Origin: an uncultured Hellea sp.
GTDB taxonomy: Bacteria; Pseudomonadota; Alphaproteobacteria; Caulobacterales; Maricaulaceae
DNA length: 57,418 nt
Assembly (NCBI GenBank): GCA_905477785.1
Contig: CAJQGR010000039.1
Coordinates: 1-57,418, forward strand
Direction of reading: 5' to 3'
The notes under the pieces were generated by a model. The model did not search any database, was not told the origin of the DNA, and was given only the letters and a program-made list of their open reading frames with translations. The position numbers were made by a program, and so were the translations under genes. The stretch's first letter is position 1. The number at the start of each line of letters is the position of its first letter. This document shows, piece after piece, positions 1-57,418 of the stretch.

Positions 1-69
1 GCCGAATCGGGATGGTACTCCGGCGAATATACGGACTAACTCTGAAATAGTAAAAAAGCTCGCGAGGGT

Positions 70-1887
70 GTGATGGAGTTTTTATTAGCTAATCATCCAT
101 TAGATTGCCCTGTTTGTGATCAAGGTGGAGAGTGCGACCTTCAAGATCAGGCGATGGCGTATGGACGAGATTCAGCTCGTTTTGATGAAAATAAGAGAGC
201 TGTTGACGATAAAAATATGGGTCCTTTGGTTAACACTATAATGAACCGCTGCATTCAATGTACGCGTTGTGTAAGGTTTATTACTGAAGTTGCTGGCGTA
301 GAAGAAATTGGATTAGCTTCAAGAGGTGAAGATGCTGAAATAACTACATATTTAGAGAAATCACTATCATCTGAGCTCTCAGGGAATGTAATTGATCTAT
401 GCCCAGTTGGTGCCTTAACTTCAAAACCATATGCTTTCAATGCCAGGCCGTGGGAGCTTGATAGTGTAGAGTCTATAGATTTAATGGATGCTGTCGGCTC
501 AAACATTCGTATAGATAGCCGTGCAGGGGCTGTTTTAAGAATTATGCCAATAAATAATGATGCTATCAATGAAGAATGGATAACGGATAAAGCTCGATTT
601 AATTGGGATGGATTATCTCGTCAGCGTCTTGATAAGCCATATGTCAGAGTAGGTGGAAAGCTTCGTGTTGCTGAGTGGGATGAAGCGTTAAATTTAGCTG
701 CAGAAAAACTCTCTGGTGACCCTAGCAAAATTGCAGCCATAGCTGGTGATCTATGTGATGCTGAATCCATGAAGGCACTGATGGACTTAATGAATAGTTT
801 GGGTGTGAAAAATATAGATTGCAGGCAAGATGGAATGACCATTGGCACTGACTATAGAGAAACGTATCTTTTTAATTCTACCATAAATGGAATAGAAGAA
901 TCAGATGCAATTTTAATAATCGGGGCTAATCCTAGGCTTGAAGCTTCTCTAGTAAATACGCGTATAAGAAAGTCTTGGCTAGCAGGAAAAACAAGTATTG
1001 CCCTTATAGGAGAAAACTCTGATTTAACATATGATTTCGAGCATCTAGGAACAAAACCGTCTGATATACTAAAAATAGTTAAAGGAAGGAGTGGATTTTC
1101 TAAAAAATTTAAAGAGGCTAAGAAACCTTCAATTATAGTTGGAACAGGAGTATTAAACCGCAAAGATACTTTCAAAATATTAAGTTATATCAATAGTTTA
1201 AAATTAAAGTCTAACTTAATTACTGATGAATGGAACGGTTATAATATTCTTCATTCAGTGGCTTCACGTGTTGCTGGATTAGATATGGGTTTCCTTCCTG
1301 TTGATGGAGGTTTAGATACTAGAAAAATAATAGAAAACTCCAAAAAAGGTAAGATTGAAACAATATTTTTACTTGGAGCAGATGAGCTTGATATGTCTAA
1401 CCTAAAGTCTTCATTTATAATCTATCAGGGAAGTCACGGCGATGCTGGAGCTCATGCTGCAGATGTTATACTTCCTGGTGCTTCATATGCTGAAAAAACT
1501 GGTATTTATGTGAACTTAGAAGGCAGAGTACAAATCGGAATACCTGCTATTAATCCCAAAGGACAGGCTAAAGAGGATTGGTCTATAATTAGGGCTTTGT
1601 CAGGTCACCTAGGTAAAGCTTTGCCCTATGACAATCTGGATGCCTTGAGATCTAAGCTTTTTGAGGATCATTCTTCATTCGCTGGAATCGGTTATATTGA
1701 GAAAGCAACTAACTCAAATAATTTCGATATCTTGCCTCAATCTGAAAAAAATACCTATGAGGATGCGCCATTTGTAAATCCTATTTGTGATTTTTATATG
1801 ACAAATGTAATATTACGAGCTTCAAATATCATGGCTGATTGTTCGTCTCTCATTGATAATGTAGGTATTACTGAGGCAGTTAAATAA
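70..1887 (+). CDS. nuoG: NADH-quinone oxidoreductase subunit G (5'-partial, apparent frameshift)
   Basis: This is the large peripheral-arm iron-sulfur subunit of respiratory complex I. The open frame starts at GTG 70 and holds the His-Cys3 ligand set of cluster N5 (H9, C13, C16, C22) in a [15 protein letters not shown] motif. A CxxCxxC group plus CPVGALT (cluster N4) follows, then the molybdopterin-oxidoreductase-like domain. It is 605 residues against about 690 usual, because the N-terminal 2Fe-2S ferredoxin part lies upstream. Bases 2-55 in another frame encode a peptide ending NSEIVKK that fits the missing sequence. The two frames would join if the A run at 52-57 had seven bases instead of six. 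The join is either a real frameshift or an indel error near the contig edge. Its stop overlaps the nuoH start by one base. Confidence 0.93.
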
Positions 1888-2969
1888 TGATTATGTCATT
1901 AATACTTATTTGGTCTGACCTATCACCAATGATGTGGTTTGGTTTAAAGATTGCTCAAATTATTGCTTTTGTTCTAATTTTATCAGTAATATTAGCATTT
2001 TTAATTTTAATGGATCGTAAAGTTTGGGCTGCAGTTCAGATGCGTCGGGGACCAAATGTGGTTGGCCCATTTGGTTTATTGCAATCTTTTGCTGATTTAT
2101 TAAAATTTGTTTTTAAAGAAATCATAATTCCTGCTGGATCCGATAAGTCTCTATTTATCTTAGCACCATTGATTACATTGGTAATGGCATTTTTAGCTTG
2201 GGCTGTTGTACCCATTGCACCAGGGTGGGTGATGTCAGATATAAATGTAGGTATTCTTTATGTTTTGGCAATATCTTCACTAGGTGTTTATGGTATTATA
2301 ATAGGGGGGTGGGCGTCAAACTCCAAATACCCTTTCATGGGCGCTTTGCGATCTACGGCTCAGATGATTTCTTATGAAGTTTCTATAGGTTTCATAATAC
2401 TTACTGTAGTTTTTCTTGCAGGATCAATGAATCTAAGTGATATAGTAGACTCTCAAGCTGGTGGATTTTATAATTGGAATATGTTCCGTTTTAATCCTTT
2501 TAATACTTATGGATGGTGGAATTTATTACTATTTCCTATCATGTTTTACATGTCGATACTTTTTTTCATATCAGCATTAGCGGAAACAAACAGGCCTCCA
2601 TTTGATTTACCAGAGGCTGAATCTGAGTTAGTTGCAGGATTTATGGTAGAGTATTCATCTACTCCTTATCTACTATTTATGTTTGGTGAGTATCTTAACA
2701 TGACACTAATGTGTGCCATGTTCACTATTTTATTTTTAGGAGGCTGGAGTGCACCTGTTGAGATAGGGGTTCAATTTATCCCACCTGTGATATGGTTTAT
2801 GGGTAAATGTCTATTCATGTTTTTTATGTTTGCAATGGTAAAGGCTATAGTTCCTCGATATCGATATGATCAACTTATGCGTATAGGCTGGAAGGTCTTT
2901 TTGCCAGTTTCATTAATGTCGGTAGTTGTTGTATCAACAATAGTTGTTTTTGTGGGTGGTGCAAATTAA
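1887..2969 (+). CDS. nuoH: NADH-quinone oxidoreductase subunit H
   Basis: This is the inner-membrane subunit of complex I that contacts the peripheral arm and contributes to the quinone site. The 360-residue protein has about eight hydrophobic helices. It carries the family segments [16 protein letters not shown] near the first helix and [20 protein letters not shown] in the central loop, both hallmarks of NuoH/ND1. The ATG overlaps the last base of the nuoG stop, so translation is probably coupled. The stop likewise overlaps the nuoI start by one base. Length and order are standard, and no odd residues were seen. Confidence 0.97.
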
Positions 2970-3460
2970 TGTATGATAGATTAAAGTTTGTGATCAGGGG
3001 TGCTCTTTTATTAGATTTTATTTCTTCTTTTTGGCTAGCGCTAAAATATTTTTTTAGACCTAAGGTTACTATTAATTATCCATTCGAAAAAGGTCCTATT
3101 TCTCCACGATTTAGAGGTGAACACGCATTACGTCGTTATCCATCTGGTGAAGAAAGGTGTATTGCCTGTAAACTGTGTGAAGCCATTTGTCCTGCACAAG
3201 CTATCACTATAGAAGCAGAGCCGCGTGAGGATGGTTCAAGAAGAACAACTCGTTATGATATTGATATGGTTAAGTGTATTTATTGTGGACTATGCCAAGA
3301 AGCTTGTCCTGTTGATGCCATAGTTGAAGGTCCAAACTATGAGTTCGCTACAGAAACACGAGAAGAACTTTATTATGATAAAGAAAAATTACTAGCGAAT
3401 GGTGATAGGTGGGAAACAGAAATTGCCAGAAATTTACGATTAGATGCCCCTTACCGCTGA
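2969..3460 (+). CDS. nuoI: NADH-quinone oxidoreductase subunit I
   Basis: This 8Fe ferredoxin-like subunit of complex I carries clusters N6a and N6b and passes electrons from NuoG toward the N2/quinone site. Two complete CxxCxxCxxxCP motifs are visible: [12 protein letters not shown] and [12 protein letters not shown]. The 163 residues and the N-terminal amphipathic stretch ([18 protein letters not shown]) match the usual alphaproteobacterial protein. The start overlaps the nuoH stop by one base. A 25-base gap separates it from nuoJ, the largest within the visible nuo genes. Confidence 0.97.
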
Positions 3461-3485
3461 TAGATTTTTATAAAGGAAAACAAAC

Positions 3486-4085
3486 GTGTTAATAGCTATA
3501 TCATTTTATTCATTAGCATTCGTATCCGTTGCAGCTGCCTTCATGGTAGTTGCATCTAAAAATCCTGTTCATTCAGTTTTGTACCTTATTCTAACTTTTT
3601 TTAGTGCTGCTGGTTTATTTATTTTGATGGGTGCTGAGTTTTTAGCATTATTAATAATTATGGTTTATGTGGGAGCTGTAGCTGTATTATTTTTGTTTGT
3701 AGTAATGATGCTTGATGTTGACTTTGTAGAGTTAAAACAGGGTTTTCTTAGTTATCTACCAGTGGGAGCGCTGGTGGCAATAATTTTACTTTTAGAAATG
3801 TTAATGGTTGGTGCTGCATATTTTGCGGGAGAAACAAAAACTGTAGTTGTAAGAGATAATGGTGTTTCTAACCTGGAGGCCTTTGGTCAGGTTCTCTATA
3901 CAGATTATGCAGGAGTTTTTGAAGCTGCAGGATTTGTTCTTTTAGTAGCTATGATTGGAGCAATTGTTTTAACACTCCGAAAAAGGGAAGGGGTTAGAAA
4001 ACAAATACCATCGGAACAGATTGCGCGTACAAAAGAAAAAGGACTTAAGATGGTTGATATTAAACCAGGTGTAGGTATTGAATAA
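3486..4085 (+). CDS. nuoJ: NADH-quinone oxidoreductase subunit J
   Basis: This membrane-arm subunit of complex I (ND6 type) has five predicted hydrophobic helices in its first 165 residues and a charged C-terminal tail. The segment [20 protein letters not shown] is the conserved third helix, which includes the flexible pi-bulge region. Translation starts at GTG 3486, preceded by an AAAGGA ribosome-binding site. At 199 residues the length is normal. The stop overlaps the nuoK ATG by one base. Confidence 0.95.
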
Positions 4086-4411
4086 TGGTTATTGGTCTTT
4101 CTCATTATTTGGCTGTAGCAGCAATTCTTTTCACAATCGGTGTTTTCGGGATATTTGTTAACCGTAAAAATGTTATAATAATACTCATGTGTGTTGAACT
4201 CATTTTATTGGCAGTTAATATAAACTTTGTATCTTTTTCTACACATATGGCAGAATCTTCTGGTAGTAACCCAATGGCGGGTCAAGTTTTTGCACTCTTC
4301 ATTTTAACAGTAGCTGCAGCTGAGGCTGCCGTTGGTCTAGCAATTTTGGTTGTATATTTCCGAAATAGGGGAAATATCAATGTTGAAAATATTGATTTGA
4401 TGAAGGGATAG
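4085..4411 (+). CDS. nuoK: NADH-quinone oxidoreductase subunit K
   Basis: This small three-helix membrane subunit (ND4L type) takes part in proton translocation. It is 108 residues with three hydrophobic helices. The conserved membrane glutamates sit in helix 2 ([15 protein letters not shown]) and helix 3 ([13 protein letters not shown]). The ATG overlaps the nuoJ stop, and nuoL follows after four bases. The N-terminus is a few residues longer than in most NuoK proteins, but no better-placed later start is evident. Confidence 0.95.
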
Positions 4412-4415
4412 AGTT

Positions 4416-6500
4416 TTGCTTTATCATATAATTATATTTGCACCTTTAATTGGTGCATTGATAGCTGGATTAGCTGGTACTAAATTTGGGCGTAACATAA
4501 TTAATGAGAAATTATGTATGCTTTTGACTACCAGTTTTTTATTTACATCCGCTATACTCTCATGGGTGTCACTTGTAAAAGTAGGCATAAATCATGAAGC
4601 TGTAGATATTAGAGTTTTACGTTGGATGGATGTAGGCAGTTTGAAGGCAGACTGGGCATTTAAGATTGATACTCTTACAGCAGTTATGCTTGTGGTTGTG
4701 AATTCAGTATCAGCATTAGTACATTTATATAGTTGGGGTTATATGAGTGATGATGACTATAAGCCACGCTTTTTTTCATATTTATCATTGTTTACATTTT
4801 TTATGTTGATGCTTGTAACTTCTAATAACTTTATCCAACTTTTCTTTGGTTGGGAGGGTGTTGGCTTAGCCTCTTATTTATTAATTGGATATTACTTCAA
4901 AAAAGATACTGCTAACGCAGCTTCTATAAAAGCTTTTGTGACTAATAGAGTGGGTGATGTTGGTCTTGCATTGGGCGTTATGACGGTTTTTTTAGTTTTT
5001 GGTTCAGTAAATTTTGATATTGTATTTAGCTCTATACTTGAGAATAGTGATCGGAAACTTTCATTTTTATCATTTGAGCTTGATGCACTGGAGTTAATTG
5101 CTGCCTTACTATTTATTGGTGCTATGGGTAAATCAGCGCAATTTATCTTACATGTTTGGCTACCTGATGCTATGGAAGGGCCAACTCCTGTTTCTGCATT
5201 AATACATGCTGCTACAATGGTGACAGCAGGAGTATTTTTGATTTGCCGTGCATCAGCTATATATGATGCTGCTCCAATAACATCTGGCTTCATTACTGCG
5301 ATTGGAGCTTTCACTGCTTTTTTTGCTGCGAGTGTAGCGTTAGTTCAAAATGACATAAAAAGAGTTATTGCTTACTCGACTTGCTCTCAATTGGGTTATA
5401 TGTTTTTCGCTGCTGGTGTAGGGGCTTACAATGCAGCAATGTTTCACTTGTTTACTCATGCGTTCTTTAAGGCCTTACTCTTTCTATGCGCGGGTTCAGT
5501 TATTCATGCCATGCACCATGAACAAGACATGAGGAAAATGGGAGGTATTTGGAAAAAGGTTCCTGTAACTTACATAGCTATGATAATCGGTACTTTAGCT
5601 ATTACAGGTATAGGTATTCCAGGTACTAAAATTGGATTTGCAGGATTTTTCTCAAAAGATGCAATTATTGAAGCTGCCTACTCAGCTGGAGCGATAGGTG
5701 CTAGTGATTCAGCTACTTTTGCATTTTGGATAGGTATCGTGGCTGCGCTCATGACAGCCTTCTATAGCTGGAGACTTATATTTATGACCTTTAATGGAAA
5801 TTATAGGGGGGATCAGGAAATCTACGCTCATGCTCATGAAAGTCCTTTAAATATGTTAGTTCCGTTGGGCTTATTATCTTTAGGCGCAGTAATGGCAGGT
5901 GTTCTATTTTATTCAAAATTTATAGGTAATTATGGTGATTTTTGGAATGGTTCATTGATAATAAATAATCCAGACCATCATGTTAAAATAGCTTCAGAAA
6001 ATTTATATGCAGCTGTAGAGATTTCAGCACTAAATGGAATTGAAGATAACAAACATAGCGGTCTATTCGGGTGGCTTTTTAATTTAGTTCATGGTTATCC
6101 CTTCTGGGTATTGTTAATGCCACTTTTGGTATCTATTTCAGGATTCTCATTAGCATATTTAATGTATATGCGCGGTGAGGGTGCGTCAAAACATATACGT
6201 AACATAGAAGATAATGGTGGTTCACCTCTATATAACTTCCTCCTCAATAAATGGTATATTGATGAAATCTATGAAATGACTATCGTAAAATGGGTTAAAA
6301 AAATAGGAGATATATTCTGGAAGATTGGGGATCAAAAAATAATTGATGGTTTTGGACCTGATGGAATTTCGTCGGCAATTTCTCGTATTTCAAAACGTCT
6401 TTCAAAATTACATACCGGTTATTTGTACCATTATGCTTTTGTTATGCTTTTGGGCGTTGCACTAATTATAATTTTGGTATTTCGTACGGTAGGGAGTTAG
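4416..6500 (+). CDS. nuoL: NADH-quinone oxidoreductase subunit L
   Basis: This is the distal antiporter-like proton-pumping subunit of complex I. The 694-residue, strongly hydrophobic protein carries the Mrp-type core: [19 protein letters not shown], then the helix with [24 protein letters not shown]. It ends in the long lateral helix and a final transmembrane segment. Translation appears to start at TTG 4416. An AAGGG ribosome-binding site lies at 4403-4407, inside the end of nuoK, and no ATG is suitably placed. The nuoM gene begins five bases after the stop. Confidence 0.96.
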
Positions 6501-6504
6501 TAAT

Positions 6505-8037
6505 ATGTTTGAAAACTACCCGATACTTAGTTTAATAACTTTTATCCCTTTGGCCGGTGCTTTTTTATTAATATTCATGACTCGTGTTTCAAATGCAGAT
6601 GCACAAGAACAACTGTCTAAAAATGCCCCTCGTGTCGCTTTAGTTATTTCTAGTGCTGTGTTCTTTCTTGCACTGATGCTAACTTTTGATTTTGATAGCT
6701 CTAAGTCAGGATTTCAATTTGTAGAAACAACAAAATGGTTGGGCGGAGGTATTGATTTTAGGCTTGGTGTTGATGGTATCTCAATATTATTTGTACTGCT
6801 TACAACCTTCCTAACCCCCCTTTGTATACTTGCTAGTGAAAGGTCAGTAAAATCACGAATGTTAGAGTTTATGGTGGCTTTTTTAATTTTAGAGACTTTA
6901 ATGATTGGTACTTTTGTTGCATTAGATTTAATTCTTTTTTATCTTTTCTTTGAAGCTGTTCTTATTCCTATGTTTATAATCATTGGTGTTTGGGGAGGAA
7001 AAAATAGAGTTTATGCAAGTTATAAATTTTTCCTATATACACTTTTAGGCTCAGTTTTAATGCTTGCAGCAATCATGTGGATTTATAGCTTCAGTATGGT
7101 TAACTTAGGTGATGCTACAACAAATATAGAAGTATTAATTAACGAGTTAAGAATTCCAAAAGAAACACAAAAATGGTTGTGGTTAGCATTTTTTGCTTCT
7201 TTTGCTGTTAAAATGCCTATGTGGCCTGTTCATACCTGGCTTCCAGATGCTCACGTAGAAGCGCCAACGGCTGGCTCTGTTATACTTGCAGGCGTATTGT
7301 TGAAATTAGGGGGATATGGCTTCTTAAGGTTTTCATTGACACTATTTCCTAATGCCTCGTTAGAGTTTGCGCCATTAATTTTTTGGATGTCAGTAATAGC
7401 AATCATATACACCTCACTTATTGCTTACAGACAAAACGATATTAAAAAGCTGATAGCTTATTCATCTGTTGCTCATATGGGCTTTGTCACAATGGGTATA
7501 TTCACATTTAATACTCAGGGACTACAAGGCGGAATTTATCAAATGTTATCACATGGTATCATTTCGGGTGCGTTATTTTTCTGTGTTGGTGTAATATATG
7601 ATAGAATGCATACTCGAGAAATCTCTTTTTATGGAGGTTTAGTGAAAAGAATGCCTGTATATGCAGCCTTTTTTATGCTTTTCACAATGGCTAATGTAGG
7701 GTTACCCGGAACCTCAGGGTTTGTTGGGGAGATACTCACAATGATTGGTGCCTATCAAGTGAGTCCATGGATTGCTTTAGGTGCAGCAATGGGAATGATT
7801 TTTTCTGCTGTTTATGCATTACACTTATATAGAGAGGTAATTTTTGGAGAACAAATAAACCCTAATCTTGATAGTATTAAAGATATGAATACAAGAGAGT
7901 TAATAATACTAACTCCCTTGGCATTACTAACTATATTATTTGGTATTTATCCATCACTTATAACAGATATAACGGCAGTTTCTGTTGAAAATTTAATTAA
8001 TAATTTTAACGCTGCTATTTTGTTAACTGGAAACTAA
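6505..8037 (+). CDS. nuoM: NADH-quinone oxidoreductase subunit M
   Basis: This is the second antiporter-like proton-pumping subunit of complex I. The protein has 510 residues and about 14 hydrophobic helices. Visible signatures are [24 protein letters not shown] (essential glutamate in helix 5) and [24 protein letters not shown] (conserved lysine and HTWLPDAH). It lies between nuoL and nuoN with gaps of four bases on both sides, in the order usual for alphaproteobacteria. Nothing unusual was noticed. Confidence 0.97.
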
Positions 8038-8041
8038 AGTT

Positions 8042-9475
8042 ATGTTTCAAACAATTTCATTATTCGCACCTCAGCTGGTACTGGCTTTTTTTGCATCTCA
8101 ATTATTGTCTACTGGAGCTTTCGCTAAGAGAGATATATCTATAGGTGTACGTAATTTTTCTATTTTTGTCCTATTAATCTACTCGGTAATAGGTTTTATT
8201 CTAGGTAAACCGACTGGAACAGCCTTCAAAGGCGCTCTAGTGATTGATGACTTTAGCCATTATATGAATCTTATAATTGGTTTGTCGGCGGCAGCAACTT
8301 TAGCATTATCTAAAAGCTTTTTTCAAATTGAAAAACTTGATCGTTTTGAGTTTTCCATCTTAGTTCTTTATTGCACTCTTGGTATGAGTATTATGGTATC
8401 TGCTAATACTCTACTGGCACTATATATTGGTATAGAAATGCAGTCATTAGCACTATACATTATGGCTGCTTTTAATCGTGATAGCCTAAGGGCGTCCGAA
8501 GCTGGTTTGAAATATTTTGTTTTAGGAGCTCTTTCTTCAGGACTTCTCCTATATGGCGCTTCATTAATATACGGTTTTACTGGTTCTATTGAATTTACGC
8601 AAATTTCTGAGGCCATTTCTTATGGAGCATCTCCAGGAATTATAGCAGGTATGGTTTTCTTACTTTGTGGCCTTGCATTCAAAATTTCGGCTGCGCCTTT
8701 TCATATGTGGACACCTGATGTTTATGAGGGTGCTCCAACACCAGTTACAGCTTTTTTTGCGTCAGTGCCAAAATTTGCTGCAATGGCATTAATCGCTCGC
8801 CTTTTAGTTGGCCCATTTGAAACTATAGTTAGCCAATGGCAGCAAGTTATTGTAATATTTGCTATTTTATCAATGTTTATTGGTGCTATTGGAGCGTTAG
8901 TTCAGGTAAACATTAAACGACTTATGGCCTATTCATCTATAGCTAATATGGGATTTGCTCTTGTTGCTCTATCGGCTGGAAATGAGTCTGGTGTAAAAGG
9001 TATGCTGATATTTATGAGTATATATGTTATATCTATTATTGGAATATTCGCGTGTATACTGCAAATGCGAATTCGCGATGGTATGGTTGAAAATATAAAT
9101 GATCTAGCCGGTCTATCTAAGTCAAATAGAAGCTTAGCTTTGGTTCTTACAGTCTTTATGTTTTCTATTATGGGTATACCGCCATTATTAGGCTTTTTTG
9201 GTAAGTTTTTTGCTTTTGTACCAGCGATAGAGGCAGGAATGGTTTGGTTGGTTGTTTTGGCCCTTATAGCTTCGGTAATTGGTGCGTTTTATTATTTGCG
9301 TTTAGTGAAAATAATATGGGGAGATGAGAGTTCACATGAGTTTGTGGAGGCTCCTAAAACTTTACGTACTATAGCGTTAATGTCTTCTTTATTAGTCTTC
9401 CCAATTTTGATACTTCCATTAATCTCAATACCAACACAAAGTTTAATATCGAGGGCTGCAAGCAGTTTATTTTAA
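8042..9475 (+). CDS. nuoN: NADH-quinone oxidoreductase subunit N
   Basis: This is the third antiporter-like membrane subunit of complex I. The 477-residue protein has the family segments YIGIEMQSLALYIMAAF and KISAAPFHMWTPDVYEGAPTPVTAF, with the essential lysine and glutamate of the Mrp fold. It closes the nuo cluster, and birA starts one base beyond its stop. That adjacency is common in alphaproteobacteria and suggests the downstream genes are read from the nuo transcript. Confidence 0.97.
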   Translation: MFQTISLFAPQLVLAFFASQLLSTGAFAKRDISIGVRNFSIFVLLIYSVIGFILGKPTGTAFKGALVIDDFSHYMNLIIGLSAAATLALSKSFFQIEKLDRFEFSILVLYCTLGMSIMVSANTLLALYIGIEMQSLALYIMAAFNRDSLRASEAGLKYFVLGALSSGLLLYGASLIYGFTGSIEFTQISEAISYGASPGIIAGMVFLLCGLAFKISAAPFHMWTPDVYEGAPTPVTAFFASVPKFAAMALIARLLVGPFETIVSQWQQVIVIFAILSMFIGAIGALVQVNIKRLMAYSSIANMGFALVALSAGNESGVKGMLIFMSIYVISIIGIFACILQMRIRDGMVENINDLAGLSKSNRSLALVLTVFMFSIMGIPPLLGFFGKFFAFVPAIEAGMVWLVVLALIASVIGAFYYLRLVKIIWGDESSHEFVEAPKTLRTIALMSSLLVFPILILPLISIPTQSLISRAASSLF

Positions 9476-9476
9476 T

Positions 9477-10211
9477 GTGAAAGTTATCCTACTAGAAAGC
9501 GTTGATTCAACTAACGCTCATGCAAAAATTCTTTTAGCGAGTGAGCAGCTACCTTTTTGGATTTTAGCTGAAAGACAGTCTAAGGGTAGAGGTCGTTATC
9601 AAAGAAAGTGGATCAGTAATTCTGGTAATTTATTTTGCTCTGGCGTTTATCCGATAGTTCATGATTTAACACATGCATCAAATTTGAGTTTTGTAGCAGC
9701 TATAGCAGTGGCTGAAACTTTAGCAGAATTTGTATCTCCAGAGTTAATTAAGATTAAATGGCCTAATGATATTCTGTTAAACGGGAAAAAAGTTTCCGGA
9801 ATATTATTAGAAACATTTAGTCATAAAAATAATAATTTTGTAATCATTGGTATAGGGATAAACTTGTTACATCATCCTAAAGACAGCCTATATCCGGCAA
9901 CGAATTTATTAGAACATGCTAATAATAATTCTCTTGACCAATCTCCCTCAATAATTCTTGATGTCTTAATTGATAAATTTGAAGCTTTAAATGAAACCTA
10001 TACTACAAAAGGCTTTGCGCCGATAAGAGAACGCTGGCATCGATTATGTTATAATATACCTGGAGAAGTAGATGTTAATCTATTAACCGAGAAATTCTCT
10101 GGAATGGCCACAGGAATTGATTTAAATGGGTCATTGCTTGTTAGATTATCAAATGGCACCATGCGCAATATAAGCGCTGGGGATGTTTTTTTTGGTAGTG
10201 ATAATGTTTAA
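9477..10211 (+). CDS. birA: Biotin-[acetyl-CoA-carboxylase] ligase
   Basis: The enzyme makes biotinyl-5'-AMP and transfers biotin to carrier lysines of acetyl-CoA and other carboxylases in the cytoplasm. The 244-residue protein starts directly with the catalytic domain: an STNAHAK motif near residues 11-17, the adenylate-binding GRGRYQRKW loop, and KWPNDILLNGKKVSGILLE. A short C-terminal SH3-like domain follows. It lacks the N-terminal DNA-binding winged helix of E. coli BirA, so it should be a monofunctional ligase. Start is GTG 9477, one base after nuoN. Confidence 0.93.
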   Translation: MKVILLESVDSTNAHAKILLASEQLPFWILAERQSKGRGRYQRKWISNSGNLFCSGVYPIVHDLTHASNLSFVAAIAVAETLAEFVSPELIKIKWPNDILLNGKKVSGILLETFSHKNNNFVIIGIGINLLHHPKDSLYPATNLLEHANNNSLDQSPSIILDVLIDKFEALNETYTTKGFAPIRERWHRLCYNIPGEVDVNLLTEKFSGMATGIDLNGSLLVRLSNGTMRNISAGDVFFGSDNV

Positions 10212-10223
10212 GGACAAATTGAT

Positions 10224-10991
10224 ATGTTACTTGTAATTGACGTTGGAAATACAAACACTCTTTTTGCAATACATGATGGTGACAAGTGGCTGGTTGAGTG
10301 GCGTATTGCTACTGATGCGTCACGCACTGCTGATGAATATGCAGTATGGTTTTATCAATTAATGAGCATGCAAAAAATTAAAATTAATGATATTGATGCT
10401 TGCGTTATCTCAACAGTCGTTCCTCAGTCACTTTTCAATATGCGAAATCTTGCCAGACGCCACTTAAATGTTGAGCCTATTGTTGTCGGAGATGATGGAG
10501 TTGATGTTGGTGTTGGTATTGAAATTGATAATCCAAAAGAGGTTGGTTCTGATAGATTGGTTACAGCTTTAGGAGCTTTACAAAAATATGAAGGTAATCT
10601 TTTAATAGTTGATAGTGGGACAGCAACTACTTTTGACATTGTTTCAAAAGATAATTTTTTCGAAGGAGGAATTATTGCTCCCGGAATTAACCTATCAGTC
10701 CGCGCGTTGCATGAAGCATCAGCGCAATTACCCAGAATTGCTATATTAAAACCTAATCGTGTAGTTGGAAAAAATACAGTTGAAGCCATGCAGTCGGGTA
10801 TTTTTTTTGGATATATTAGCTTGATTGATGGATTGATAAATAAAATTTTAAGTGAGGATGGGCGTAAATTTACTGTTATAGGCACGGGTGGCGTAGCCTC
10901 TTTATTTCAAGGTGAATCACAATTGATTCAACATTATGACTCAAATTTGACTATCGATGGCCTGTTGAAAATATGGCGTTTAAATAAGTAA
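10224..10991 (+). CDS. coaX: Type III pantothenate kinase
   Basis: This enzyme phosphorylates pantothenate in the first committed step of coenzyme A synthesis. The 255-residue protein has the ASKHA-fold phosphate loop IDVGNTNT near the N-terminus, the pantothenate-binding VGSDRLV segment, the second phosphate motif DSGTATTFD, and the GGIIAPGI loop. All are typical of CoaX and different from the type I kinase CoaA. The birA-coaX-rnj order is a familiar alphaproteobacterial arrangement. A GGACA-like ribosome-binding site precedes ATG 10224. Confidence 0.95.
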
Positions 10992-10998
10992 TTTAGTT

Positions 10999-12684
10999 AT
11001 GGTGAATAGTGCAAAAAATGAATTAATATTTTTACCCCTTGGTGGCTGTGGTGAAATCGGAATGAATCTAAATCTTTATGGATTTGGGCCTAAGAGTAAC
11101 CGGAAATGGATAATAGTTGATATAGGAGTTACTTTTGGTTCTATTGATACACCCGGTGTAGAAATTATTATGCCGAATATTGACTTTATTTTATCAATTA
11201 AAAGTAATTTATTGGGTATTATATTAACACATGCACATGAAGATCATATGGGCGCTCTTGCGCGCTTGTGGCCTCAATTGCAATGTCCAGTCTATGCAAC
11301 ACCATTTACTATGTATCTTGTTAGAGATAGGTTATCTGAATTTAATTTGTTAGATTTGGTTGAACTAAATACAATTGAATTAAAAAGTAAATTCAACTTG
11401 GGTCCATTCGACTTTGAATTCATAAATATGACACACTCAATAGCTGAGCCAAATGCATTATCCATAAAAACAGAATTAGGAACGATATTGCATACTGGTG
11501 ATTGGAAAATAGATGAATCCCCACAAATAGGCGAAGCTATAGATTCAGAATCTTTAAGACACTTAGGTGACTCAGGTGTTCTTGCTATGGTTTGCGACAG
11601 CACGAATGTATTTAATGAAGGTTACTCTGGGAGTGAACAGAATGTACGTGATGAATTGATAAAATTAGTAGGTGAGTATCCAGATGTTGGGATTTCAATT
11701 GCATCTTTTGCTTCAAATATTGCCAGACTAGAATCTGTAATGTTAGCTGCTAAAGTAAATGGCCGGTCAGTATGTTTGGTTGGCCGTTCTATGAAAAGAA
11801 TGGCAGGCGCAGCAAAAAGCATTGGTTTGCTATCTAATGTTGATCAGTTCATCACAGAGGAAGAGGCTAATGCTATTCCTGCATCACATGTTTTATATTT
11901 GTGCACAGGTAGTCAGGGTGAACCTCGTGCTGCGCTTTCTAGAATTGCCACCAATGAGCATAGGAATGTAAAGTTTAATAAAGGTGATGTCGTTATATTC
12001 TCTTCAAAAGTTATTCCTGGAAATGAAATGGGTATTTATGCCTTACAAAATAACTTAGCTGACCAAGGTGTGGAAATTATAACTGAAAAAATGAGGAATA
12101 TTCATGTTTCTGGACATCCTTGCCGTGAAGAACTAAAAAAAATGTATGAGTGGGTAAGACCGATGATTTCAATTCCTGTACATGGTGAAAGAAGGCATTT
12201 AATTGAGCACTCTAAATTATCTAAGCTTTTGGGAGTAAATCACTCCGTGGCGCCAAAAAATGGTGAAATGTATAAAATCACTCAAAATGGAGTTGAAGTG
12301 ATAGATGTTGTTACTTCTGGACGGCTTCATCAGGATGGTTCATTTATAGTATCTGACGGTGATGCGGGCTTACGTCTAAGAAAGAAAATCGCATATTCAG
12401 GCCATATAAGTGTTGGTATAGTTTATAACAAAAATGGGGAAATTTTATCCGGACCTGAGCCACGTGCAATAGGAATAGCTACAGGGCATAATGGATGTTT
12501 AGTAGAGACTTTAATGGATGGAATTTCTGAATTAGCTGAATTAACTTTTAATAATTTAAGCCCCAAAACTATAAATGATGAGGATTTAGTGGAAGAGAGA
12601 TTGGTTTCTAAAATAAAAAAATATGTTAAAGAGCAAACTGGCAAGCGTACTCAAGTCGAAGTTATTGTGCATAAGGTAGGGTGA
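10999..12684 (+). CDS. rnj: Ribonuclease J
   Basis: This metallo-beta-lactamase/beta-CASP ribonuclease has endo- and 5'-exonuclease activities in RNA maturation and turnover. The zinc-binding THAHEDHMGAL motif lies near residues 75-85. Further metal ligands appear in THSIAEP and HTGDWKID, and the beta-CASP helix and HVSGHP motif are present. The 561-residue length includes the C-terminal dimerisation domain. It sits between coaX and mce, as in many alphaproteobacteria. The stop lies just before the mce start. Confidence 0.95.
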   Translation: MVNSAKNELIFLPLGGCGEIGMNLNLYGFGPKSNRKWIIVDIGVTFGSIDTPGVEIIMPNIDFILSIKSNLLGIILTHAHEDHMGALARLWPQLQCPVYATPFTMYLVRDRLSEFNLLDLVELNTIELKSKFNLGPFDFEFINMTHSIAEPNALSIKTELGTILHTGDWKIDESPQIGEAIDSESLRHLGDSGVLAMVCDSTNVFNEGYSGSEQNVRDELIKLVGEYPDVGISIASFASNIARLESVMLAAKVNGRSVCLVGRSMKRMAGAAKSIGLLSNVDQFITEEEANAIPASHVLYLCTGSQGEPRAALSRIATNEHRNVKFNKGDVVIFSSKVIPGNEMGIYALQNNLADQGVEIITEKMRNIHVSGHPCREELKKMYEWVRPMISIPVHGERRHLIEHSKLSKLLGVNHSVAPKNGEMYKITQNGVEVIDVVTSGRLHQDGSFIVSDGDAGLRLRKKIAYSGHISVGIVYNKNGEILSGPEPRAIGIATGHNGCLVETLMDGISELAELTFNNLSPKTINDEDLVEERLVSKIKKYVKEQTGKRTQVEVIVHKVG

Positions 12685-12686
12685 TT

Positions 12687-13115
12687 ATGTCAAAGAGTTT
12701 TCTAGGTCCCTTAAACCATGTTGGTGTAGCTGTTCCTGATATTCACATAGCTATAGGTTTCTATAAAAAAGTGTTAGAGGTTAAGGATATTACAGATCCA
12801 GTTGATTTGCCATCGCAAGGTGTAACATACTCGTTTGTAAATTTGCCTTCTGGCCAAGTTGAATTAATTCAACCATATGGTAAAAACTCACCAATTTTAA
12901 AATTCTTGAATAAAAACCCTAAGGGAGGACAGCATCATATATGTTTCGAAGTAGTGGATATATTTAAGGCCAGTGAAGAAATGAAAAAAAAGGGGATGAG
13001 AGTTCTGAATGAGCCCCGTATTGGTGCACATGGTACTTTAGTTGTTTTCTTGCATCCCGGAGATTCAGGCGGTGTTCTCATAGAGTTAATGGAAACTCCT
13101 TTAAAGACTTTTTAG
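12687..13115 (+). CDS. mce: Methylmalonyl-CoA epimerase
   Basis: The enzyme interconverts (2R)- and (2S)-methylmalonyl-CoA so that propionyl-CoA carbon can reach succinyl-CoA. It is a small vicinal-oxygen-chelate protein with two half-domains: LNHVGVAVPDIHIAIGFYKK at the start, GGQHHICFEVVDI in the second half, and a terminal GVLIELME metal ligand. I chose ATG 12687 over GTG 12681 because an AAGGTAGGG ribosome-binding site at 12673-12680 is spaced for it. The product is 142 residues. Confidence 0.92.
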   Translation: MSKSFLGPLNHVGVAVPDIHIAIGFYKKVLEVKDITDPVDLPSQGVTYSFVNLPSGQVELIQPYGKNSPILKFLNKNPKGGQHHICFEVVDIFKASEEMKKKGMRVLNEPRIGAHGTLVVFLHPGDSGGVLIELMETPLKTF

Positions 13116-13124
13116 GTCGTAATT

Positions 13125-13406
13125 ATGTCTATATTTGGATTATTTGTTGTTTATATTCTTATTTGGTGGGTAACACTTTTTGCTGTTCTGCCTTTTGGTG
13201 TGGTTGGGCAAAACGAGAAAGGTGAATTTGTAAAAGGATCAGATCCTGGCGCCCCCACTGAAAGTAAGATTAAAAAGAAAGTTATCATTACAACGGTAAT
13301 TGCCACAGTTATATGGATTGCGGTAAGCCTTATTATAGCCAATGATTTGTTAAGTTGGGATATTATAGCTGATTTTTTAAATATTGATAAATTAACTGAA
13401 AGTTAG
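13125..13406 (+). CDS. DUF1467 family small membrane protein
   Basis: This 93-residue protein has two hydrophobic helices, one at the N-terminus (VYILIWWVTLFAVLPFGV) and one near residues 51-70. A polar loop lies between them, rich in glycine, proline and lysine and containing GSDPGAPTESKIKKK. That pattern matches the DUF1467 family, which is conserved in alphaproteobacteria between mce and proS. Its function is unknown. It follows mce after nine bases and is probably in the same transcript. Confidence 0.88.
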   Translation: MSIFGLFVVYILIWWVTLFAVLPFGVVGQNEKGEFVKGSDPGAPTESKIKKKVIITTVIATVIWIAVSLIIANDLLSWDIIADFLNIDKLTES

Positions 13407-13555
13407 AAACTATCTAATTTGCCTGTTATTTAAATGAATTCAATATTTGGTTCTTACCTAAAAAATAATTTTAATAATATTTCGAATTCAATGGTTTTAT
13501 TGATTTACGCTAGTATAACTACTTTTTAACTGATTAATAATTATGGATTTTTATT

Positions 13556-14884
13556 ATGCGACTATCTCGCTATTTTTTACCACTATTGAAGGAAACCCCT
13601 TCAGAAGCAACTATAGCATCACATAGATATATGCTAAGAGCTGGAATGGTGAAGCAAGATAGTGCTGGGATATATATTTGGCTACCCCTTGGATTCAAAG
13701 TTCTAAAAAAAATTGAAAATATCGTGCGTGAAGAACAGAATAAATCTGGGGCAGTAGAAATTTTGATGCCTACCATACAGTCTGCGGGCCATTGGAAGGA
13801 AACTGGTCGGTATGATGCTTACGGACCGGAAATGCTCAGAATTAAAGATAGGAGTAATAGGGAGTTACTTTACGGTCCTACTAATGAAGATATGATAACG
13901 GATATGTTTCGTACATATGTAAAGTCCTACAAAGACTTACCTCAATCTCTTTACCATATTCAATGGAAATTTCGTGATGAAAGAAGACCAAGATTTGGGG
14001 TTATGCGTGGGCGTGAATTTTTAATGAAAGATGCTTACAGCTTTGATGTTGACCTAGAGAGTGCGCGCCTGTCTTATAACAAACAATTCGTAGCCTATCT
14101 AAATACATTTGATAGACTAGGGCTACAAGCAGTTCCATTGCGAGCTGATGCTGGTCCAATTGGTGGTGATCTTTCGCATGAGTTTCTTATTTTAGCGGAA
14201 ACTGGTGAGAGTAAAGTTTACTGTCATTCAGACTTGCTTGATATGAAAGCTCCAGGCTATGTTTCGGAAAAAGATTTGCAAAAAGTGGTTGATAGTAGAA
14301 CATCCTTTTATGCACGTTCAGATGAAATGCATGATCAAACTAAATTTGAAAAAATACCTGAAAACAAACGATTAGTAGCAAGGGGAATTGAAGTCGGGCA
14401 TATTTTTCAATTTGGTGATAAATATTCAAAGCCTATGAATGCGAATGTACAGGGAGCCGATGGTAAAGTTAATCCTGTAATGATGGGCTCATATGGCGTT
14501 GGAGTATCTAGGTTGGTTGGTGGTATTATTGAAGCTAGCCACGATGAAGTTGGAATTATATGGCCTAAGTCAGTAACTCCATTTGGAGTTGGAATTATCA
14601 ATCTAAAAGTGGGTAATGATGAAGTTGATAAAGTTTGTGAAGATCTCTATGAAAAACTTAAAAACTCTAATATTGATCCGCTTTATGATGATAAAAATGA
14701 TAGGGGGGGGCAAAAATTTGCCCGGATGGACTTGATAGGTCTACCGTATCAGATAATTGTGGGCCCCAGAGGATTAGGAGAGGGTGTAGTTGAGGTTAAG
14801 GTAAGACTTTCTGGAAAGAAAATGAATTTAACTTTGGAAGAGGCTGTTAATTTTATTGTAAATGAATACACCAGCGAAACCTAA
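13556..14884 (+). CDS. proS: Prolyl-tRNA synthetase (short alphaproteobacterial form)
   Basis: This class II aminoacyl-tRNA synthetase charges tRNA-Pro. At 442 residues it is the alphaproteobacterial short form and lacks the YbaK-like editing insertion of E. coli ProRS. Motif 2 is visible in the [25 protein letters not shown] region and motif 3 in [19 protein letters not shown]-terminal anticodon-binding domain follows. A 149-base gap precedes it, so it may have its own promoter; a TATAAC element lies at 13514-13519 but no clear -35 was found. The lolC ATG abuts its stop. Confidence 0.96.
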
Positions 14885-16198
14885 ATGAATATTACTGAGG
14901 AAATAAATACCCCAATAATTCAATCTAATAGTCCTTTTGGTGCTATCGAACGAAAAATCGCATTTAGGTACCTTCGATCAAAAAAAAACCAAGGCGGTGT
15001 AGGCCTCATATCTTTAATTTCCTTTATTTGTATCATGTTAGCAATTGCAGCTATGATAATAATAATGTCAATTATGAATGGTTTCCGTGATGAAATGATT
15101 AACCTTACAATAGGATCAGAGGGGCATATGTTTGTTGCCTCATCAAATCTTGAACCAGATAAGCAGTATATCGAATTGTTAGAAAAAAATTTATCAGCTT
15201 TGCCTGGTGTTGAAGAAGCTTTTCAGTTCACTCAAAATTTTACGGGAATTCAGGCTAATAATCAGTTTGGTCTAGCAAAGGTTATAGGTATTGCGCCAAA
15301 TAATTTAAAAGATTTTGAGCTTGTTATGTCAAATATTATTGATGGTTCAATCGACAAGACTACCGACGGTTTTAAACAAGAGAATATTATAACAGTTGGT
15401 TCAGGGTTGGCAAATTCATTTGGCCTTGAGGTTGGTGATAGCATAGTAATATTTTCTCCGAACTCGCGACAAACTATAACTGGACCGATGCCAATTAAAA
15501 AATCCTATACTATAGGAGCAATTTTTAAATTAGGTCTATATCAGGCTGATTTATCTAATATTTATATGGATATTGACCAGGCTAGTTTGCTTTTTAATAA
15601 AGGACTTCACTCTGGAGAGATTCAGGTTCGTTTAGCGAATCCTGATATGTTAGAACAAATTCGAAGTGATATTATGAATATCGTTAATGAACCAATTTTC
15701 ATTCAATCATGGAAAGATCGCAATGCTTCTACAGCTACTGCTCTGAGAACTGAACAAATAGCAATGCGTTTTATCTTTATGGTTGTTGTAGTAATTGCTG
15801 TTTTTCCAATATTAGCTTCTATGATTATGTTAGTTAAAAATAAATCAAAAGATATAGCAGTTCTGCGAACATTAGGAGTTTCAAGGGGTGCTGTCTTGAG
15901 AATATTTTTCATAACTGGCATTACAATTGGTTCTGTAGGTACTTTTTCCGGCGTTTTGTTAGGTATAGTATTTTGTTCTAATGTTGATCACATTCAATCA
16001 GTCATAGAATTTATTGCAGGAGTGGAGTTGTTTCCTGAAGACGTTTATCAGTTGTCAGGTGGAATTCCTTCCAAAGTTATTTGGGTTGAAGTTTTCGGAG
16101 TGGCATTCTGGGGATTTTTAATTTCAGCGGTTGCTACATTTTTTCCTGCGTTGACTGCGTCACGAATAGATCCAGTGGATGCGTTGCGTTATGACTAA
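14885..16198 (+). CDS. lolC: Lipoprotein-releasing ABC transporter permease LolC/LolE
   Basis: This is the inner-membrane permease of the Lol system, which extracts lipoproteins from the inner membrane for transfer to LolA. The 437-residue protein has an N-terminal helix (GLISLISFICIMLAIAAMIIIMS), a large periplasmic domain of about 220 residues, and three C-terminal helices. It carries the FtsX/MacB-type permease segment KDIAVLRTLGVSRGAVLRIFF. Only one such permease is present, as in alphaproteobacteria, where one protein likely does the work of both LolC and LolE. It overlaps lolD by eight bases with the start chosen there. Confidence 0.94.
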   Translation: MNITEEINTPIIQSNSPFGAIERKIAFRYLRSKKNQGGVGLISLISFICIMLAIAAMIIIMSIMNGFRDEMINLTIGSEGHMFVASSNLEPDKQYIELLEKNLSALPGVEEAFQFTQNFTGIQANNQFGLAKVIGIAPNNLKDFELVMSNIIDGSIDKTTDGFKQENIITVGSGLANSFGLEVGDSIVIFSPNSRQTITGPMPIKKSYTIGAIFKLGLYQADLSNIYMDIDQASLLFNKGLHSGEIQVRLANPDMLEQIRSDIMNIVNEPIFIQSWKDRNASTATALRTEQIAMRFIFMVVVVIAVFPILASMIMLVKNKSKDIAVLRTLGVSRGAVLRIFFITGITIGSVGTFSGVLLGIVFCSNVDHIQSVIEFIAGVELFPEDVYQLSGGIPSKVIWVEVFGVAFWGFLISAVATFFPALTASRIDPVDALRYD

Positions 16199-16886
16199 AA
16201 TGAAACCAATTTTATCAGTTCGAAACCTAAAGAAATACTATTCAATGGGCTCAAAGGTTACAAAGGTCCTGGATGGAGTTGAGATTGATATATATCCCGG
16301 TGAAGTTGTTGGGTTAGTTGGGCCTTCAGGATCAGGAAAGTCGACTCTATTGCACTCTTTAGGGCTACTTGAAAAGCCAACTTCGGGCGAAATAATCATT
16401 GATGGTATTAATTGTAAGCAACTTGGTAGTAAGAAACGAACATTAGTCCGCAGGAATAGTATTGGTGTAGTCTATCAATTTCATCACTTACTTAAGGAAT
16501 TTTCGGCGCTTGATAATGTAATAATACCACAAATGATTTCTGGAAAAAGTATTGAGGAATCGAGTGTAGAAGCTATGAGATTGCTAGAAATTTTAGGTTT
16601 AAAAAATCGATTTTATCATATGCCAGGAGAGCTTTCAGGTGGAGAGCAACAACGAGTTGCCATTGCTCGTGCTATGTCAAATAAGCCCAAAATTTTACTT
16701 ACTGATGAGCCTACGGGTAATCTGGATCCAGAAACTTCTCTTATTGTATTTGATAGGTTATTGGCTTTGAGTCGTAATGAAAAAATAGCTGTATTAGTTG
16801 CAACTCATAATATGAATTTAATAAATCAAATGAACAGGGTTTTAACTGTTCATCAGGGAAAGGTTATTCCATTTGTGAGTATTTAA
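16191..16886 (+). CDS. lolD: Lipoprotein-releasing system ATP-binding protein LolD
   Basis: This is the ATPase of the Lol lipoprotein exporter, partner of the upstream permease. Walker A is GPSGSGKST, the ABC signature is LSGGEQQRVAIARAM, and Walker B is ILLTDEPTGNLD followed by the switch histidine in ATHN. ATG 16191 gives 231 residues, a normal length, and an N-terminus that matches the family. An earlier in-frame ATG at 16179 would add four residues. The gene converges on the APC permease gene with a 30-base gap and no strong terminator. Confidence 0.95.
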   Translation: MTKMKPILSVRNLKKYYSMGSKVTKVLDGVEIDIYPGEVVGLVGPSGSGKSTLLHSLGLLEKPTSGEIIIDGINCKQLGSKKRTLVRRNSIGVVYQFHHLLKEFSALDNVIIPQMISGKSIEESSVEAMRLLEILGLKNRFYHMPGELSGGEQQRVAIARAMSNKPKILLTDEPTGNLDPETSLIVFDRLLALSRNEKIAVLVATHNMNLINQMNRVLTVHQGKVIPFVSI

Positions 16887-16916
16887 ATTTATTAAATAAC
16901 TATAACTTAGCTGATG

Positions 16917-18218
16917 TTATTTTGAGTTTTCAAAATGTCTATAAAATATTACTCCTACAATAATAATTGTTATGCTACCTAATGCATTTAAAGGCGCGTT
17001 AGCGGCTGCCATTGCAATCATAATAAATGTTATAATTAAATAAAAAGCAGGAACAAATGGATAGCCAAAGGTTTTGTATGGACGAATTAAGTCCGGTTCT
17101 TTCCTGCGTAAAACAAATACACCAAGAATTGCTAAAAAACTATTTAATGCAAGTATCATTCCCGCAAAAATAATGATTTTTTCAAAGCTTGATGTAAAAA
17201 TATATATTAATGAAATTATGGATTGGAAGTAAATTGCATTTTCTGGAATATCTGATTTATTTACTTTGGACAAAAAACTAAGAGAATTGAAGTCTTCTCC
17301 TATTGCTTGAAGAGCTCTTGGTCCAGCTATTATCATAGCGCTTACAGTTGAAATCAATAGCAAGGATAGCATCAATCCTACAATTGCAGCTCCATTTGAA
17401 CCAAATATATTTACAGCAGCAATGTAACCAATTTCTGTTTTGCCTTCAAGGTCTGCTATTGGTGATGAGTATAAGAAGGCAATATTAAGTAATAAATAAA
17501 GAACCATAACAGTGGCAGTTCCGATCAAAAGAATTTTAGGTAGTTCTTTTTGAGGTCTTTCAAGCTCACTTGTTATGTAAACAGCGGCATTCCATCCTGT
17601 GTAAGCATAAGAAACATAAATTAAAGAAATTCCAAAAGCGGTACTTGTAAGTATTTTGAAATCATCTTTTTGAGGTAAAAATGAAATAGGTTGAGGTTCT
17701 GGTGTAATAGTAAAAGCACAAAGGCAGAAGCCAATTATTAGAAAAACTTTTATAGATGTAAATCCAATTTGAAATTTACCACTAATATTTTTATTTTTAA
17801 CGTGAATGAGCGTTATGATAAGAACTAAAAGACATGCAATTATTTTTTTTATCCAAATGGGCTGTGAGCCAAATATAATTGCAGTACTATAATCACTAAA
17901 TGCAAGTGCTACGGCAGCAATAGGTGCTGCGAAACCGATAACAGTTGATATCCAGCCTGATATAAAACCAGCGAGAGGGTGGTATATTCTACCAAGGAAG
18001 TTATATTCTCCTCCTGAGCGAGGTAACGCTGAACCAAGCTCAGCATATGTTGCAGCGCCGCATAAAGCTGCAATTCCACCAACTGTCCATAGCAAAACTA
18101 AAAGAAATGTGGATTGGATGTCCATTAGTTGGAAGCCGATAGAGGTGAAAACACCTGTTCCTATCATATTTGCAATTATTACAGAGGTAGCAGCCTTTTT
18201 ACTGTAGTATGTTCTCAT
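16917..18218 (-). CDS. APC superfamily amino acid permease
   Basis: This is an inner-membrane transporter of the amino acid-polyamine-organocation superfamily. The 433-residue protein has about twelve hydrophobic helices. The first carries the IGTGVF substrate-binding signature (ANMIGTGVFTSIGF), and helix 3 has the family's ELGSALPRSGGEYNF motif. Substrate cannot be told from sequence; a neutral or cationic amino acid is likely. It stands alone on the opposite strand between lolD and the micropeptide-dnaE unit. The ribosome-binding site is weak. Confidence 0.87.
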   Translation of the reverse strand: MRTYYSKKAATSVIIANMIGTGVFTSIGFQLMDIQSTFLLVLLWTVGGIAALCGAATYAELGSALPRSGGEYNFLGRIYHPLAGFISGWISTVIGFAAPIAAVALAFSDYSTAIIFGSQPIWIKKIIACLLVLIITLIHVKNKNISGKFQIGFTSIKVFLIIGFCLCAFTITPEPQPISFLPQKDDFKILTSTAFGISLIYVSYAYTGWNAAVYITSELERPQKELPKILLIGTATVMVLYLLLNIAFLYSSPIADLEGKTEIGYIAAVNIFGSNGAAIVGLMLSLLLISTVSAMIIAGPRALQAIGEDFNSLSFLSKVNKSDIPENAIYFQSIISLIYIFTSSFEKIIIFAGMILALNSFLAILGVFVLRRKEPDLIRPYKTFGYPFVPAFYLIITFIMIAMAAANAPLNALGSITIIIVGVIFYRHFENSK

Positions 18219-18264
18219 GAGGGCACAATGCTTTGCAGATTAGCCGCTGTCTATAATTATTTAT

Positions 18265-18306
18265 AATTGACATATCAAACAAATTTATGTAGAACAAAAG
18301 GTGAAC
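18265..18306 (+). promoter_or_regulatory. SOS promoter with perfect alphaproteobacterial LexA box
   Basis: A consensus -35 TTGACA at 18267-18272 is followed after 17 bases by TAGAAC at 18290-18295. A direct repeat GAAC-N7-GAAC at 18292-18306 overlaps the -10 box. This is a perfect match to the known alphaproteobacterial LexA operator (GTTC-N7-GTTC on the other strand). A repressor there would block the promoter. Transcription would start near 18302 and read the 30-codon gene at 18353, then dnaE. Confidence 0.82.
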
Positions 18307-18352
18307 ATATAAGCTTTTTAGGATTTTACTAACACATAAATGGAGATTTTAT

Positions 18353-18445
18353 ATGAAACAATTACTATTAGATGTTACTAACGGAATAGTTATGGCTGGT
18401 TTTGTAGTTATAACTACATTATGGTTTATTGTTATTGGAGGATAG
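18353..18445 (+). CDS. SidA-like SOS-controlled membrane micropeptide (30 aa)
   Basis: This short open frame runs from ATG 18353 to TAG 18443-18445, with a TGGAG ribosome-binding site at 18341-18345. The peptide begins MKQLLLDVTNG, then has one continuous hydrophobic helix from about residue 11 to 28, including a LWFIVIGG end. No family could be recognised from sequence alone. Size, single-helix topology and a perfect LexA operator upstream are what is known for SidA, the 29-residue SOS-induced division inhibitor of Caulobacter that acts on the FtsW/FtsN division machinery. Homology is inferred from these properties, not shown by alignment. The gene lies 24 bases before dnaE on the same strand. 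It could instead be a leader peptide for dnaE. Confidence 0.72.
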   Translation: MKQLLLDVTNGIVMAGFVVITTLWFIVIGG

Positions 18446-18469
18446 CCTCTAATAAAGAGGGAGTACTGA

Positions 18470-21400
18470 GTGGCAAGATCGCCGGTTTTTGTTCATCTTA
18501 GATCACGCTCTCCTTATTCGCTATTAGAAGGTGCGCTAAAGATTGAAGAGACAGCACAACTGTCTCGAAGAATGGGCATGCCTGCTCTAGCGCTTACTGA
18601 TACTAATAATATGTGCGGTGCTCTTGAGTTTTCAGAAATTCTTACAAAAGAGGGAATACAACCTATTATAGGTTTAACTCTTAGTATTGAGACTGAAAAA
18701 ACAAAAAATACTGTTCATAATAATAAAGTATTGGATGGAACTTTAGTTCTCTTAGCCAAGAATGAAATTGGCTACTGTAATCTTATGAAATTGAGTAGTT
18801 CAGCTTTTCTTGATGTTGAGCCCTATGATTTACCTCATTTTAGATCATCTCAACTATCCGCTTTCTCTGATGGACTTATTGCTCTTACTGGAGGCCCAGA
18901 AGGCGTTTTAAATAAGCTTATTTGTCAAGGACAGTTAGATAAAGCTGAAGAATGGTTAGACTATTTATTGGATATATATTCTGATAACTTATACATTGAG
19001 TTGCAAAGGCACGGGTTGCATGATGAAGTAATTGCAGAAAAGCATTTGATTAATTGGGCTTACGCTAAAGGAATAAGATTAGTAGCTACAAATGAGCCTT
19101 ACTTTTTGAATCCTGATATTTTTGAGTCCCATGATGCTCTCTTAGCAATGCAGGAGGGTTCATATATCCTTGAGAAGGATAGAAGAAGACTGACTCGCCA
19201 GCATTACTTTAAATCTACAGAAGAAATGGTAGATTTATTTAAAGATCTACCAGAAGCAATTGAAAATACTATTAATATTTCTAAAATGTGTTTGGTTAAA
19301 TCAGTTAAGCGCGATCCCATTCTTCCAAGCTTTAGTGATGGCTCTTTAAGTGAAGGTGATATCCTTGATCAACAAGCACATGAAGGTTTAAAGAGACGTT
19401 TATCTAAGATTAAATTATCAGCCCCTAAAAGGGATTACGTTAAAAGATTAGAATTTGAAATTAAAATAATTCGCCAAATGGGGTTTCCTGGTTATTTTTT
19501 AATAGTTTCTGATTTTATAAAATGGGCAAAATCTCAAGGTATACCAGTTGGACCAGGCCGTGGGTCTGGAGCTGGGTCGGTTGTTGCATGGGCTTTAACT
19601 ATAACCGATTTAGATCCTCTTAAGTACGGTTTGCTTTTTGAAAGGTTTCTAAATCCTGAAAGAGTTTCTATGCCTGACTTTGATATAGATTTCTGTCAAG
19701 AACGGCGTGGGGAAGTTATCAAATACGTTCAAGAAAAGTATGGTGAAGATCAGGTGGCTCATATTATTACATTTGGAACGCTTCAGGCAAGGGCAGTTGT
19801 AAGAGATGTTGGTAGAGTTATGCAAATGCCTCTACCTCAAGTTGATCGTTTAGCTAAACTTGTGCCTTCGAACCCAGCAAATCCTGTTTCATTGAGCGAA
19901 GCGGTTAAGATGGAAAAAGGTTTACGTGATGCTAAAGCTGAAGACCCTGCAGTAAGAAAGTTACTCGATACAGCTCTGAAACTTGAGGGCTTATATCGAA
20001 ACGCATCAACACATGCTGCCGGTGTTGTTATAGGTGACAGACCCCTAACTGAATTGATTCCACTTTACCGTGACCCGAGATCTGATGTTCCTGCTACCCA
20101 ATTTACAATGAAGTGGGCAGAAAAAGCTGGATTAGTGAAATTTGATTTTCTGGGGTTAAAAACTCTTACTGTTATTGATAGGTGCATAAAGTACTTATCT
20201 AAACAGGGCATTCACGTTGATTTAGAAAATATAGATACATCAAATCCCTTAGCTTATATTCCTTTATCAGAGGGCCTTTCAGCGGGTGTATTTCAGCTTG
20301 AAAGCTCTGGAATGCGCGATGTTTTAAGAAAAATGGCACCTGATAGTATAGAGGAACTGACTGCTTTAATTTCTTTATATCGGCCCGGTCCAATGAAAAA
20401 TATACCTATGTATATTGATCGTAAGTATGGCAGATCTAAAATTGAATATCCACATGAAAGCTTAACAAATATTCTTGAGGAGACATATGGTGTTATAATA
20501 TATCAAGAACAAGTCATGCAAATAGCTCAAGTGCTTTCTGGTTATTCTCTTGGTGAGGCAGATCTTTTAAGACGCGCAATGGGCAAAAAAGATCAAGCTG
20601 AAATGAATAGGCAAAGGTCACGTTTTGTCGAAGGAGCTGCTATTAATGGTGTTGACAAGCAACTATCGAATTCAATTTTTGATTTAGTTAACGAGTTTGC
20701 TGGTTATGGATTTAATAAGTCTCATGCTGCAGCATATGCCATGATTTCCTTTCAAACAGCTTACCTTAAAGCGCTTTATCCTACTGAATTTATTGCATCT
20801 ATTATGTCATTGGACATAACTAATTTAGATAAATTAGCACAGTTTTTTCAAGAAGCTAAAAGAATGGGTATAGAAGTAGAGTTACCATGTGTGAATAGAT
20901 CTAAAGCTGATTTCGATGTGAATAATGGTAAAGTATTGTATGCTTTAGGTGCATTGAAAAATGTAGGGGTTGAAGCAATGCGTCATGTGGTCGAAGTTAG
21001 AAGCGAAGGTGGAGATTTTATTGATTTATTTGATTTTGCGAGAAGAGTTGACACACGAATTGTTAATAAAAGAGCTTTTGAAAATTTAGCGCGTGGAGGA
21101 GCTTTTGACTGTTTAGAACCTAACCGCGCAAAAGCTTTTTCATCTTCAGCAATTTTACAACAAATTGGATCAAGGTCCGCCCAGGAAAAAGCTAGTGAGC
21201 AAACTAATTTATTTTCTAGTGAAGTTGATTTTATGGTTGAACCGGACTTACCAAATACAACTGCCTGGACCAGTTTAGAGCAGTTAGATAATGAGCTAAG
21301 CGCAATCGGATTTTACCTTGGAGGACATCCGTTAGATGCATTTTTACCGATTTTACAAAGAAAAAAAACTATTATGGCTATTGATTTAGAAAGTTTTTGT

Positions 21401-21919
21401 AGTTCTGGCGGAAGAGCAGTGCGTTTGGCTGGCGTGGTCAGGAAACGTCAAGAGCGTGTTAGTAAAAGAGGGAAAAGATTTGCATTCATAAGTATATCAG
21501 ACCCTACGGGTGATTTTGAAATTTTAGTTGGTGAAGATCTTTTAGTATCGAATAGACAAATAATGGAAACTGGATCACTTTTAGAGATAACAGCCAAAGC
21601 TGAAGTAAGGGATGGAGAAGTTAGGCTTTTTGCAAATACTATAAGTCTACTTGAACTCAAAGAAGAGAAAAATTTTGCTAAAGGTTTAGAAATAAGACTT
21701 AGGTCAGCAGACTCAGATGTTCTTGATGAATTTGAAAAAGTTCTTTTATCGCTAAAAGATGCTCCATCTAAGGTTAAGGGATTCATAGATGTATTTATTC
21801 CTATTAGTAGCTCTAGAGAAGGACACTGGAGGCTCAGTGATAACTTTGGAATTGACATTGCTTTTCAGAAAGCAATTAAGGCTAATAGTTTTGTTGAACT
21901 CGTAACCGAAGTGGATTGA
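18470..21919 (+). CDS. dnaE: DNA polymerase III subunit alpha
   Basis: This is the catalytic subunit of the replicative polymerase. The 1149-residue protein has an N-terminal PHP domain (VHLRSRSPYSLLEGA, LTDTNNMCGALEF). The C-family palm carries catalytic D403 and D405 in MPDFDIDF, then the thumb/finger region (GPGRGSGAGS, GYGFNKSHAAAYA). A helix-hairpin-helix part and a C-terminal OB fold near residues 985-1025 (VRLAGVVRKRQERVSKRG) follow. The length fits DnaE1, not the shorter mutagenic DnaE2. Start is GTG 18470 with a GAGGGAG ribosome-binding site at 18457-18463. It probably shares the upstream LexA-box promoter with the micropeptide gene. Confidence 0.97.
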   Translation: MARSPVFVHLRSRSPYSLLEGALKIEETAQLSRRMGMPALALTDTNNMCGALEFSEILTKEGIQPIIGLTLSIETEKTKNTVHNNKVLDGTLVLLAKNEIGYCNLMKLSSSAFLDVEPYDLPHFRSSQLSAFSDGLIALTGGPEGVLNKLICQGQLDKAEEWLDYLLDIYSDNLYIELQRHGLHDEVIAEKHLINWAYAKGIRLVATNEPYFLNPDIFESHDALLAMQEGSYILEKDRRRLTRQHYFKSTEEMVDLFKDLPEAIENTINISKMCLVKSVKRDPILPSFSDGSLSEGDILDQQAHEGLKRRLSKIKLSAPKRDYVKRLEFEIKIIRQMGFPGYFLIVSDFIKWAKSQGIPVGPGRGSGAGSVVAWALTITDLDPLKYGLLFERFLNPERVSMPDFDIDFCQERRGEVIKYVQEKYGEDQVAHIITFGTLQARAVVRDVGRVMQMPLPQVDRLAKLVPSNPANPVSLSEAVKMEKGLRDAKAEDPAVRKLLDTALKLEGLYRNASTHAAGVVIGDRPLTELIPLYRDPRSDVPATQFTMKWAEKAGLVKFDFLGLKTLTVIDRCIKYLSKQGIHVDLENIDTSNPLAYIPLSEGLSAGVFQLESSGMRDVLRKMAPDSIEELTALISLYRPGPMKNIPMYIDRKYGRSKIEYPHESLTNILEETYGVIIYQEQVMQIAQVLSGYSLGEADLLRRAMGKKDQAEMNRQRSRFVEGAAINGVDKQLSNSIFDLVNEFAGYGFNKSHAAAYAMISFQTAYLKALYPTEFIASIMSLDITNLDKLAQFFQEAKRMGIEVELPCVNRSKADFDVNNGKVLYALGALKNVGVEAMRHVVEVRSEGGDFIDLFDFARRVDTRIVNKRAFENLARGGAFDCLEPNRAKAFSSSAILQQIGSRSAQEKASEQTNLFSSEVDFMVEPDLPNTTAWTSLEQLDNELSAIGFYLGGHPLDAFLPILQRKKTIMAIDLESFCSSGGRAVRLAGVVRKRQERVSKRGKRFAFISISDPTGDFEILVGEDLLVSNRQIMETGSLLEITAKAEVRDGEVRLFANTISLLELKEEKNFAKGLEIRLRSADSDVLDEFEKVLLSLKDAPSKVKGFIDVFIPISSSREGHWRLSDNFGIDIAFQKAIKANSFVELVTEVD

Positions 21920-21982
21920 TATTTTCAGCATGTTATAAGCTTATATTTATTTATATACTTGAAAGTTTTAAATAAATAGTGT

Positions 21983-23542
21983 TTGCAAGTTATAAGTAAT
22001 AAAAAAGAATGGTTAAAAATTCAAAACTTTATTAAAAGATTAGCTGTAAGGCCTTTGGTATTTTGGCCTCCATTAATAATATTTTTAGCCTTAGTATTCT
22101 TAAGTATTTCCGATGAAGTTAGATTTTTAAAAATCACTACTTTTATCAATAATAAAATTTTAGACGTCTTTTCGAGTATGTTCAGTTTGGCGGCTTTCTT
22201 CTTCTTAGTTACATGCATATGGGCTGCTTTATCGCCATTAGGTAGAGTGGTTATAGGTGGTAAGGGATCAAAGCCAATATTGTCTTTTTGGAGTTGGGTT
22301 TCTATAACATTAACAACGACACTTGCTGTTGGGATTTTATTCTGGGGAACTGCAGAACCTCTATTTCATTTATATGATACAGGAATAGCTAGTGTTGTTC
22401 CTGCTTCAGACGAAGCCCTCAGGTTTTCAATGTCTTCACTTTATATGCATTGGTCATTTACACCTTATGCAATTTATACTTTGCCTGGACTAACTTTTGC
22501 TCTTGTTTATTATAACCTTAGATTACCATTTTCACTCTCAGCACCCTTGAGTGTTTTAACTGGTAAGCAAGTTCCTTCTGTAATATCGCAAATTGTTGAT
22601 GGTATAGCTCTATTGGCATTATTATTCGGACTTTCGGCCAGTTTAGGTTCTGGTATTCTTTCAATCTCTGGAGGTATTTCAAGATTATTACCTTTAGAAA
22701 CCAATAGTACTTTACTTGGTGTTATAACCATTGTGATTGTTTTTACTTTTTTTATATCCTCAGCAAGTGGCCTCCATAAAGGAATAAAGTTACTCGCAGA
22801 TCTAAATATTAAGATATTTTTGATACTTATAATTTTTATATTTACTGCTGGTCCAACATATGAAATTTTAAATATTTCTTTCACCTCAATAATAAATTTT
22901 TCTTCTGAATTTTTACCTAGATCATTGTTGATGAAACCTTTTGATAATAAGATTTGGCTTAACGATTGGACTGTTTTTTATTTTGCAAATTGGATGGCTT
23001 GGGCACCTCTTGCTGCTTTATTTTTAGGAAAAATATCACTTGGATATACAGTAAGACAATATATTCTTGTTAACTTATTTATACCTGCACTATTTTCAAT
23101 TATATGGATGAGTGTATTCGGAGGTTTAACTTTAATTTTAGAGAAAAATAACCCTAACTTACTCAATGATGTTTTAAATTTTATGGGCCCAGAATATGTT
23201 CTTTATAAGGTTTTAGAATTTTTACCTTTTACAATAATTTTAGTGGCAATAATTTGCTTAGTTTCATTTTTATCTTATGTGACTGCTGCTGACTCAAATA
23301 TGGATGTTATTTCAGACCTGTGTTTAAAGCCTAATCAAATTAAGTCTGATCGTCAAAAAATAATGCTTAAGTTTATTTGGTCTTTACTAATTGGATTTAC
23401 AGCATGGATGATGATATCATTATCAGGTATTGATGGTATTAAAATGTTATCAAATTTAGGTGGCTTTCCTTCGCTTTTTATTATTACTATTTTTAATTTA
23501 GTACTGATTATTTTAGGAACAATAAAAATTAAGCACCTATAG
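21983..23542 (+). CDS. BCCT family transporter
   Basis: This is an inner-membrane secondary transporter of the betaine/carnitine/choline family. The 519-residue protein has about twelve hydrophobic helices. Family landmarks are VGILFWGTAEPLFHL in helix 4 and YFANWMAWAPLAALFLGKISLGYTVRQYI, which corresponds to the family's Trp-rich helix 8 signature. Substrates of this family are quaternary ammonium compounds or dimethylsulfoniopropionate, but the exact one cannot be read here. The only start before the first helix is TTG 21983, which has no visible ribosome-binding site, so the start is uncertain. It sits alone between dnaE and rpsB. Confidence 0.88.
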   Translation: MQVISNKKEWLKIQNFIKRLAVRPLVFWPPLIIFLALVFLSISDEVRFLKITTFINNKILDVFSSMFSLAAFFFLVTCIWAALSPLGRVVIGGKGSKPILSFWSWVSITLTTTLAVGILFWGTAEPLFHLYDTGIASVVPASDEALRFSMSSLYMHWSFTPYAIYTLPGLTFALVYYNLRLPFSLSAPLSVLTGKQVPSVISQIVDGIALLALLFGLSASLGSGILSISGGISRLLPLETNSTLLGVITIVIVFTFFISSASGLHKGIKLLADLNIKIFLILIIFIFTAGPTYEILNISFTSIINFSSEFLPRSLLMKPFDNKIWLNDWTVFYFANWMAWAPLAALFLGKISLGYTVRQYILVNLFIPALFSIIWMSVFGGLTLILEKNNPNLLNDVLNFMGPEYVLYKVLEFLPFTIILVAIICLVSFLSYVTAADSNMDVISDLCLKPNQIKSDRQKIMLKFIWSLLIGFTAWMMISLSGIDGIKMLSNLGGFPSLFIITIFNLVLIILGTIKIKHL

Positions 23543-23576
23543 CTATTGTTTAAGTTTATTTATTTCAAATAATGCC

Positions 23577-23604
23577 TTGCATATAGTAAAATTAGTATTA
23601 TACG
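23577..23604 (+). promoter_or_regulatory. Putative rpsB promoter
   Basis: TTGCAT at 23577-23582 and TATACG at 23599-23604 are spaced by 16 bases. Transcription would start about 23611, just before the first paired segment of the rpsB leader. Both boxes deviate from consensus. An imperfect inverted repeat AATGCC/GGCATT (23571-23576 and 23604-23609) surrounds the promoter. Confidence 0.4.
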
Positions 23605-23618
23605 GCATTCAAAATCGC

Positions 23619-23719
23619 GTGTAGGTGAGGGTTTAGTACATATAGTATTTAATCCATTCCGGTGGGACAAATAATTCTATTTATCTCCACACCCTACACA
23701 GGCCAACCGGAACAAGGAG
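23619..23719 (+). promoter_or_regulatory. rpsB leader RNA with interleaved helices (candidate S2 autoregulatory pseudoknot)
   Basis: Two perfect seven-base-pair helices interleave. GTGTAGG 23619-23625 pairs with CCTACAC 23693-23699. TTCCGGT 23657-23663 pairs with ACCGGAA 23706-23712. The order A-B-A'-B' is that of an H-type pseudoknot, and both helices can be extended with small bulges. The last strand ends one base before the AAGGAG ribosome-binding site at 23714-23719. Ribosomal protein S2 is known to repress its own operon through the rpsB leader in gammaproteobacteria. A similar role here is inferred. Confidence 0.65.
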
Positions 23720-23725
23720 ATATCC

Positions 23726-24628
23726 ATGGCTTTACCTGAATTTTCAATGCGTCAGCTATTAGAAGCTGGAGTCCATTTTGGACATCAAACTCATCGATGG
23801 AACCCTAAAATGGCGCCATACATTTTTGGTGCCCGTTCTGGTATACACATCATGGACCTCTCGCAAACAGTCCCATTGTTGCACCAAGCACTAGTTCATG
23901 TACGTGAAGTTGCTTCAAAGGGTGGTCGAGTTTTGTTCGTTGGAACTAAACGTGCAGCATCAGAGCCAGTAGCGACTGCTGCTAAAAGGTGTGCTCAGTA
24001 TTACGTGAATCACAGATGGCTTGGTGGAATGTTAACTAATTGGCAAACTATATCCGGCTCAATTTCACGTTTACGTGAATTAGAGGCCCTAATGGGTGAG
24101 GGTGGTGAGGATACGGGACTCACTAAAAAAGAAAACTTAAAACTGACCCGAGAACTTGAAAAACTTGATAAAGCACTTGGCGGTATTAAAGATATGGGCG
24201 GTAAGCCTGATCTCATGTTTGTTATTGATACTAATAAAGAAGGTATTGCTATTAAAGAAGCTCGTCGCTTAGGTATTCCAGTCATAGCTATTCTAGATAC
24301 AAACTCAAATCCTGCATCGGCTGATATGCCTATTCCTGGCAATGATGATGCTGCTCGTGCAATTCAGCTATATTGCGAGCTTGTTGCTGACGCTGTTCTT
24401 GATGGCATGACTGAAGCTCAGCAGAAAATGGGGGCAGACATTGGTGAATCTGAGAACCCGATTGAAATGGCTATAAATGATGAGACAGCTGCTTTGGCTA
24501 TAGAAGAACCTGATGCTGTAGAACCAACATCATCGCCTGAAATCATTACGGCTGATGTTGCTGATGAAACTGTATCTAGTGAGTTAGTGTCAGATACTAT
24601 TTCTACTGAGGCAGAAGATAAAAAATAA
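23726..24628 (+). CDS. rpsB: 30S ribosomal protein S2
   Basis: This small-subunit ribosomal protein binds at the head-body junction with S1. The core shows the family segments [22 protein letters not shown] at the N-terminus, [21 protein letters not shown], and [12 protein letters not shown]. The 300-residue protein is longer than E. coli S2 (about 240) because of an acidic, low-complexity C-terminal tail of about 60 residues, a common alphaproteobacterial feature. Strong AAGGAG ribosome-binding site. It heads the rpsB-tsf-pyrH-frr cluster and is preceded by a structured leader. Confidence 0.98.
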
Positions 24629-24634
24629 ATAAAA

Positions 24635-24685
24635 TTCAGATGTCCTAGTTAATCTATTATTTAGTCTGGTTAAATTAGGATCTAT
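24635..24685 (+). promoter_or_regulatory. Hairpin in the rpsB-tsf gap
   Basis: In the 87-base gap between rpsB and tsf, AGAT-GT-CCTA (24638-24647) can pair with TAGGATCT (24676-24683), leaving a two-base bulge. No U tract follows, so this is not a classical terminator. It could be a weak attenuator or processing site setting the S2 to EF-Ts ratio. Evidence is only the pairing in an AT-rich gap. Confidence 0.28.
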
Positions 24686-24715
24686 ATAAATTCATACCTA
24701 TAGGAGATATGTATT

Positions 24716-25639
24716 ATGGCTCAAATTACAGCTGCACTTGTAAAAGAACTTCGTGAAAAAACGTCTGCAGGCATGATGGATTGTAAAAAAGCGCTTAATG
24801 AGACAAACGGCGATCTTAATGCTGCGGCAGATTGGTTGCGTACTAAAGGAATAGCTAAAGCTGATAAGAAAGCATCAAGAATAGCCGCTGAAGGGCTAGT
24901 TGCTATTGCTATTAATGGAACTACAGGAGCGCTTGTTGAAGTTAACTCTGAAACAGACTTTGTGGCTCGAAATGATGGATTTCAAGCAGCTGTATCTGAA
25001 GTTGCTCGATTAGGATTAACAGCGAATAGTGGAGAAGAGCTTGCTTCAGCAATTACTACTAATGGTGTTAATGTAACTGAGATGTTTAAGAAACTTGTTG
25101 GTAAAATAGGTGAAAATATGTCCTTTAGGCGTATGAGTAGGCTTTCTGTTAGTCAAGGTGTTGTCGCTGGATACATACATAACGCAGTTACTGATTGTAT
25201 GGGAAAAATTGGAGTTTTGGTTGCTTTAGAAAGTTCTGGCGATAAGGAAAAGCTCGAGGTACTTGCAAAAAAAATAGCAATGCATGTTGCAGCAACCAAT
25301 CCTTTAGCACTTTCTGAAAATGACTTAGACTCGGAAGTTATTGATAAGGAAAGGGCTATGCTAAAGGCGGAAGCTCTAGAATCTGGAAAACCAGAGGCTA
25401 TCGTTGATAAAATGGTTGATGGTAGAATGAAAAAATTCTTTAAAGAATCTGTTCTTTTAACTCAAACTTTTGTAATGGATGGTGAACGTTCAGTTTCCAA
25501 AGTTATTGAAGATGAAGCATTATCAATTAATGCTGATATTAAAATGGTAGCTTTCTCACGGATGAGTTTAGGTGAGGGTATCCAAAAGAAAGAAGAAAAC
25601 TTTGCCGCTGAAGTGGCAGCAGCTGTAGCTAGCTCATAG
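24716..25639 (+). CDS. tsf: Translation elongation factor Ts
   Basis: This is the guanine-nucleotide exchange factor that recycles EF-Tu. The N-terminal UBA-like region carries the conserved VKELREKTSAGMMDCKKAL motif. The core shows the TDFVARN motif that contacts EF-Tu, and two repeats of the dimerisation fold follow. The 307-residue length is normal. ATG 24716 is preceded by a TAGGAGA ribosome-binding site. It follows rpsB, as in nearly all bacteria. Confidence 0.97.
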   Translation: MAQITAALVKELREKTSAGMMDCKKALNETNGDLNAAADWLRTKGIAKADKKASRIAAEGLVAIAINGTTGALVEVNSETDFVARNDGFQAAVSEVARLGLTANSGEELASAITTNGVNVTEMFKKLVGKIGENMSFRRMSRLSVSQGVVAGYIHNAVTDCMGKIGVLVALESSGDKEKLEVLAKKIAMHVAATNPLALSENDLDSEVIDKERAMLKAEALESGKPEAIVDKMVDGRMKKFFKESVLLTQTFVMDGERSVSKVIEDEALSINADIKMVAFSRMSLGEGIQKKEENFAAEVAAAVASS

Positions 25640-25646
25640 AATTTCA

Positions 25647-25685
25647 ACTATTTTCATAAAATAGTGTCAAACTACTAGCACTATT
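25647..25685 (+). promoter_or_regulatory. Mutually exclusive hairpins before pyrH
   Basis: Three segments can pair in two ways. ACTATTTT (25647-25654) forms a perfect eight-base-pair stem with AAAATAGT (25658-25665) around a CAT loop. The overlapping AATAGTG (25660-25666) can instead pair with CACTATT (25679-25685). Because the middle segment serves both, the two hairpins exclude each other, as in attenuation switches. No U tract is seen after the first hairpin. The region is AT-rich, so chance is possible. Confidence 0.35.
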
Positions 25686-25738
25686 GATTTGAATCCTTAT
25701 TATCCTCTGTAGACACACGTATTTATAGGGGATTTTTT

Positions 25739-26458
25739 ATGGCTACAGTTTACGGTTATAACCGTGTGCTACTCAAGCTTTCGGGCGAGGCTTTAATGGG
25801 TGATAGGCCATACGGTATAGATATTGCTATGACTTCTCGAATAGCCGCAGAAGTAAAAGAAGCACACGCTAAAGGTTTACAAATCGCTTTAGTTATTGGT
25901 GCTGGAAATATATTCAGAGGTTTGTCCGCATCTGCTGGTGGTATTGAACGCTCAACCGCTGATTATATGGGTATGTTGGCTACAGTAATGAATGCTCTTG
26001 CGATGCAGAGTGCGCTTGAGCAAATTGGTGTCGATACACGAGTTCAATCAGCAATACCTATGCAAACAGTTTGCGAGAGTTATATTCGACGAAGAGCTGT
26101 TCGTCATATGGAGAAAGGCCGGGTGGTAATTTTTGCTGCGGGTACTGGAAATCCTTACTTCACAACTGATACAGCTGCCGCATTACGCGCGGCAGAGATG
26201 GATTGCGATGTTTTAGTTAAGGGAACACAGGTTGATGGCGTCTATGATAGTGACCCAAATGTAAATAAAAATGCTTCTAGGTATAAAGAATTGAGTTATC
26301 AAAAAGTTTTAACTGATAACTTGCAGGTAATGGATGCTGCAGCAATAACATTAATGAGAGACAATGATATCCCAATTGTAGTATTTTCGCTTAAAGACAA
26401 GGGTTCTTTTGATCTAGTAATGCAGGGATTAGGAACTTGTACTACAATTAAATCTTGA
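25739..26458 (+). CDS. pyrH: UMP kinase
   Basis: This hexameric bacterial UMP kinase of the amino acid kinase family makes UDP for pyrimidine nucleotide synthesis. The 239-residue protein has the [10 protein letters not shown] phosphate-binding start, the [10 protein letters not shown] motif, the [17 protein letters not shown] segment, and the [11 protein letters not shown] nucleotide-binding loop. The start is ATG 25739 after an AGGGGAT ribosome-binding site. It keeps the conserved tsf-pyrH-frr order. The 99-base gap upstream holds alternative hairpins. Confidence 0.97.
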
Positions 26459-26511
26459 TATTGGTTTGAATAATAATTTATTAATTTAATCTTATATCTG
26501 ATGGAGAGTTC

Positions 26512-27072
26512 ATGATGGATGATTTTGACCTTAAAGTGTTTCGAAAAAGAATGGATGGAGCTTTATTATCTTTAAAGTCTGAGTTTGGCAGCCTTAGAAC
26601 TGGAAGAGCTAGCGTAGGCATACTTGATGGTGTTAAAGTTAATGCATACGGTTCAGAGATGATGCTAAATCAAGTTGGTTCAGTTTCTGTACCTGAGCCA
26701 CGTATGCTTTTAGTTAGCGTTTGGGATAAAACTCTAGTCCAAGCTGCCGATAAGGCAATTCGTCAGTCGAACCTAGGTTTAAATCCGATTGTTGATGGCC
26801 AAAACTTGCGTATTCCTATGCCCCCTTTAACAGAAGAAAGACGTAAAGAACTTGTCAAGATCGCTGGATCTTATTCAGAAAATTCGAAAGTAGCTGTAAG
26901 AAATGTTCGTCGTGATGCTATGGAAACAGTTAAGAGATTAGAGCGCACGAAAATAATAAGTGAAGACGAACTTAAAGCTCATGAAACTGATATACAGTCA
27001 GCAACAAACTCTGTTATTTCTGAAATTGATATTGCATTAAATGTTAAATCAGAAGAAATTATGCAGGTATAA
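26512..27072 (+). CDS. frr: Ribosome recycling factor
   Basis: With EF-G this factor splits the post-termination ribosome. The 186-residue, tRNA-shaped protein shows the family helices and the motifs LRTGRASVGILDGVKVNAYGS and IRIPMPPLTEERRKELVK-like NLRIPMPPLTEERRKELVK. Two successive ATG codons (26512 and 26515) are both within range of the GGAG site at 26503-26506; the first is used here. The stop is directly followed by the TTG start of uppS. Confidence 0.97.
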   Translation: MMDDFDLKVFRKRMDGALLSLKSEFGSLRTGRASVGILDGVKVNAYGSEMMLNQVGSVSVPEPRMLLVSVWDKTLVQAADKAIRQSNLGLNPIVDGQNLRIPMPPLTEERRKELVKIAGSYSENSKVAVRNVRRDAMETVKRLERTKIISEDELKAHETDIQSATNSVISEIDIALNVKSEEIMQV

Positions 27073-27801
27073 TTGAAAAATAAAAGTCTATATCTTTCAT
27101 CTATTCCAAATCATATAGCTATTATCATGGATGGTAATGGACGTTGGGCAGAAGCACGAAAGAGACCACGCCTCTATGGTCATCAAGCTGGAGTAGAAGC
27201 CGTAAGAAGAACAGTGAAAGCTGCATCTGAAATGGGGATTAAATGTTTAACGCTCTATAGCTTTTCAACTGAAAACTGGGCCCGACCTAAATCGGAAATA
27301 TCTGGATTGTTTAATCTTTTACGTAAATATGTTGCAGATGACTTAGATGTCCTTAATAGCAATGGGGTTTGTATTCGTATTTTGGGTTCCAAAAGTGGAC
27401 TTAATTCAGAGATGTTAGAACTAATTGCACGTGTTGAAGCAAAAACAGCAAAGAATAAAGACCTTCAGCTTAATATTGCTTTTAATTACGGGGGAAGAGA
27501 TGAAATAATCAGGGCGGTATCTAAGGCCATAAATGCTGGTGAAAACTTTAGTGATATGAATGAAGGTGGGTTGAGTCCATACTTAGACACTGCAGGTCTT
27601 TCAGAGCCAGATTTAGTAATTCGTACAAGTGGAGAAAAACGTATCAGTAATTTTTTAATTTGGCAAACTGTATACTCAGAATTTGTTTTCACTGATGTTC
27701 TTTGGCCAGATTTTAGTGATTTGGATTTATCTGAAGCAGTTTTAGAATACCAGAGTCGTGAACGTAGATATGGTTCGCTTGAAGACAATGATGTGGCTTA
27801 G
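27073..27801 (+). CDS. uppS: Isoprenyl transferase (undecaprenyl diphosphate synthase)
   Basis: This cis-prenyltransferase builds the C55 lipid carrier for peptidoglycan and lipopolysaccharide synthesis. The diphosphate-binding motif IAIIMDGNGRWAEARKRPRLYGH is at the N-terminus, and the family segment SEPDLVIRTSGEKRISNFL, including the DLVIRTSGE signature, is near residue 180. The 242-residue length is usual. The gene begins with TTG 27073 immediately after the frr stop, using a weak CAGG site. No ATG lies between it and the first motif. Confidence 0.95.
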   Translation: MKNKSLYLSSIPNHIAIIMDGNGRWAEARKRPRLYGHQAGVEAVRRTVKAASEMGIKCLTLYSFSTENWARPKSEISGLFNLLRKYVADDLDVLNSNGVCIRILGSKSGLNSEMLELIARVEAKTAKNKDLQLNIAFNYGGRDEIIRAVSKAINAGENFSDMNEGGLSPYLDTAGLSEPDLVIRTSGEKRISNFLIWQTVYSEFVFTDVLWPDFSDLDLSEAVLEYQSRERRYGSLEDNDVA

Positions 27802-27806
27802 TTTAT

Positions 27807-28637
27807 ATGAAAAAAAATATTAATACAAAACCTGTATGGAAAAATATTGGAATTAGAGGCATAACAGCTCTTGTTTTAGCCGGCATTGTTTTTTTACCTA
27901 TTTATTTTGGAGGATTGTACTGGGCCATTTTGGTCTCAATCTTTAGTGCTAGAATGATTTGGGAGTGGGTTAGAATGTCAAATTCTAATCCTGAATTAAA
28001 AGGATGCTTTATTCCAATTATGGGAGTTGTTCTTTCTTGTTTATTTATGGCATTTGAGAGCTATAATTTTGTAATAATAAGTGTTCTATTGAGTACCTTA
28101 TTAATAGGTTTGGAGCGTTTTAATCGAAATCAAATTTTGTGGGCGTGTTTCGGATTTCTATATGTATGTTTGCCGTCAATAGCACTCATCGGATTAAGAG
28201 GCTCTGAGGTTGGCTTCTTTTCGGAAGGCTTTATAAAAATATGTTATATCATATTAATAGTCGTAGGAGCTGATGTGGGTGCATACTTAGGAGGATCTTA
28301 TTTTAAAGGACCTAAAATGTCTCCCGTTATAAGCCCTAACAAAACCTGGTCTGGTTTTATTAGTGGATTAAGTTTAGGAATAGTAATGGGGGGGGTAACA
28401 GGCTATTTTGCTAATATGGATTTATTATTTAGCCTTACTTTTGCAATTCCAGTTGTATTATTTTCAATAGTTGGAGACCTTTTTGAAAGTGGTGTAAAAC
28501 GTATTCAAAAAGTGAAAGATACTGGCGAATTATTACCAGGCCATGGAGGTTTGCTGGACCGTTTGGATAGCTTAATGTTTGCTGTGCTGGGTAGTGTAAT
28601 AATTCTGTACTTTGCACCTGATAGTTGGCCAATATAG
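27807..28637 (+). CDS. cdsA: Phosphatidate cytidylyltransferase
   Basis: This inner-membrane enzyme makes CDP-diacylglycerol from phosphatidate and CTP, the precursor of all major phospholipids. The 276-residue protein has about seven or eight hydrophobic helices. The C-terminal signature runs from GDLFESGVKRIQKVKD to LPGHGGLLDRLDSL, and the SPNKTWSGF motif lies before it. It sits between uppS and dxr as in many proteobacteria, with gaps of five and six bases. Confidence 0.95.
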   Translation: MKKNINTKPVWKNIGIRGITALVLAGIVFLPIYFGGLYWAILVSIFSARMIWEWVRMSNSNPELKGCFIPIMGVVLSCLFMAFESYNFVIISVLLSTLLIGLERFNRNQILWACFGFLYVCLPSIALIGLRGSEVGFFSEGFIKICYIILIVVGADVGAYLGGSYFKGPKMSPVISPNKTWSGFISGLSLGIVMGGVTGYFANMDLLFSLTFAIPVVLFSIVGDLFESGVKRIQKVKDTGELLPGHGGLLDRLDSLMFAVLGSVIILYFAPDSWPI

Positions 28638-28643
28638 AATAAA

Positions 28644-29819
28644 ATGACGAAACGTATTACCATATTAGGATCAACTGGATCTATTGGGCAAAGTACTTTA
28701 GATATAGTTCGTAAATCAGATCGCAGTAGGTTTGATGTAGTTGCTTTAACAGCCAATAAAAACGCGAAACTATTAGCGGAGCAGGCTATTGAATTTAACG
28801 TAAAATATGTTGCCTTGGCAGATAATCGCAATGCTAATACTCTTAAAGAAATGCTGAACGGTTTTGACGTTGAAATTGGTATAGGCCCTGAGGCTTTAAT
28901 TGAGGCTGCTTCATATAAAACTGAATTTTGCATGGCAGCAATTATAGGTGCAGCTGGTTTGGAACCAACTTTAGCTGCTGTGAATCAAGGGATAAATATT
29001 GGTTTAGCTAACAAAGAGTGCATAGTTACTGCTGGTGACTTGTTTACTAAGTGCGTGATAGAGAAAGGATCCAAGTTATTACCGGTTGATTCAGAGCATA
29101 ATGCGATATTTCAAGTTCTCGATACTGAAAAACCTAATGGAGTAAGGCGATTAATTTTAACTGCAAGTGGGGGGCCTTTTCTAAACACTTCGCTTGATAA
29201 TTTGAGTATGGTCACTAAAAATTCGGCTTTAAAACACCCGGTTTGGAATATGGGGGCGAAAATATCGATCGATTCGGCTACACTTATGAATAAGGGTTTA
29301 GAGCTAATTGAAGCGAGTTATTTATTCAGCAGACCTTCTAAAGAAATTGATATAATTATTCATCCGCAATCTATAGTTCACTCGATGGTTGAATATATCG
29401 ATGGTTCGATACTAGCTCAATTAGGTTCACCTGACATGCGTACTCCAATTTCTTATTCAATGGCATGGCCAAACCGTATCGATGCTCACGTAGAACGGTT
29501 AGACTTAACAACTATGAATGATCTAACATTTTTTAAGCCAGATTTGGAAAAGTTTCCTGCTTTGAATTTAGCCCGATATGCACTTGAGACTGGGGGCGCA
29601 GCACCATGTGTAATAAATGCAGCAAATGAAGTTGCAGTGGATGCATTTTTGCAAGATAAAATAAGGTATTTAGATATTGTACGCATAATCGATAGAGTTC
29701 TAAATCAGTACTCCTCTCGTAATGATTTAAAAGCAAAAATGTTAACAATTGAAGAAATTATTTCTAAGGATAATGAAGTCAGGACTATGACTAATGAACA
29801 TATTAATAAAATTATATGA
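28644..29819 (+). CDS. dxr: 1-deoxy-D-xylulose 5-phosphate reductoisomerase
   Basis: The enzyme converts DXP to 2-C-methyl-D-erythritol 4-phosphate with NADPH, in the MEP pathway of isoprenoid synthesis. The N-terminal Rossmann motif is ITILGSTGSIGQSTL. Catalytic and metal-binding residues occur in LLPVDSEHNAIFQ and in KISIDSATLMNKGLELIEA. The 391-residue length is standard. Its last four bases overlap the start of rseP. Position upstream of rseP and bamA is typical. Confidence 0.97.
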   Translation: MTKRITILGSTGSIGQSTLDIVRKSDRSRFDVVALTANKNAKLLAEQAIEFNVKYVALADNRNANTLKEMLNGFDVEIGIGPEALIEAASYKTEFCMAAIIGAAGLEPTLAAVNQGINIGLANKECIVTAGDLFTKCVIEKGSKLLPVDSEHNAIFQVLDTEKPNGVRRLILTASGGPFLNTSLDNLSMVTKNSALKHPVWNMGAKISIDSATLMNKGLELIEASYLFSRPSKEIDIIIHPQSIVHSMVEYIDGSILAQLGSPDMRTPISYSMAWPNRIDAHVERLDLTTMNDLTFFKPDLEKFPALNLARYALETGGAAPCVINAANEVAVDAFLQDKIRYLDIVRIIDRVLNQYSSRNDLKAKMLTIEEIISKDNEVRTMTNEHINKII

Positions 29820-30967
29820 TTAACCTAATAAATATATTGGTCTTTCTATCAAGCTTTTTAATTCTTATTACATTTTTAGTATATTTCCATGAGCTTGGCC
29901 ATTATTTGATAGCTAGGTTATTTAAAGTTAGTGTTGAGAAGTTTTCAATTGGCTTTGGGAAGCCTTTGCACCAATGGAAAACTAAAAATGGTACTATTTG
30001 GTCTTTAGGAAGAATACCCTTAGGAGGATATGTAAAGTTTTCTGAAATTGATAATGAAAAAAATATCACTAATTCCTATATAACTAATGGTAATAAATAT
30101 TTTAATACAATACCTGTTTTTCAAAGAATATTAGTTGTTTTAGCGGGGCCTTTATTCAACTTTATTCTCGCTATTTTTATTTTTGCAAGTCTTAGTTTTA
30201 CTTTAGGTACTTACAGAGTGGATTCAATTGTTGGTGAAGTTATCGATGGTAGTCCAGCAGATAAGGCAGGCTTTTTAATTGGTGATAGAATACTCACAAT
30301 GGACAATAAAGATGTAAGTGATTTCAATGATTTAAGAAGGTATATTGCATTAAGAAGCGGAAGTAACATTATTACCAAAATCGAAAGGAATGAATCTAAT
30401 TTTGAGTTAATCATTAAACCAGAGCGTAAGTTTGAGAAAGATTTGATTGGAGGAGTATCGTCATCAGGAAAAATAGGAATAGGTCTTTCTGACCCGATAG
30501 CTATCACCAAATTAGAGTATAATTTTTTTGAAGCAATTGCTTATGGTTACAAAGAACTGATAAGTTCTATCTCTATGACTGGATATTACATCGGAAGAGT
30601 AATTAAGGGTGAAGAAGACGGTAAAGAATTAGGCTCTATTATTAAGATAGCCACTGTTTCAGGTAAAGTAGCTGTAGACGCCGTAAATGGAAATACTACA
30701 ATCCCTGATCAACTAAAAGAACTTAGTTTAAGGCTTTTAACAATAGGAGCTTCTCTATCAGTAGCGCTAGGTGTAGCAAATTTAATGCCAATTCCGATGT
30801 TAGACGGTGGACATTTGGTGTACTATGGCTATGAAGCGATAGTGGGTCGTCCGCTTAGTCAAAAAAAACAGGAGATAGGGTTTCAACTAGGATTAGCAAT
30901 ACTGTTTACTCTATTCGTTGTTTTAACTCTAAATGATATAAGTTATGTTTCTAGCATTTTCTCTTAA
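29816..30967 (+). CDS. rseP: RIP metalloprotease RseP
   Basis: This site-2 intramembrane zinc protease, in the inner membrane, cleaves anti-sigma factors and spent signal peptides. The HExxH motif is in VYFHELGHYLIARLF, and the third ligand is in the C-terminal NLMPIPMLDGGHL. Between them lies a PDZ domain (VIDGSPADKAGFLIGDRIL). At 383 residues it has a single PDZ domain, fewer than the two in E. coli RseP. An ATGA overlap couples it to dxr. Confidence 0.95.
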   Translation: MINLINILVFLSSFLILITFLVYFHELGHYLIARLFKVSVEKFSIGFGKPLHQWKTKNGTIWSLGRIPLGGYVKFSEIDNEKNITNSYITNGNKYFNTIPVFQRILVVLAGPLFNFILAIFIFASLSFTLGTYRVDSIVGEVIDGSPADKAGFLIGDRILTMDNKDVSDFNDLRRYIALRSGSNIITKIERNESNFELIIKPERKFEKDLIGGVSSSGKIGIGLSDPIAITKLEYNFFEAIAYGYKELISSISMTGYYIGRVIKGEEDGKELGSIIKIATVSGKVAVDAVNGNTTIPDQLKELSLRLLTIGASLSVALGVANLMPIPMLDGGHLVYYGYEAIVGRPLSQKKQEIGFQLGLAILFTLFVVLTLNDISYVSSIFS

Positions 30968-30978
30968 GTAGGCTTTTT

Positions 30979-33435
30979 ATGGTATTGGTTAATAAATTTA
31001 AGCTATCAATAACTCGCTATTTATGTCTTGGGTTTGCAGCGGTTCTTACTTTGGGAATTTTTTCCAATGGGTTTGCTCAAAATATAGCTCCTACAGGCAC
31101 TGAAATGCCATCAATTATTAGAGGTATAGAGGTTCAGGGAAATCAGAGAGTTGAAGCTAATACAGTTGCTTCTTATTTGCTCATTTCTCCTGGTGACCCG
31201 TATAGTGAAGAACGCATTGATCTATCGGTAAAAACTTTGTTTGCAACCGGATTATTTGCTGATGTAGCTATTTTACCCAGTGCTGAAGGTATATTGTTAA
31301 TACGTGTAATAGAAAATCCGATTATAAACAGAGTTATATTGGAAGGTAACAAATCCTTAAAAGAAGAAAAAATTACTGATGAATTAGAGGCGGAGCCTCG
31401 GTCAATTTTTACAAGAGCAAGCGTTCAGGAAGATGTTCAAAGGATAATAGAGCTATACCGTCAAGCTGGCAGATTTGCAGCTAATGTTGTACCTAAGGTT
31501 GTCCAGCAACCTCAAAACCGTGTTGATTTAATATTTGAAATATCGGAGGGACCTGTAACAGGAGTTAAGAGGATTAATATCATAGGTAACAGTGAGTTCC
31601 CAGATCGTAGACTTAGAAAAGAGATTGTTACGGCAGAGTCCATTTGGTATAAATTTTTCTCTTCTGATGACAATTATGACCCAGGTCGTTTAGAATATGA
31701 TAGAGAACAGCTTAGAACTTTCTATACTGATAGAGGATTTGCTGATTTTCGCGTAGTCTCAGCTGTAGCTGAATTAACGCCTGACCAAGAAGACTTTTAT
31801 ATAACATTTACAGTTGATGAAGGTTTAGAATACACTTGGGGTGATATATCTGTTGAAACTGAATTGGATGATTTAAATTCAGAATTTTTAGAAAGATTAA
31901 TCTCCATAAAACCAGGAACTATATATAACGCTAGTAGGGTTGAGGATGTAATTGATACTTTGAATTTTGCTGCGGGTACTTCTGGGTATGCTTTTGTTGA
32001 TATTCAACCAGATATTAAACGCAACAGAGATACAAAAACTGTTGATTTAGTTTTTAATGTTGTTGAGGGCCCGCGTGTATATATTGAACGAATAGACATT
32101 GTTGGAAACACAACAACGCTTGATTATGTTATTCGTCGTGAGCTTGAATTAGTTGAAGGCGATGCCTTTAATCGAATATTGTTGGATAGATCTCGTAATA
32201 GAGTGAGGGCCCTTAGATTTTTTGAAGAAGTTGAAATAACTGAAAGACAAGGAAGTTCTCCAGATAGGGCAATTGTGGAAGTTGATGTTAAAGAACAGCC
32301 CACAGGGGAACTTTCATTTTCTGCTGGTTTTTCTTCAGCCGATGCTTTCTTAGTGGACTTATCGATTACTCAAAGAAATTTACGTGGTAGAGGGCAGTTA
32401 TTAAGGTTTGTTATTCGAGCAAGTTCAAATAGACGTGAAGTTGATCTTAGATTTACTGAACCAAGATTTTTAGGACGTAACCTAGCAGCTGGTGTTGAGG
32501 TCTTCGATGTAGAGATTGACTTCCTCAAAGAGGCTAATTTTAGACAATCAAGAACTGGCGGTCAACTTTCATTGGCCTTTCCTTTGACTGACTACACATC
32601 CCTTTCAACTAGATATTCTTTACGTACTGAATCAATAGAGTCCCCCGGTGTTAATGCTACAAGTTGTGCTGCAACTAATGGGTCTTCATCAGGGGTTTCG
32701 CAGCAACAGCTAAGCTTCTGTGATCAAATAAATGGTAGAATGTCTTCTATAGTTGGTTATACATTTAGCTGGGATAGAAGAAATGATCCTATAACACCGA
32801 CAAGAGGGTTTGATTTCCGTTTTTCACAGGACGTTGCTGGTGTTGGCGGTGATGTTCAGTACCTCAGAAGTGATTTTAGAGCTAATGCTTATAGAGGTTT
32901 ATTTAAAAATGTAATTTCGAGTGCGTCAATATCTGGTGGATATATTAGAGGTTGGGGTGGCGATCCTGTTTCTATTAACGATAGATACTTTAAAGGTAAT
33001 TATGAGTTTAGAGGATATGATAATGCTGGTATTGGTCCCAGGGTTGTACAGTATGATGCCAATACAGGAGCGATAGTACGACGATTGAACTCTTTAGGGG
33101 GCAATGCATTCGGTATAGCTTCTGCTGAAGTTAGCTTTCCGGTTGGTATACCAAACTTATTAGGAAGTGTTTTTGTTGAGGCAGGTACGGTTGGTTTACT
33201 TGATGCAAATGAAACATTTGATACAGGTATTGACCCTACTACAGGCAATCAATTAACATCTGAAGGGTTTTATACAAAGACGATTGACAGTCTGTCAGTA
33301 CGCGCTATGTCAGGTTTGTCGATATTTTGGGAGAGTCCTTTTGGACCAATACGCTTTGACTTTACTAAACCATTAATACAGTATGACTACGATGACCGTA
33401 AGTCATTTCAATTTACCACCCGAACAAGGTTTTGA
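30979..33435 (+). CDS. bamA: Outer membrane protein assembly factor BamA
   Basis: This is the central Omp85-type subunit of the BAM complex, which folds beta-barrels into the outer membrane. The 818-residue precursor has an N-terminal signal peptide ending near NGFAQ, five POTRA domains (the first starting IRGIEVQGNQRVEANTV), and a 16-strand barrel. The substrate-gating loop is near GPIRFDF, and the protein ends in Phe (FTTRTRF), as outer-membrane barrels do. It lies between rseP and ompH as in most proteobacteria. Confidence 0.97.
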   Translation: MVLVNKFKLSITRYLCLGFAAVLTLGIFSNGFAQNIAPTGTEMPSIIRGIEVQGNQRVEANTVASYLLISPGDPYSEERIDLSVKTLFATGLFADVAILPSAEGILLIRVIENPIINRVILEGNKSLKEEKITDELEAEPRSIFTRASVQEDVQRIIELYRQAGRFAANVVPKVVQQPQNRVDLIFEISEGPVTGVKRINIIGNSEFPDRRLRKEIVTAESIWYKFFSSDDNYDPGRLEYDREQLRTFYTDRGFADFRVVSAVAELTPDQEDFYITFTVDEGLEYTWGDISVETELDDLNSEFLERLISIKPGTIYNASRVEDVIDTLNFAAGTSGYAFVDIQPDIKRNRDTKTVDLVFNVVEGPRVYIERIDIVGNTTTLDYVIRRELELVEGDAFNRILLDRSRNRVRALRFFEEVEITERQGSSPDRAIVEVDVKEQPTGELSFSAGFSSADAFLVDLSITQRNLRGRGQLLRFVIRASSNRREVDLRFTEPRFLGRNLAAGVEVFDVEIDFLKEANFRQSRTGGQLSLAFPLTDYTSLSTRYSLRTESIESPGVNATSCAATNGSSSGVSQQQLSFCDQINGRMSSIVGYTFSWDRRNDPITPTRGFDFRFSQDVAGVGGDVQYLRSDFRANAYRGLFKNVISSASISGGYIRGWGGDPVSINDRYFKGNYEFRGYDNAGIGPRVVQYDANTGAIVRRLNSLGGNAFGIASAEVSFPVGIPNLLGSVFVEAGTVGLLDANETFDTGIDPTTGNQLTSEGFYTKTIDSLSVRAMSGLSIFWESPFGPIRFDFTKPLIQYDYDDRKSFQFTTRTRF

Positions 33436-33437
33436 TT

Positions 33438-34010
33438 ATGTTTATATTTAAAATTATATTCCGCTCATTAGCAATTATTTGTTTGAGTTTTGTTTTTTCA
33501 ATAACAGCATTTGCTCAAAGTACAATATTGGTTGTTGACACAAGTAGAGTCCTGAGGGATTCAGACGTTGGAAAGCATATAGCTACCCAACTTGCTAGTA
33601 TTGGAAGTTCCATGCAGTCTGAAACTCAAGCTAAGACCTCAGCTATGGAAGCTAAAGGAAAGTCTCTGAATGAAGAATTAAAGGGTAAGACACAAGAAGA
33701 TTTGCAGAATGATCCGGCATTATTATCTAAAGTACAAAATTTTCAAAAAGAGCAGCAAGAAATTTCTGTTGATGTACAGTACAAACAGCAAGAAATGAAA
33801 ATTACTGAAAATAAAGCAATTCAAAAAGTTCAAGATAGGCTGCGAGTTATTTTAGAACTTATAGTCAAAGAACGTGAAGCCGATGTTGTTTTAGAGAGAT
33901 CTTTAGTTATATATGGCGATCCTGTTGATGTAACAGATATAGTTATTACACGCTTAAATTCTCAGCTGAAAACTGTTCCTGTGAAACGAGAGAGATTAGC
34001 TAGGCAATAA
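33438..34010 (+). CDS. skp: OmpH/Skp family periplasmic chaperone
   Basis: This periplasmic holdase keeps unfolded outer-membrane proteins soluble on the way to BAM. The precursor has a signal peptide (MFIFKIIFRSLAIICLSFVF, cut near TAFAQ). A long helical coiled-coil region rich in Lys, Glu and Gln forms the tentacles, and the beta strand ILVVDTSRVLRDS follows the signal. I use ATG 33438, which is well spaced from AAGG in the bamA end; TTG 33432 would add two residues. The 190-residue length fits the family. Confidence 0.9.
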   Translation: MFIFKIIFRSLAIICLSFVFSITAFAQSTILVVDTSRVLRDSDVGKHIATQLASIGSSMQSETQAKTSAMEAKGKSLNEELKGKTQEDLQNDPALLSKVQNFQKEQQEISVDVQYKQQEMKITENKAIQKVQDRLRVILELIVKEREADVVLERSLVIYGDPVDVTDIVITRLNSQLKTVPVKRERLARQ

Positions 34011-34085
34011 ACCGTTATTATATTAATTTGCTAATAATGTTGCCTCATTACAAATTTTTAACCACCTTTTAGGATATATAGGGTA

Positions 34086-35087
34086 ATGCTCGATGAACGA
34101 TTTTATATATCCTCAGGCCCTTTAAAAATATCTGATATTATTGAAGGAACTGACTCGTTTCTTTTGAATGATATTTATAGAGATGAAAAAATATACTCTG
34201 CTGCTGAATTAGACTTAAGCATTAAGGGTCAATTATCTTTTTTTTATAGTAAGAAATATTTAAGTTTACTATCAACAGCCTCAGCAACTGCTTGTTTTGT
34301 AACTGCCGATTTATCTGGACTTATTAAGTCGCAAAAAATTATTCCTATAATATCGTCAACACCAAGAGCACATTTTGCTCGCGCCATAAGTAAACTTGTG
34401 AAATTGAGAAAAGACAAAAAATTATACCCCAAAGCTTTCATATCAGAAAATTCTGTTGTTCATGCGACTGCAATTATTAGTGATGGAGCTGTAATTGAAG
34501 ATGGTGTTGAAATCTCACCTTATTGTGTAATTGGACCGGGTGTGCATATCAAATCAAATTCATATATAGGCCCACACTCTTCTATAAAATGCTCTTTAAT
34601 TGGAAGTGGGTGTCATATTAAGTCGTCTTCTGTTATAGGTGGATCAGGATTTGGTATCGATAGTGATGAGGTTGGTATTATAAATATGCCACATATAGGA
34701 CGAACTATAATAGGAAATGATGTTTTTATTGGGTCAAACACATGTATTGACCGTGGTTTTATTGGGGATACAATAATAGGAAATAATACGAAAATTGATA
34801 ATTTTGTACAAATTGCCCACAATTGTAACATTGGAAATGGTTCTATCATTGCCGCTCAAGTAGGAATATCTGGAAGCTGCACAATTGGTAATGGTGTAAA
34901 AATAGGTGGTAAGGTAGGCGTAGCTGATCATATTAATATAGGTGAATTTGCATCGATAGCGGCTGGTTCAGGAGTTATGCATCATATACCACCAAGAGAA
35001 GTTTGGAGTGGGGTCCCTGCAATGCCTATAAGAGATCATATGAGGTCTGTTAGTGCTAGACGTAAACTAAGTAAAAAATTTGAGTAG
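34086..35087 (+). CDS. lpxD: UDP-3-O-acyl-glucosamine N-acyltransferase
   Basis: The third enzyme of lipid A synthesis adds the second acyl chain to UDP-3-O-acylglucosamine using acyl-ACP. The N-terminal uridine-binding domain (about residues 1-105) is followed by a left-handed beta helix of hexapeptide repeats. The catalytic histidine is probably in [15 protein letters not shown]. The length is 333 residues. It starts at ATG 34086 after a 75-base gap that shows no strong promoter. Confidence 0.95.
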
Positions 35088-35092
35088 TCGGT

Positions 35093-35548
35093 GTGGCAAT
35101 TAATACTTATAAATTACCTTTAAATAGAAATTTTATTAAGGATTATCTTCCACATCGAGATCCAATGTTATTCATTGATAATGTTATATTGATTGAAAAA
35201 AATAAAATAACTGTAGAGTCATTTGTAGACCCTAACGCAAATTTCTTTAAAGGTCATTTCCCAGATATTCCAATTATGCCAGGTGTATTAATAATCGAAA
35301 CCGTTGCTCAGGCTGGTGCTCTTCTGGTGTCTTTAACACGTGGTTTGACGGATGGAAAATTTATTGCATTTTCATCAGTTGAGAAAGCTAAGTTTCGTCG
35401 CTCAGTTTTGCCAGGAGAGAAAATAACTATACAAGTGGAAATAGAAAAAATACGTCTTCCATTTTATAAATTTAAAGGAATTGCTAAAGTGAACAATAAA
35501 GTATGTGCTACTTTAAATTTTTCCGCAGCTGAAATGAGTGTTAAATGA
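35093..35548 (+). CDS. fabZ: 3-hydroxyacyl-[acyl-carrier-protein] dehydratase FabZ
   Basis: The enzyme dehydrates 3-hydroxyacyl-ACP in fatty acid elongation and competes with LpxA and LpxD for that substrate, so its place in this operon is meaningful. The hot-dog fold protein of 151 residues carries PHRDPMLFIDNV and the active-site histidine in KGHFPDIPIMPG, followed by the catalytic glutamate in VLIIETVAQAG. The start is GTG 35093. It overlaps lpxA by four bases. Confidence 0.96.
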   Translation: MAINTYKLPLNRNFIKDYLPHRDPMLFIDNVILIEKNKITVESFVDPNANFFKGHFPDIPIMPGVLIIETVAQAGALLVSLTRGLTDGKFIAFSSVEKAKFRRSVLPGEKITIQVEIEKIRLPFYKFKGIAKVNNKVCATLNFSAAEMSVK

Positions 35549-36342
35549 CCGTAAATGTACATCCTTCATCATATGTTGATGAAAAGGCAGTTATTTCAGA
35601 TGGTGTTCATATTGGCCCTTTTTGTGTAGTTGGTCCGGGAGTAAAACTTGGGAGTAATGTGAAATTGGTTGCTCAGGTAAATTTATCTGGAACAACAATT
35701 ATCGGTAATGATTGTAAATTATATCCATTCGTATCAATGGGTCATCCACCTCAAGATATGAAGCATAAAGGAGGTGAGGTTAGTATTGAAATTGGTGAGC
35801 GTTGTACCTTTAGAGAAAATGTAAATATTCACCCTGGAGTTGACTATGGGAAACCCGTAACTCGAATTGGTAATGACTGTTACTTTATGGTTGGCACCCA
35901 CCTGGCACATGAGGGACAAATGGGTAATAATGTTATTATATCAAATGGTGCCCAAATTGGAGGAAATGTAACGATAGGTAATCATGTAGTTTTAGGAGGA
36001 CTTTCTGCAATACATCAGCATACTAGGATTGGCGATCATGCATTTATTGGTGGTATGGCAACTGTTACAAAAGATGTAATACCATATGGTTCTGTAATAG
36101 GGAATAAAGCTCACTTAACTGGTCTAAATATAATAGGACTAAAAAGGAGGGGCTTTTCCAGAGATAGAATCCGTGATTTAAGGTCGGCTTACAGAATGCT
36201 TTTTGCGCAAGAGGGAACCTTCAGTGAAAGACTTAATGATGCAGAAAGCGTATTTTCCGATAATAATGAAGTAATGGAAATTGTTAAATTTATAAACAAT
36301 CGAAAAAATAGGCGTATATGTATGCCAAATTCTTGGAAATAA
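35545..36342 (+). CDS. lpxA: Acyl-[ACP]-UDP-N-acetylglucosamine O-acyltransferase
   Basis: This is the first enzyme of lipid A synthesis: it transfers a 3-hydroxyacyl group to UDP-GlcNAc. The left-handed beta helix of hexapeptide repeats fills the first 190 residues. The catalytic histidine should be the one in THLAHEGQMGNN, where Glu replaces the Asp that follows it in E. coli. A helical C-terminal domain (SRDRIRDLRSAYRMLF) follows. The 265-residue length is standard. The ATG overlaps the fabZ stop in an ATGA. Confidence 0.96.
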   Translation: MTVNVHPSSYVDEKAVISDGVHIGPFCVVGPGVKLGSNVKLVAQVNLSGTTIIGNDCKLYPFVSMGHPPQDMKHKGGEVSIEIGERCTFRENVNIHPGVDYGKPVTRIGNDCYFMVGTHLAHEGQMGNNVIISNGAQIGGNVTIGNHVVLGGLSAIHQHTRIGDHAFIGGMATVTKDVIPYGSVIGNKAHLTGLNIIGLKRRGFSRDRIRDLRSAYRMLFAQEGTFSERLNDAESVFSDNNEVMEIVKFINNRKNRRICMPNSWK

Positions 36343-36344
36343 TC

Positions 36345-37178
36345 TTGAATATAGGGCTTATAGCAGGTGCAGGTAAATTACCCAAATATATTATTTCTGG
36401 GGTTAATGAAAGCGGCTACAATATATCTGTGATAGGCATAAAGAATTTCGCTAAAAAGTCTGATTATCCTGGTGCTAAATTTTACTATGCCTCTGAGCTA
36501 GGAAAAATTTTAAAAACTTTAAGAAATAATAATGTCACAGATGTTTGCTTTGCTGGAGTAATAAAGAGACCGGACTTTAATAGTTTTAAACCAGACCTAA
36601 AAGGACTCAAGCACTTAAAAGGACTGATTGATGCCGCGAGAAAGGGTGATGATGCTTTAATGCGTTATATTCTGGGTATGTTTGAAAAAGAGGGCTTTAG
36701 TATAGTTTCTCCACAAATTTTGTGTAAAGATTTACTATTACCTGAAGGAAAATTAGGGTCTATTCCCATGTATAACTCTCATAGATTAGATGCTGATAAG
36801 GGAGTGTCAGTTGCTAGGCTTATGGGTAGGGCAGATATTGGGCAATCTGTCGTAGTGGCAAATGGACTTGTTTTAGCCGTAGAAGCGCAAGAAGGAACTG
36901 ATCTTATGTTAGATCGATTAAATGAACTACCAAAAGAAATTAGAGGAAATACACAAAATCCCAGAGGTGTATTGGTGAAAGCTGTAAAGCCATCACAGGA
37001 TACTCGTATTGACCTCCCAACTATAGGACCTGAAACAATCGAAAGAGTATCAAAAGCAGGGTTAGCCGGAATTGTAGCTATTAGCGAGAAAACCCTTATT
37101 CTAGACCGTGCTAATGTTATAAAACTAGCTGACAGACTTGGAGTTTTTATTGTCGGCATTACTTCAAGTGAAAAATGA
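36345..37178 (+). CDS. lpxI: UDP-2,3-diacylglucosamine pyrophosphohydrolase LpxI
   Basis: The enzyme releases UMP from UDP-2,3-diacylglucosamine to give lipid X. LpxI (formerly DUF1009) replaces LpxH in alphaproteobacteria, as shown in Caulobacter. The N-terminus has IGLIAGAGKLP, and the C-terminal catalytic part carries AQEGTDLMLDRL with the metal-site aspartate. Two starts are possible: ATG 36318, inside lpxA, or TTG 36345, three bases after the lpxA stop. I prefer TTG 36345 because the resulting N-terminus fits the family. It overlaps lpxB by four bases. Confidence 0.93.
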   Translation: MNIGLIAGAGKLPKYIISGVNESGYNISVIGIKNFAKKSDYPGAKFYYASELGKILKTLRNNNVTDVCFAGVIKRPDFNSFKPDLKGLKHLKGLIDAARKGDDALMRYILGMFEKEGFSIVSPQILCKDLLLPEGKLGSIPMYNSHRLDADKGVSVARLMGRADIGQSVVVANGLVLAVEAQEGTDLMLDRLNELPKEIRGNTQNPRGVLVKAVKPSQDTRIDLPTIGPETIERVSKAGLAGIVAISEKTLILDRANVIKLADRLGVFIVGITSSEK

Positions 37179-38329
37179 CAAAATCAGTTTATATTGTTGC
37201 GGTTGAAAGTTCTGCAGATCAAGTTGGTGCAGGTTTAATAAAAAGTATTAGAAAAAAATCTTTAGCCATTAAGATGCATGGTGTTGGTGGTTCATTTATG
37301 GAGTCTGAAGGTGTAACAAGTAAAATTGATATATCTGGCCTAGCAATTCTTGGATTTGTAGAGGCGATAAAGTCTTACCCTAGGATTATAAAATCAATTA
37401 AAAATACAGTAAATGATATTTTATCAATAAACCCTGATGTAGTTATATTGATAGATAGTTGGGGCTTTATGATAAGAGTTGCAAAAAAACTTAAACAATC
37501 TGGCTATAAGGGTAAGGTAGTAAAATACATAGCTCCTCAAGTTTGGGCTATGCGTAAAAATAGATCTAAGGTTTTAGCAAAATATATAGATCATTTGTTA
37601 ACAATTCATGATTTTGAATCACATTATTTCGAACCTTATGGTTTAAGCGTTTCATATGTAGGCAATCCGGTTTTTGACTCAAAATATATTATTCCAGAAA
37701 AAGATAAAGTTTATAGAAATTTTGGTTTTAGTTCTTCCGATAAGGTACTCGCTGTCTTTTTTGGAAGTAGAAGCTCTGAAATTAATAACCTTGTAAAGCC
37801 TTTTATTGAGACAATTCTTAAATTAAAAGATAGTTTTCCTGATCTTAAGGTTGTCAGTCCAGTTTCTGGAGCAGTTATAAAGGATATTAAACAAGCAAAG
37901 GATTTGGATAAAAGATTGGAGAATATAATTTTCGTTGAAGAAAAACTTAAAGCTTCAGTATTTTCAATTAGTACCGCCGCACTTGCTTGTTCAGGTACGG
38001 TTACTACACAATTAGCTTTAGCTGGTGTTCCCACTGTAGTTGCGTATAGATTAAATCCTATTACTTTCATAATAGCAAAAATTTTATACAAACCTAAATA
38101 TATATCTTTGGTGAATATCTCAGCTAACGAGGAACTAATGCCTGAGTTTTTACAAAAGGAAGTAAATTCAAATAACTTGAGTAAAGAACTAAAGTCATAT
38201 ATCCAAAATAATCAACTTCGCAGTGAGGCAAGTAATAAAATATCTCAACATATTATAAAAATAAAACCGAAAGGTAAATCAGTAAACAATCAAGCATCTG
38301 AAATTATTTTAAACCTTATGAATATTTAG
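37175..38329 (+). CDS. lpxB: Lipid-A-disaccharide synthase
   Basis: This GT19 glycosyltransferase condenses lipid X with UDP-2,3-diacylglucosamine to lipid A disaccharide at the inner membrane. Family segments visible are VAVESSADQVGAGLI at the N-terminus, YIAPQVWAMRKNR, FFGSRSSEI and ACSGTVTTQLALAGVPTVVAY near residues 270-290. The 384-residue length is usual. It ends the long plus-strand cluster and converges on gltA with a single base between the stop codons, so no terminator fits between them. Confidence 0.95.
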   Translation: MTKSVYIVAVESSADQVGAGLIKSIRKKSLAIKMHGVGGSFMESEGVTSKIDISGLAILGFVEAIKSYPRIIKSIKNTVNDILSINPDVVILIDSWGFMIRVAKKLKQSGYKGKVVKYIAPQVWAMRKNRSKVLAKYIDHLLTIHDFESHYFEPYGLSVSYVGNPVFDSKYIIPEKDKVYRNFGFSSSDKVLAVFFGSRSSEINNLVKPFIETILKLKDSFPDLKVVSPVSGAVIKDIKQAKDLDKRLENIIFVEEKLKASVFSISTAALACSGTVTTQLALAGVPTVVAYRLNPITFIIAKILYKPKYISLVNISANEELMPEFLQKEVNSNNLSKELKSYIQNNQLRSEASNKISQHIIKIKPKGKSVNNQASEIILNLMNI

Positions 38330-38330
38330 C

Positions 38331-39632
38331 TTATCTGTTGCTAATAGGTATGTAATTTCTTTCCAATTCCCCAGAGTATAGTTGTCTAGGCCGTCCAATT
38401 TTTTGACTTGGGTCCTCTAACATTTCATTCCATTGAGATATCCAGCCCACTGTTCGTGCTAATGCAAATAGTACGGTGAACATTGATGTTGGAAAACCTA
38501 GTGCAGATAAAACAATGCCAGAGTAGAAATCCACATTTGGATATAATTTCTTGGCAGCAAAGTATTCATCTTCTAGAGCTATTTTTTCTAATTCTTTAGC
38601 TACAGCTAAAATTGGGTTATCTAAATCAAGTTCTTCCAATACTTCATGAGCAACCTTTTGTAAGACACGAGATCTTGGATCAAAATTTTTATAAACTCTA
38701 TGGCCAAATCCCATTAGTCGAAAAGGGTCTTGTTTGTCTTTTGCTTTTTCAATGTATTCAGGTATTCTATCAACACTTCCTATTTCTCTTAACATATTTA
38801 AACAGGCTTCATTTGCACCGCCATGGCTAGGACCCCAAAGGCATGCAATTCCTGCAGCTATGCAGGCATAAGGGTTGGCACCTGATGACCCAGCTAATCT
38901 TACAGTGGACGTTGAAGCATTTTGTTCATGATCAGCATGTAATATAAATATTTTATCCATAGCACTTGCTATGGTTTTACTTACTTTGTATTTTTCAGCT
39001 GGTACAGAAAAGCACATATGCAGAAAATTCTCAGCATATGATAATTCATTATTTGGATAGACATGAGGTTGACCAATAGAATATTTGTAACAACGCGCTG
39101 CAATTGTAGGCATTTTGGCTATTAAACGATGCATAGCAATGTCTCTGGCTTCATCCACAGTAGTATGCGCTTCATCATGATAAAATCCTGATAATGCTCC
39201 AACTGTTCCACACATCATTGCCATAGGATGGCTATCACGTCGATAACCATGAAAAAATTGTTCTACTTGATCATGAAGCATTGTGTGTTCGGTTATTGTA
39301 CGTGTAAATTTTTCATTTTGAGTAATGTTTGGAAGTTCTCCATTTATCATAAGGTATGCAACTTCTAAAAAAGTAGAATTGTTAGCTAGTTGTTCTATGG
39401 GGTAACCTCTGTGTAAAAGTTTGCCTTTTTGACCATCTATAAAAGTAATTTGAGATTCAGTTGAACATGTAGAAGTAAAACCTGGGTCGAAAGTAAAGTG
39501 CCCAGTATGTTTATGTAAAGCGCGCACATCAATCCCTGGTGCTCCTAGGGTGCCTCGCATCACAGGTAAGTCAAAAGTCTTATCATCAATAATTATCTTC
39601 GCTGAGCCGACATTTTTTATATTATTATCCAT
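38331..39632 (-). CDS. gltA: Citrate synthase (type II)
   Basis: The enzyme condenses oxaloacetate and acetyl-CoA to citrate at the entry to the TCA cycle. The 433-residue protein has the catalytic histidines in [19 protein letters not shown] and in [11 protein letters not shown], and the aspartate region in [13 protein letters not shown]. The N-terminal domain makes it a hexameric, NADH-sensitive Gram-negative type. It is one base downstream of gltX on the minus strand; the gltX-gltA order is common in alphaproteobacteria. Confidence 0.97.
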
Positions 39633-41060
39633 TTATTCCTCAATTAAGTCTTTATATTCATCAATAATATTCTGAAGTCTAAGTAATGATTCAGTTTTAC
39701 CAAGATAATTTAATACAAGTGATAAATCAGGTGAGGGGTTACCTCCAGTAAGTGCCATTCTAACTGGTTGACCTACTTTACCAAAACCAATATTTTTTAA
39801 CTCGAGATAATTTTTAATTACTTGCTGTATATTATCATTGTTCCATTCTAGTTCTTCTAAGCATTTCAGTTCGGAAGTCAAAGCCGAGAGGTATTTTATA
39901 GCATCATTTTTTTGAAAAATTTTTTTATTTTTCTCTGTAAACTGTAGAGGTACTGTTATAATCAAGTATTCAGCTTGATTGGTTAGATCAATTATATTTT
40001 TTGAACGAGATTTTAATGATGGCATTGCATTAAGTAGTCTTTTTTCTAAAATATCATTTAATTGATATTTATTCTGTTTATCAATTGTTGAAATGAGTAA
40101 ACTTAAAAGAGTTTCATCATTTTCCTTCATTATATGTTGTCCATTGATAAAATCCATTTTATCAAAATCTAGTCGAGCAGGTGCGGAGTTTACACCATCC
40201 ATAGAAAAAATTTTTGTTATAGTGCTTTCATTAAAAAAGAGTTCTTCATCTCCATGTGCCCAACCTAACTTTAAGAGATAGTTTTTTAATCCTTTAGGCA
40301 AATACCCCATATTTTTATATTCTTGTACACTAAGTGCACCATGACGCTTGGATAATTTTTTTCCATCCGGACCATGTATTAAAGATAGGTGTGCCCATAT
40401 TGGAATTGTCCAACCTAGAGCATTATAAATCATTGCTTGTCGACCTGCGTTAATTAAGTGGTCGTCACCTCTGATAACATGGGTTATATTCATGTTATGA
40501 TCGTCAACCACAACAGCAAGCATATAAGTCGGAGTGCCATCTGCGCGAAGAAGGACAAAGTCATCAAAGTTTGCATTATTCCAATTTATATTTCCTTGCA
40601 CTAGGTCTTCTATATTTGTATTTCCATCTGGTACACGAAACCGAACGGTATAGGGTTTTTTTAGTGTTGATTTAGTATCTCTATATGGGCTTCTGAATGA
40701 TTTTCCAGTTTTTAAAGCTTCTTTACGAAGTGCTTCCAATTCATCGCTTGATGCGTAACATTTGTATGCAAATTCTGTTTCTAAAAGTTTGTGCGCTGCT
40801 TTAACATGAAGTTTTTCATTGGCTGATTGATAAATTATTTCTCCATCATGTGGAATGCCCAACCAATTTAATCCCTCAATTATTGCATCCGTTGCTTCTT
40901 TTGTTGATCTTATTTTGTCTGTATCTTCAATGCGAAGGTGAAACTCTCCATCCAGACTCTTGGCAAAATAATAATTAAAGAGAGCTGTTCTGGCTCCGCC
41001 TATGTGGAGAAAACCGGTAGGAGATGGCGCAAAACGGGTTATGACTTTTTTTACTGACAT
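39633..41060 (-). CDS. gltX: Glutamyl-tRNA synthetase
   Basis: This class I synthetase charges tRNA-Glu. The HIGH motif is in RFAPSPTGFLHIGGARTALF, the KMSKS-equivalent is KKLSKRHG, and a helical anticodon-binding domain follows. The 475-residue length is normal. The ATG at 41058-41060 has no obvious ribosome-binding site, and the 150-base gap before it holds a plausible promoter. If alphaproteobacteria with two GltX paralogs are a guide, this could also be a tRNA-Gln mischarging enzyme; sequence alone cannot decide. Confidence 0.95.
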   Translation of the reverse strand: MSVKKVITRFAPSPTGFLHIGGARTALFNYYFAKSLDGEFHLRIEDTDKIRSTKEATDAIIEGLNWLGIPHDGEIIYQSANEKLHVKAAHKLLETEFAYKCYASSDELEALRKEALKTGKSFRSPYRDTKSTLKKPYTVRFRVPDGNTNIEDLVQGNINWNNANFDDFVLLRADGTPTYMLAVVVDDHNMNITHVIRGDDHLINAGRQAMIYNALGWTIPIWAHLSLIHGPDGKKLSKRHGALSVQEYKNMGYLPKGLKNYLLKLGWAHGDEELFFNESTITKIFSMDGVNSAPARLDFDKMDFINGQHIMKENDETLLSLLISTIDKQNKYQLNDILEKRLLNAMPSLKSRSKNIIDLTNQAEYLIITVPLQFTEKNKKIFQKNDAIKYLSALTSELKCLEELEWNNDNIQQVIKNYLELKNIGFGKVGQPVRMALTGGNPSPDLSLVLNYLGKTESLLRLQNIIDEYKDLIEE

Positions 41061-41128
41061 TATTTAATATTTTTTTGTTATATGAAGTTACGCGTATCTC
41101 ATAGATGTGAAATAATTAACAGAAATAA

Positions 41129-41157
41129 ATTATCATATTAAGATATACTTAAGTTAA
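41129..41157 (-). promoter_or_regulatory. Putative gltX promoter
   Basis: On the minus strand, TTAACT (41157-41152) and GATAAT (41134-41129) are separated by exactly 17 bases. They match the sigma-70 consensus at four and five of six positions. Transcription would start near 41122 and leave a leader of about 60 bases before gltX. The rest of the 150-base lexA-gltX gap is AT-rich, with only a weak hairpin at 41144-41163. Confidence 0.42.
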
Positions 41158-41210
41158 AGTATAACTCTTTTAATTAAACTGAAGTAAAAGTTTATTAGCT
41201 ACTTAAATAT

Positions 41211-41846
41211 TTAATTATAATTCCTGACAAGTCCTACTAAAATACCTTGGACATTAACTCTATCTGGACCAAAAACTTTAGTTTTGTGATGTTTGTTTTC
41301 CGGTATTAGTTCAATTGAATTTTCCGAAGTATAAATTCGTTTTAGTGTGGCTTCTTCCTGATCTACTAATGCAACAACTATCTGATTATTACGTGCAGTA
41401 GATGATTTTTTTATAACAACAATATCTCCATCAAGAATACCAGCTTCAATCATTGAGTCACCTTCTACCTCAAGTGCAAAATGATTTATGCCCATCATCG
41501 TTGCAGGAACTGAGATTTTGTTATAGCTGTCTTCTATTGCTGCTATTGGGTTACCAGCCGCTATTTTCCCTACAAACGGTATTTCAAACTCATCGTTAGC
41601 TGGTTGCGGAGTATAAGTATCTTCAAAATACTTAGGGGTGCTTTTTAAAACTTCTATTGCTCTTGCTTTATTAGGTAGACGACGAATGAATCCTCTATCC
41701 TCTAAAGCAGTAATTAATCTGTGTATCCCTGACTTAGAAGCTAATCCTAGGCTATCTTTCATTTCATCATAAGAGGGAGGTATACCTGTATCTTTTATTT
41801 TTTTATCGATGAGAAGAAGTAGTGTTTTTTGTTTTTTTGTTAACAT
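41211..41846 (-). CDS. lexA: LexA repressor
   Basis: This SOS repressor self-cleaves when RecA filaments form. The 211-residue protein has an N-terminal winged helix-turn-helix ([22 protein letters not shown]). The cleavage site is A97-G98 (KIAAGNP), and the catalytic dyad is S131 (EGDSMIE) and K169 (EATLKR). The frame is open further upstream, to 41909. I choose ATG 41846 because it gives the family N-terminus MLTKKQK and because the upstream codons lie inside the promoter and LexA operator. It is probably autoregulated. Confidence 0.96.
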
Positions 41847-41856
41847 GATAAACCCC

Positions 41857-41909
41857 GAACAAAACGGCAACATTATGTTTTGTTCTACAGATGTTCTCAT
41901 TAAAGTCAA
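41857..41909 (-). promoter_or_regulatory. lexA promoter with LexA boxes
   Basis: On the minus strand, TTGACT (41909-41904) and TAGAAC (41887-41882) are spaced by 16 bases. A perfect GAAC-N7-GAAC operator spans 41896-41882 and covers the spacer end and the -10 box. A second, degenerate element with one mismatch (GAAC-N7-CAAC on the plus strand, 41857-41871) lies just downstream of the expected start site near 41875. The arrangement indicates negative autoregulation, as known for alphaproteobacterial LexA. Confidence 0.82.
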
Positions 41910-41936
41910 GCGTTTGCTTTATTTTGTAATGAGTAT

Positions 41937-42710
41937 TTAAAATTTCGCTTTTCGTTTTTCTAAAAAGGCGTTGTACCCTTCTTGAAAGTCTATGCTTTCG
42001 AATGCATTATTTATTTTTTTATTCATTGCATTGTTAGCTTCTATTTTGCTATTTTCTATTTCTCCTACAATTTCTTTTATTACCAATAGTGAATTAGGTG
42101 AGTTATTTGCAAGCAATTCAGAGTACTCTAAAGTTTTTGTTTCAAGTTCTCTGGTTGAGAATATATAATTTACTAAACGTAGCTTTTCAGCTTCTTCTGC
42201 CTTAATTAATCGTGCTGAAAAAAGAATATCTTTAGCCGTAGAAATTCCAACCGTTGCAACTAGCCTTTTTATTTCAGAATATGGATATACAATACCTAAT
42301 TTTGCAGGAGTAACTGCTAAGAAAGAATTTTCTGATGCCATACGTATATCGCAAGCAAGTGCCAAACCGCAGCCACCGCCTATAGCCCCTCCCTTTATCA
42401 TGGCAATGGTTGGCTTAGGGAAATTAACAAGGGCATTAAATGCTTTATTTATAGTCGTATTAAAATTACGGGATGAATTCGGTGTAGAAAAAATAGTTTT
42501 AAACTCAGAAATATCTCCTCCGGAGCTAAAATTTTCACCATCACCTTTTACAATAAGAACTCTGAGAGATTTATCTTTTTTTAGGTTTTGAATAACTTGT
42601 GGTAAATCTTTCCACATGCTTAATGAAAGAGCGTTCCTTTTTTTAGGGTTGGAAAGCTGAATCCAAGCTATATGTTTGGTATAATAACCAGATTTAATAA
42701 CACCCGTCAT
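41937..42710 (-). CDS. Enoyl-CoA hydratase/isomerase family protein (crotonase)
   Basis: This crotonase-fold protein acts on acyl-CoA thioesters. The 257-residue protein has the first oxyanion-hole segment GENFSSGGDISEF, the second IKGGAIGGGCGLALACDIRMAS, and KLGIVYPYSE with a candidate catalytic glutamate. The exact substrate cannot be read. It is translationally coupled to trpC (four-base overlap) although it has no known role in tryptophan synthesis. In related genomes this slot between trpC and lexA is often held by moaC and moeA. Confidence 0.88.
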   Translation of the reverse strand: MTGVIKSGYYTKHIAWIQLSNPKKRNALSLSMWKDLPQVIQNLKKDKSLRVLIVKGDGENFSSGGDISEFKTIFSTPNSSRNFNTTINKAFNALVNFPKPTIAMIKGGAIGGGCGLALACDIRMASENSFLAVTPAKLGIVYPYSEIKRLVATVGISTAKDILFSARLIKAEEAEKLRLVNYIFSTRELETKTLEYSELLANNSPNSLLVIKEIVGEIENSKIEANNAMNKKINNAFESIDFQEGYNAFLEKRKAKF

Positions 42711-43507
42711 TTTATAAAGTTATTTAAAGTCATACTTATATTATTCCCTCTCATTAGACTTTCTCCTATGAGATACCCGTGTGCTCCTTGCTTTTCTAAT
42801 ATTTCTATATCAAGTTTAGTATTAATTCCGCTTTCAGCAATTAAAGTTATATTTTTTGGAGTTTTATCCGATAATTTTTCAAAGGTATCTAATGAAGTAT
42901 GAAAGGTACTTAAATCGCGATTATTTATTCCTATTAAATTTGCTCCCAATTTAATAGCGCGTTCGAGCTCACTACTATTATGAATTTCCACTAGTGCGTC
43001 CATTCCCATTTTTTTGCTCTCATTAAATAATAGATTAGCTGTTAAATCATTAACCATAGCCATGATTATTAATATGCAATCCGCTCCCATTACACGACTT
43101 TCTGTTATTTGAATCGGGTCAATCATAAAGTCTTTTCTTAAAAGAGGCAGCGTAGTGTTTTCTCTTACTTTTTTAAAAATTTCATTTGAACCTTGAAACC
43201 CCGGTTTGTCTGTTAATACTGATATGCAAGTCGCACCAGCATTTTCAAATTCTCTAGCTATTTTTATAGGGTTGAAGTCTTTACAAATAACTCCCTTTGA
43301 AGGGCTTGCTTTTTTTATTTCTGCTATTACAGCGCGATGCTTAGTTTTTTTTATAGCATTTAGAAAACCTTTGGGGGCGGCAATTTTTTTTGCTGTGTCT
43401 CGCAGTAATTCAATTGATGTAGTGGACTTCAATAACTGAACTTCATTTTCTTTATAGGCTGCAATTTTTTTTAGCACATCAGGTGCATCCATTAGGGTAT
43501 TACTCAT
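42707..43507 (-). CDS. trpC: Indole-3-glycerol phosphate synthase
   Basis: The enzyme closes the indole ring in tryptophan synthesis, converting CdRP to indole-3-glycerol phosphate. The 266-residue TIM-barrel protein shows AEIKKASPSKGVICKDFNP with the catalytic lysine, the SVLTDKPGFQGS loop, LLRKDFMIDPIQI, and LIGINNRDLSTF. It is monofunctional, not fused to TrpF. It overlaps trpD by eight bases and the crotonase gene by four. Confidence 0.96.
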   Translation of the reverse strand: MSNTLMDAPDVLKKIAAYKENEVQLLKSTTSIELLRDTAKKIAAPKGFLNAIKKTKHRAVIAEIKKASPSKGVICKDFNPIKIAREFENAGATCISVLTDKPGFQGSNEIFKKVRENTTLPLLRKDFMIDPIQITESRVMGADCILIIMAMVNDLTANLLFNESKKMGMDALVEIHNSSELERAIKLGANLIGINNRDLSTFHTSLDTFEKLSDKTPKNITLIAESGINTKLDIEILEKQGAHGYLIGESLMRGNNISMTLNNFIK

Positions 43508-44456
43508 TGCTGATTGTTACCAATTGTTGAAGTGTATTTTTTGCTGCTCCACTATCAATACTTTCCGTAGCCATCATAATTCCATTTTCTATAGTATCAG
43601 TCATGCCTGAAATCATAAGACTAACTCCTGAATTCAAACGAACTATATCTCTATATGGACCTTTACTGCCATTAAGTAAATTCATCAACGCGGCAGCATT
43701 TTGATCTGGCTTGCCACCTTTAAGTTTATCAATTTCTACGGTTTTGATACCAAATTCTCTTGGATCTAAAGTAAAGTTACTTATTTTTCCATTTTTAACT
43801 TCTGAAATATTACTGAGTCCTGTTGTTGTAATTTCATCTAATCCATCATGGCCGTGGACTACCCAAACATGTTCAACATTGAGTCTGTTAAATGCTTCAG
43901 ACATTAACCTTCTCCAATTATCATCACATACGCCAACCAACATTCTTTTTGTTTGCGCAGGATTACTCATTGGCCCTAGTAGATTAAATATGGTTCTTTT
44001 TCCTATTAGTTTGCGTGCTGATGCAACAAAGCGCATTGCTGGGTGATGATTGGGTGCGAAAAGAAAGCCAACTCCACACCTCTCAACACATTCAATTATT
44101 TTATCTGATTTGATGTTTAAATTAACCCCTAGATATGAAAGTGTATCTGCAGTTCCAGTTAAAGAGCTAGCTGCTCGGTTTCCATGTTTAGCTATTTTAG
44201 CCCCTGCACCTGCAGAAACTATAGAAACAGCAGTTGATATTGATAAAGTTTTAAGGCCTGTTCCACCGGTTCCTACGATATCGATGGCATTTGGTATATT
44301 GATGCCAGTCATGTTTTCTCTCATTATGTCAACGCCTAATTTGACCTGATTAGCAGTTAAACCTGAGTGATTTATGTCTTCCAAAAAAGCTACTATTTCG
44401 GATTCACTTTTTTTACCTAATAAAATAGAACGCATATTTTGTTCAAAATTATTCAA
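43500..44456 (-). CDS. trpD: Anthranilate phosphoribosyltransferase
   Basis: The enzyme joins anthranilate and PRPP. The PRPP-binding motif is DIVGTGGTGLKTLSIST, followed by KHGNRAASSLTGTADTL, FAPNHHPAMR and GKRTIFNLLGPMSNP, all family signatures. At 318 residues it is slightly shorter than the usual 330-345. It overlaps trpG by four bases and trpC by eight, which suggests coupled translation of the trp block. Confidence 0.96.
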   Translation of the reverse strand: MNNFEQNMRSILLGKKSESEIVAFLEDINHSGLTANQVKLGVDIMRENMTGINIPNAIDIVGTGGTGLKTLSISTAVSIVSAGAGAKIAKHGNRAASSLTGTADTLSYLGVNLNIKSDKIIECVERCGVGFLFAPNHHPAMRFVASARKLIGKRTIFNLLGPMSNPAQTKRMLVGVCDDNWRRLMSEAFNRLNVEHVWVVHGHDGLDEITTTGLSNISEVKNGKISNFTLDPREFGIKTVEIDKLKGGKPDQNAAALMNLLNGSKGPYRDIVRLNSGVSLMISGMTDTIENGIMMATESIDSGAAKNTLQQLVTISNE

Positions 44457-45028
44457 AGTATACCTGAAATTTTCAAAAATTGATTAATTAATTTATGGCC
44501 ATTTTCTGATGCTATGGATTCAGGGTGGAATTGAAGTCCATATATAGGTCTGGTTTTATGATTAATGGACATTATTTCTAGATCATCAACCCAAGCATTT
44601 ACCTCTAAGCAATCAGGAAGTGTCTCGCGATCTATTGACAAACTGTGATATCGGGTAGCTTTAAATGAACCTTGTATATCTGTAAATAAGCCAGAATTAT
44701 CATGGTGGATGGTTGATGTTTTGCCATGCATGATTTGTTTTGCTTGAATAACTTTGCCCCCGAAAGCTTGTCCTATAGATTGATGCCCCAAGCAAATTCC
44801 TAATATTGCTAAATCATCGGGAGCTTGAGTTATCAAATCAAGACATATTCCTGCTTCATTTGGAGTACAAGGTCCCGGGGAAAGCAAAATTCCATTGACC
44901 CCTATAGATATAGCATCAGAGACGCTAATTTCATCATTACGAACTACCTTTGTTTTCGCACCAAGTTCTTGAGCGTAATGAACTAAATTATACGTAAAAC
45001 TATCATAATTATCTATAACAAGAAGCAC
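44453..45028 (-). CDS. trpG: Anthranilate synthase glutamine amidotransferase subunit
   Basis: This class I glutaminase subunit supplies ammonia to TrpE. The catalytic cysteine is in LGICLGHQSIGQAFGG, the His-Glu pair is in GLQFHPESIAS, and the oxyanion strand is LLSPGPCTPNEAG. The 191-residue length is normal. TrpG often doubles as PabA for folate synthesis; location next to trpE and trpD favours the tryptophan role. The eight-base gap to trpE indicates one operon. Confidence 0.95.
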   Translation of the reverse strand: MLLVIDNYDSFTYNLVHYAQELGAKTKVVRNDEISVSDAISIGVNGILLSPGPCTPNEAGICLDLITQAPDDLAILGICLGHQSIGQAFGGKVIQAKQIMHGKTSTIHHDNSGLFTDIQGSFKATRYHSLSIDRETLPDCLEVNAWVDDLEIMSINHKTRPIYGLQFHPESIASENGHKLINQFLKISGIL

Positions 45029-45036
45029 ATTTAATC

Positions 45037-46494
45037 CTAATCAAATTTTATACTTTGTTCGGCTGCTTTAAATAAAGCTGCTGATTTATGTAGAGTTTCT
45101 TCAAATTCTAATTCTGGTTTAGAGTCCATAACTATTCCTGCTCCGGCTCGAACATGAAGTATTTTATCTTTAATAATTCCTGTTCTCAAAGCAATTGCAG
45201 TATCCATATCTCCATTAGATCCAATATATCCTATTGCGCCTGCATAAATACCACGTTTTTCTTCTTCTAACTCATTTATTATTTCCATTGCCCGTACTTT
45301 GGGTGCTCCTGATACCGTTCCAGCTGGAAAACCAGCAAATAAAGCAGTAAGTGCATCGCAGTCATCCAGAATTTCTCCTTCAACATTTGATACTATATGC
45401 ATAACGTGGCTATATCTTTCTATTACAAATTTTTCGGTAACTTTCACAGTACCTGGTTTTGTCACTCGCCCAACATCGTTTCTACCCAAATCTAAAAGCA
45501 TAAGATGTTCTGAACATTCCTTTGGGTCGTTAATTAGTTCTTGTTCATTTAAAAGATCATCACTTTCAGTCTTTCCGCGAGGACGAGTTCCAGCTATTGG
45601 CCTTATAGTAATTTTCTTATCTCTAAGCCGTACTAATATTTCTGGGCTAGAACCAACAACACTATGATCATTGAAATTTAAAAAATACATGAATGGAGAC
45701 GGATTAAGTCTTCTCAAAGAACGGTATAGAGAAAAATCTTTATGTATAAAAGGTGCAGAAAACCTTTGTCCAATTACAACCTGAAATATATCACCTGATA
45801 AAATATAATTTTTTGCTTTATTCACCCTATCTGTAAACTTTTCCAGAGATGTCCCTAGCTTTGGAATTATATCATGAATATCTTTGTTTTGGTTAATGTT
45901 ATTATTTATAGGTGTATTTAACTCTCTTATTACTTCGTGTATTTTGTTCACAGCATTATCATAATTTCCTGTAGTATAAACTGGTGAAGCGATAATAATT
46001 TCCTGTGCTATAGAATCAAAAATTGCGACTATTGTTGGTCTTACCATAATAGCATCCGGTGTATTAATAGGGTCTTCTGAGCTAGTAGGTAAATTCTCTA
46101 CCTGACGTATCATGTCATAGCCTAGATATCCAAACAAACCAGCTGCCATTGGAGGTATTCCCTTTGGTAGGGCAAAAGAGCTTTCTTTTTGTAAAGACCT
46201 TAATGTTTCTAAAGGTGTTTCTTTGGATTTTTCAAATATTTTTCCATCTCTTGATACTTCACTTTTATCTCCAGTAGATTTCCATATTATATCAGGTGAA
46301 AAACCTAAAAAAGAATATCGGCCTCGAATTTCACCGCCTTGAACTGACTCAAATAGAAATGCATATGGCTTATTTTCTGCAATTTTTAAGTAAGCAGATA
46401 CTGGCGTGTCTAAATCATTGATAATTCTTGCATATACAAGCTGAGGTTTTTTAGGATTGAAATCTTCAGGGGATGGAGTAATTTGATATGTCAT
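45037..46494 (-). CDS. trpE: Anthranilate synthase component I
   Basis: The enzyme converts chorismate to anthranilate, the first step of tryptophan synthesis. The 485-residue protein has the N-terminal regulatory domain and the chorismate-binding domain. Landmarks are PIAGTRPRGKTESDD, LLDLGRNDVGRV and the C-terminal AGAGIVMDSKPELEFEET. It is not fused to TrpG, unlike the rhizobial TrpE(G). It begins two bases after the ppiD stop. No leader peptide or attenuator is possible in that gap. Confidence 0.95.
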   Translation of the reverse strand: MTYQITPSPEDFNPKKPQLVYARIINDLDTPVSAYLKIAENKPYAFLFESVQGGEIRGRYSFLGFSPDIIWKSTGDKSEVSRDGKIFEKSKETPLETLRSLQKESSFALPKGIPPMAAGLFGYLGYDMIRQVENLPTSSEDPINTPDAIMVRPTIVAIFDSIAQEIIIASPVYTTGNYDNAVNKIHEVIRELNTPINNNINQNKDIHDIIPKLGTSLEKFTDRVNKAKNYILSGDIFQVVIGQRFSAPFIHKDFSLYRSLRRLNPSPFMYFLNFNDHSVVGSSPEILVRLRDKKITIRPIAGTRPRGKTESDDLLNEQELINDPKECSEHLMLLDLGRNDVGRVTKPGTVKVTEKFVIERYSHVMHIVSNVEGEILDDCDALTALFAGFPAGTVSGAPKVRAMEIINELEEEKRGIYAGAIGYIGSNGDMDTAIALRTGIIKDKILHVRAGAGIVMDSKPELEFEETLHKSAALFKAAEQSIKFD

Positions 46495-46496
46495 CT

Positions 46497-48416
46497 TTAC
46501 TCTTCTGCTATGCCTAAAACCACTTTAATTTTCTCTGGATATTCATTTAATACCTTATCCTTCAGAATAGCTGTTTGGTAAGCGCTTTGTAGATCATTAC
46601 TAATTTCTTGGGATGACCGTTCTTGGATTATTTTAAGTATTTCACCAGTTGGAAACTCTTCACTTGATATAACTTCATCTAAAATAGCAATTTGTCTGGC
46701 ATTCACAATAGGTGCTTCTCCCTGAACTATAGAGCCTACATTGGAATCAAAAATATCTGCAACAATGTTTCGACCTACAGTTCGTGGAGGTTGCCCTCGA
46801 ACAATTATAACTTCCTCAATTGCTTTATTATCAAGATTAAATGCAATTTCTTTCATACTTGCACCTTCATTGATTTCTTTAATGATTTTAGTAGCGAGTT
46901 CATTCAGAAGGTTGTTTTTTTGTGTTTGTAACCATGCTTGAGTTGCTGAATACTTAACTTCTTCATAAGGTTTTCTTTGACTATCTTTAATTTCATCAAC
47001 TCGAACAATTGCATATCCACCATTCTTAGTTTCAAAGAGATCTGTTTCAAAGCCTAAATCAGAATTAAAAATTTCTTCTAGAATGTTTTCATCTGAAGCA
47101 ATCCCAGGAATTGCATCAAAACCATTCATTATTAATCCTGTTTGATCTGCTCCGGATCTATCAATGTAGTCATAATATGAAAGAGGCCATTCAATAGCAG
47201 TAGATATTTCCTCTAGTGTCAATCCATCTGTCATCAAATCTTCGATTGTTCCAGTTATATCGTATATCTCCTCTTGTGCTTTTTCAATTAGGAGGGTTTG
47301 ACGAAGGGAATCTTTTTGTAATTTGTAGTTAGGTACTTCAGCTGGCGATATCGATGAAACATTAATAGCGTACCAATTTCCTAAACTACCGAGTATTGAT
47401 TTAGATTCCATTTTTTTCATTGCAAAAGATTCTTCGGCTGTAATTGGATCTAAAATATCATCCTTAACAACGTTTGTGTAGATTTCAGGTTGAATTAAAC
47501 CGAGACTACTGGCTACAAAATTTGGATCTTGTCCAGAAGATAGTAAATCAGCAGCTTTTTTTGCTGAATTTTCATCAAGAGCAGTTATTTGAACAACAGT
47601 TCTTTTTTCTGGCGCACCCAATTCGCCCAGATCTATTTTATATTGAAATGCTGCTAATATTTCATCTTCGGACACTTTCATATCTGGAGTGATATCAAAA
47701 GGTTCAAGGCGAAGTAATGTTATTTTTCTATATTCAGGAGCCGTATAGGCATTGCTGAATTCATCAATAAAGTTTTTAAGTTCTGTCTCTGTGGGCGAAA
47801 CTACATTTAATATATCGTTATGCGTAATTGTAATTAATTTAATTTTACGTTGTTCAGTGACATATCGATACAGTTGAGTTGAATACATTTCTGGAACGGA
47901 AATACCTCCAGTAATAGCAGGAATAGTTTGCTGTCTACGAAGCGTGCTGTAAATGTCATTCTCAAATTGATTTCTAGTTATACGGTTTTGGATTAATAAG
48001 CTCTCCATTTTCTCTTCACTAAATTCACCAGTTAAGTCATTTTGAAAGTTAGCTATTTCTTTTACTACATTTCTTGCAGTACGCCTATTAACGCCAACAC
48101 CCAACTCATCTGCATCTATTTCGATGATTTCATTTGTGACTAATTCCTGTAATACTTGGTTGTGTAAGCCACTTCTATATGCTTCTAGATTAGTAATTGA
48201 GGTTCCATTATCTCTATTTTGTGTTTGCAATTGACGCTCAAATGCTTCCGCAAACTCTTGCGAGGTTATATCCGAATCTCCAATTGTGACTATTGAGTCA
48301 CCGGCACGGGCAGTAAATACGTCATTTACACCCCAGACCGCAAATGCGACAACCAGTAAGCCTACTAAAATGGCTACCATGAAGTTGCGAATTTTTTCGC
48401 CTATAGTCTTCGTCAT
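46497..48416 (-). CDS. PpiD-like peptidyl-prolyl isomerase / SurA_N chaperone
   Basis: This periplasmic folding factor is anchored in the inner membrane near the translocon. The 639-residue protein has one N-terminal helix (NFMVAILVGLLVVAFAVWG) and a SurA_N-type chaperone region with the ITSQEFAEAFERQLQ repeat. A weakly conserved parvulin-like domain sits in the middle and helical C-terminal parts follow. In alphaproteobacteria it commonly precedes trpE. An AGGA ribosome-binding site is present. A 16-bp palindrome lies 17 bases upstream of the ATG. Confidence 0.9.
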   Translation of the reverse strand: MTKTIGEKIRNFMVAILVGLLVVAFAVWGVNDVFTARAGDSIVTIGDSDITSQEFAEAFERQLQTQNRDNGTSITNLEAYRSGLHNQVLQELVTNEIIEIDADELGVGVNRRTARNVVKEIANFQNDLTGEFSEEKMESLLIQNRITRNQFENDIYSTLRRQQTIPAITGGISVPEMYSTQLYRYVTEQRKIKLITITHNDILNVVSPTETELKNFIDEFSNAYTAPEYRKITLLRLEPFDITPDMKVSEDEILAAFQYKIDLGELGAPEKRTVVQITALDENSAKKAADLLSSGQDPNFVASSLGLIQPEIYTNVVKDDILDPITAEESFAMKKMESKSILGSLGNWYAINVSSISPAEVPNYKLQKDSLRQTLLIEKAQEEIYDITGTIEDLMTDGLTLEEISTAIEWPLSYYDYIDRSGADQTGLIMNGFDAIPGIASDENILEEIFNSDLGFETDLFETKNGGYAIVRVDEIKDSQRKPYEEVKYSATQAWLQTQKNNLLNELATKIIKEINEGASMKEIAFNLDNKAIEEVIIVRGQPPRTVGRNIVADIFDSNVGSIVQGEAPIVNARQIAILDEVISSEEFPTGEILKIIQERSSQEISNDLQSAYQTAILKDKVLNEYPEKIKVVLGIAEE

Positions 48417-48432
48417 TTTTAGGTCCTATTTT

Positions 48433-48448
48433 TTAAGTAATTACTTAA
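48433..48448. promoter_or_regulatory. 16-bp perfect palindrome between ppiD and tpiA
   Basis: TTAAGTAATTACTTAA is a perfect dyad in the 119-base divergent gap between ppiD and tpiA. It lies 17 bases upstream of the ppiD ATG and 87 bases upstream of tpiA. A dyad without a loop is better suited to a dimeric repressor than to an RNA hairpin. No regulator is identified, and the sequence is AT-rich. Confidence 0.4.
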
Positions 48449-48535
48449 CCGCGGGGACAACTTGTTTCAAGGGCGATTAACCTTGTTTTATTATCTTTAT
48501 ATAGGCATTAATATAAAAAGTGCGAAGGATTAATT

Positions 48536-49252
48536 ATGCGAAAACTGATTGTGGGTAATTGGAAAATGAATGGCAAGCCTAGTTGCTTAGCCAAACCTCA
48601 GAACTTTGATGAAATATATCCGTCACAAGATCGTGGTCATCTTGATATTGTTATATGTCCTCCTTCATTATTAATTTCTGGAATGGAAGATATATGCACT
48701 AATGCAAATATTCAAATAGGAGCTCAGAATTGCCATTACCTTGATAAAGGAGCTTACACTGGTGAAATAAGTGTCACTATGTTGAAAGATTTTGGTGTAA
48801 AATTTGTTATTTTAGGACACTCTGAAAGACGTGCCATGGGTGAAACTGATAAAGAAGTTTCTTTGAAGGCAATTAAAGTAGTTAAAGAAAATTTAACTCC
48901 AATAGTTTGTGTGGGTGAGAATTTAGAAGTTAGAAAATCTGGCCACGCACTTAAATTTGTTTCAGAGCAAATTAAAAGCTCAATTGCTGGTTTAAGTAAG
49001 GGCTATGTTTTGGCCTATGAGCCAATTTGGGCAATTGGAACAGGTGTAACTGCCTCCATAGATGATATAAGGAAAATGCATATTAATATTAGAGAAATTA
49101 TAGGACCTGATGTAAAGGTTCTTTATGGGGGCTCGGTAAACAAAAAAAATGCGACTGAAATTCTACAAGTAGAAAATGTTAACGGCGTACTTGTAGGCGG
49201 AGCTAGTTTAGATATGATAGACTTTGCTTTAATTGCGAAGGCCGCTGGATAA
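48536..49252 (+). CDS. tpiA: Triosephosphate isomerase
   Basis: The enzyme interconverts dihydroxyacetone phosphate and glyceraldehyde 3-phosphate. The catalytic lysine is K10 in GNWKMNG, the histidine is in VILGHSERR, the glutamate is in LAYEPIWAIGTG, and the phosphate loop is YGGSVNKKN. At 238 residues it is about ten shorter than usual, mainly in the first two helices, but all active-site residues are present. ATG 48536 follows an AAGGA site at 48525-48529. The gene diverges from ppiD. Confidence 0.96.
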   Translation: MRKLIVGNWKMNGKPSCLAKPQNFDEIYPSQDRGHLDIVICPPSLLISGMEDICTNANIQIGAQNCHYLDKGAYTGEISVTMLKDFGVKFVILGHSERRAMGETDKEVSLKAIKVVKENLTPIVCVGENLEVRKSGHALKFVSEQIKSSIAGLSKGYVLAYEPIWAIGTGVTASIDDIRKMHINIREIIGPDVKVLYGGSVNKKNATEILQVENVNGVLVGGASLDMIDFALIAKAAG

Positions 49253-49279
49253 TTTATTTATGTTAAAAGGGTATAGCTA

Positions 49280-50443
49280 ATGCAAATTTTTGATAATCTA
49301 AGACTGACACCTTACCATCTTTTCTTTTTGTTTGTTTCTTTATTATATTCATTCAATGTAAAAGCAAAAGACTTACCTTCTCCAGTGAATAAAGTTCCTA
49401 TTTATTCACAACAGCTTGTAATTGAAGAATGGACTGCTGGCTTAGACGAGCCTTGGGGACTTAGTTTTATTTCTGACGGGGTAGCACTTGTTACAGAGAA
49501 AAAAGGTAACTTACTTGTAATTACACGTGATTCAAAAAAGAAAGTAATTGGAGTTCCGTCTGTAACTAACAAGGGGCAGGGTGGATTGCTTGATGTAGCC
49601 TTAGATCCAAATTATAGTTTAAACGGTTGGGTTTATTTAAGTTTTTCTGATATGGATAAAAATAATCCAGAAAAATCAATGACTAAAATTGTAAGAGGTA
49701 AGTTATCTTATAGTTCAAAAAGTATAACTTGGGAAAACGAAGAGGTTTTATTTCAAGCTAACCCTAAAGATTACATGAATACCGGATTTCATTTCGGATC
49801 TCGCATTGCTTTCGATAATAATGATCATTTGTATTTTGGTATAGGTGATCGTGGCGTTATGGATATGGCTCAATCTATTAATGTGCCGAATGGAAAGATT
49901 CATAGAATTAAAACTGATGGTAGTATTCCGGAGGGCAACCCATTTGTTAATACATTTAATGTATATCCCTCTATTTTTACCTATGGAAACAGAAACCCTC
50001 AAGGAATTATAGTGCATCCAGATTCAAATGTTATATGGCAAACTGAGCACGGTCCAAAGGGAGGGGATGAGTTAAATGTAATTAAATCTGGTTTGAATTA
50101 TGGCTGGCCAAAAATTTCATATGGAATTAATTATAATGGTTCTGTGCTTACAGAATTTGTTGATTTGCCAGGTATGGAACAACCCGAGAGTTATTGGACT
50201 CCTTCAATAGCAGTAAGTTCTTTAGATGTTTATGTAGGAAAAATGTTTCCAGAGTGGAATGGTCATCTTCTAGTAAGCGCTTTGGCGGATCAATCGGTTA
50301 GGGTAGTGAGTGTAAGTGATGAAAATTATCTATCAGAAATAGTTTTAATTAAAGATTTGGGAAGAGTTCGAGACGTGACTTCAGGTCCTGACGGTGCAAT
50401 TTATGCTTTATTACCAACTAAAATGATAAGGATATCTCGTTAA
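49280..50443 (+). CDS. PQQ-dependent sugar dehydrogenase family protein (exported)
   Basis: This is a periplasmic six-bladed beta-propeller oxidoreductase of the glucose/sorbosone dehydrogenase family (YliI/Asd type). A signal peptide (hydrophobic residues about 12-26, cleavage likely near VKA) is followed by LDEPWGLSFISDG, GQGGLLDVALDPNY, FGSRIAFDNNDHLYFGIGDRG, YGNRNPQGI and TEHGPKGGDELN, the conserved blade segments with catalytic His and PQQ ligands. The actual sugar is unknown. It follows tpiA by 27 bases and precedes a carbonic anhydrase by one base. Confidence 0.88.
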   Translation: MQIFDNLRLTPYHLFFLFVSLLYSFNVKAKDLPSPVNKVPIYSQQLVIEEWTAGLDEPWGLSFISDGVALVTEKKGNLLVITRDSKKKVIGVPSVTNKGQGGLLDVALDPNYSLNGWVYLSFSDMDKNNPEKSMTKIVRGKLSYSSKSITWENEEVLFQANPKDYMNTGFHFGSRIAFDNNDHLYFGIGDRGVMDMAQSINVPNGKIHRIKTDGSIPEGNPFVNTFNVYPSIFTYGNRNPQGIIVHPDSNVIWQTEHGPKGGDELNVIKSGLNYGWPKISYGINYNGSVLTEFVDLPGMEQPESYWTPSIAVSSLDVYVGKMFPEWNGHLLVSALADQSVRVVSVSDENYLSEIVLIKDLGRVRDVTSGPDGAIYALLPTKMIRISR

Positions 50444-50444
50444 T

Positions 50445-51068
50445 ATGAAAAATTGGAAAGAAAGATTATTATTGGGTTATAGGACTTTCACTTCAGGTAA
50501 GGCTAACGTGCAACAATCCCTTTACAAGGACTTGATTGTTAACGGTCAAAAACCTAAAATTATGGTAATTTGCTGCTCTGATAGTCGAGTCAACCCTTCA
50601 GATATTTTTCATACTAACCCGGGTGATATTTTTGAACACCAAAACGTTGCAAATATTGTGCCTGGTGTTGATAGTTTAGGTAGTTCTTACGGTACTTTGG
50701 CCGCTATAGAATACGCAGTTACGGTTCTTAAGGTAGAGGTGGTTGTAGTTATTGGGCATGAGGCTTGCGGAGGCATTAAGGGTTGTATCGATGGTATGGG
50801 TTACAATAGCTCGGGGTATGTTGGAAAATGGATTTCCATTTTTAACGAAGTCCATGAAAGATTACTGAAATTAAATATTCCTAAGGAAAAATTACAACTG
50901 GAAATGGAATTGGAAGGAGTTAGGCAGTCTTTAAAAAATCTAATGACTTTTAACTTTGTTGAAGAGGCTGTAAATTCTGGTCAACTTGAATTATTGGGAA
51001 CTCATTTTTCAATATCTACTAGGACACTAAGTATTATGGATAACAAGGGTGAATTCAGTAGTTTTTGA
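50445..51068 (+). CDS. Beta-class carbonic anhydrase
   Basis: This zinc enzyme interconverts CO2 and bicarbonate. Ligand and dyad residues are in CCSDSRVNPSDIF (Cys, Asp-Arg) and GHEACGGIKG (His, Cys). At 207 residues it matches plant-type bacterial CynT/Can proteins. It begins one base after the sugar dehydrogenase stop. Role is probably bicarbonate supply for carboxylases. It converges on the VOC gene with a ten-base gap. Confidence 0.94.
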   Translation: MKNWKERLLLGYRTFTSGKANVQQSLYKDLIVNGQKPKIMVICCSDSRVNPSDIFHTNPGDIFEHQNVANIVPGVDSLGSSYGTLAAIEYAVTVLKVEVVVVIGHEACGGIKGCIDGMGYNSSGYVGKWISIFNEVHERLLKLNIPKEKLQLEMELEGVRQSLKNLMTFNFVEEAVNSGQLELLGTHFSISTRTLSIMDNKGEFSSF

Positions 51069-51078
51069 TTGACTATCA

Positions 51079-51516
51079 TTATTTTTCAAATACTTGGGAT
51101 ATATTTTTAAAGCTTTTAAACTCTATAGAATTTCCTGATGGGTCATTAAAAAACATGGTTGCTTGTTCGCCTTTTTGATCTTTAAATCTTATATAAGGAT
51201 CAATTATGAAATCTAATTTATGTTTTATTAAACGATCTTTAAGTACGTGCCATGTTTTCCATTCTAAAACCGCACCAAAGTGACGAATTGGTACATCTTT
51301 ACCATCGACAAGATTTGTTGGCTCTTTTACTAAGTAACTTTTTTCACATAGATGAAAACTTAATTGATTTCCAAAAAAATTAAAATCGATCCATGTTTCA
51401 TCTTCACGTCCTGCGGGGCACCCCAAAATATTAGTGTAAAATAATCTTGTTTCTTCTTTGTTTTTCATTGGATAGGCTAAATGAAATATAGCTTTTTTTG
51501 TTTTATCTTTAAACAT
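51079..51516 (-). CDS. VOC family protein (glyoxalase/dioxygenase fold)
   Basis: The 145-residue protein has the vicinal-oxygen-chelate fold: AIFHLAYPMKNKEETRLFYTNILG at the start and a C-terminal MFFNDPSGNSIEFKSF strand that would hold a metal ligand. Sequences of this kind are often labelled glyoxalase or extradiol dioxygenase, but the substrate is not predictable. It is the last gene of a minus-strand group after a GST gene. Confidence 0.82.
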   Translation of the reverse strand: MFKDKTKKAIFHLAYPMKNKEETRLFYTNILGCPAGREDETWIDFNFFGNQLSFHLCEKSYLVKEPTNLVDGKDVPIRHFGAVLEWKTWHVLKDRLIKHKLDFIIDPYIRFKDQKGEQATMFFNDPSGNSIEFKSFKNISQVFEK

Positions 51517-51554
51517 ATAAACCTTATCTGGGGCTTAAAATTATCTTTATTAAA

Positions 51555-52190
51555 CTAATTGTTAATCGGTCCAAATGAATAAGTCCCACCTCTTTTCAAA
51601 GCAGCTTTGTAGGCTACTCTGTTGTGAATTTTTTCGACATAATCATTACAAGCTTCATAATCTGATAGCAATCCCTTAGACCTTGCTGCTTCCAGTGGGA
51701 ATATCATTAGGATGTCGGCACCTGTAATTTTGTTACGGGCAAAATATTCATATTTTGTCAATTGCTGCTCGCAGTAGTTTAGTATGTTTCTTATTTCTTT
51801 GGATATAAGTGGTTCAAGTGGAGCACCTGCTTTGCCCAGGAACCCGTTAAAAAGTGAGAGGAGCAGTGGTAGCATTGCAGACCCTTCAGCAAAATGCAGG
51901 AAGTGTAAATAATCATTATACTCTTCATCCTTTTTGTTAGGTAGTAACTGGTTTTTATCATATTTATTCAATAAATATTCTATTATTGCTCCAGTTTCTG
52001 CTATTATTAAATTGCCATCTTCAATAACTGGAGATTTACCTAAAGGGTGTATGACTTTGAGTTCATCAGGAGCTCTATTAGTGATAACGTCTCTTTGATA
52101 ATGTCTGATTTCATATTTTACGTTTAATTCTTCAAGCAGCCAAAGTATTCTCTGCGAACGTGAATTATTTAAGTGGTGAACTGTTATCAT
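51555..52190 (-). CDS. Glutathione S-transferase family protein
   Basis: The 211-residue protein has an N-terminal thioredoxin-like domain (HHLNNSRSQRILWLLEELN, then HPLGKSPVIEDGNLIIAETGAIIEYLL, with the conserved cis-proline and the glutathione-contact Glu-Thr). An all-helical C-terminal domain with the N-capping ITGADILMIFPLE motif follows. Substrate is unknown. It starts four bases after the glycosyltransferase-like gene and precedes the VOC gene by 38 bases. Confidence 0.9.
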   Translation of the reverse strand: MITVHHLNNSRSQRILWLLEELNVKYEIRHYQRDVITNRAPDELKVIHPLGKSPVIEDGNLIIAETGAIIEYLLNKYDKNQLLPNKKDEEYNDYLHFLHFAEGSAMLPLLLSLFNGFLGKAGAPLEPLISKEIRNILNYCEQQLTKYEYFARNKITGADILMIFPLEAARSKGLLSDYEACNDYVEKIHNRVAYKAALKRGGTYSFGPINN

Positions 52191-52194
52191 AAGC

Positions 52195-52923
52195 TTATTT
52201 CCAATATTCTGTAATCCAGGTTGCTGGCTTAATGTATTTGTAGGTTTTTTTAAACCAAGGTGCGGGCCAAATTCCTAGTAACGCTTCATCTTGATCTGGT
52301 TTTCCAGTAAAAGCAACAATTCGAGCATTCTTGGGTAAATTCGGATTTTTAAAGAAATTCATCGGCCATTTTGGAATTATATTGTGTTTAAAACTTAGAC
52401 ACCATTCACTTGGCCAGAATACCATATCAGGTATGTTTTTAGAAATATATACCTGTTCTATTCTGTAATTTTTTAAGACTTCATCTGGATTCAGTTGTAT
52501 GTTGTTGTAAATATATGAATATTTATCAGTTGGAAATCTGAAACATGATGTATTTCCTATATTCTTACCTATCTGTGTCCAATTTTCAATTACACAATAT
52601 TTTCCTGGCTTATAATCAAAAAAACTATCGATATTACCTGTTATAACAAGATCTAAATCTAGGAAGAGAATGTCCCCGCTCAAGTCTAGAAGTGGAGACT
52701 TCCACATGGTAAGTTTGCGCCATGGGGTTTTGATATAGTCTCTAGGTAGTTTTATATCAGGTATTTTTTCTGTGATAACATCGGACACAATACCTTTCGG
52801 ATTGTCTGTGAAGCAAATTAGCCTAGTTTTTCTTTTAGTATTCCGTGAAATGCTGTAGTAAAGGCGATTAACAAATTCAGCACCATATCTATTCCCCCAT
52901 TTCATGCAAATAACTGTTTGCAT
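52195..52923 (-). CDS. Glycosyltransferase-like protein
   Basis: This 242-residue protein resembles GT-A fold glycosyltransferases. It has an N-terminal nucleotide-binding pattern (VICMKWGNRYGAEFVNRLYYS, RLICFTDNPKG) and a DLD motif in DILFLDLDLVITGNIDSFF that would bind the metal and sugar nucleotide. No signal peptide or membrane helix is visible, so it should be cytosolic. The acceptor is unknown. It lies three bases after the M28 peptidase gene. Confidence 0.72.
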   Translation of the reverse strand: MQTVICMKWGNRYGAEFVNRLYYSISRNTKRKTRLICFTDNPKGIVSDVITEKIPDIKLPRDYIKTPWRKLTMWKSPLLDLSGDILFLDLDLVITGNIDSFFDYKPGKYCVIENWTQIGKNIGNTSCFRFPTDKYSYIYNNIQLNPDEVLKNYRIEQVYISKNIPDMVFWPSEWCLSFKHNIIPKWPMNFFKNPNLPKNARIVAFTGKPDQDEALLGIWPAPWFKKTYKYIKPATWITEYWK

Positions 52924-52926
52924 GAG

Positions 52927-54603
52927 CTACTCTAAGGTTGATCGCATTTCTGATCGAATTGCTTTAAATTCAGTTCCATCATACCAGTTAGGCCACTCGG
53001 TTGAATTTGTTAAATTGTAGCCAAGTTCATATAATATTTCTGAAGTTTGCTTTATACCAGATAAGTCCCAAGTTTCATTGTATTCATCGGTTGGTTTGTG
53101 ATATCGGTTTTTTGTGTACTCATTAGAAAATTCTTCACCAAAAATAAGACCAAAATCTTCATGCTCATTTCCAGGATCAGCATATAGCATTGGCACTCCT
53201 TTTTTTGCGAGGCTTATATGGTCTGAACGATAGTAGTAACCTGCTTCTGGTTTGTCGTCTGGAACAATGTACATACCTTTGGGTTCTATAATATTCTTTA
53301 GTAAGTCTTCTAATTCAGATGCTCCATAACCTATTACTTTCATGTCTTTTGTTCTACCCAATGGAAGAATAGCATCTATATTAATACCTGCTATTGTGTT
53401 TTTTAGCGGAACAAGAGGTTTCTCTGCGTAGTATGCCGATCCTAAAAGTCCAGATTCCTCTGCAGTAACTGCTAAAAATAAAGCAGATCTTTTTGGACGA
53501 GTGCTACCTGTAAATGCTTCTGCAATTTCAATAATGGCTGCTGTTCCCGTTGCATTGTCAACGGCGCCATTATAAATTTTATCAGGTCCGTCAATTTCTA
53601 AATTCATACCAAGGTGATCCCAGTGTGCCATGTAAAGAACAAAATCTTCTGGATTTTCAGATCCTATTATACCACCGGCCACATTTCTTGAGACTGTTGT
53701 TTCAACATTTTGTTTCAGGGAAGCTGTTAATGTTAGCTTTGGAATTGAAAATGCTTCAAAGTTCTTTTTAACTGAGTTAATTTTTAAGTCTTTGAGATTA
53801 TGTCCTGCTTTTCGCAGTATTTCTTCAGCTTTATTATAGCTTATCCACCCTTCTAATGCACTTCTTGAGGCACCTTTATCTGCCCTTACTAAGTCATATT
53901 GTTCTCCAGACCATGAACCAGATACAACGTCCCACCCATAAGAAGCTGGAGCGGTCTCATGAATGATAATAGCTGCTGCTGCTCCCTGTTTAGCGGCTTC
54001 TTCATATTTGTAAGTCCATCTACCATAATATGTCATGGAATTACCTTTGAATAGCGTTTCATCTTTGGTGGCAAAACCAGGATCATTTATAAGAATTAAG
54101 ACTGTTTTGCCCTTAACATCAATTCCGGAGTAATCATTCCAATTATACTCAGGTGCATTAATTCCGTAGCCAACAAAGGCAATTTCACTTGCATTAATAT
54201 TTATATTTTCATTAAGTCTTTTGGTCCAATAAACAGAATTTTTAAGGTCATTACCATTAAATACGATATCTTTGTCGAATTTTATGTTCATTTGAGAATC
54301 AGGAAGTATTGTTTGTGCCGTTAACTCGACCGATTGAAAGTATGATCCATCAGGCCCCATAGGCATTAGTCCCACCGCTTTCATTTCGTTGGCTATATAT
54401 TGTGAGGCGGCTTTGCCGCCAGGTGTGCCTGGGGCTCTTCCTTGAAAGCTGTCAGATGATAGGTTTTTGATCCTTAAGCCTAAGTCTTTTTCTGTTATTT
54501 CACTTGAGAACACAGCTACATCATTTTTAGAAGAATTGGAGCAGCCAATAATAAATGAAATAATTAAACAATGAGCTAAAGTAATTAAATGGGTTTTTAT
54601 CAT
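52927..54603 (-). CDS. M28 family metallopeptidase (lipoprotein)
   Basis: This is an exported di-zinc aminopeptidase-like enzyme. A lipoprotein signal ends in the lipobox IIGC with Cys21. The mature part has an inserted PA domain (about residues 130-250) and the M28 metal ligands in YMAHWDHLGMN, NGAVDNATGTAA, AVTAEESGLLGS, GINIDAILPLG and YRSDHISLAKKG. The length of 558 residues fits this subgroup. It heads a minus-strand group with a glycosyltransferase-like gene, a GST and a VOC protein, and diverges from the M20 gene. Confidence 0.92.
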   Translation of the reverse strand: MIKTHLITLAHCLIISFIIGCSNSSKNDVAVFSSEITEKDLGLRIKNLSSDSFQGRAPGTPGGKAASQYIANEMKAVGLMPMGPDGSYFQSVELTAQTILPDSQMNIKFDKDIVFNGNDLKNSVYWTKRLNENININASEIAFVGYGINAPEYNWNDYSGIDVKGKTVLILINDPGFATKDETLFKGNSMTYYGRWTYKYEEAAKQGAAAAIIIHETAPASYGWDVVSGSWSGEQYDLVRADKGASRSALEGWISYNKAEEILRKAGHNLKDLKINSVKKNFEAFSIPKLTLTASLKQNVETTVSRNVAGGIIGSENPEDFVLYMAHWDHLGMNLEIDGPDKIYNGAVDNATGTAAIIEIAEAFTGSTRPKRSALFLAVTAEESGLLGSAYYAEKPLVPLKNTIAGINIDAILPLGRTKDMKVIGYGASELEDLLKNIIEPKGMYIVPDDKPEAGYYYRSDHISLAKKGVPMLYADPGNEHEDFGLIFGEEFSNEYTKNRYHKPTDEYNETWDLSGIKQTSEILYELGYNLTNSTEWPNWYDGTEFKAIRSEMRSTLE

Positions 54604-54699
54604 GGAAAAGCCTTTTTCATTGAAAATATTTATTAATTAGCTAATCATATTATAGTAAAACACAATGCCTAACAATAATAATCAACTCAGGTGCCTGCT

Positions 54700-55977
54700 A
54701 TGAAAATTTTTAAATTATTTGTTATTGGATGTTTTTGTTTGAGCCAATCTGCCCAGGCATATGACCTTATGGATGTTTATAAACACCTACACACTAACCC
54801 TGAATTATCGAATATGGAAAATGAAACTGCCGAATACCTTGCAGATAAAATGGAAGATTTAGGTTTTGATGTTCACAGAAGCTTTGGCGGAACTGGTGTT
54901 GTTTCTATACTCAGGAATGGGCCGGGAAAAACTATAATGGTAAGAGCTGATATGGATGGATTGCCTGTTTTGGAAACAACTGGTCTGAGCTTTGCAAGTA
55001 AGGTAGTTAAAAAAGACCGTTTTGGGGATTTATATCCCGTTATGCATGCATGTGGGCATGATGTGCATATGACAACTTTTCTAGGTACAGCTATTGAAAT
55101 GACCGATAATCTAGAGGATTGGTCTGGAACATTACTCATGATTTTACAGCCTGCTGAGGAAATTAGTCATGGTGCTAAAGACATGTTAAAATATGGTCTG
55201 TTTGATAAGTTTCCTATACCTGATTATAACCTAGCTTTACATGTTAATTCAGCAATGCCTGCTGGAACAGTCGGTATCACTTCAGGTTATGCGTTAGCTA
55301 ATGTTGATTCAGTAGATATCACAGTTAAAGGAATAGGGGGCCACGGTGCTTACCCGCAAACAACAAAAGACCCTATAGTTTTAGCATCTCAAATAGTTTT
55401 AGCTTTACAAACAATTGTATCGCGTGAAGTGGATGCTCAAGACTCTGCTGTAGTGACTGTAGGTTCAATTCACGGTGGGGCTAAACACAATATTATCGGT
55501 GAAGAGGTTAAGCTCCAGCTAACTGTAAGATCGTATTCAGATGAAACACGGAATAAATTACTTAAGTCTATAAAAAGAATTGCTAAAAATATGGGCCGTG
55601 TTGCTGGTTTGCCGGATAACAAGTTACCTGTTGTTGAGTTACAAAATGAATACACACCTTCAACTTTTAATGACCCAAAATTATCATCTAAAGCAATGAT
55701 TTATATGGGAAATGCAATTGGTAAAGAAAATGTTGTGTCAACTCCTCCGGTCATGGGAGGAGAAGACTTTGGGCGCTACGGAAGAACTATTGAAAAAGTC
55801 CCAGGTTTGATTTATTGGCTGGGTGCAGCTGATCCTGATGAATTTGAAAATTCTAGGAAAGAAGGTCGGCAAATGCCTTCATTGCATTCACCATTTTTTA
55901 AACCAAATGCCAGTATAGCCATTCCAATAGGGGTAAAAACTATGACTAAAACTGTAACAAGTTTATTTAACGAGTAA
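54700..55977 (+). CDS. M20 family amidohydrolase (exported)
   Basis: This is a zinc-dependent amidohydrolase of the IAA-amino acid/hippurate hydrolase type. Metal-binding and catalytic segments are VRADMDGLPV, MHACGHDVHM, LQPAEEISHGAKDML and MGGEDFGRYG. The N-terminus is a signal peptide (KIFKLFVIGCFCLSQSAQA), so it acts in the periplasm, which is less usual for the family. I chose ATG 54700, with a CAGG site eight bases upstream, over GTG 54691. It diverges from the M28 peptidase gene. Confidence 0.92.
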   Translation: MKIFKLFVIGCFCLSQSAQAYDLMDVYKHLHTNPELSNMENETAEYLADKMEDLGFDVHRSFGGTGVVSILRNGPGKTIMVRADMDGLPVLETTGLSFASKVVKKDRFGDLYPVMHACGHDVHMTTFLGTAIEMTDNLEDWSGTLLMILQPAEEISHGAKDMLKYGLFDKFPIPDYNLALHVNSAMPAGTVGITSGYALANVDSVDITVKGIGGHGAYPQTTKDPIVLASQIVLALQTIVSREVDAQDSAVVTVGSIHGGAKHNIIGEEVKLQLTVRSYSDETRNKLLKSIKRIAKNMGRVAGLPDNKLPVVELQNEYTPSTFNDPKLSSKAMIYMGNAIGKENVVSTPPVMGGEDFGRYGRTIEKVPGLIYWLGAADPDEFENSRKEGRQMPSLHSPFFKPNASIAIPIGVKTMTKTVTSLFNE

Positions 55978-55997
55978 TTTTTTCTGGACTTCTGCTC

Positions 55998-56017
55998 ATA
56001 TGCATATAATTGCATAT
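55998..56017 (+). promoter_or_regulatory. Inverted repeat centred on a TATAAT box (candidate operator-promoter)
   Basis: ATATGCA (55998-56004) and TGCATAT (56011-56017) are perfect inverted arms around a consensus TATAAT at 56005-56010. Any dimeric protein binding the arms would cover the -10 box of the gene at 56041. No good -35 box is found at the expected place, so the promoter may need an activator or be weak. An AAGGA ribosome-binding site follows at 56030-56034. Confidence 0.5.
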
Positions 56018-56040
56018 TAAAATTTGTTTAAGGATTCATT

Positions 56041-57000
56041 ATGTCATTACCGCCGGTTCTACAAAACTTAGAAATGCCTATCGTAGCTGCGCCCATGTTT
56101 ATTGTTTCGGGTCCCGAACTAGTAATTGCTCAGTGCAAGGCTGGTATAGTTGGATCTTTCCCTGCTTTGAATGCAAGGCCAGCGGATGAGCTAGAAAAAT
56201 GGATAGTCAGAATAAAGTTAGAGTTAGAGCAATATCAAAAAGATAATCCCGATAAAAAGGTTGCTCCTTTTGCTGTAAATCAGATTTGTCACCCTTCTAA
56301 TAACCGTTTAGCGCATGATAATGAAGTATGTCGAAAACACGAGGTTCCAATTATTATAACTAGTTTGCAAGCCAATCAGGATGTATATGACTCAACACAT
56401 AGTTATGGTGGAATTATACTTCATGATGTTGTTAATATTCGTCATTCTAAAAAAGCCCTATCGATGGGGGCTGATGGTCTAATAGCAGTTTGTTCTGGTG
56501 CAGGGGGGCACGCAGGTCGTTTGTCACCTTTTGCTTTGATACCTGAAATCCGTCAATTTCACGATGGACCACTGCTACTATCAGGTTCCATAGCAACAGG
56601 TGGCTCAGTTGCAGGTGCTTTAGCTATAGGGGCTGATTTAGCATATATAGGAACTCGCTTCATAGCCTCTAAAGAGGCAAATGCAGTCGATGGTTACAAG
56701 CAAGAGATAATTGATAGCTCAGGGGAGGATATTGTTTATTCTAGCTTATTTACTGGAGTACATGGTAATTACTTAAAGGGCTCTATTGAAAAAGCTGGAT
56801 TAGATCCTGCTAATTTACCGACAGCAGATAAGTCATCAATGAATTTTGGTTCAAGTGGAAATACGGATGCTAAGGCTTGGAAAGACATTTGGGGTGCCGG
56901 GCAGGGTGTTGGGTCAGTTCATAATGCTCCATCAATGCAAGAAATTATTGAGAGCTTTAAAGTTGAATATGCAGATGCGCAGACTAGGGTAAATGATTAG
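56041..57000 (+). CDS. Nitronate monooxygenase / 2-nitropropane dioxygenase-like flavoprotein
   Basis: This FMN-dependent TIM-barrel enzyme oxidises alkyl nitronates; the family also includes related enoyl-ACP reductase-like proteins. The 319-residue protein has MPIVAAPMFIVSGPELVIAQ at the start, GADGLIAVCSGAGGHAGR and LSGSIATGGSVAGALAIGADLAYIGTRF, the FMN phosphate-binding region. The substrate in this organism is unknown. It stands alone, with an operator-like inverted repeat upstream and a hairpin just after the stop. Confidence 0.9.
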   Translation: MSLPPVLQNLEMPIVAAPMFIVSGPELVIAQCKAGIVGSFPALNARPADELEKWIVRIKLELEQYQKDNPDKKVAPFAVNQICHPSNNRLAHDNEVCRKHEVPIIITSLQANQDVYDSTHSYGGIILHDVVNIRHSKKALSMGADGLIAVCSGAGGHAGRLSPFALIPEIRQFHDGPLLLSGSIATGGSVAGALAIGADLAYIGTRFIASKEANAVDGYKQEIIDSSGEDIVYSSLFTGVHGNYLKGSIEKAGLDPANLPTADKSSMNFGSSGNTDAKAWKDIWGAGQGVGSVHNAPSMQEIIESFKVEYADAQTRVND

Positions 57001-57002
57001 TA

Positions 57003-57028
57003 AGGTATTTATTATAATACCTCTTGGA
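57003..57028 (+). terminator. Hairpin after the nitronate monooxygenase gene
   Basis: AGGTATT (57003-57009) and AATACCT (57016-57022) form a perfect seven-base-pair stem with a six-base loop, two bases after the stop codon. Only a short CTCTT follows, so as an intrinsic terminator it would be weak. It may protect the 3' end of the transcript. Confidence 0.42.
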
Positions 57029-57109
57029 TAGTTCTTAAATTTACTTTATTGAAAACTTTTAGTATATTTAAAGTATTAAAAAGCTGATAGAATTAAATTG
57101 GAGATTGAA

Positions 57110-57418
57110 ATGTTAGAAACATACGCACCTATGGCTATTATGGCTGTTTTAGGTTTAATTTTAGGAAAAATATTATTCTCAGCAAAGCCGGATAATCAAG
57201 ATAAAACTGTTGCTTCAAAAAGTGATAGTAAAGAGGATTCTGACACCGATGAAACCTATGCGTTAGAATGGCGAAACAGATATTTAGCAGCTCGTGTAAA
57301 GTACCTTGAGGAGCGCTTGTCTGAAAAAACTTCGTCTAAAGCAAAGGCTAAAGCAAAACCTAAAGCAAAGGCTCCAGCAAAATCCAAGACAAAAGCTGCC
57401 GCTAAACCTAAAAAGTAA
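57110..57418 (+). CDS. Small membrane protein with Lys/Ala/Pro-rich histone-like tail
   Basis: I do not recognise this gene. The 102-residue product has one N-terminal hydrophobic helix (MAIMAVLGLILGKILFSA), a polar acidic linker (SDSKEDSDTDE), and a short helical stretch (ALEWRNRYLAARVKYLEERL). The basic tail of repeated KAK, KPK and AK units ends AAAKPKK. Such tails resemble the C-terminus of histone H1 and bacterial H1-like proteins and could bind DNA, RNA or another polyanion. The ATG is 57110 with GGAG at 57100-57103; TTG 57098 would add four residues. The stop codon is the last three bases of the window. Confidence 0.78.
   Translation: MLETYAPMAIMAVLGLILGKILFSAKPDNQDKTVASKSDSKEDSDTDETYALEWRNRYLAARVKYLEERLSEKTSSKAKAKAKPKAKAPAKSKTKAAAKPKK

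Follow-up and report, generated by a model that had tools for sequence, protein, structure and literature searches.

Directly upstream of dnaE, the window (the whole 57,418-nucleotide stretch of DNA analysed here) carries an unannotated homologue of the cell division inhibitor SidA. The gene is very probably a divergent sidA orthologue, that is, a LexA-repressed gene for a damage-induced peptide, which most likely delays division via FtsW. The more interesting result is the wider distribution of such genes. On balance, we favour the view that the SidA-type SOS checkpoint is ancient in Alphaproteobacteria, that it predates the Caulobacterales, that it persists in at least ten sampled families outside this order, and that other lineages have lost or replaced it.

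Organization of the locus

The features of the locus are collected in Table 1. The TTGACA element, the LexA box over the -10 region, the ribosome-binding site and the 30-codon frame had been proposed in a sequence-only reading of this DNA, and all four were recovered at the positions listed. TTGACA lies 25 bp 5' of the perfect LexA box, and 46 nt separate the box from the ATG of the peptide gene. The TAGAAC hexamer is a poor -10 element and is absent from the list of the consensus promoter scan. The expectation of that reading that the product is essentially one membrane helix agrees with the AlphaFold2 model, which predicts a single helix for residues 2–28 with a mean pLDDT of 93. The gap between the peptide gene and dnaE (18446–18469) measures only 24 nt, and no terminator was found in it, so that transcription from the LexA-controlled promoter may extend into dnaE. 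On the 5' side of the peptide gene, an amino acid permease gene is located at 16917–18218 on the minus strand, and several relatives show the end of lolD at this place.

Table 1. Coordinates of the peptide gene, its control elements and the associated genes in the window
Feature	Position	Strand	Basis or remark
SOS promoter, -35 element (TTGACA)	18267..18272	+	sequence; TTGAC spacing kept in relatives
-10 position (TAGAAC), shared in part with the first LexA half-site	18290..18295	+	17-nt spacer from the -35 element
LexA operator GAAC-N7-GAAC, GAACAAAAGGTGAAC	18292..18306	+	perfect match; kept at 40/40 family loci
Ribosome-binding site GGAG, 7 nt 5' of the ATG	18342..18345	+	sequence; GGAG/GGGG-type equivalents in relatives
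sidA-like gene for the membrane peptide MKQLLLDVTNGIVMAGFVVITTLWFIVIGG (30 aa, one helix)	18353..18445	+	ORF, purifying selection, profile chain, helix model
dnaE, encoding the alpha subunit of DNA polymerase III (GTG start 18470)	18470..21919	+	24 nt past the peptide stop at 18445
lexA, ~20 kb from dnaE	41211..41846	-	domains Peptidase_S24 and LexA_DNA_bind; in-frame ATG 41873 as possible alternative start
LexA operator of lexA itself, GAACATCTGTAGAAC	41882..41896	-	shows the organism's box type

By itself, the LexA box is unremarkable, and it is the position that gives it meaning. Perfect boxes of the alphaproteobacterial LexA operator type (GAAC-N7-GAAC, or GTTC-N7-GTTC) occur three times in the window compared to 0.87 times in shuffled sequences, and the 26 copies found genome-wide represent no excess over the reversed control. 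The same motif is located 5' of the genome's own lexA, recA (two boxes) and ruvC and between ssb and uvrA, and these genes are the classical SOS set. Because the motif precedes lexA, recA and ssb/uvrA, we assign the box at the peptide gene to the organism's own LexA. The third perfect box of the window, at 39840–39854, falls within a coding frame (39633–41060, minus strand) and is probably due to chance. At a separate locus (L015, G000:C50:9280-10880), a perfect LexA-type box at 807–821 lies 22 bp 5' of the frame for a 182-aa lysine-rich protein without Pfam match, which is a possible uncharacterised SOS gene.

Conservation and selection

We located dnaE in 78 of 81 relatives and then read the DNA 5' of it. 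At each of the 40 dnaE loci examined in the window's family, one or two LexA boxes are followed by an ORF for a membrane peptide of 27–31 aa, and in almost every case a ribosome-binding site can be recognised. The spacing of the promoter is kept as well: in 17 of the relatives' promoters, TTGAC is found exactly 25 bp 5' of the box, and in two-box promoters it is located 34–35 bp 5' of the downstream box. With this fixed spacing, LexA would therefore cover the -10 region. Among all loci read, within and outside the family, the distance between peptide gene and dnaE varies between ~16 nt and over 250 nt. Tandem LexA-like boxes (two or three, 11–25 bp apart) are seen at loci L046–L063, L074–L123 and L134, where often one box is perfect and one has a GAAT or GAAA half.

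The substitution pattern over 20 pairs of relatives is that of a protein-coding gene under purifying selection. The pooled pN/pS amounts to 0.137 (p ~3e-55), with a per-site change of 0.358 at synonymous and 0.049 at nonsynonymous sites, and the changes at codon positions 1, 2 and 3 number 43, 18 and 163, respectively. Residues D7, G16, F17 and W24 of the peptide are conserved. The sequence-only reading had expected conservation of frame and LexA box in close relatives and unequal synonymous and nonsynonymous change for a true checkpoint peptide, and this is what the family displays. From this pattern we conclude that the frame is a real gene that is selected as a protein.

Homology to SidA

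For the profile comparison, we formed group A3 from the window's subgroup, group A4 from another of its family's subgroups and group A2 from Caulobacteraceae SidA. In hhalign, A3 aligns with A4 at 96.9% (E 1.3e-10) and A4 with A2 at 94.9% (E 4.6e-8), while the direct alignment of A3 with A2 is weak (16.6%). As a control, columns were permuted 100 times within the N-terminal and the membrane blocks; the observed score was matched or exceeded in 0/100 permutations for A3–A4, 0/100 for A4–A2 and 3/100 for A3–A2. At the level of groups, a PSSM test gives the same picture; for the window sequence taken alone it is not significant (p ~0.11–0.14).

Annotation by existing models does not recover this relationship. 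The window peptide has no credible Pfam match, no SidA relative was found in the PDB, and neither the window peptide nor other peptides of its family are matched by NCBIfam NF033228 'cell division inhibitor SidA' at its threshold of at least 35 bits. Even within the Caulobacteraceae, two peptides encoded at this locus reach only 21–26 bits and stay below this cut-off too, so NF033228 covers only part of the SidA family.

The window's order is the Caulobacterales, and family f3 of this order corresponds to the Caulobacteraceae and includes Caulobacter vibrioides DSM 9893 (NZ_PJRR01000019.1, locus L134). In this strain, the 29-aa SidA, which scores 72.4 bits on NF033228, is encoded ~35 nt 5' of dnaE behind three LexA-like boxes. 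The gene order is lolE, lolD, an opposite-strand nucleoside-hydrolase-like gene, the boxes, the 29-aa frame and dnaE, with the first three genes named from their sequences. Box and peptide are present in 48 of 50 Caulobacteraceae loci. In the literature, SidA is a peptide of 29 aa that acts on FtsW (PMC4211646), sidA is CCNA_02004 (PMC10769358), and dnaE and lexA are CC1926 and CC1902 (PMC1839093). The earlier reading had placed sidA near dnaE in Caulobacter; the DSM 9893 locus bears this out, and the published locus tags agree (PMC10769358, PMC1839093).

SidA of C. crescentus and the window peptide share their location directly 5' of dnaE with lexA nearby (PMC4211646, PMC12700426). With 29 and 30 aa, respectively, both consist of one membrane helix, begin with a basic N-terminus and have an acidic residue at about position 7. 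Both promoters carry GAAC-N7-GAAC boxes, three in C. vibrioides and one in the window. In alignment, the window peptide and C. vibrioides SidA have ~14% identity, and the signatures read KQ...D...GFV..T.W..V.GG for the window and R.ARE..AL.SV.GFVWM for SidA. Taken together, the sequence chain, the position and the regulation support homology of the window peptide to SidA through intermediates. Of the SidA-type assignment made for this AT-rich alphaproteobacterium in the earlier reading, the LexA-controlled peptide, the chain to SidA and the dnaE locus stand, although the peptide fails the curated model and the link runs via intermediates only.

Proposed mechanism and probable target FtsW

In the proposed mechanism, LexA bound to its operator would cover the -10 region and keep the peptide gene off. 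DNA damage would activate RecA, LexA would cleave itself and the 30-residue peptide would be made. The peptide is predicted to insert as one helix into the inner membrane, its K2 end facing the cytoplasm according to the positive-inside rule. LexA binding, damage induction and membrane insertion are predictions from promoter and peptide sequence, and FtsW binding and division arrest are proposed by analogy to SidA. Most likely, the peptide would bind FtsW where it forms the septal complex with FtsI and FtsN and would keep it inactive, and division would be delayed until LexA recovers.

The genome's FtsW has 46% identity to C. vibrioides FtsW. It keeps F145 and A246 and has Leu, not Ala, at position 31. 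In published work, substitutions at FtsW 145 and 246 suppress SidA, and A31K blocks SidA specifically (PMC4211646). An AlphaFold 3 model of low confidence places SidA against TM7 of FtsW (PMC13396833). Family f2 has Leu at FtsW 145 in the eight genomes read (G049, G053, G057, G061, G065, G069, G073 and G077), and F145L is a published SidA-resistant FtsW mutant; the two dnaE upstream regions read in f2 are both without the peptide. A co-variation of FtsW 145 with the peptide was considered and rejected, as Phe145 is found in ~9/14 families with and ~9/22 families without the peptide (50 genomes).

Alternative explanations

Length, single helix and LexA control of the peptide would also fit an SOS membrane-depolarising peptide of the TisB/DinQ type, which would lower the proton motive force and slow growth and would not have the divisome as its target. 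TisB is controlled by antisense RNA. DinQ, a membrane peptide that is toxic and controlled by LexA, is under antisense RNA control as well (PMC3567139). In the window, no Rfam match at gathering score and hence no known antitoxin RNA is found. Both E. coli peptides are of similar size to the window peptide; their locus differs. Since the profile chain and the identity of the locus point to SidA and the specific residues D7, G16, F17 and W24 are conserved, we regard this explanation as improbable.

The short gap to dnaE, in which no terminator was found, and the persistent linkage to dnaE could also be explained by a leader ORF or 5' untranslated element, in which translation of the peptide sets DnaE levels. 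Such a function is hard to reconcile with amino acids that are conserved while synonymous sites vary, with the wide range of distances to dnaE and with a C. crescentus orthologue that works as a protein (PMC4211646), and we consider it very improbable. A chance ORF beside a LexA site that serves a damage-inducible dnaE has next to no probability: boxes do arise by chance about once per window and dnaE is immediately 3', but the low pN/pS, the conservation throughout the family and the occurrence of such an ORF after all 12 boxes found outside the order (see below) contradict it.

A SidA-type peptide has several functional parallels. YneA of Bacillus subtilis, SosA of Staphylococcus aureus and ChiZ of Mycobacterium are SOS-induced small membrane division inhibitors, as proposed here for the window peptide, to which they are unrelated and compared to which they are longer. 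YneA acts on FtsW via its membrane helix (PMC13396833) and requires an extracellular LysM domain, which the window peptide lacks. DidA of C. crescentus, like the SidA type, has one helix, is induced by damage and inhibits the FtsW/I/N complex (PMC4211646), but it has 71 aa, is SOS-independent (DriD) and binds FtsN.

Distribution in the Alphaproteobacteria

Outside the order, we searched 67 dnaE upstream regions for a perfect box within 800 bp. Such a box is present in 12 of them, compared to 0.72 in shuffles, and in 12/12 cases a short membrane ORF starts 20–90 bp after the box; shuffles give 0.01 such cases, and placebo positions 2%. The 12 cases belong to ten families (f7, f8, f12, f18, f34, f45, f64, f91, f95 and f96). 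Their profile aligns with A4 at 94.9% and with A2 at 78.7%, with 0/100 permutations reaching the observed score, and the match is best for f7 and f12. Taken one by one, members of f8, f91, f95 and f96 do not reach significance against SidA in the PSSM test; the support for these four families therefore comes from position, regulation and topology.

Box and peptide also occur in further families of the Caulobacterales. They are lacking in most other sampled families, and within the order in f2, one f4 genome and two Caulobacteraceae genomes; they are lacking as well at the dnaE loci of Dongia, Cypionkella and Pseudorhodobacter. Searching 290 genomes of the class with NF033228 matched a single genome, a Caulobacteraceae. 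An HMM built from 34 mixed peptides recovered few members outside the order, and reading dnaE upstream regions is therefore the more sensitive approach. Our literature search found no paper on SidA outside Caulobacter. The sequence-only reading had suspected that similar peptides upstream of dnaE may be widespread and unannotated. SidA annotation is so far confined to the Caulobacteraceae, as are the matches of NF033228, and the arrangement recurs in ten families outside the order, which agrees with this suspicion; however, it is not universal.

To our knowledge, most other alphaproteobacteria have no known means of stopping division after DNA damage. If the proposed distribution is true, the SidA-type checkpoint would be the counterpart in this class of SulA and YneA. 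If the peptides are SidA orthologues, their large number would reveal key residues (the acidic residue at about position 7, GF at 16–17 and W at about 19–24) and open the FtsW-binding face to mutagenesis and complementation. For annotation, a LexA box and a short membrane ORF 5' of dnaE would then provide a simple rule that catches genes overlooked by standard callers. Since the linkage to dnaE is conserved, one may also ask if the gene of the replicative polymerase is part of the SOS transcript.

As a separate observation, four genomes of other orders (loci L219, L224, L227 and L229) have a GTTC-N7-GTTC motif 64–91 bp 5' of dnaE, possibly LexA sites acting on dnaE or chance occurrences.
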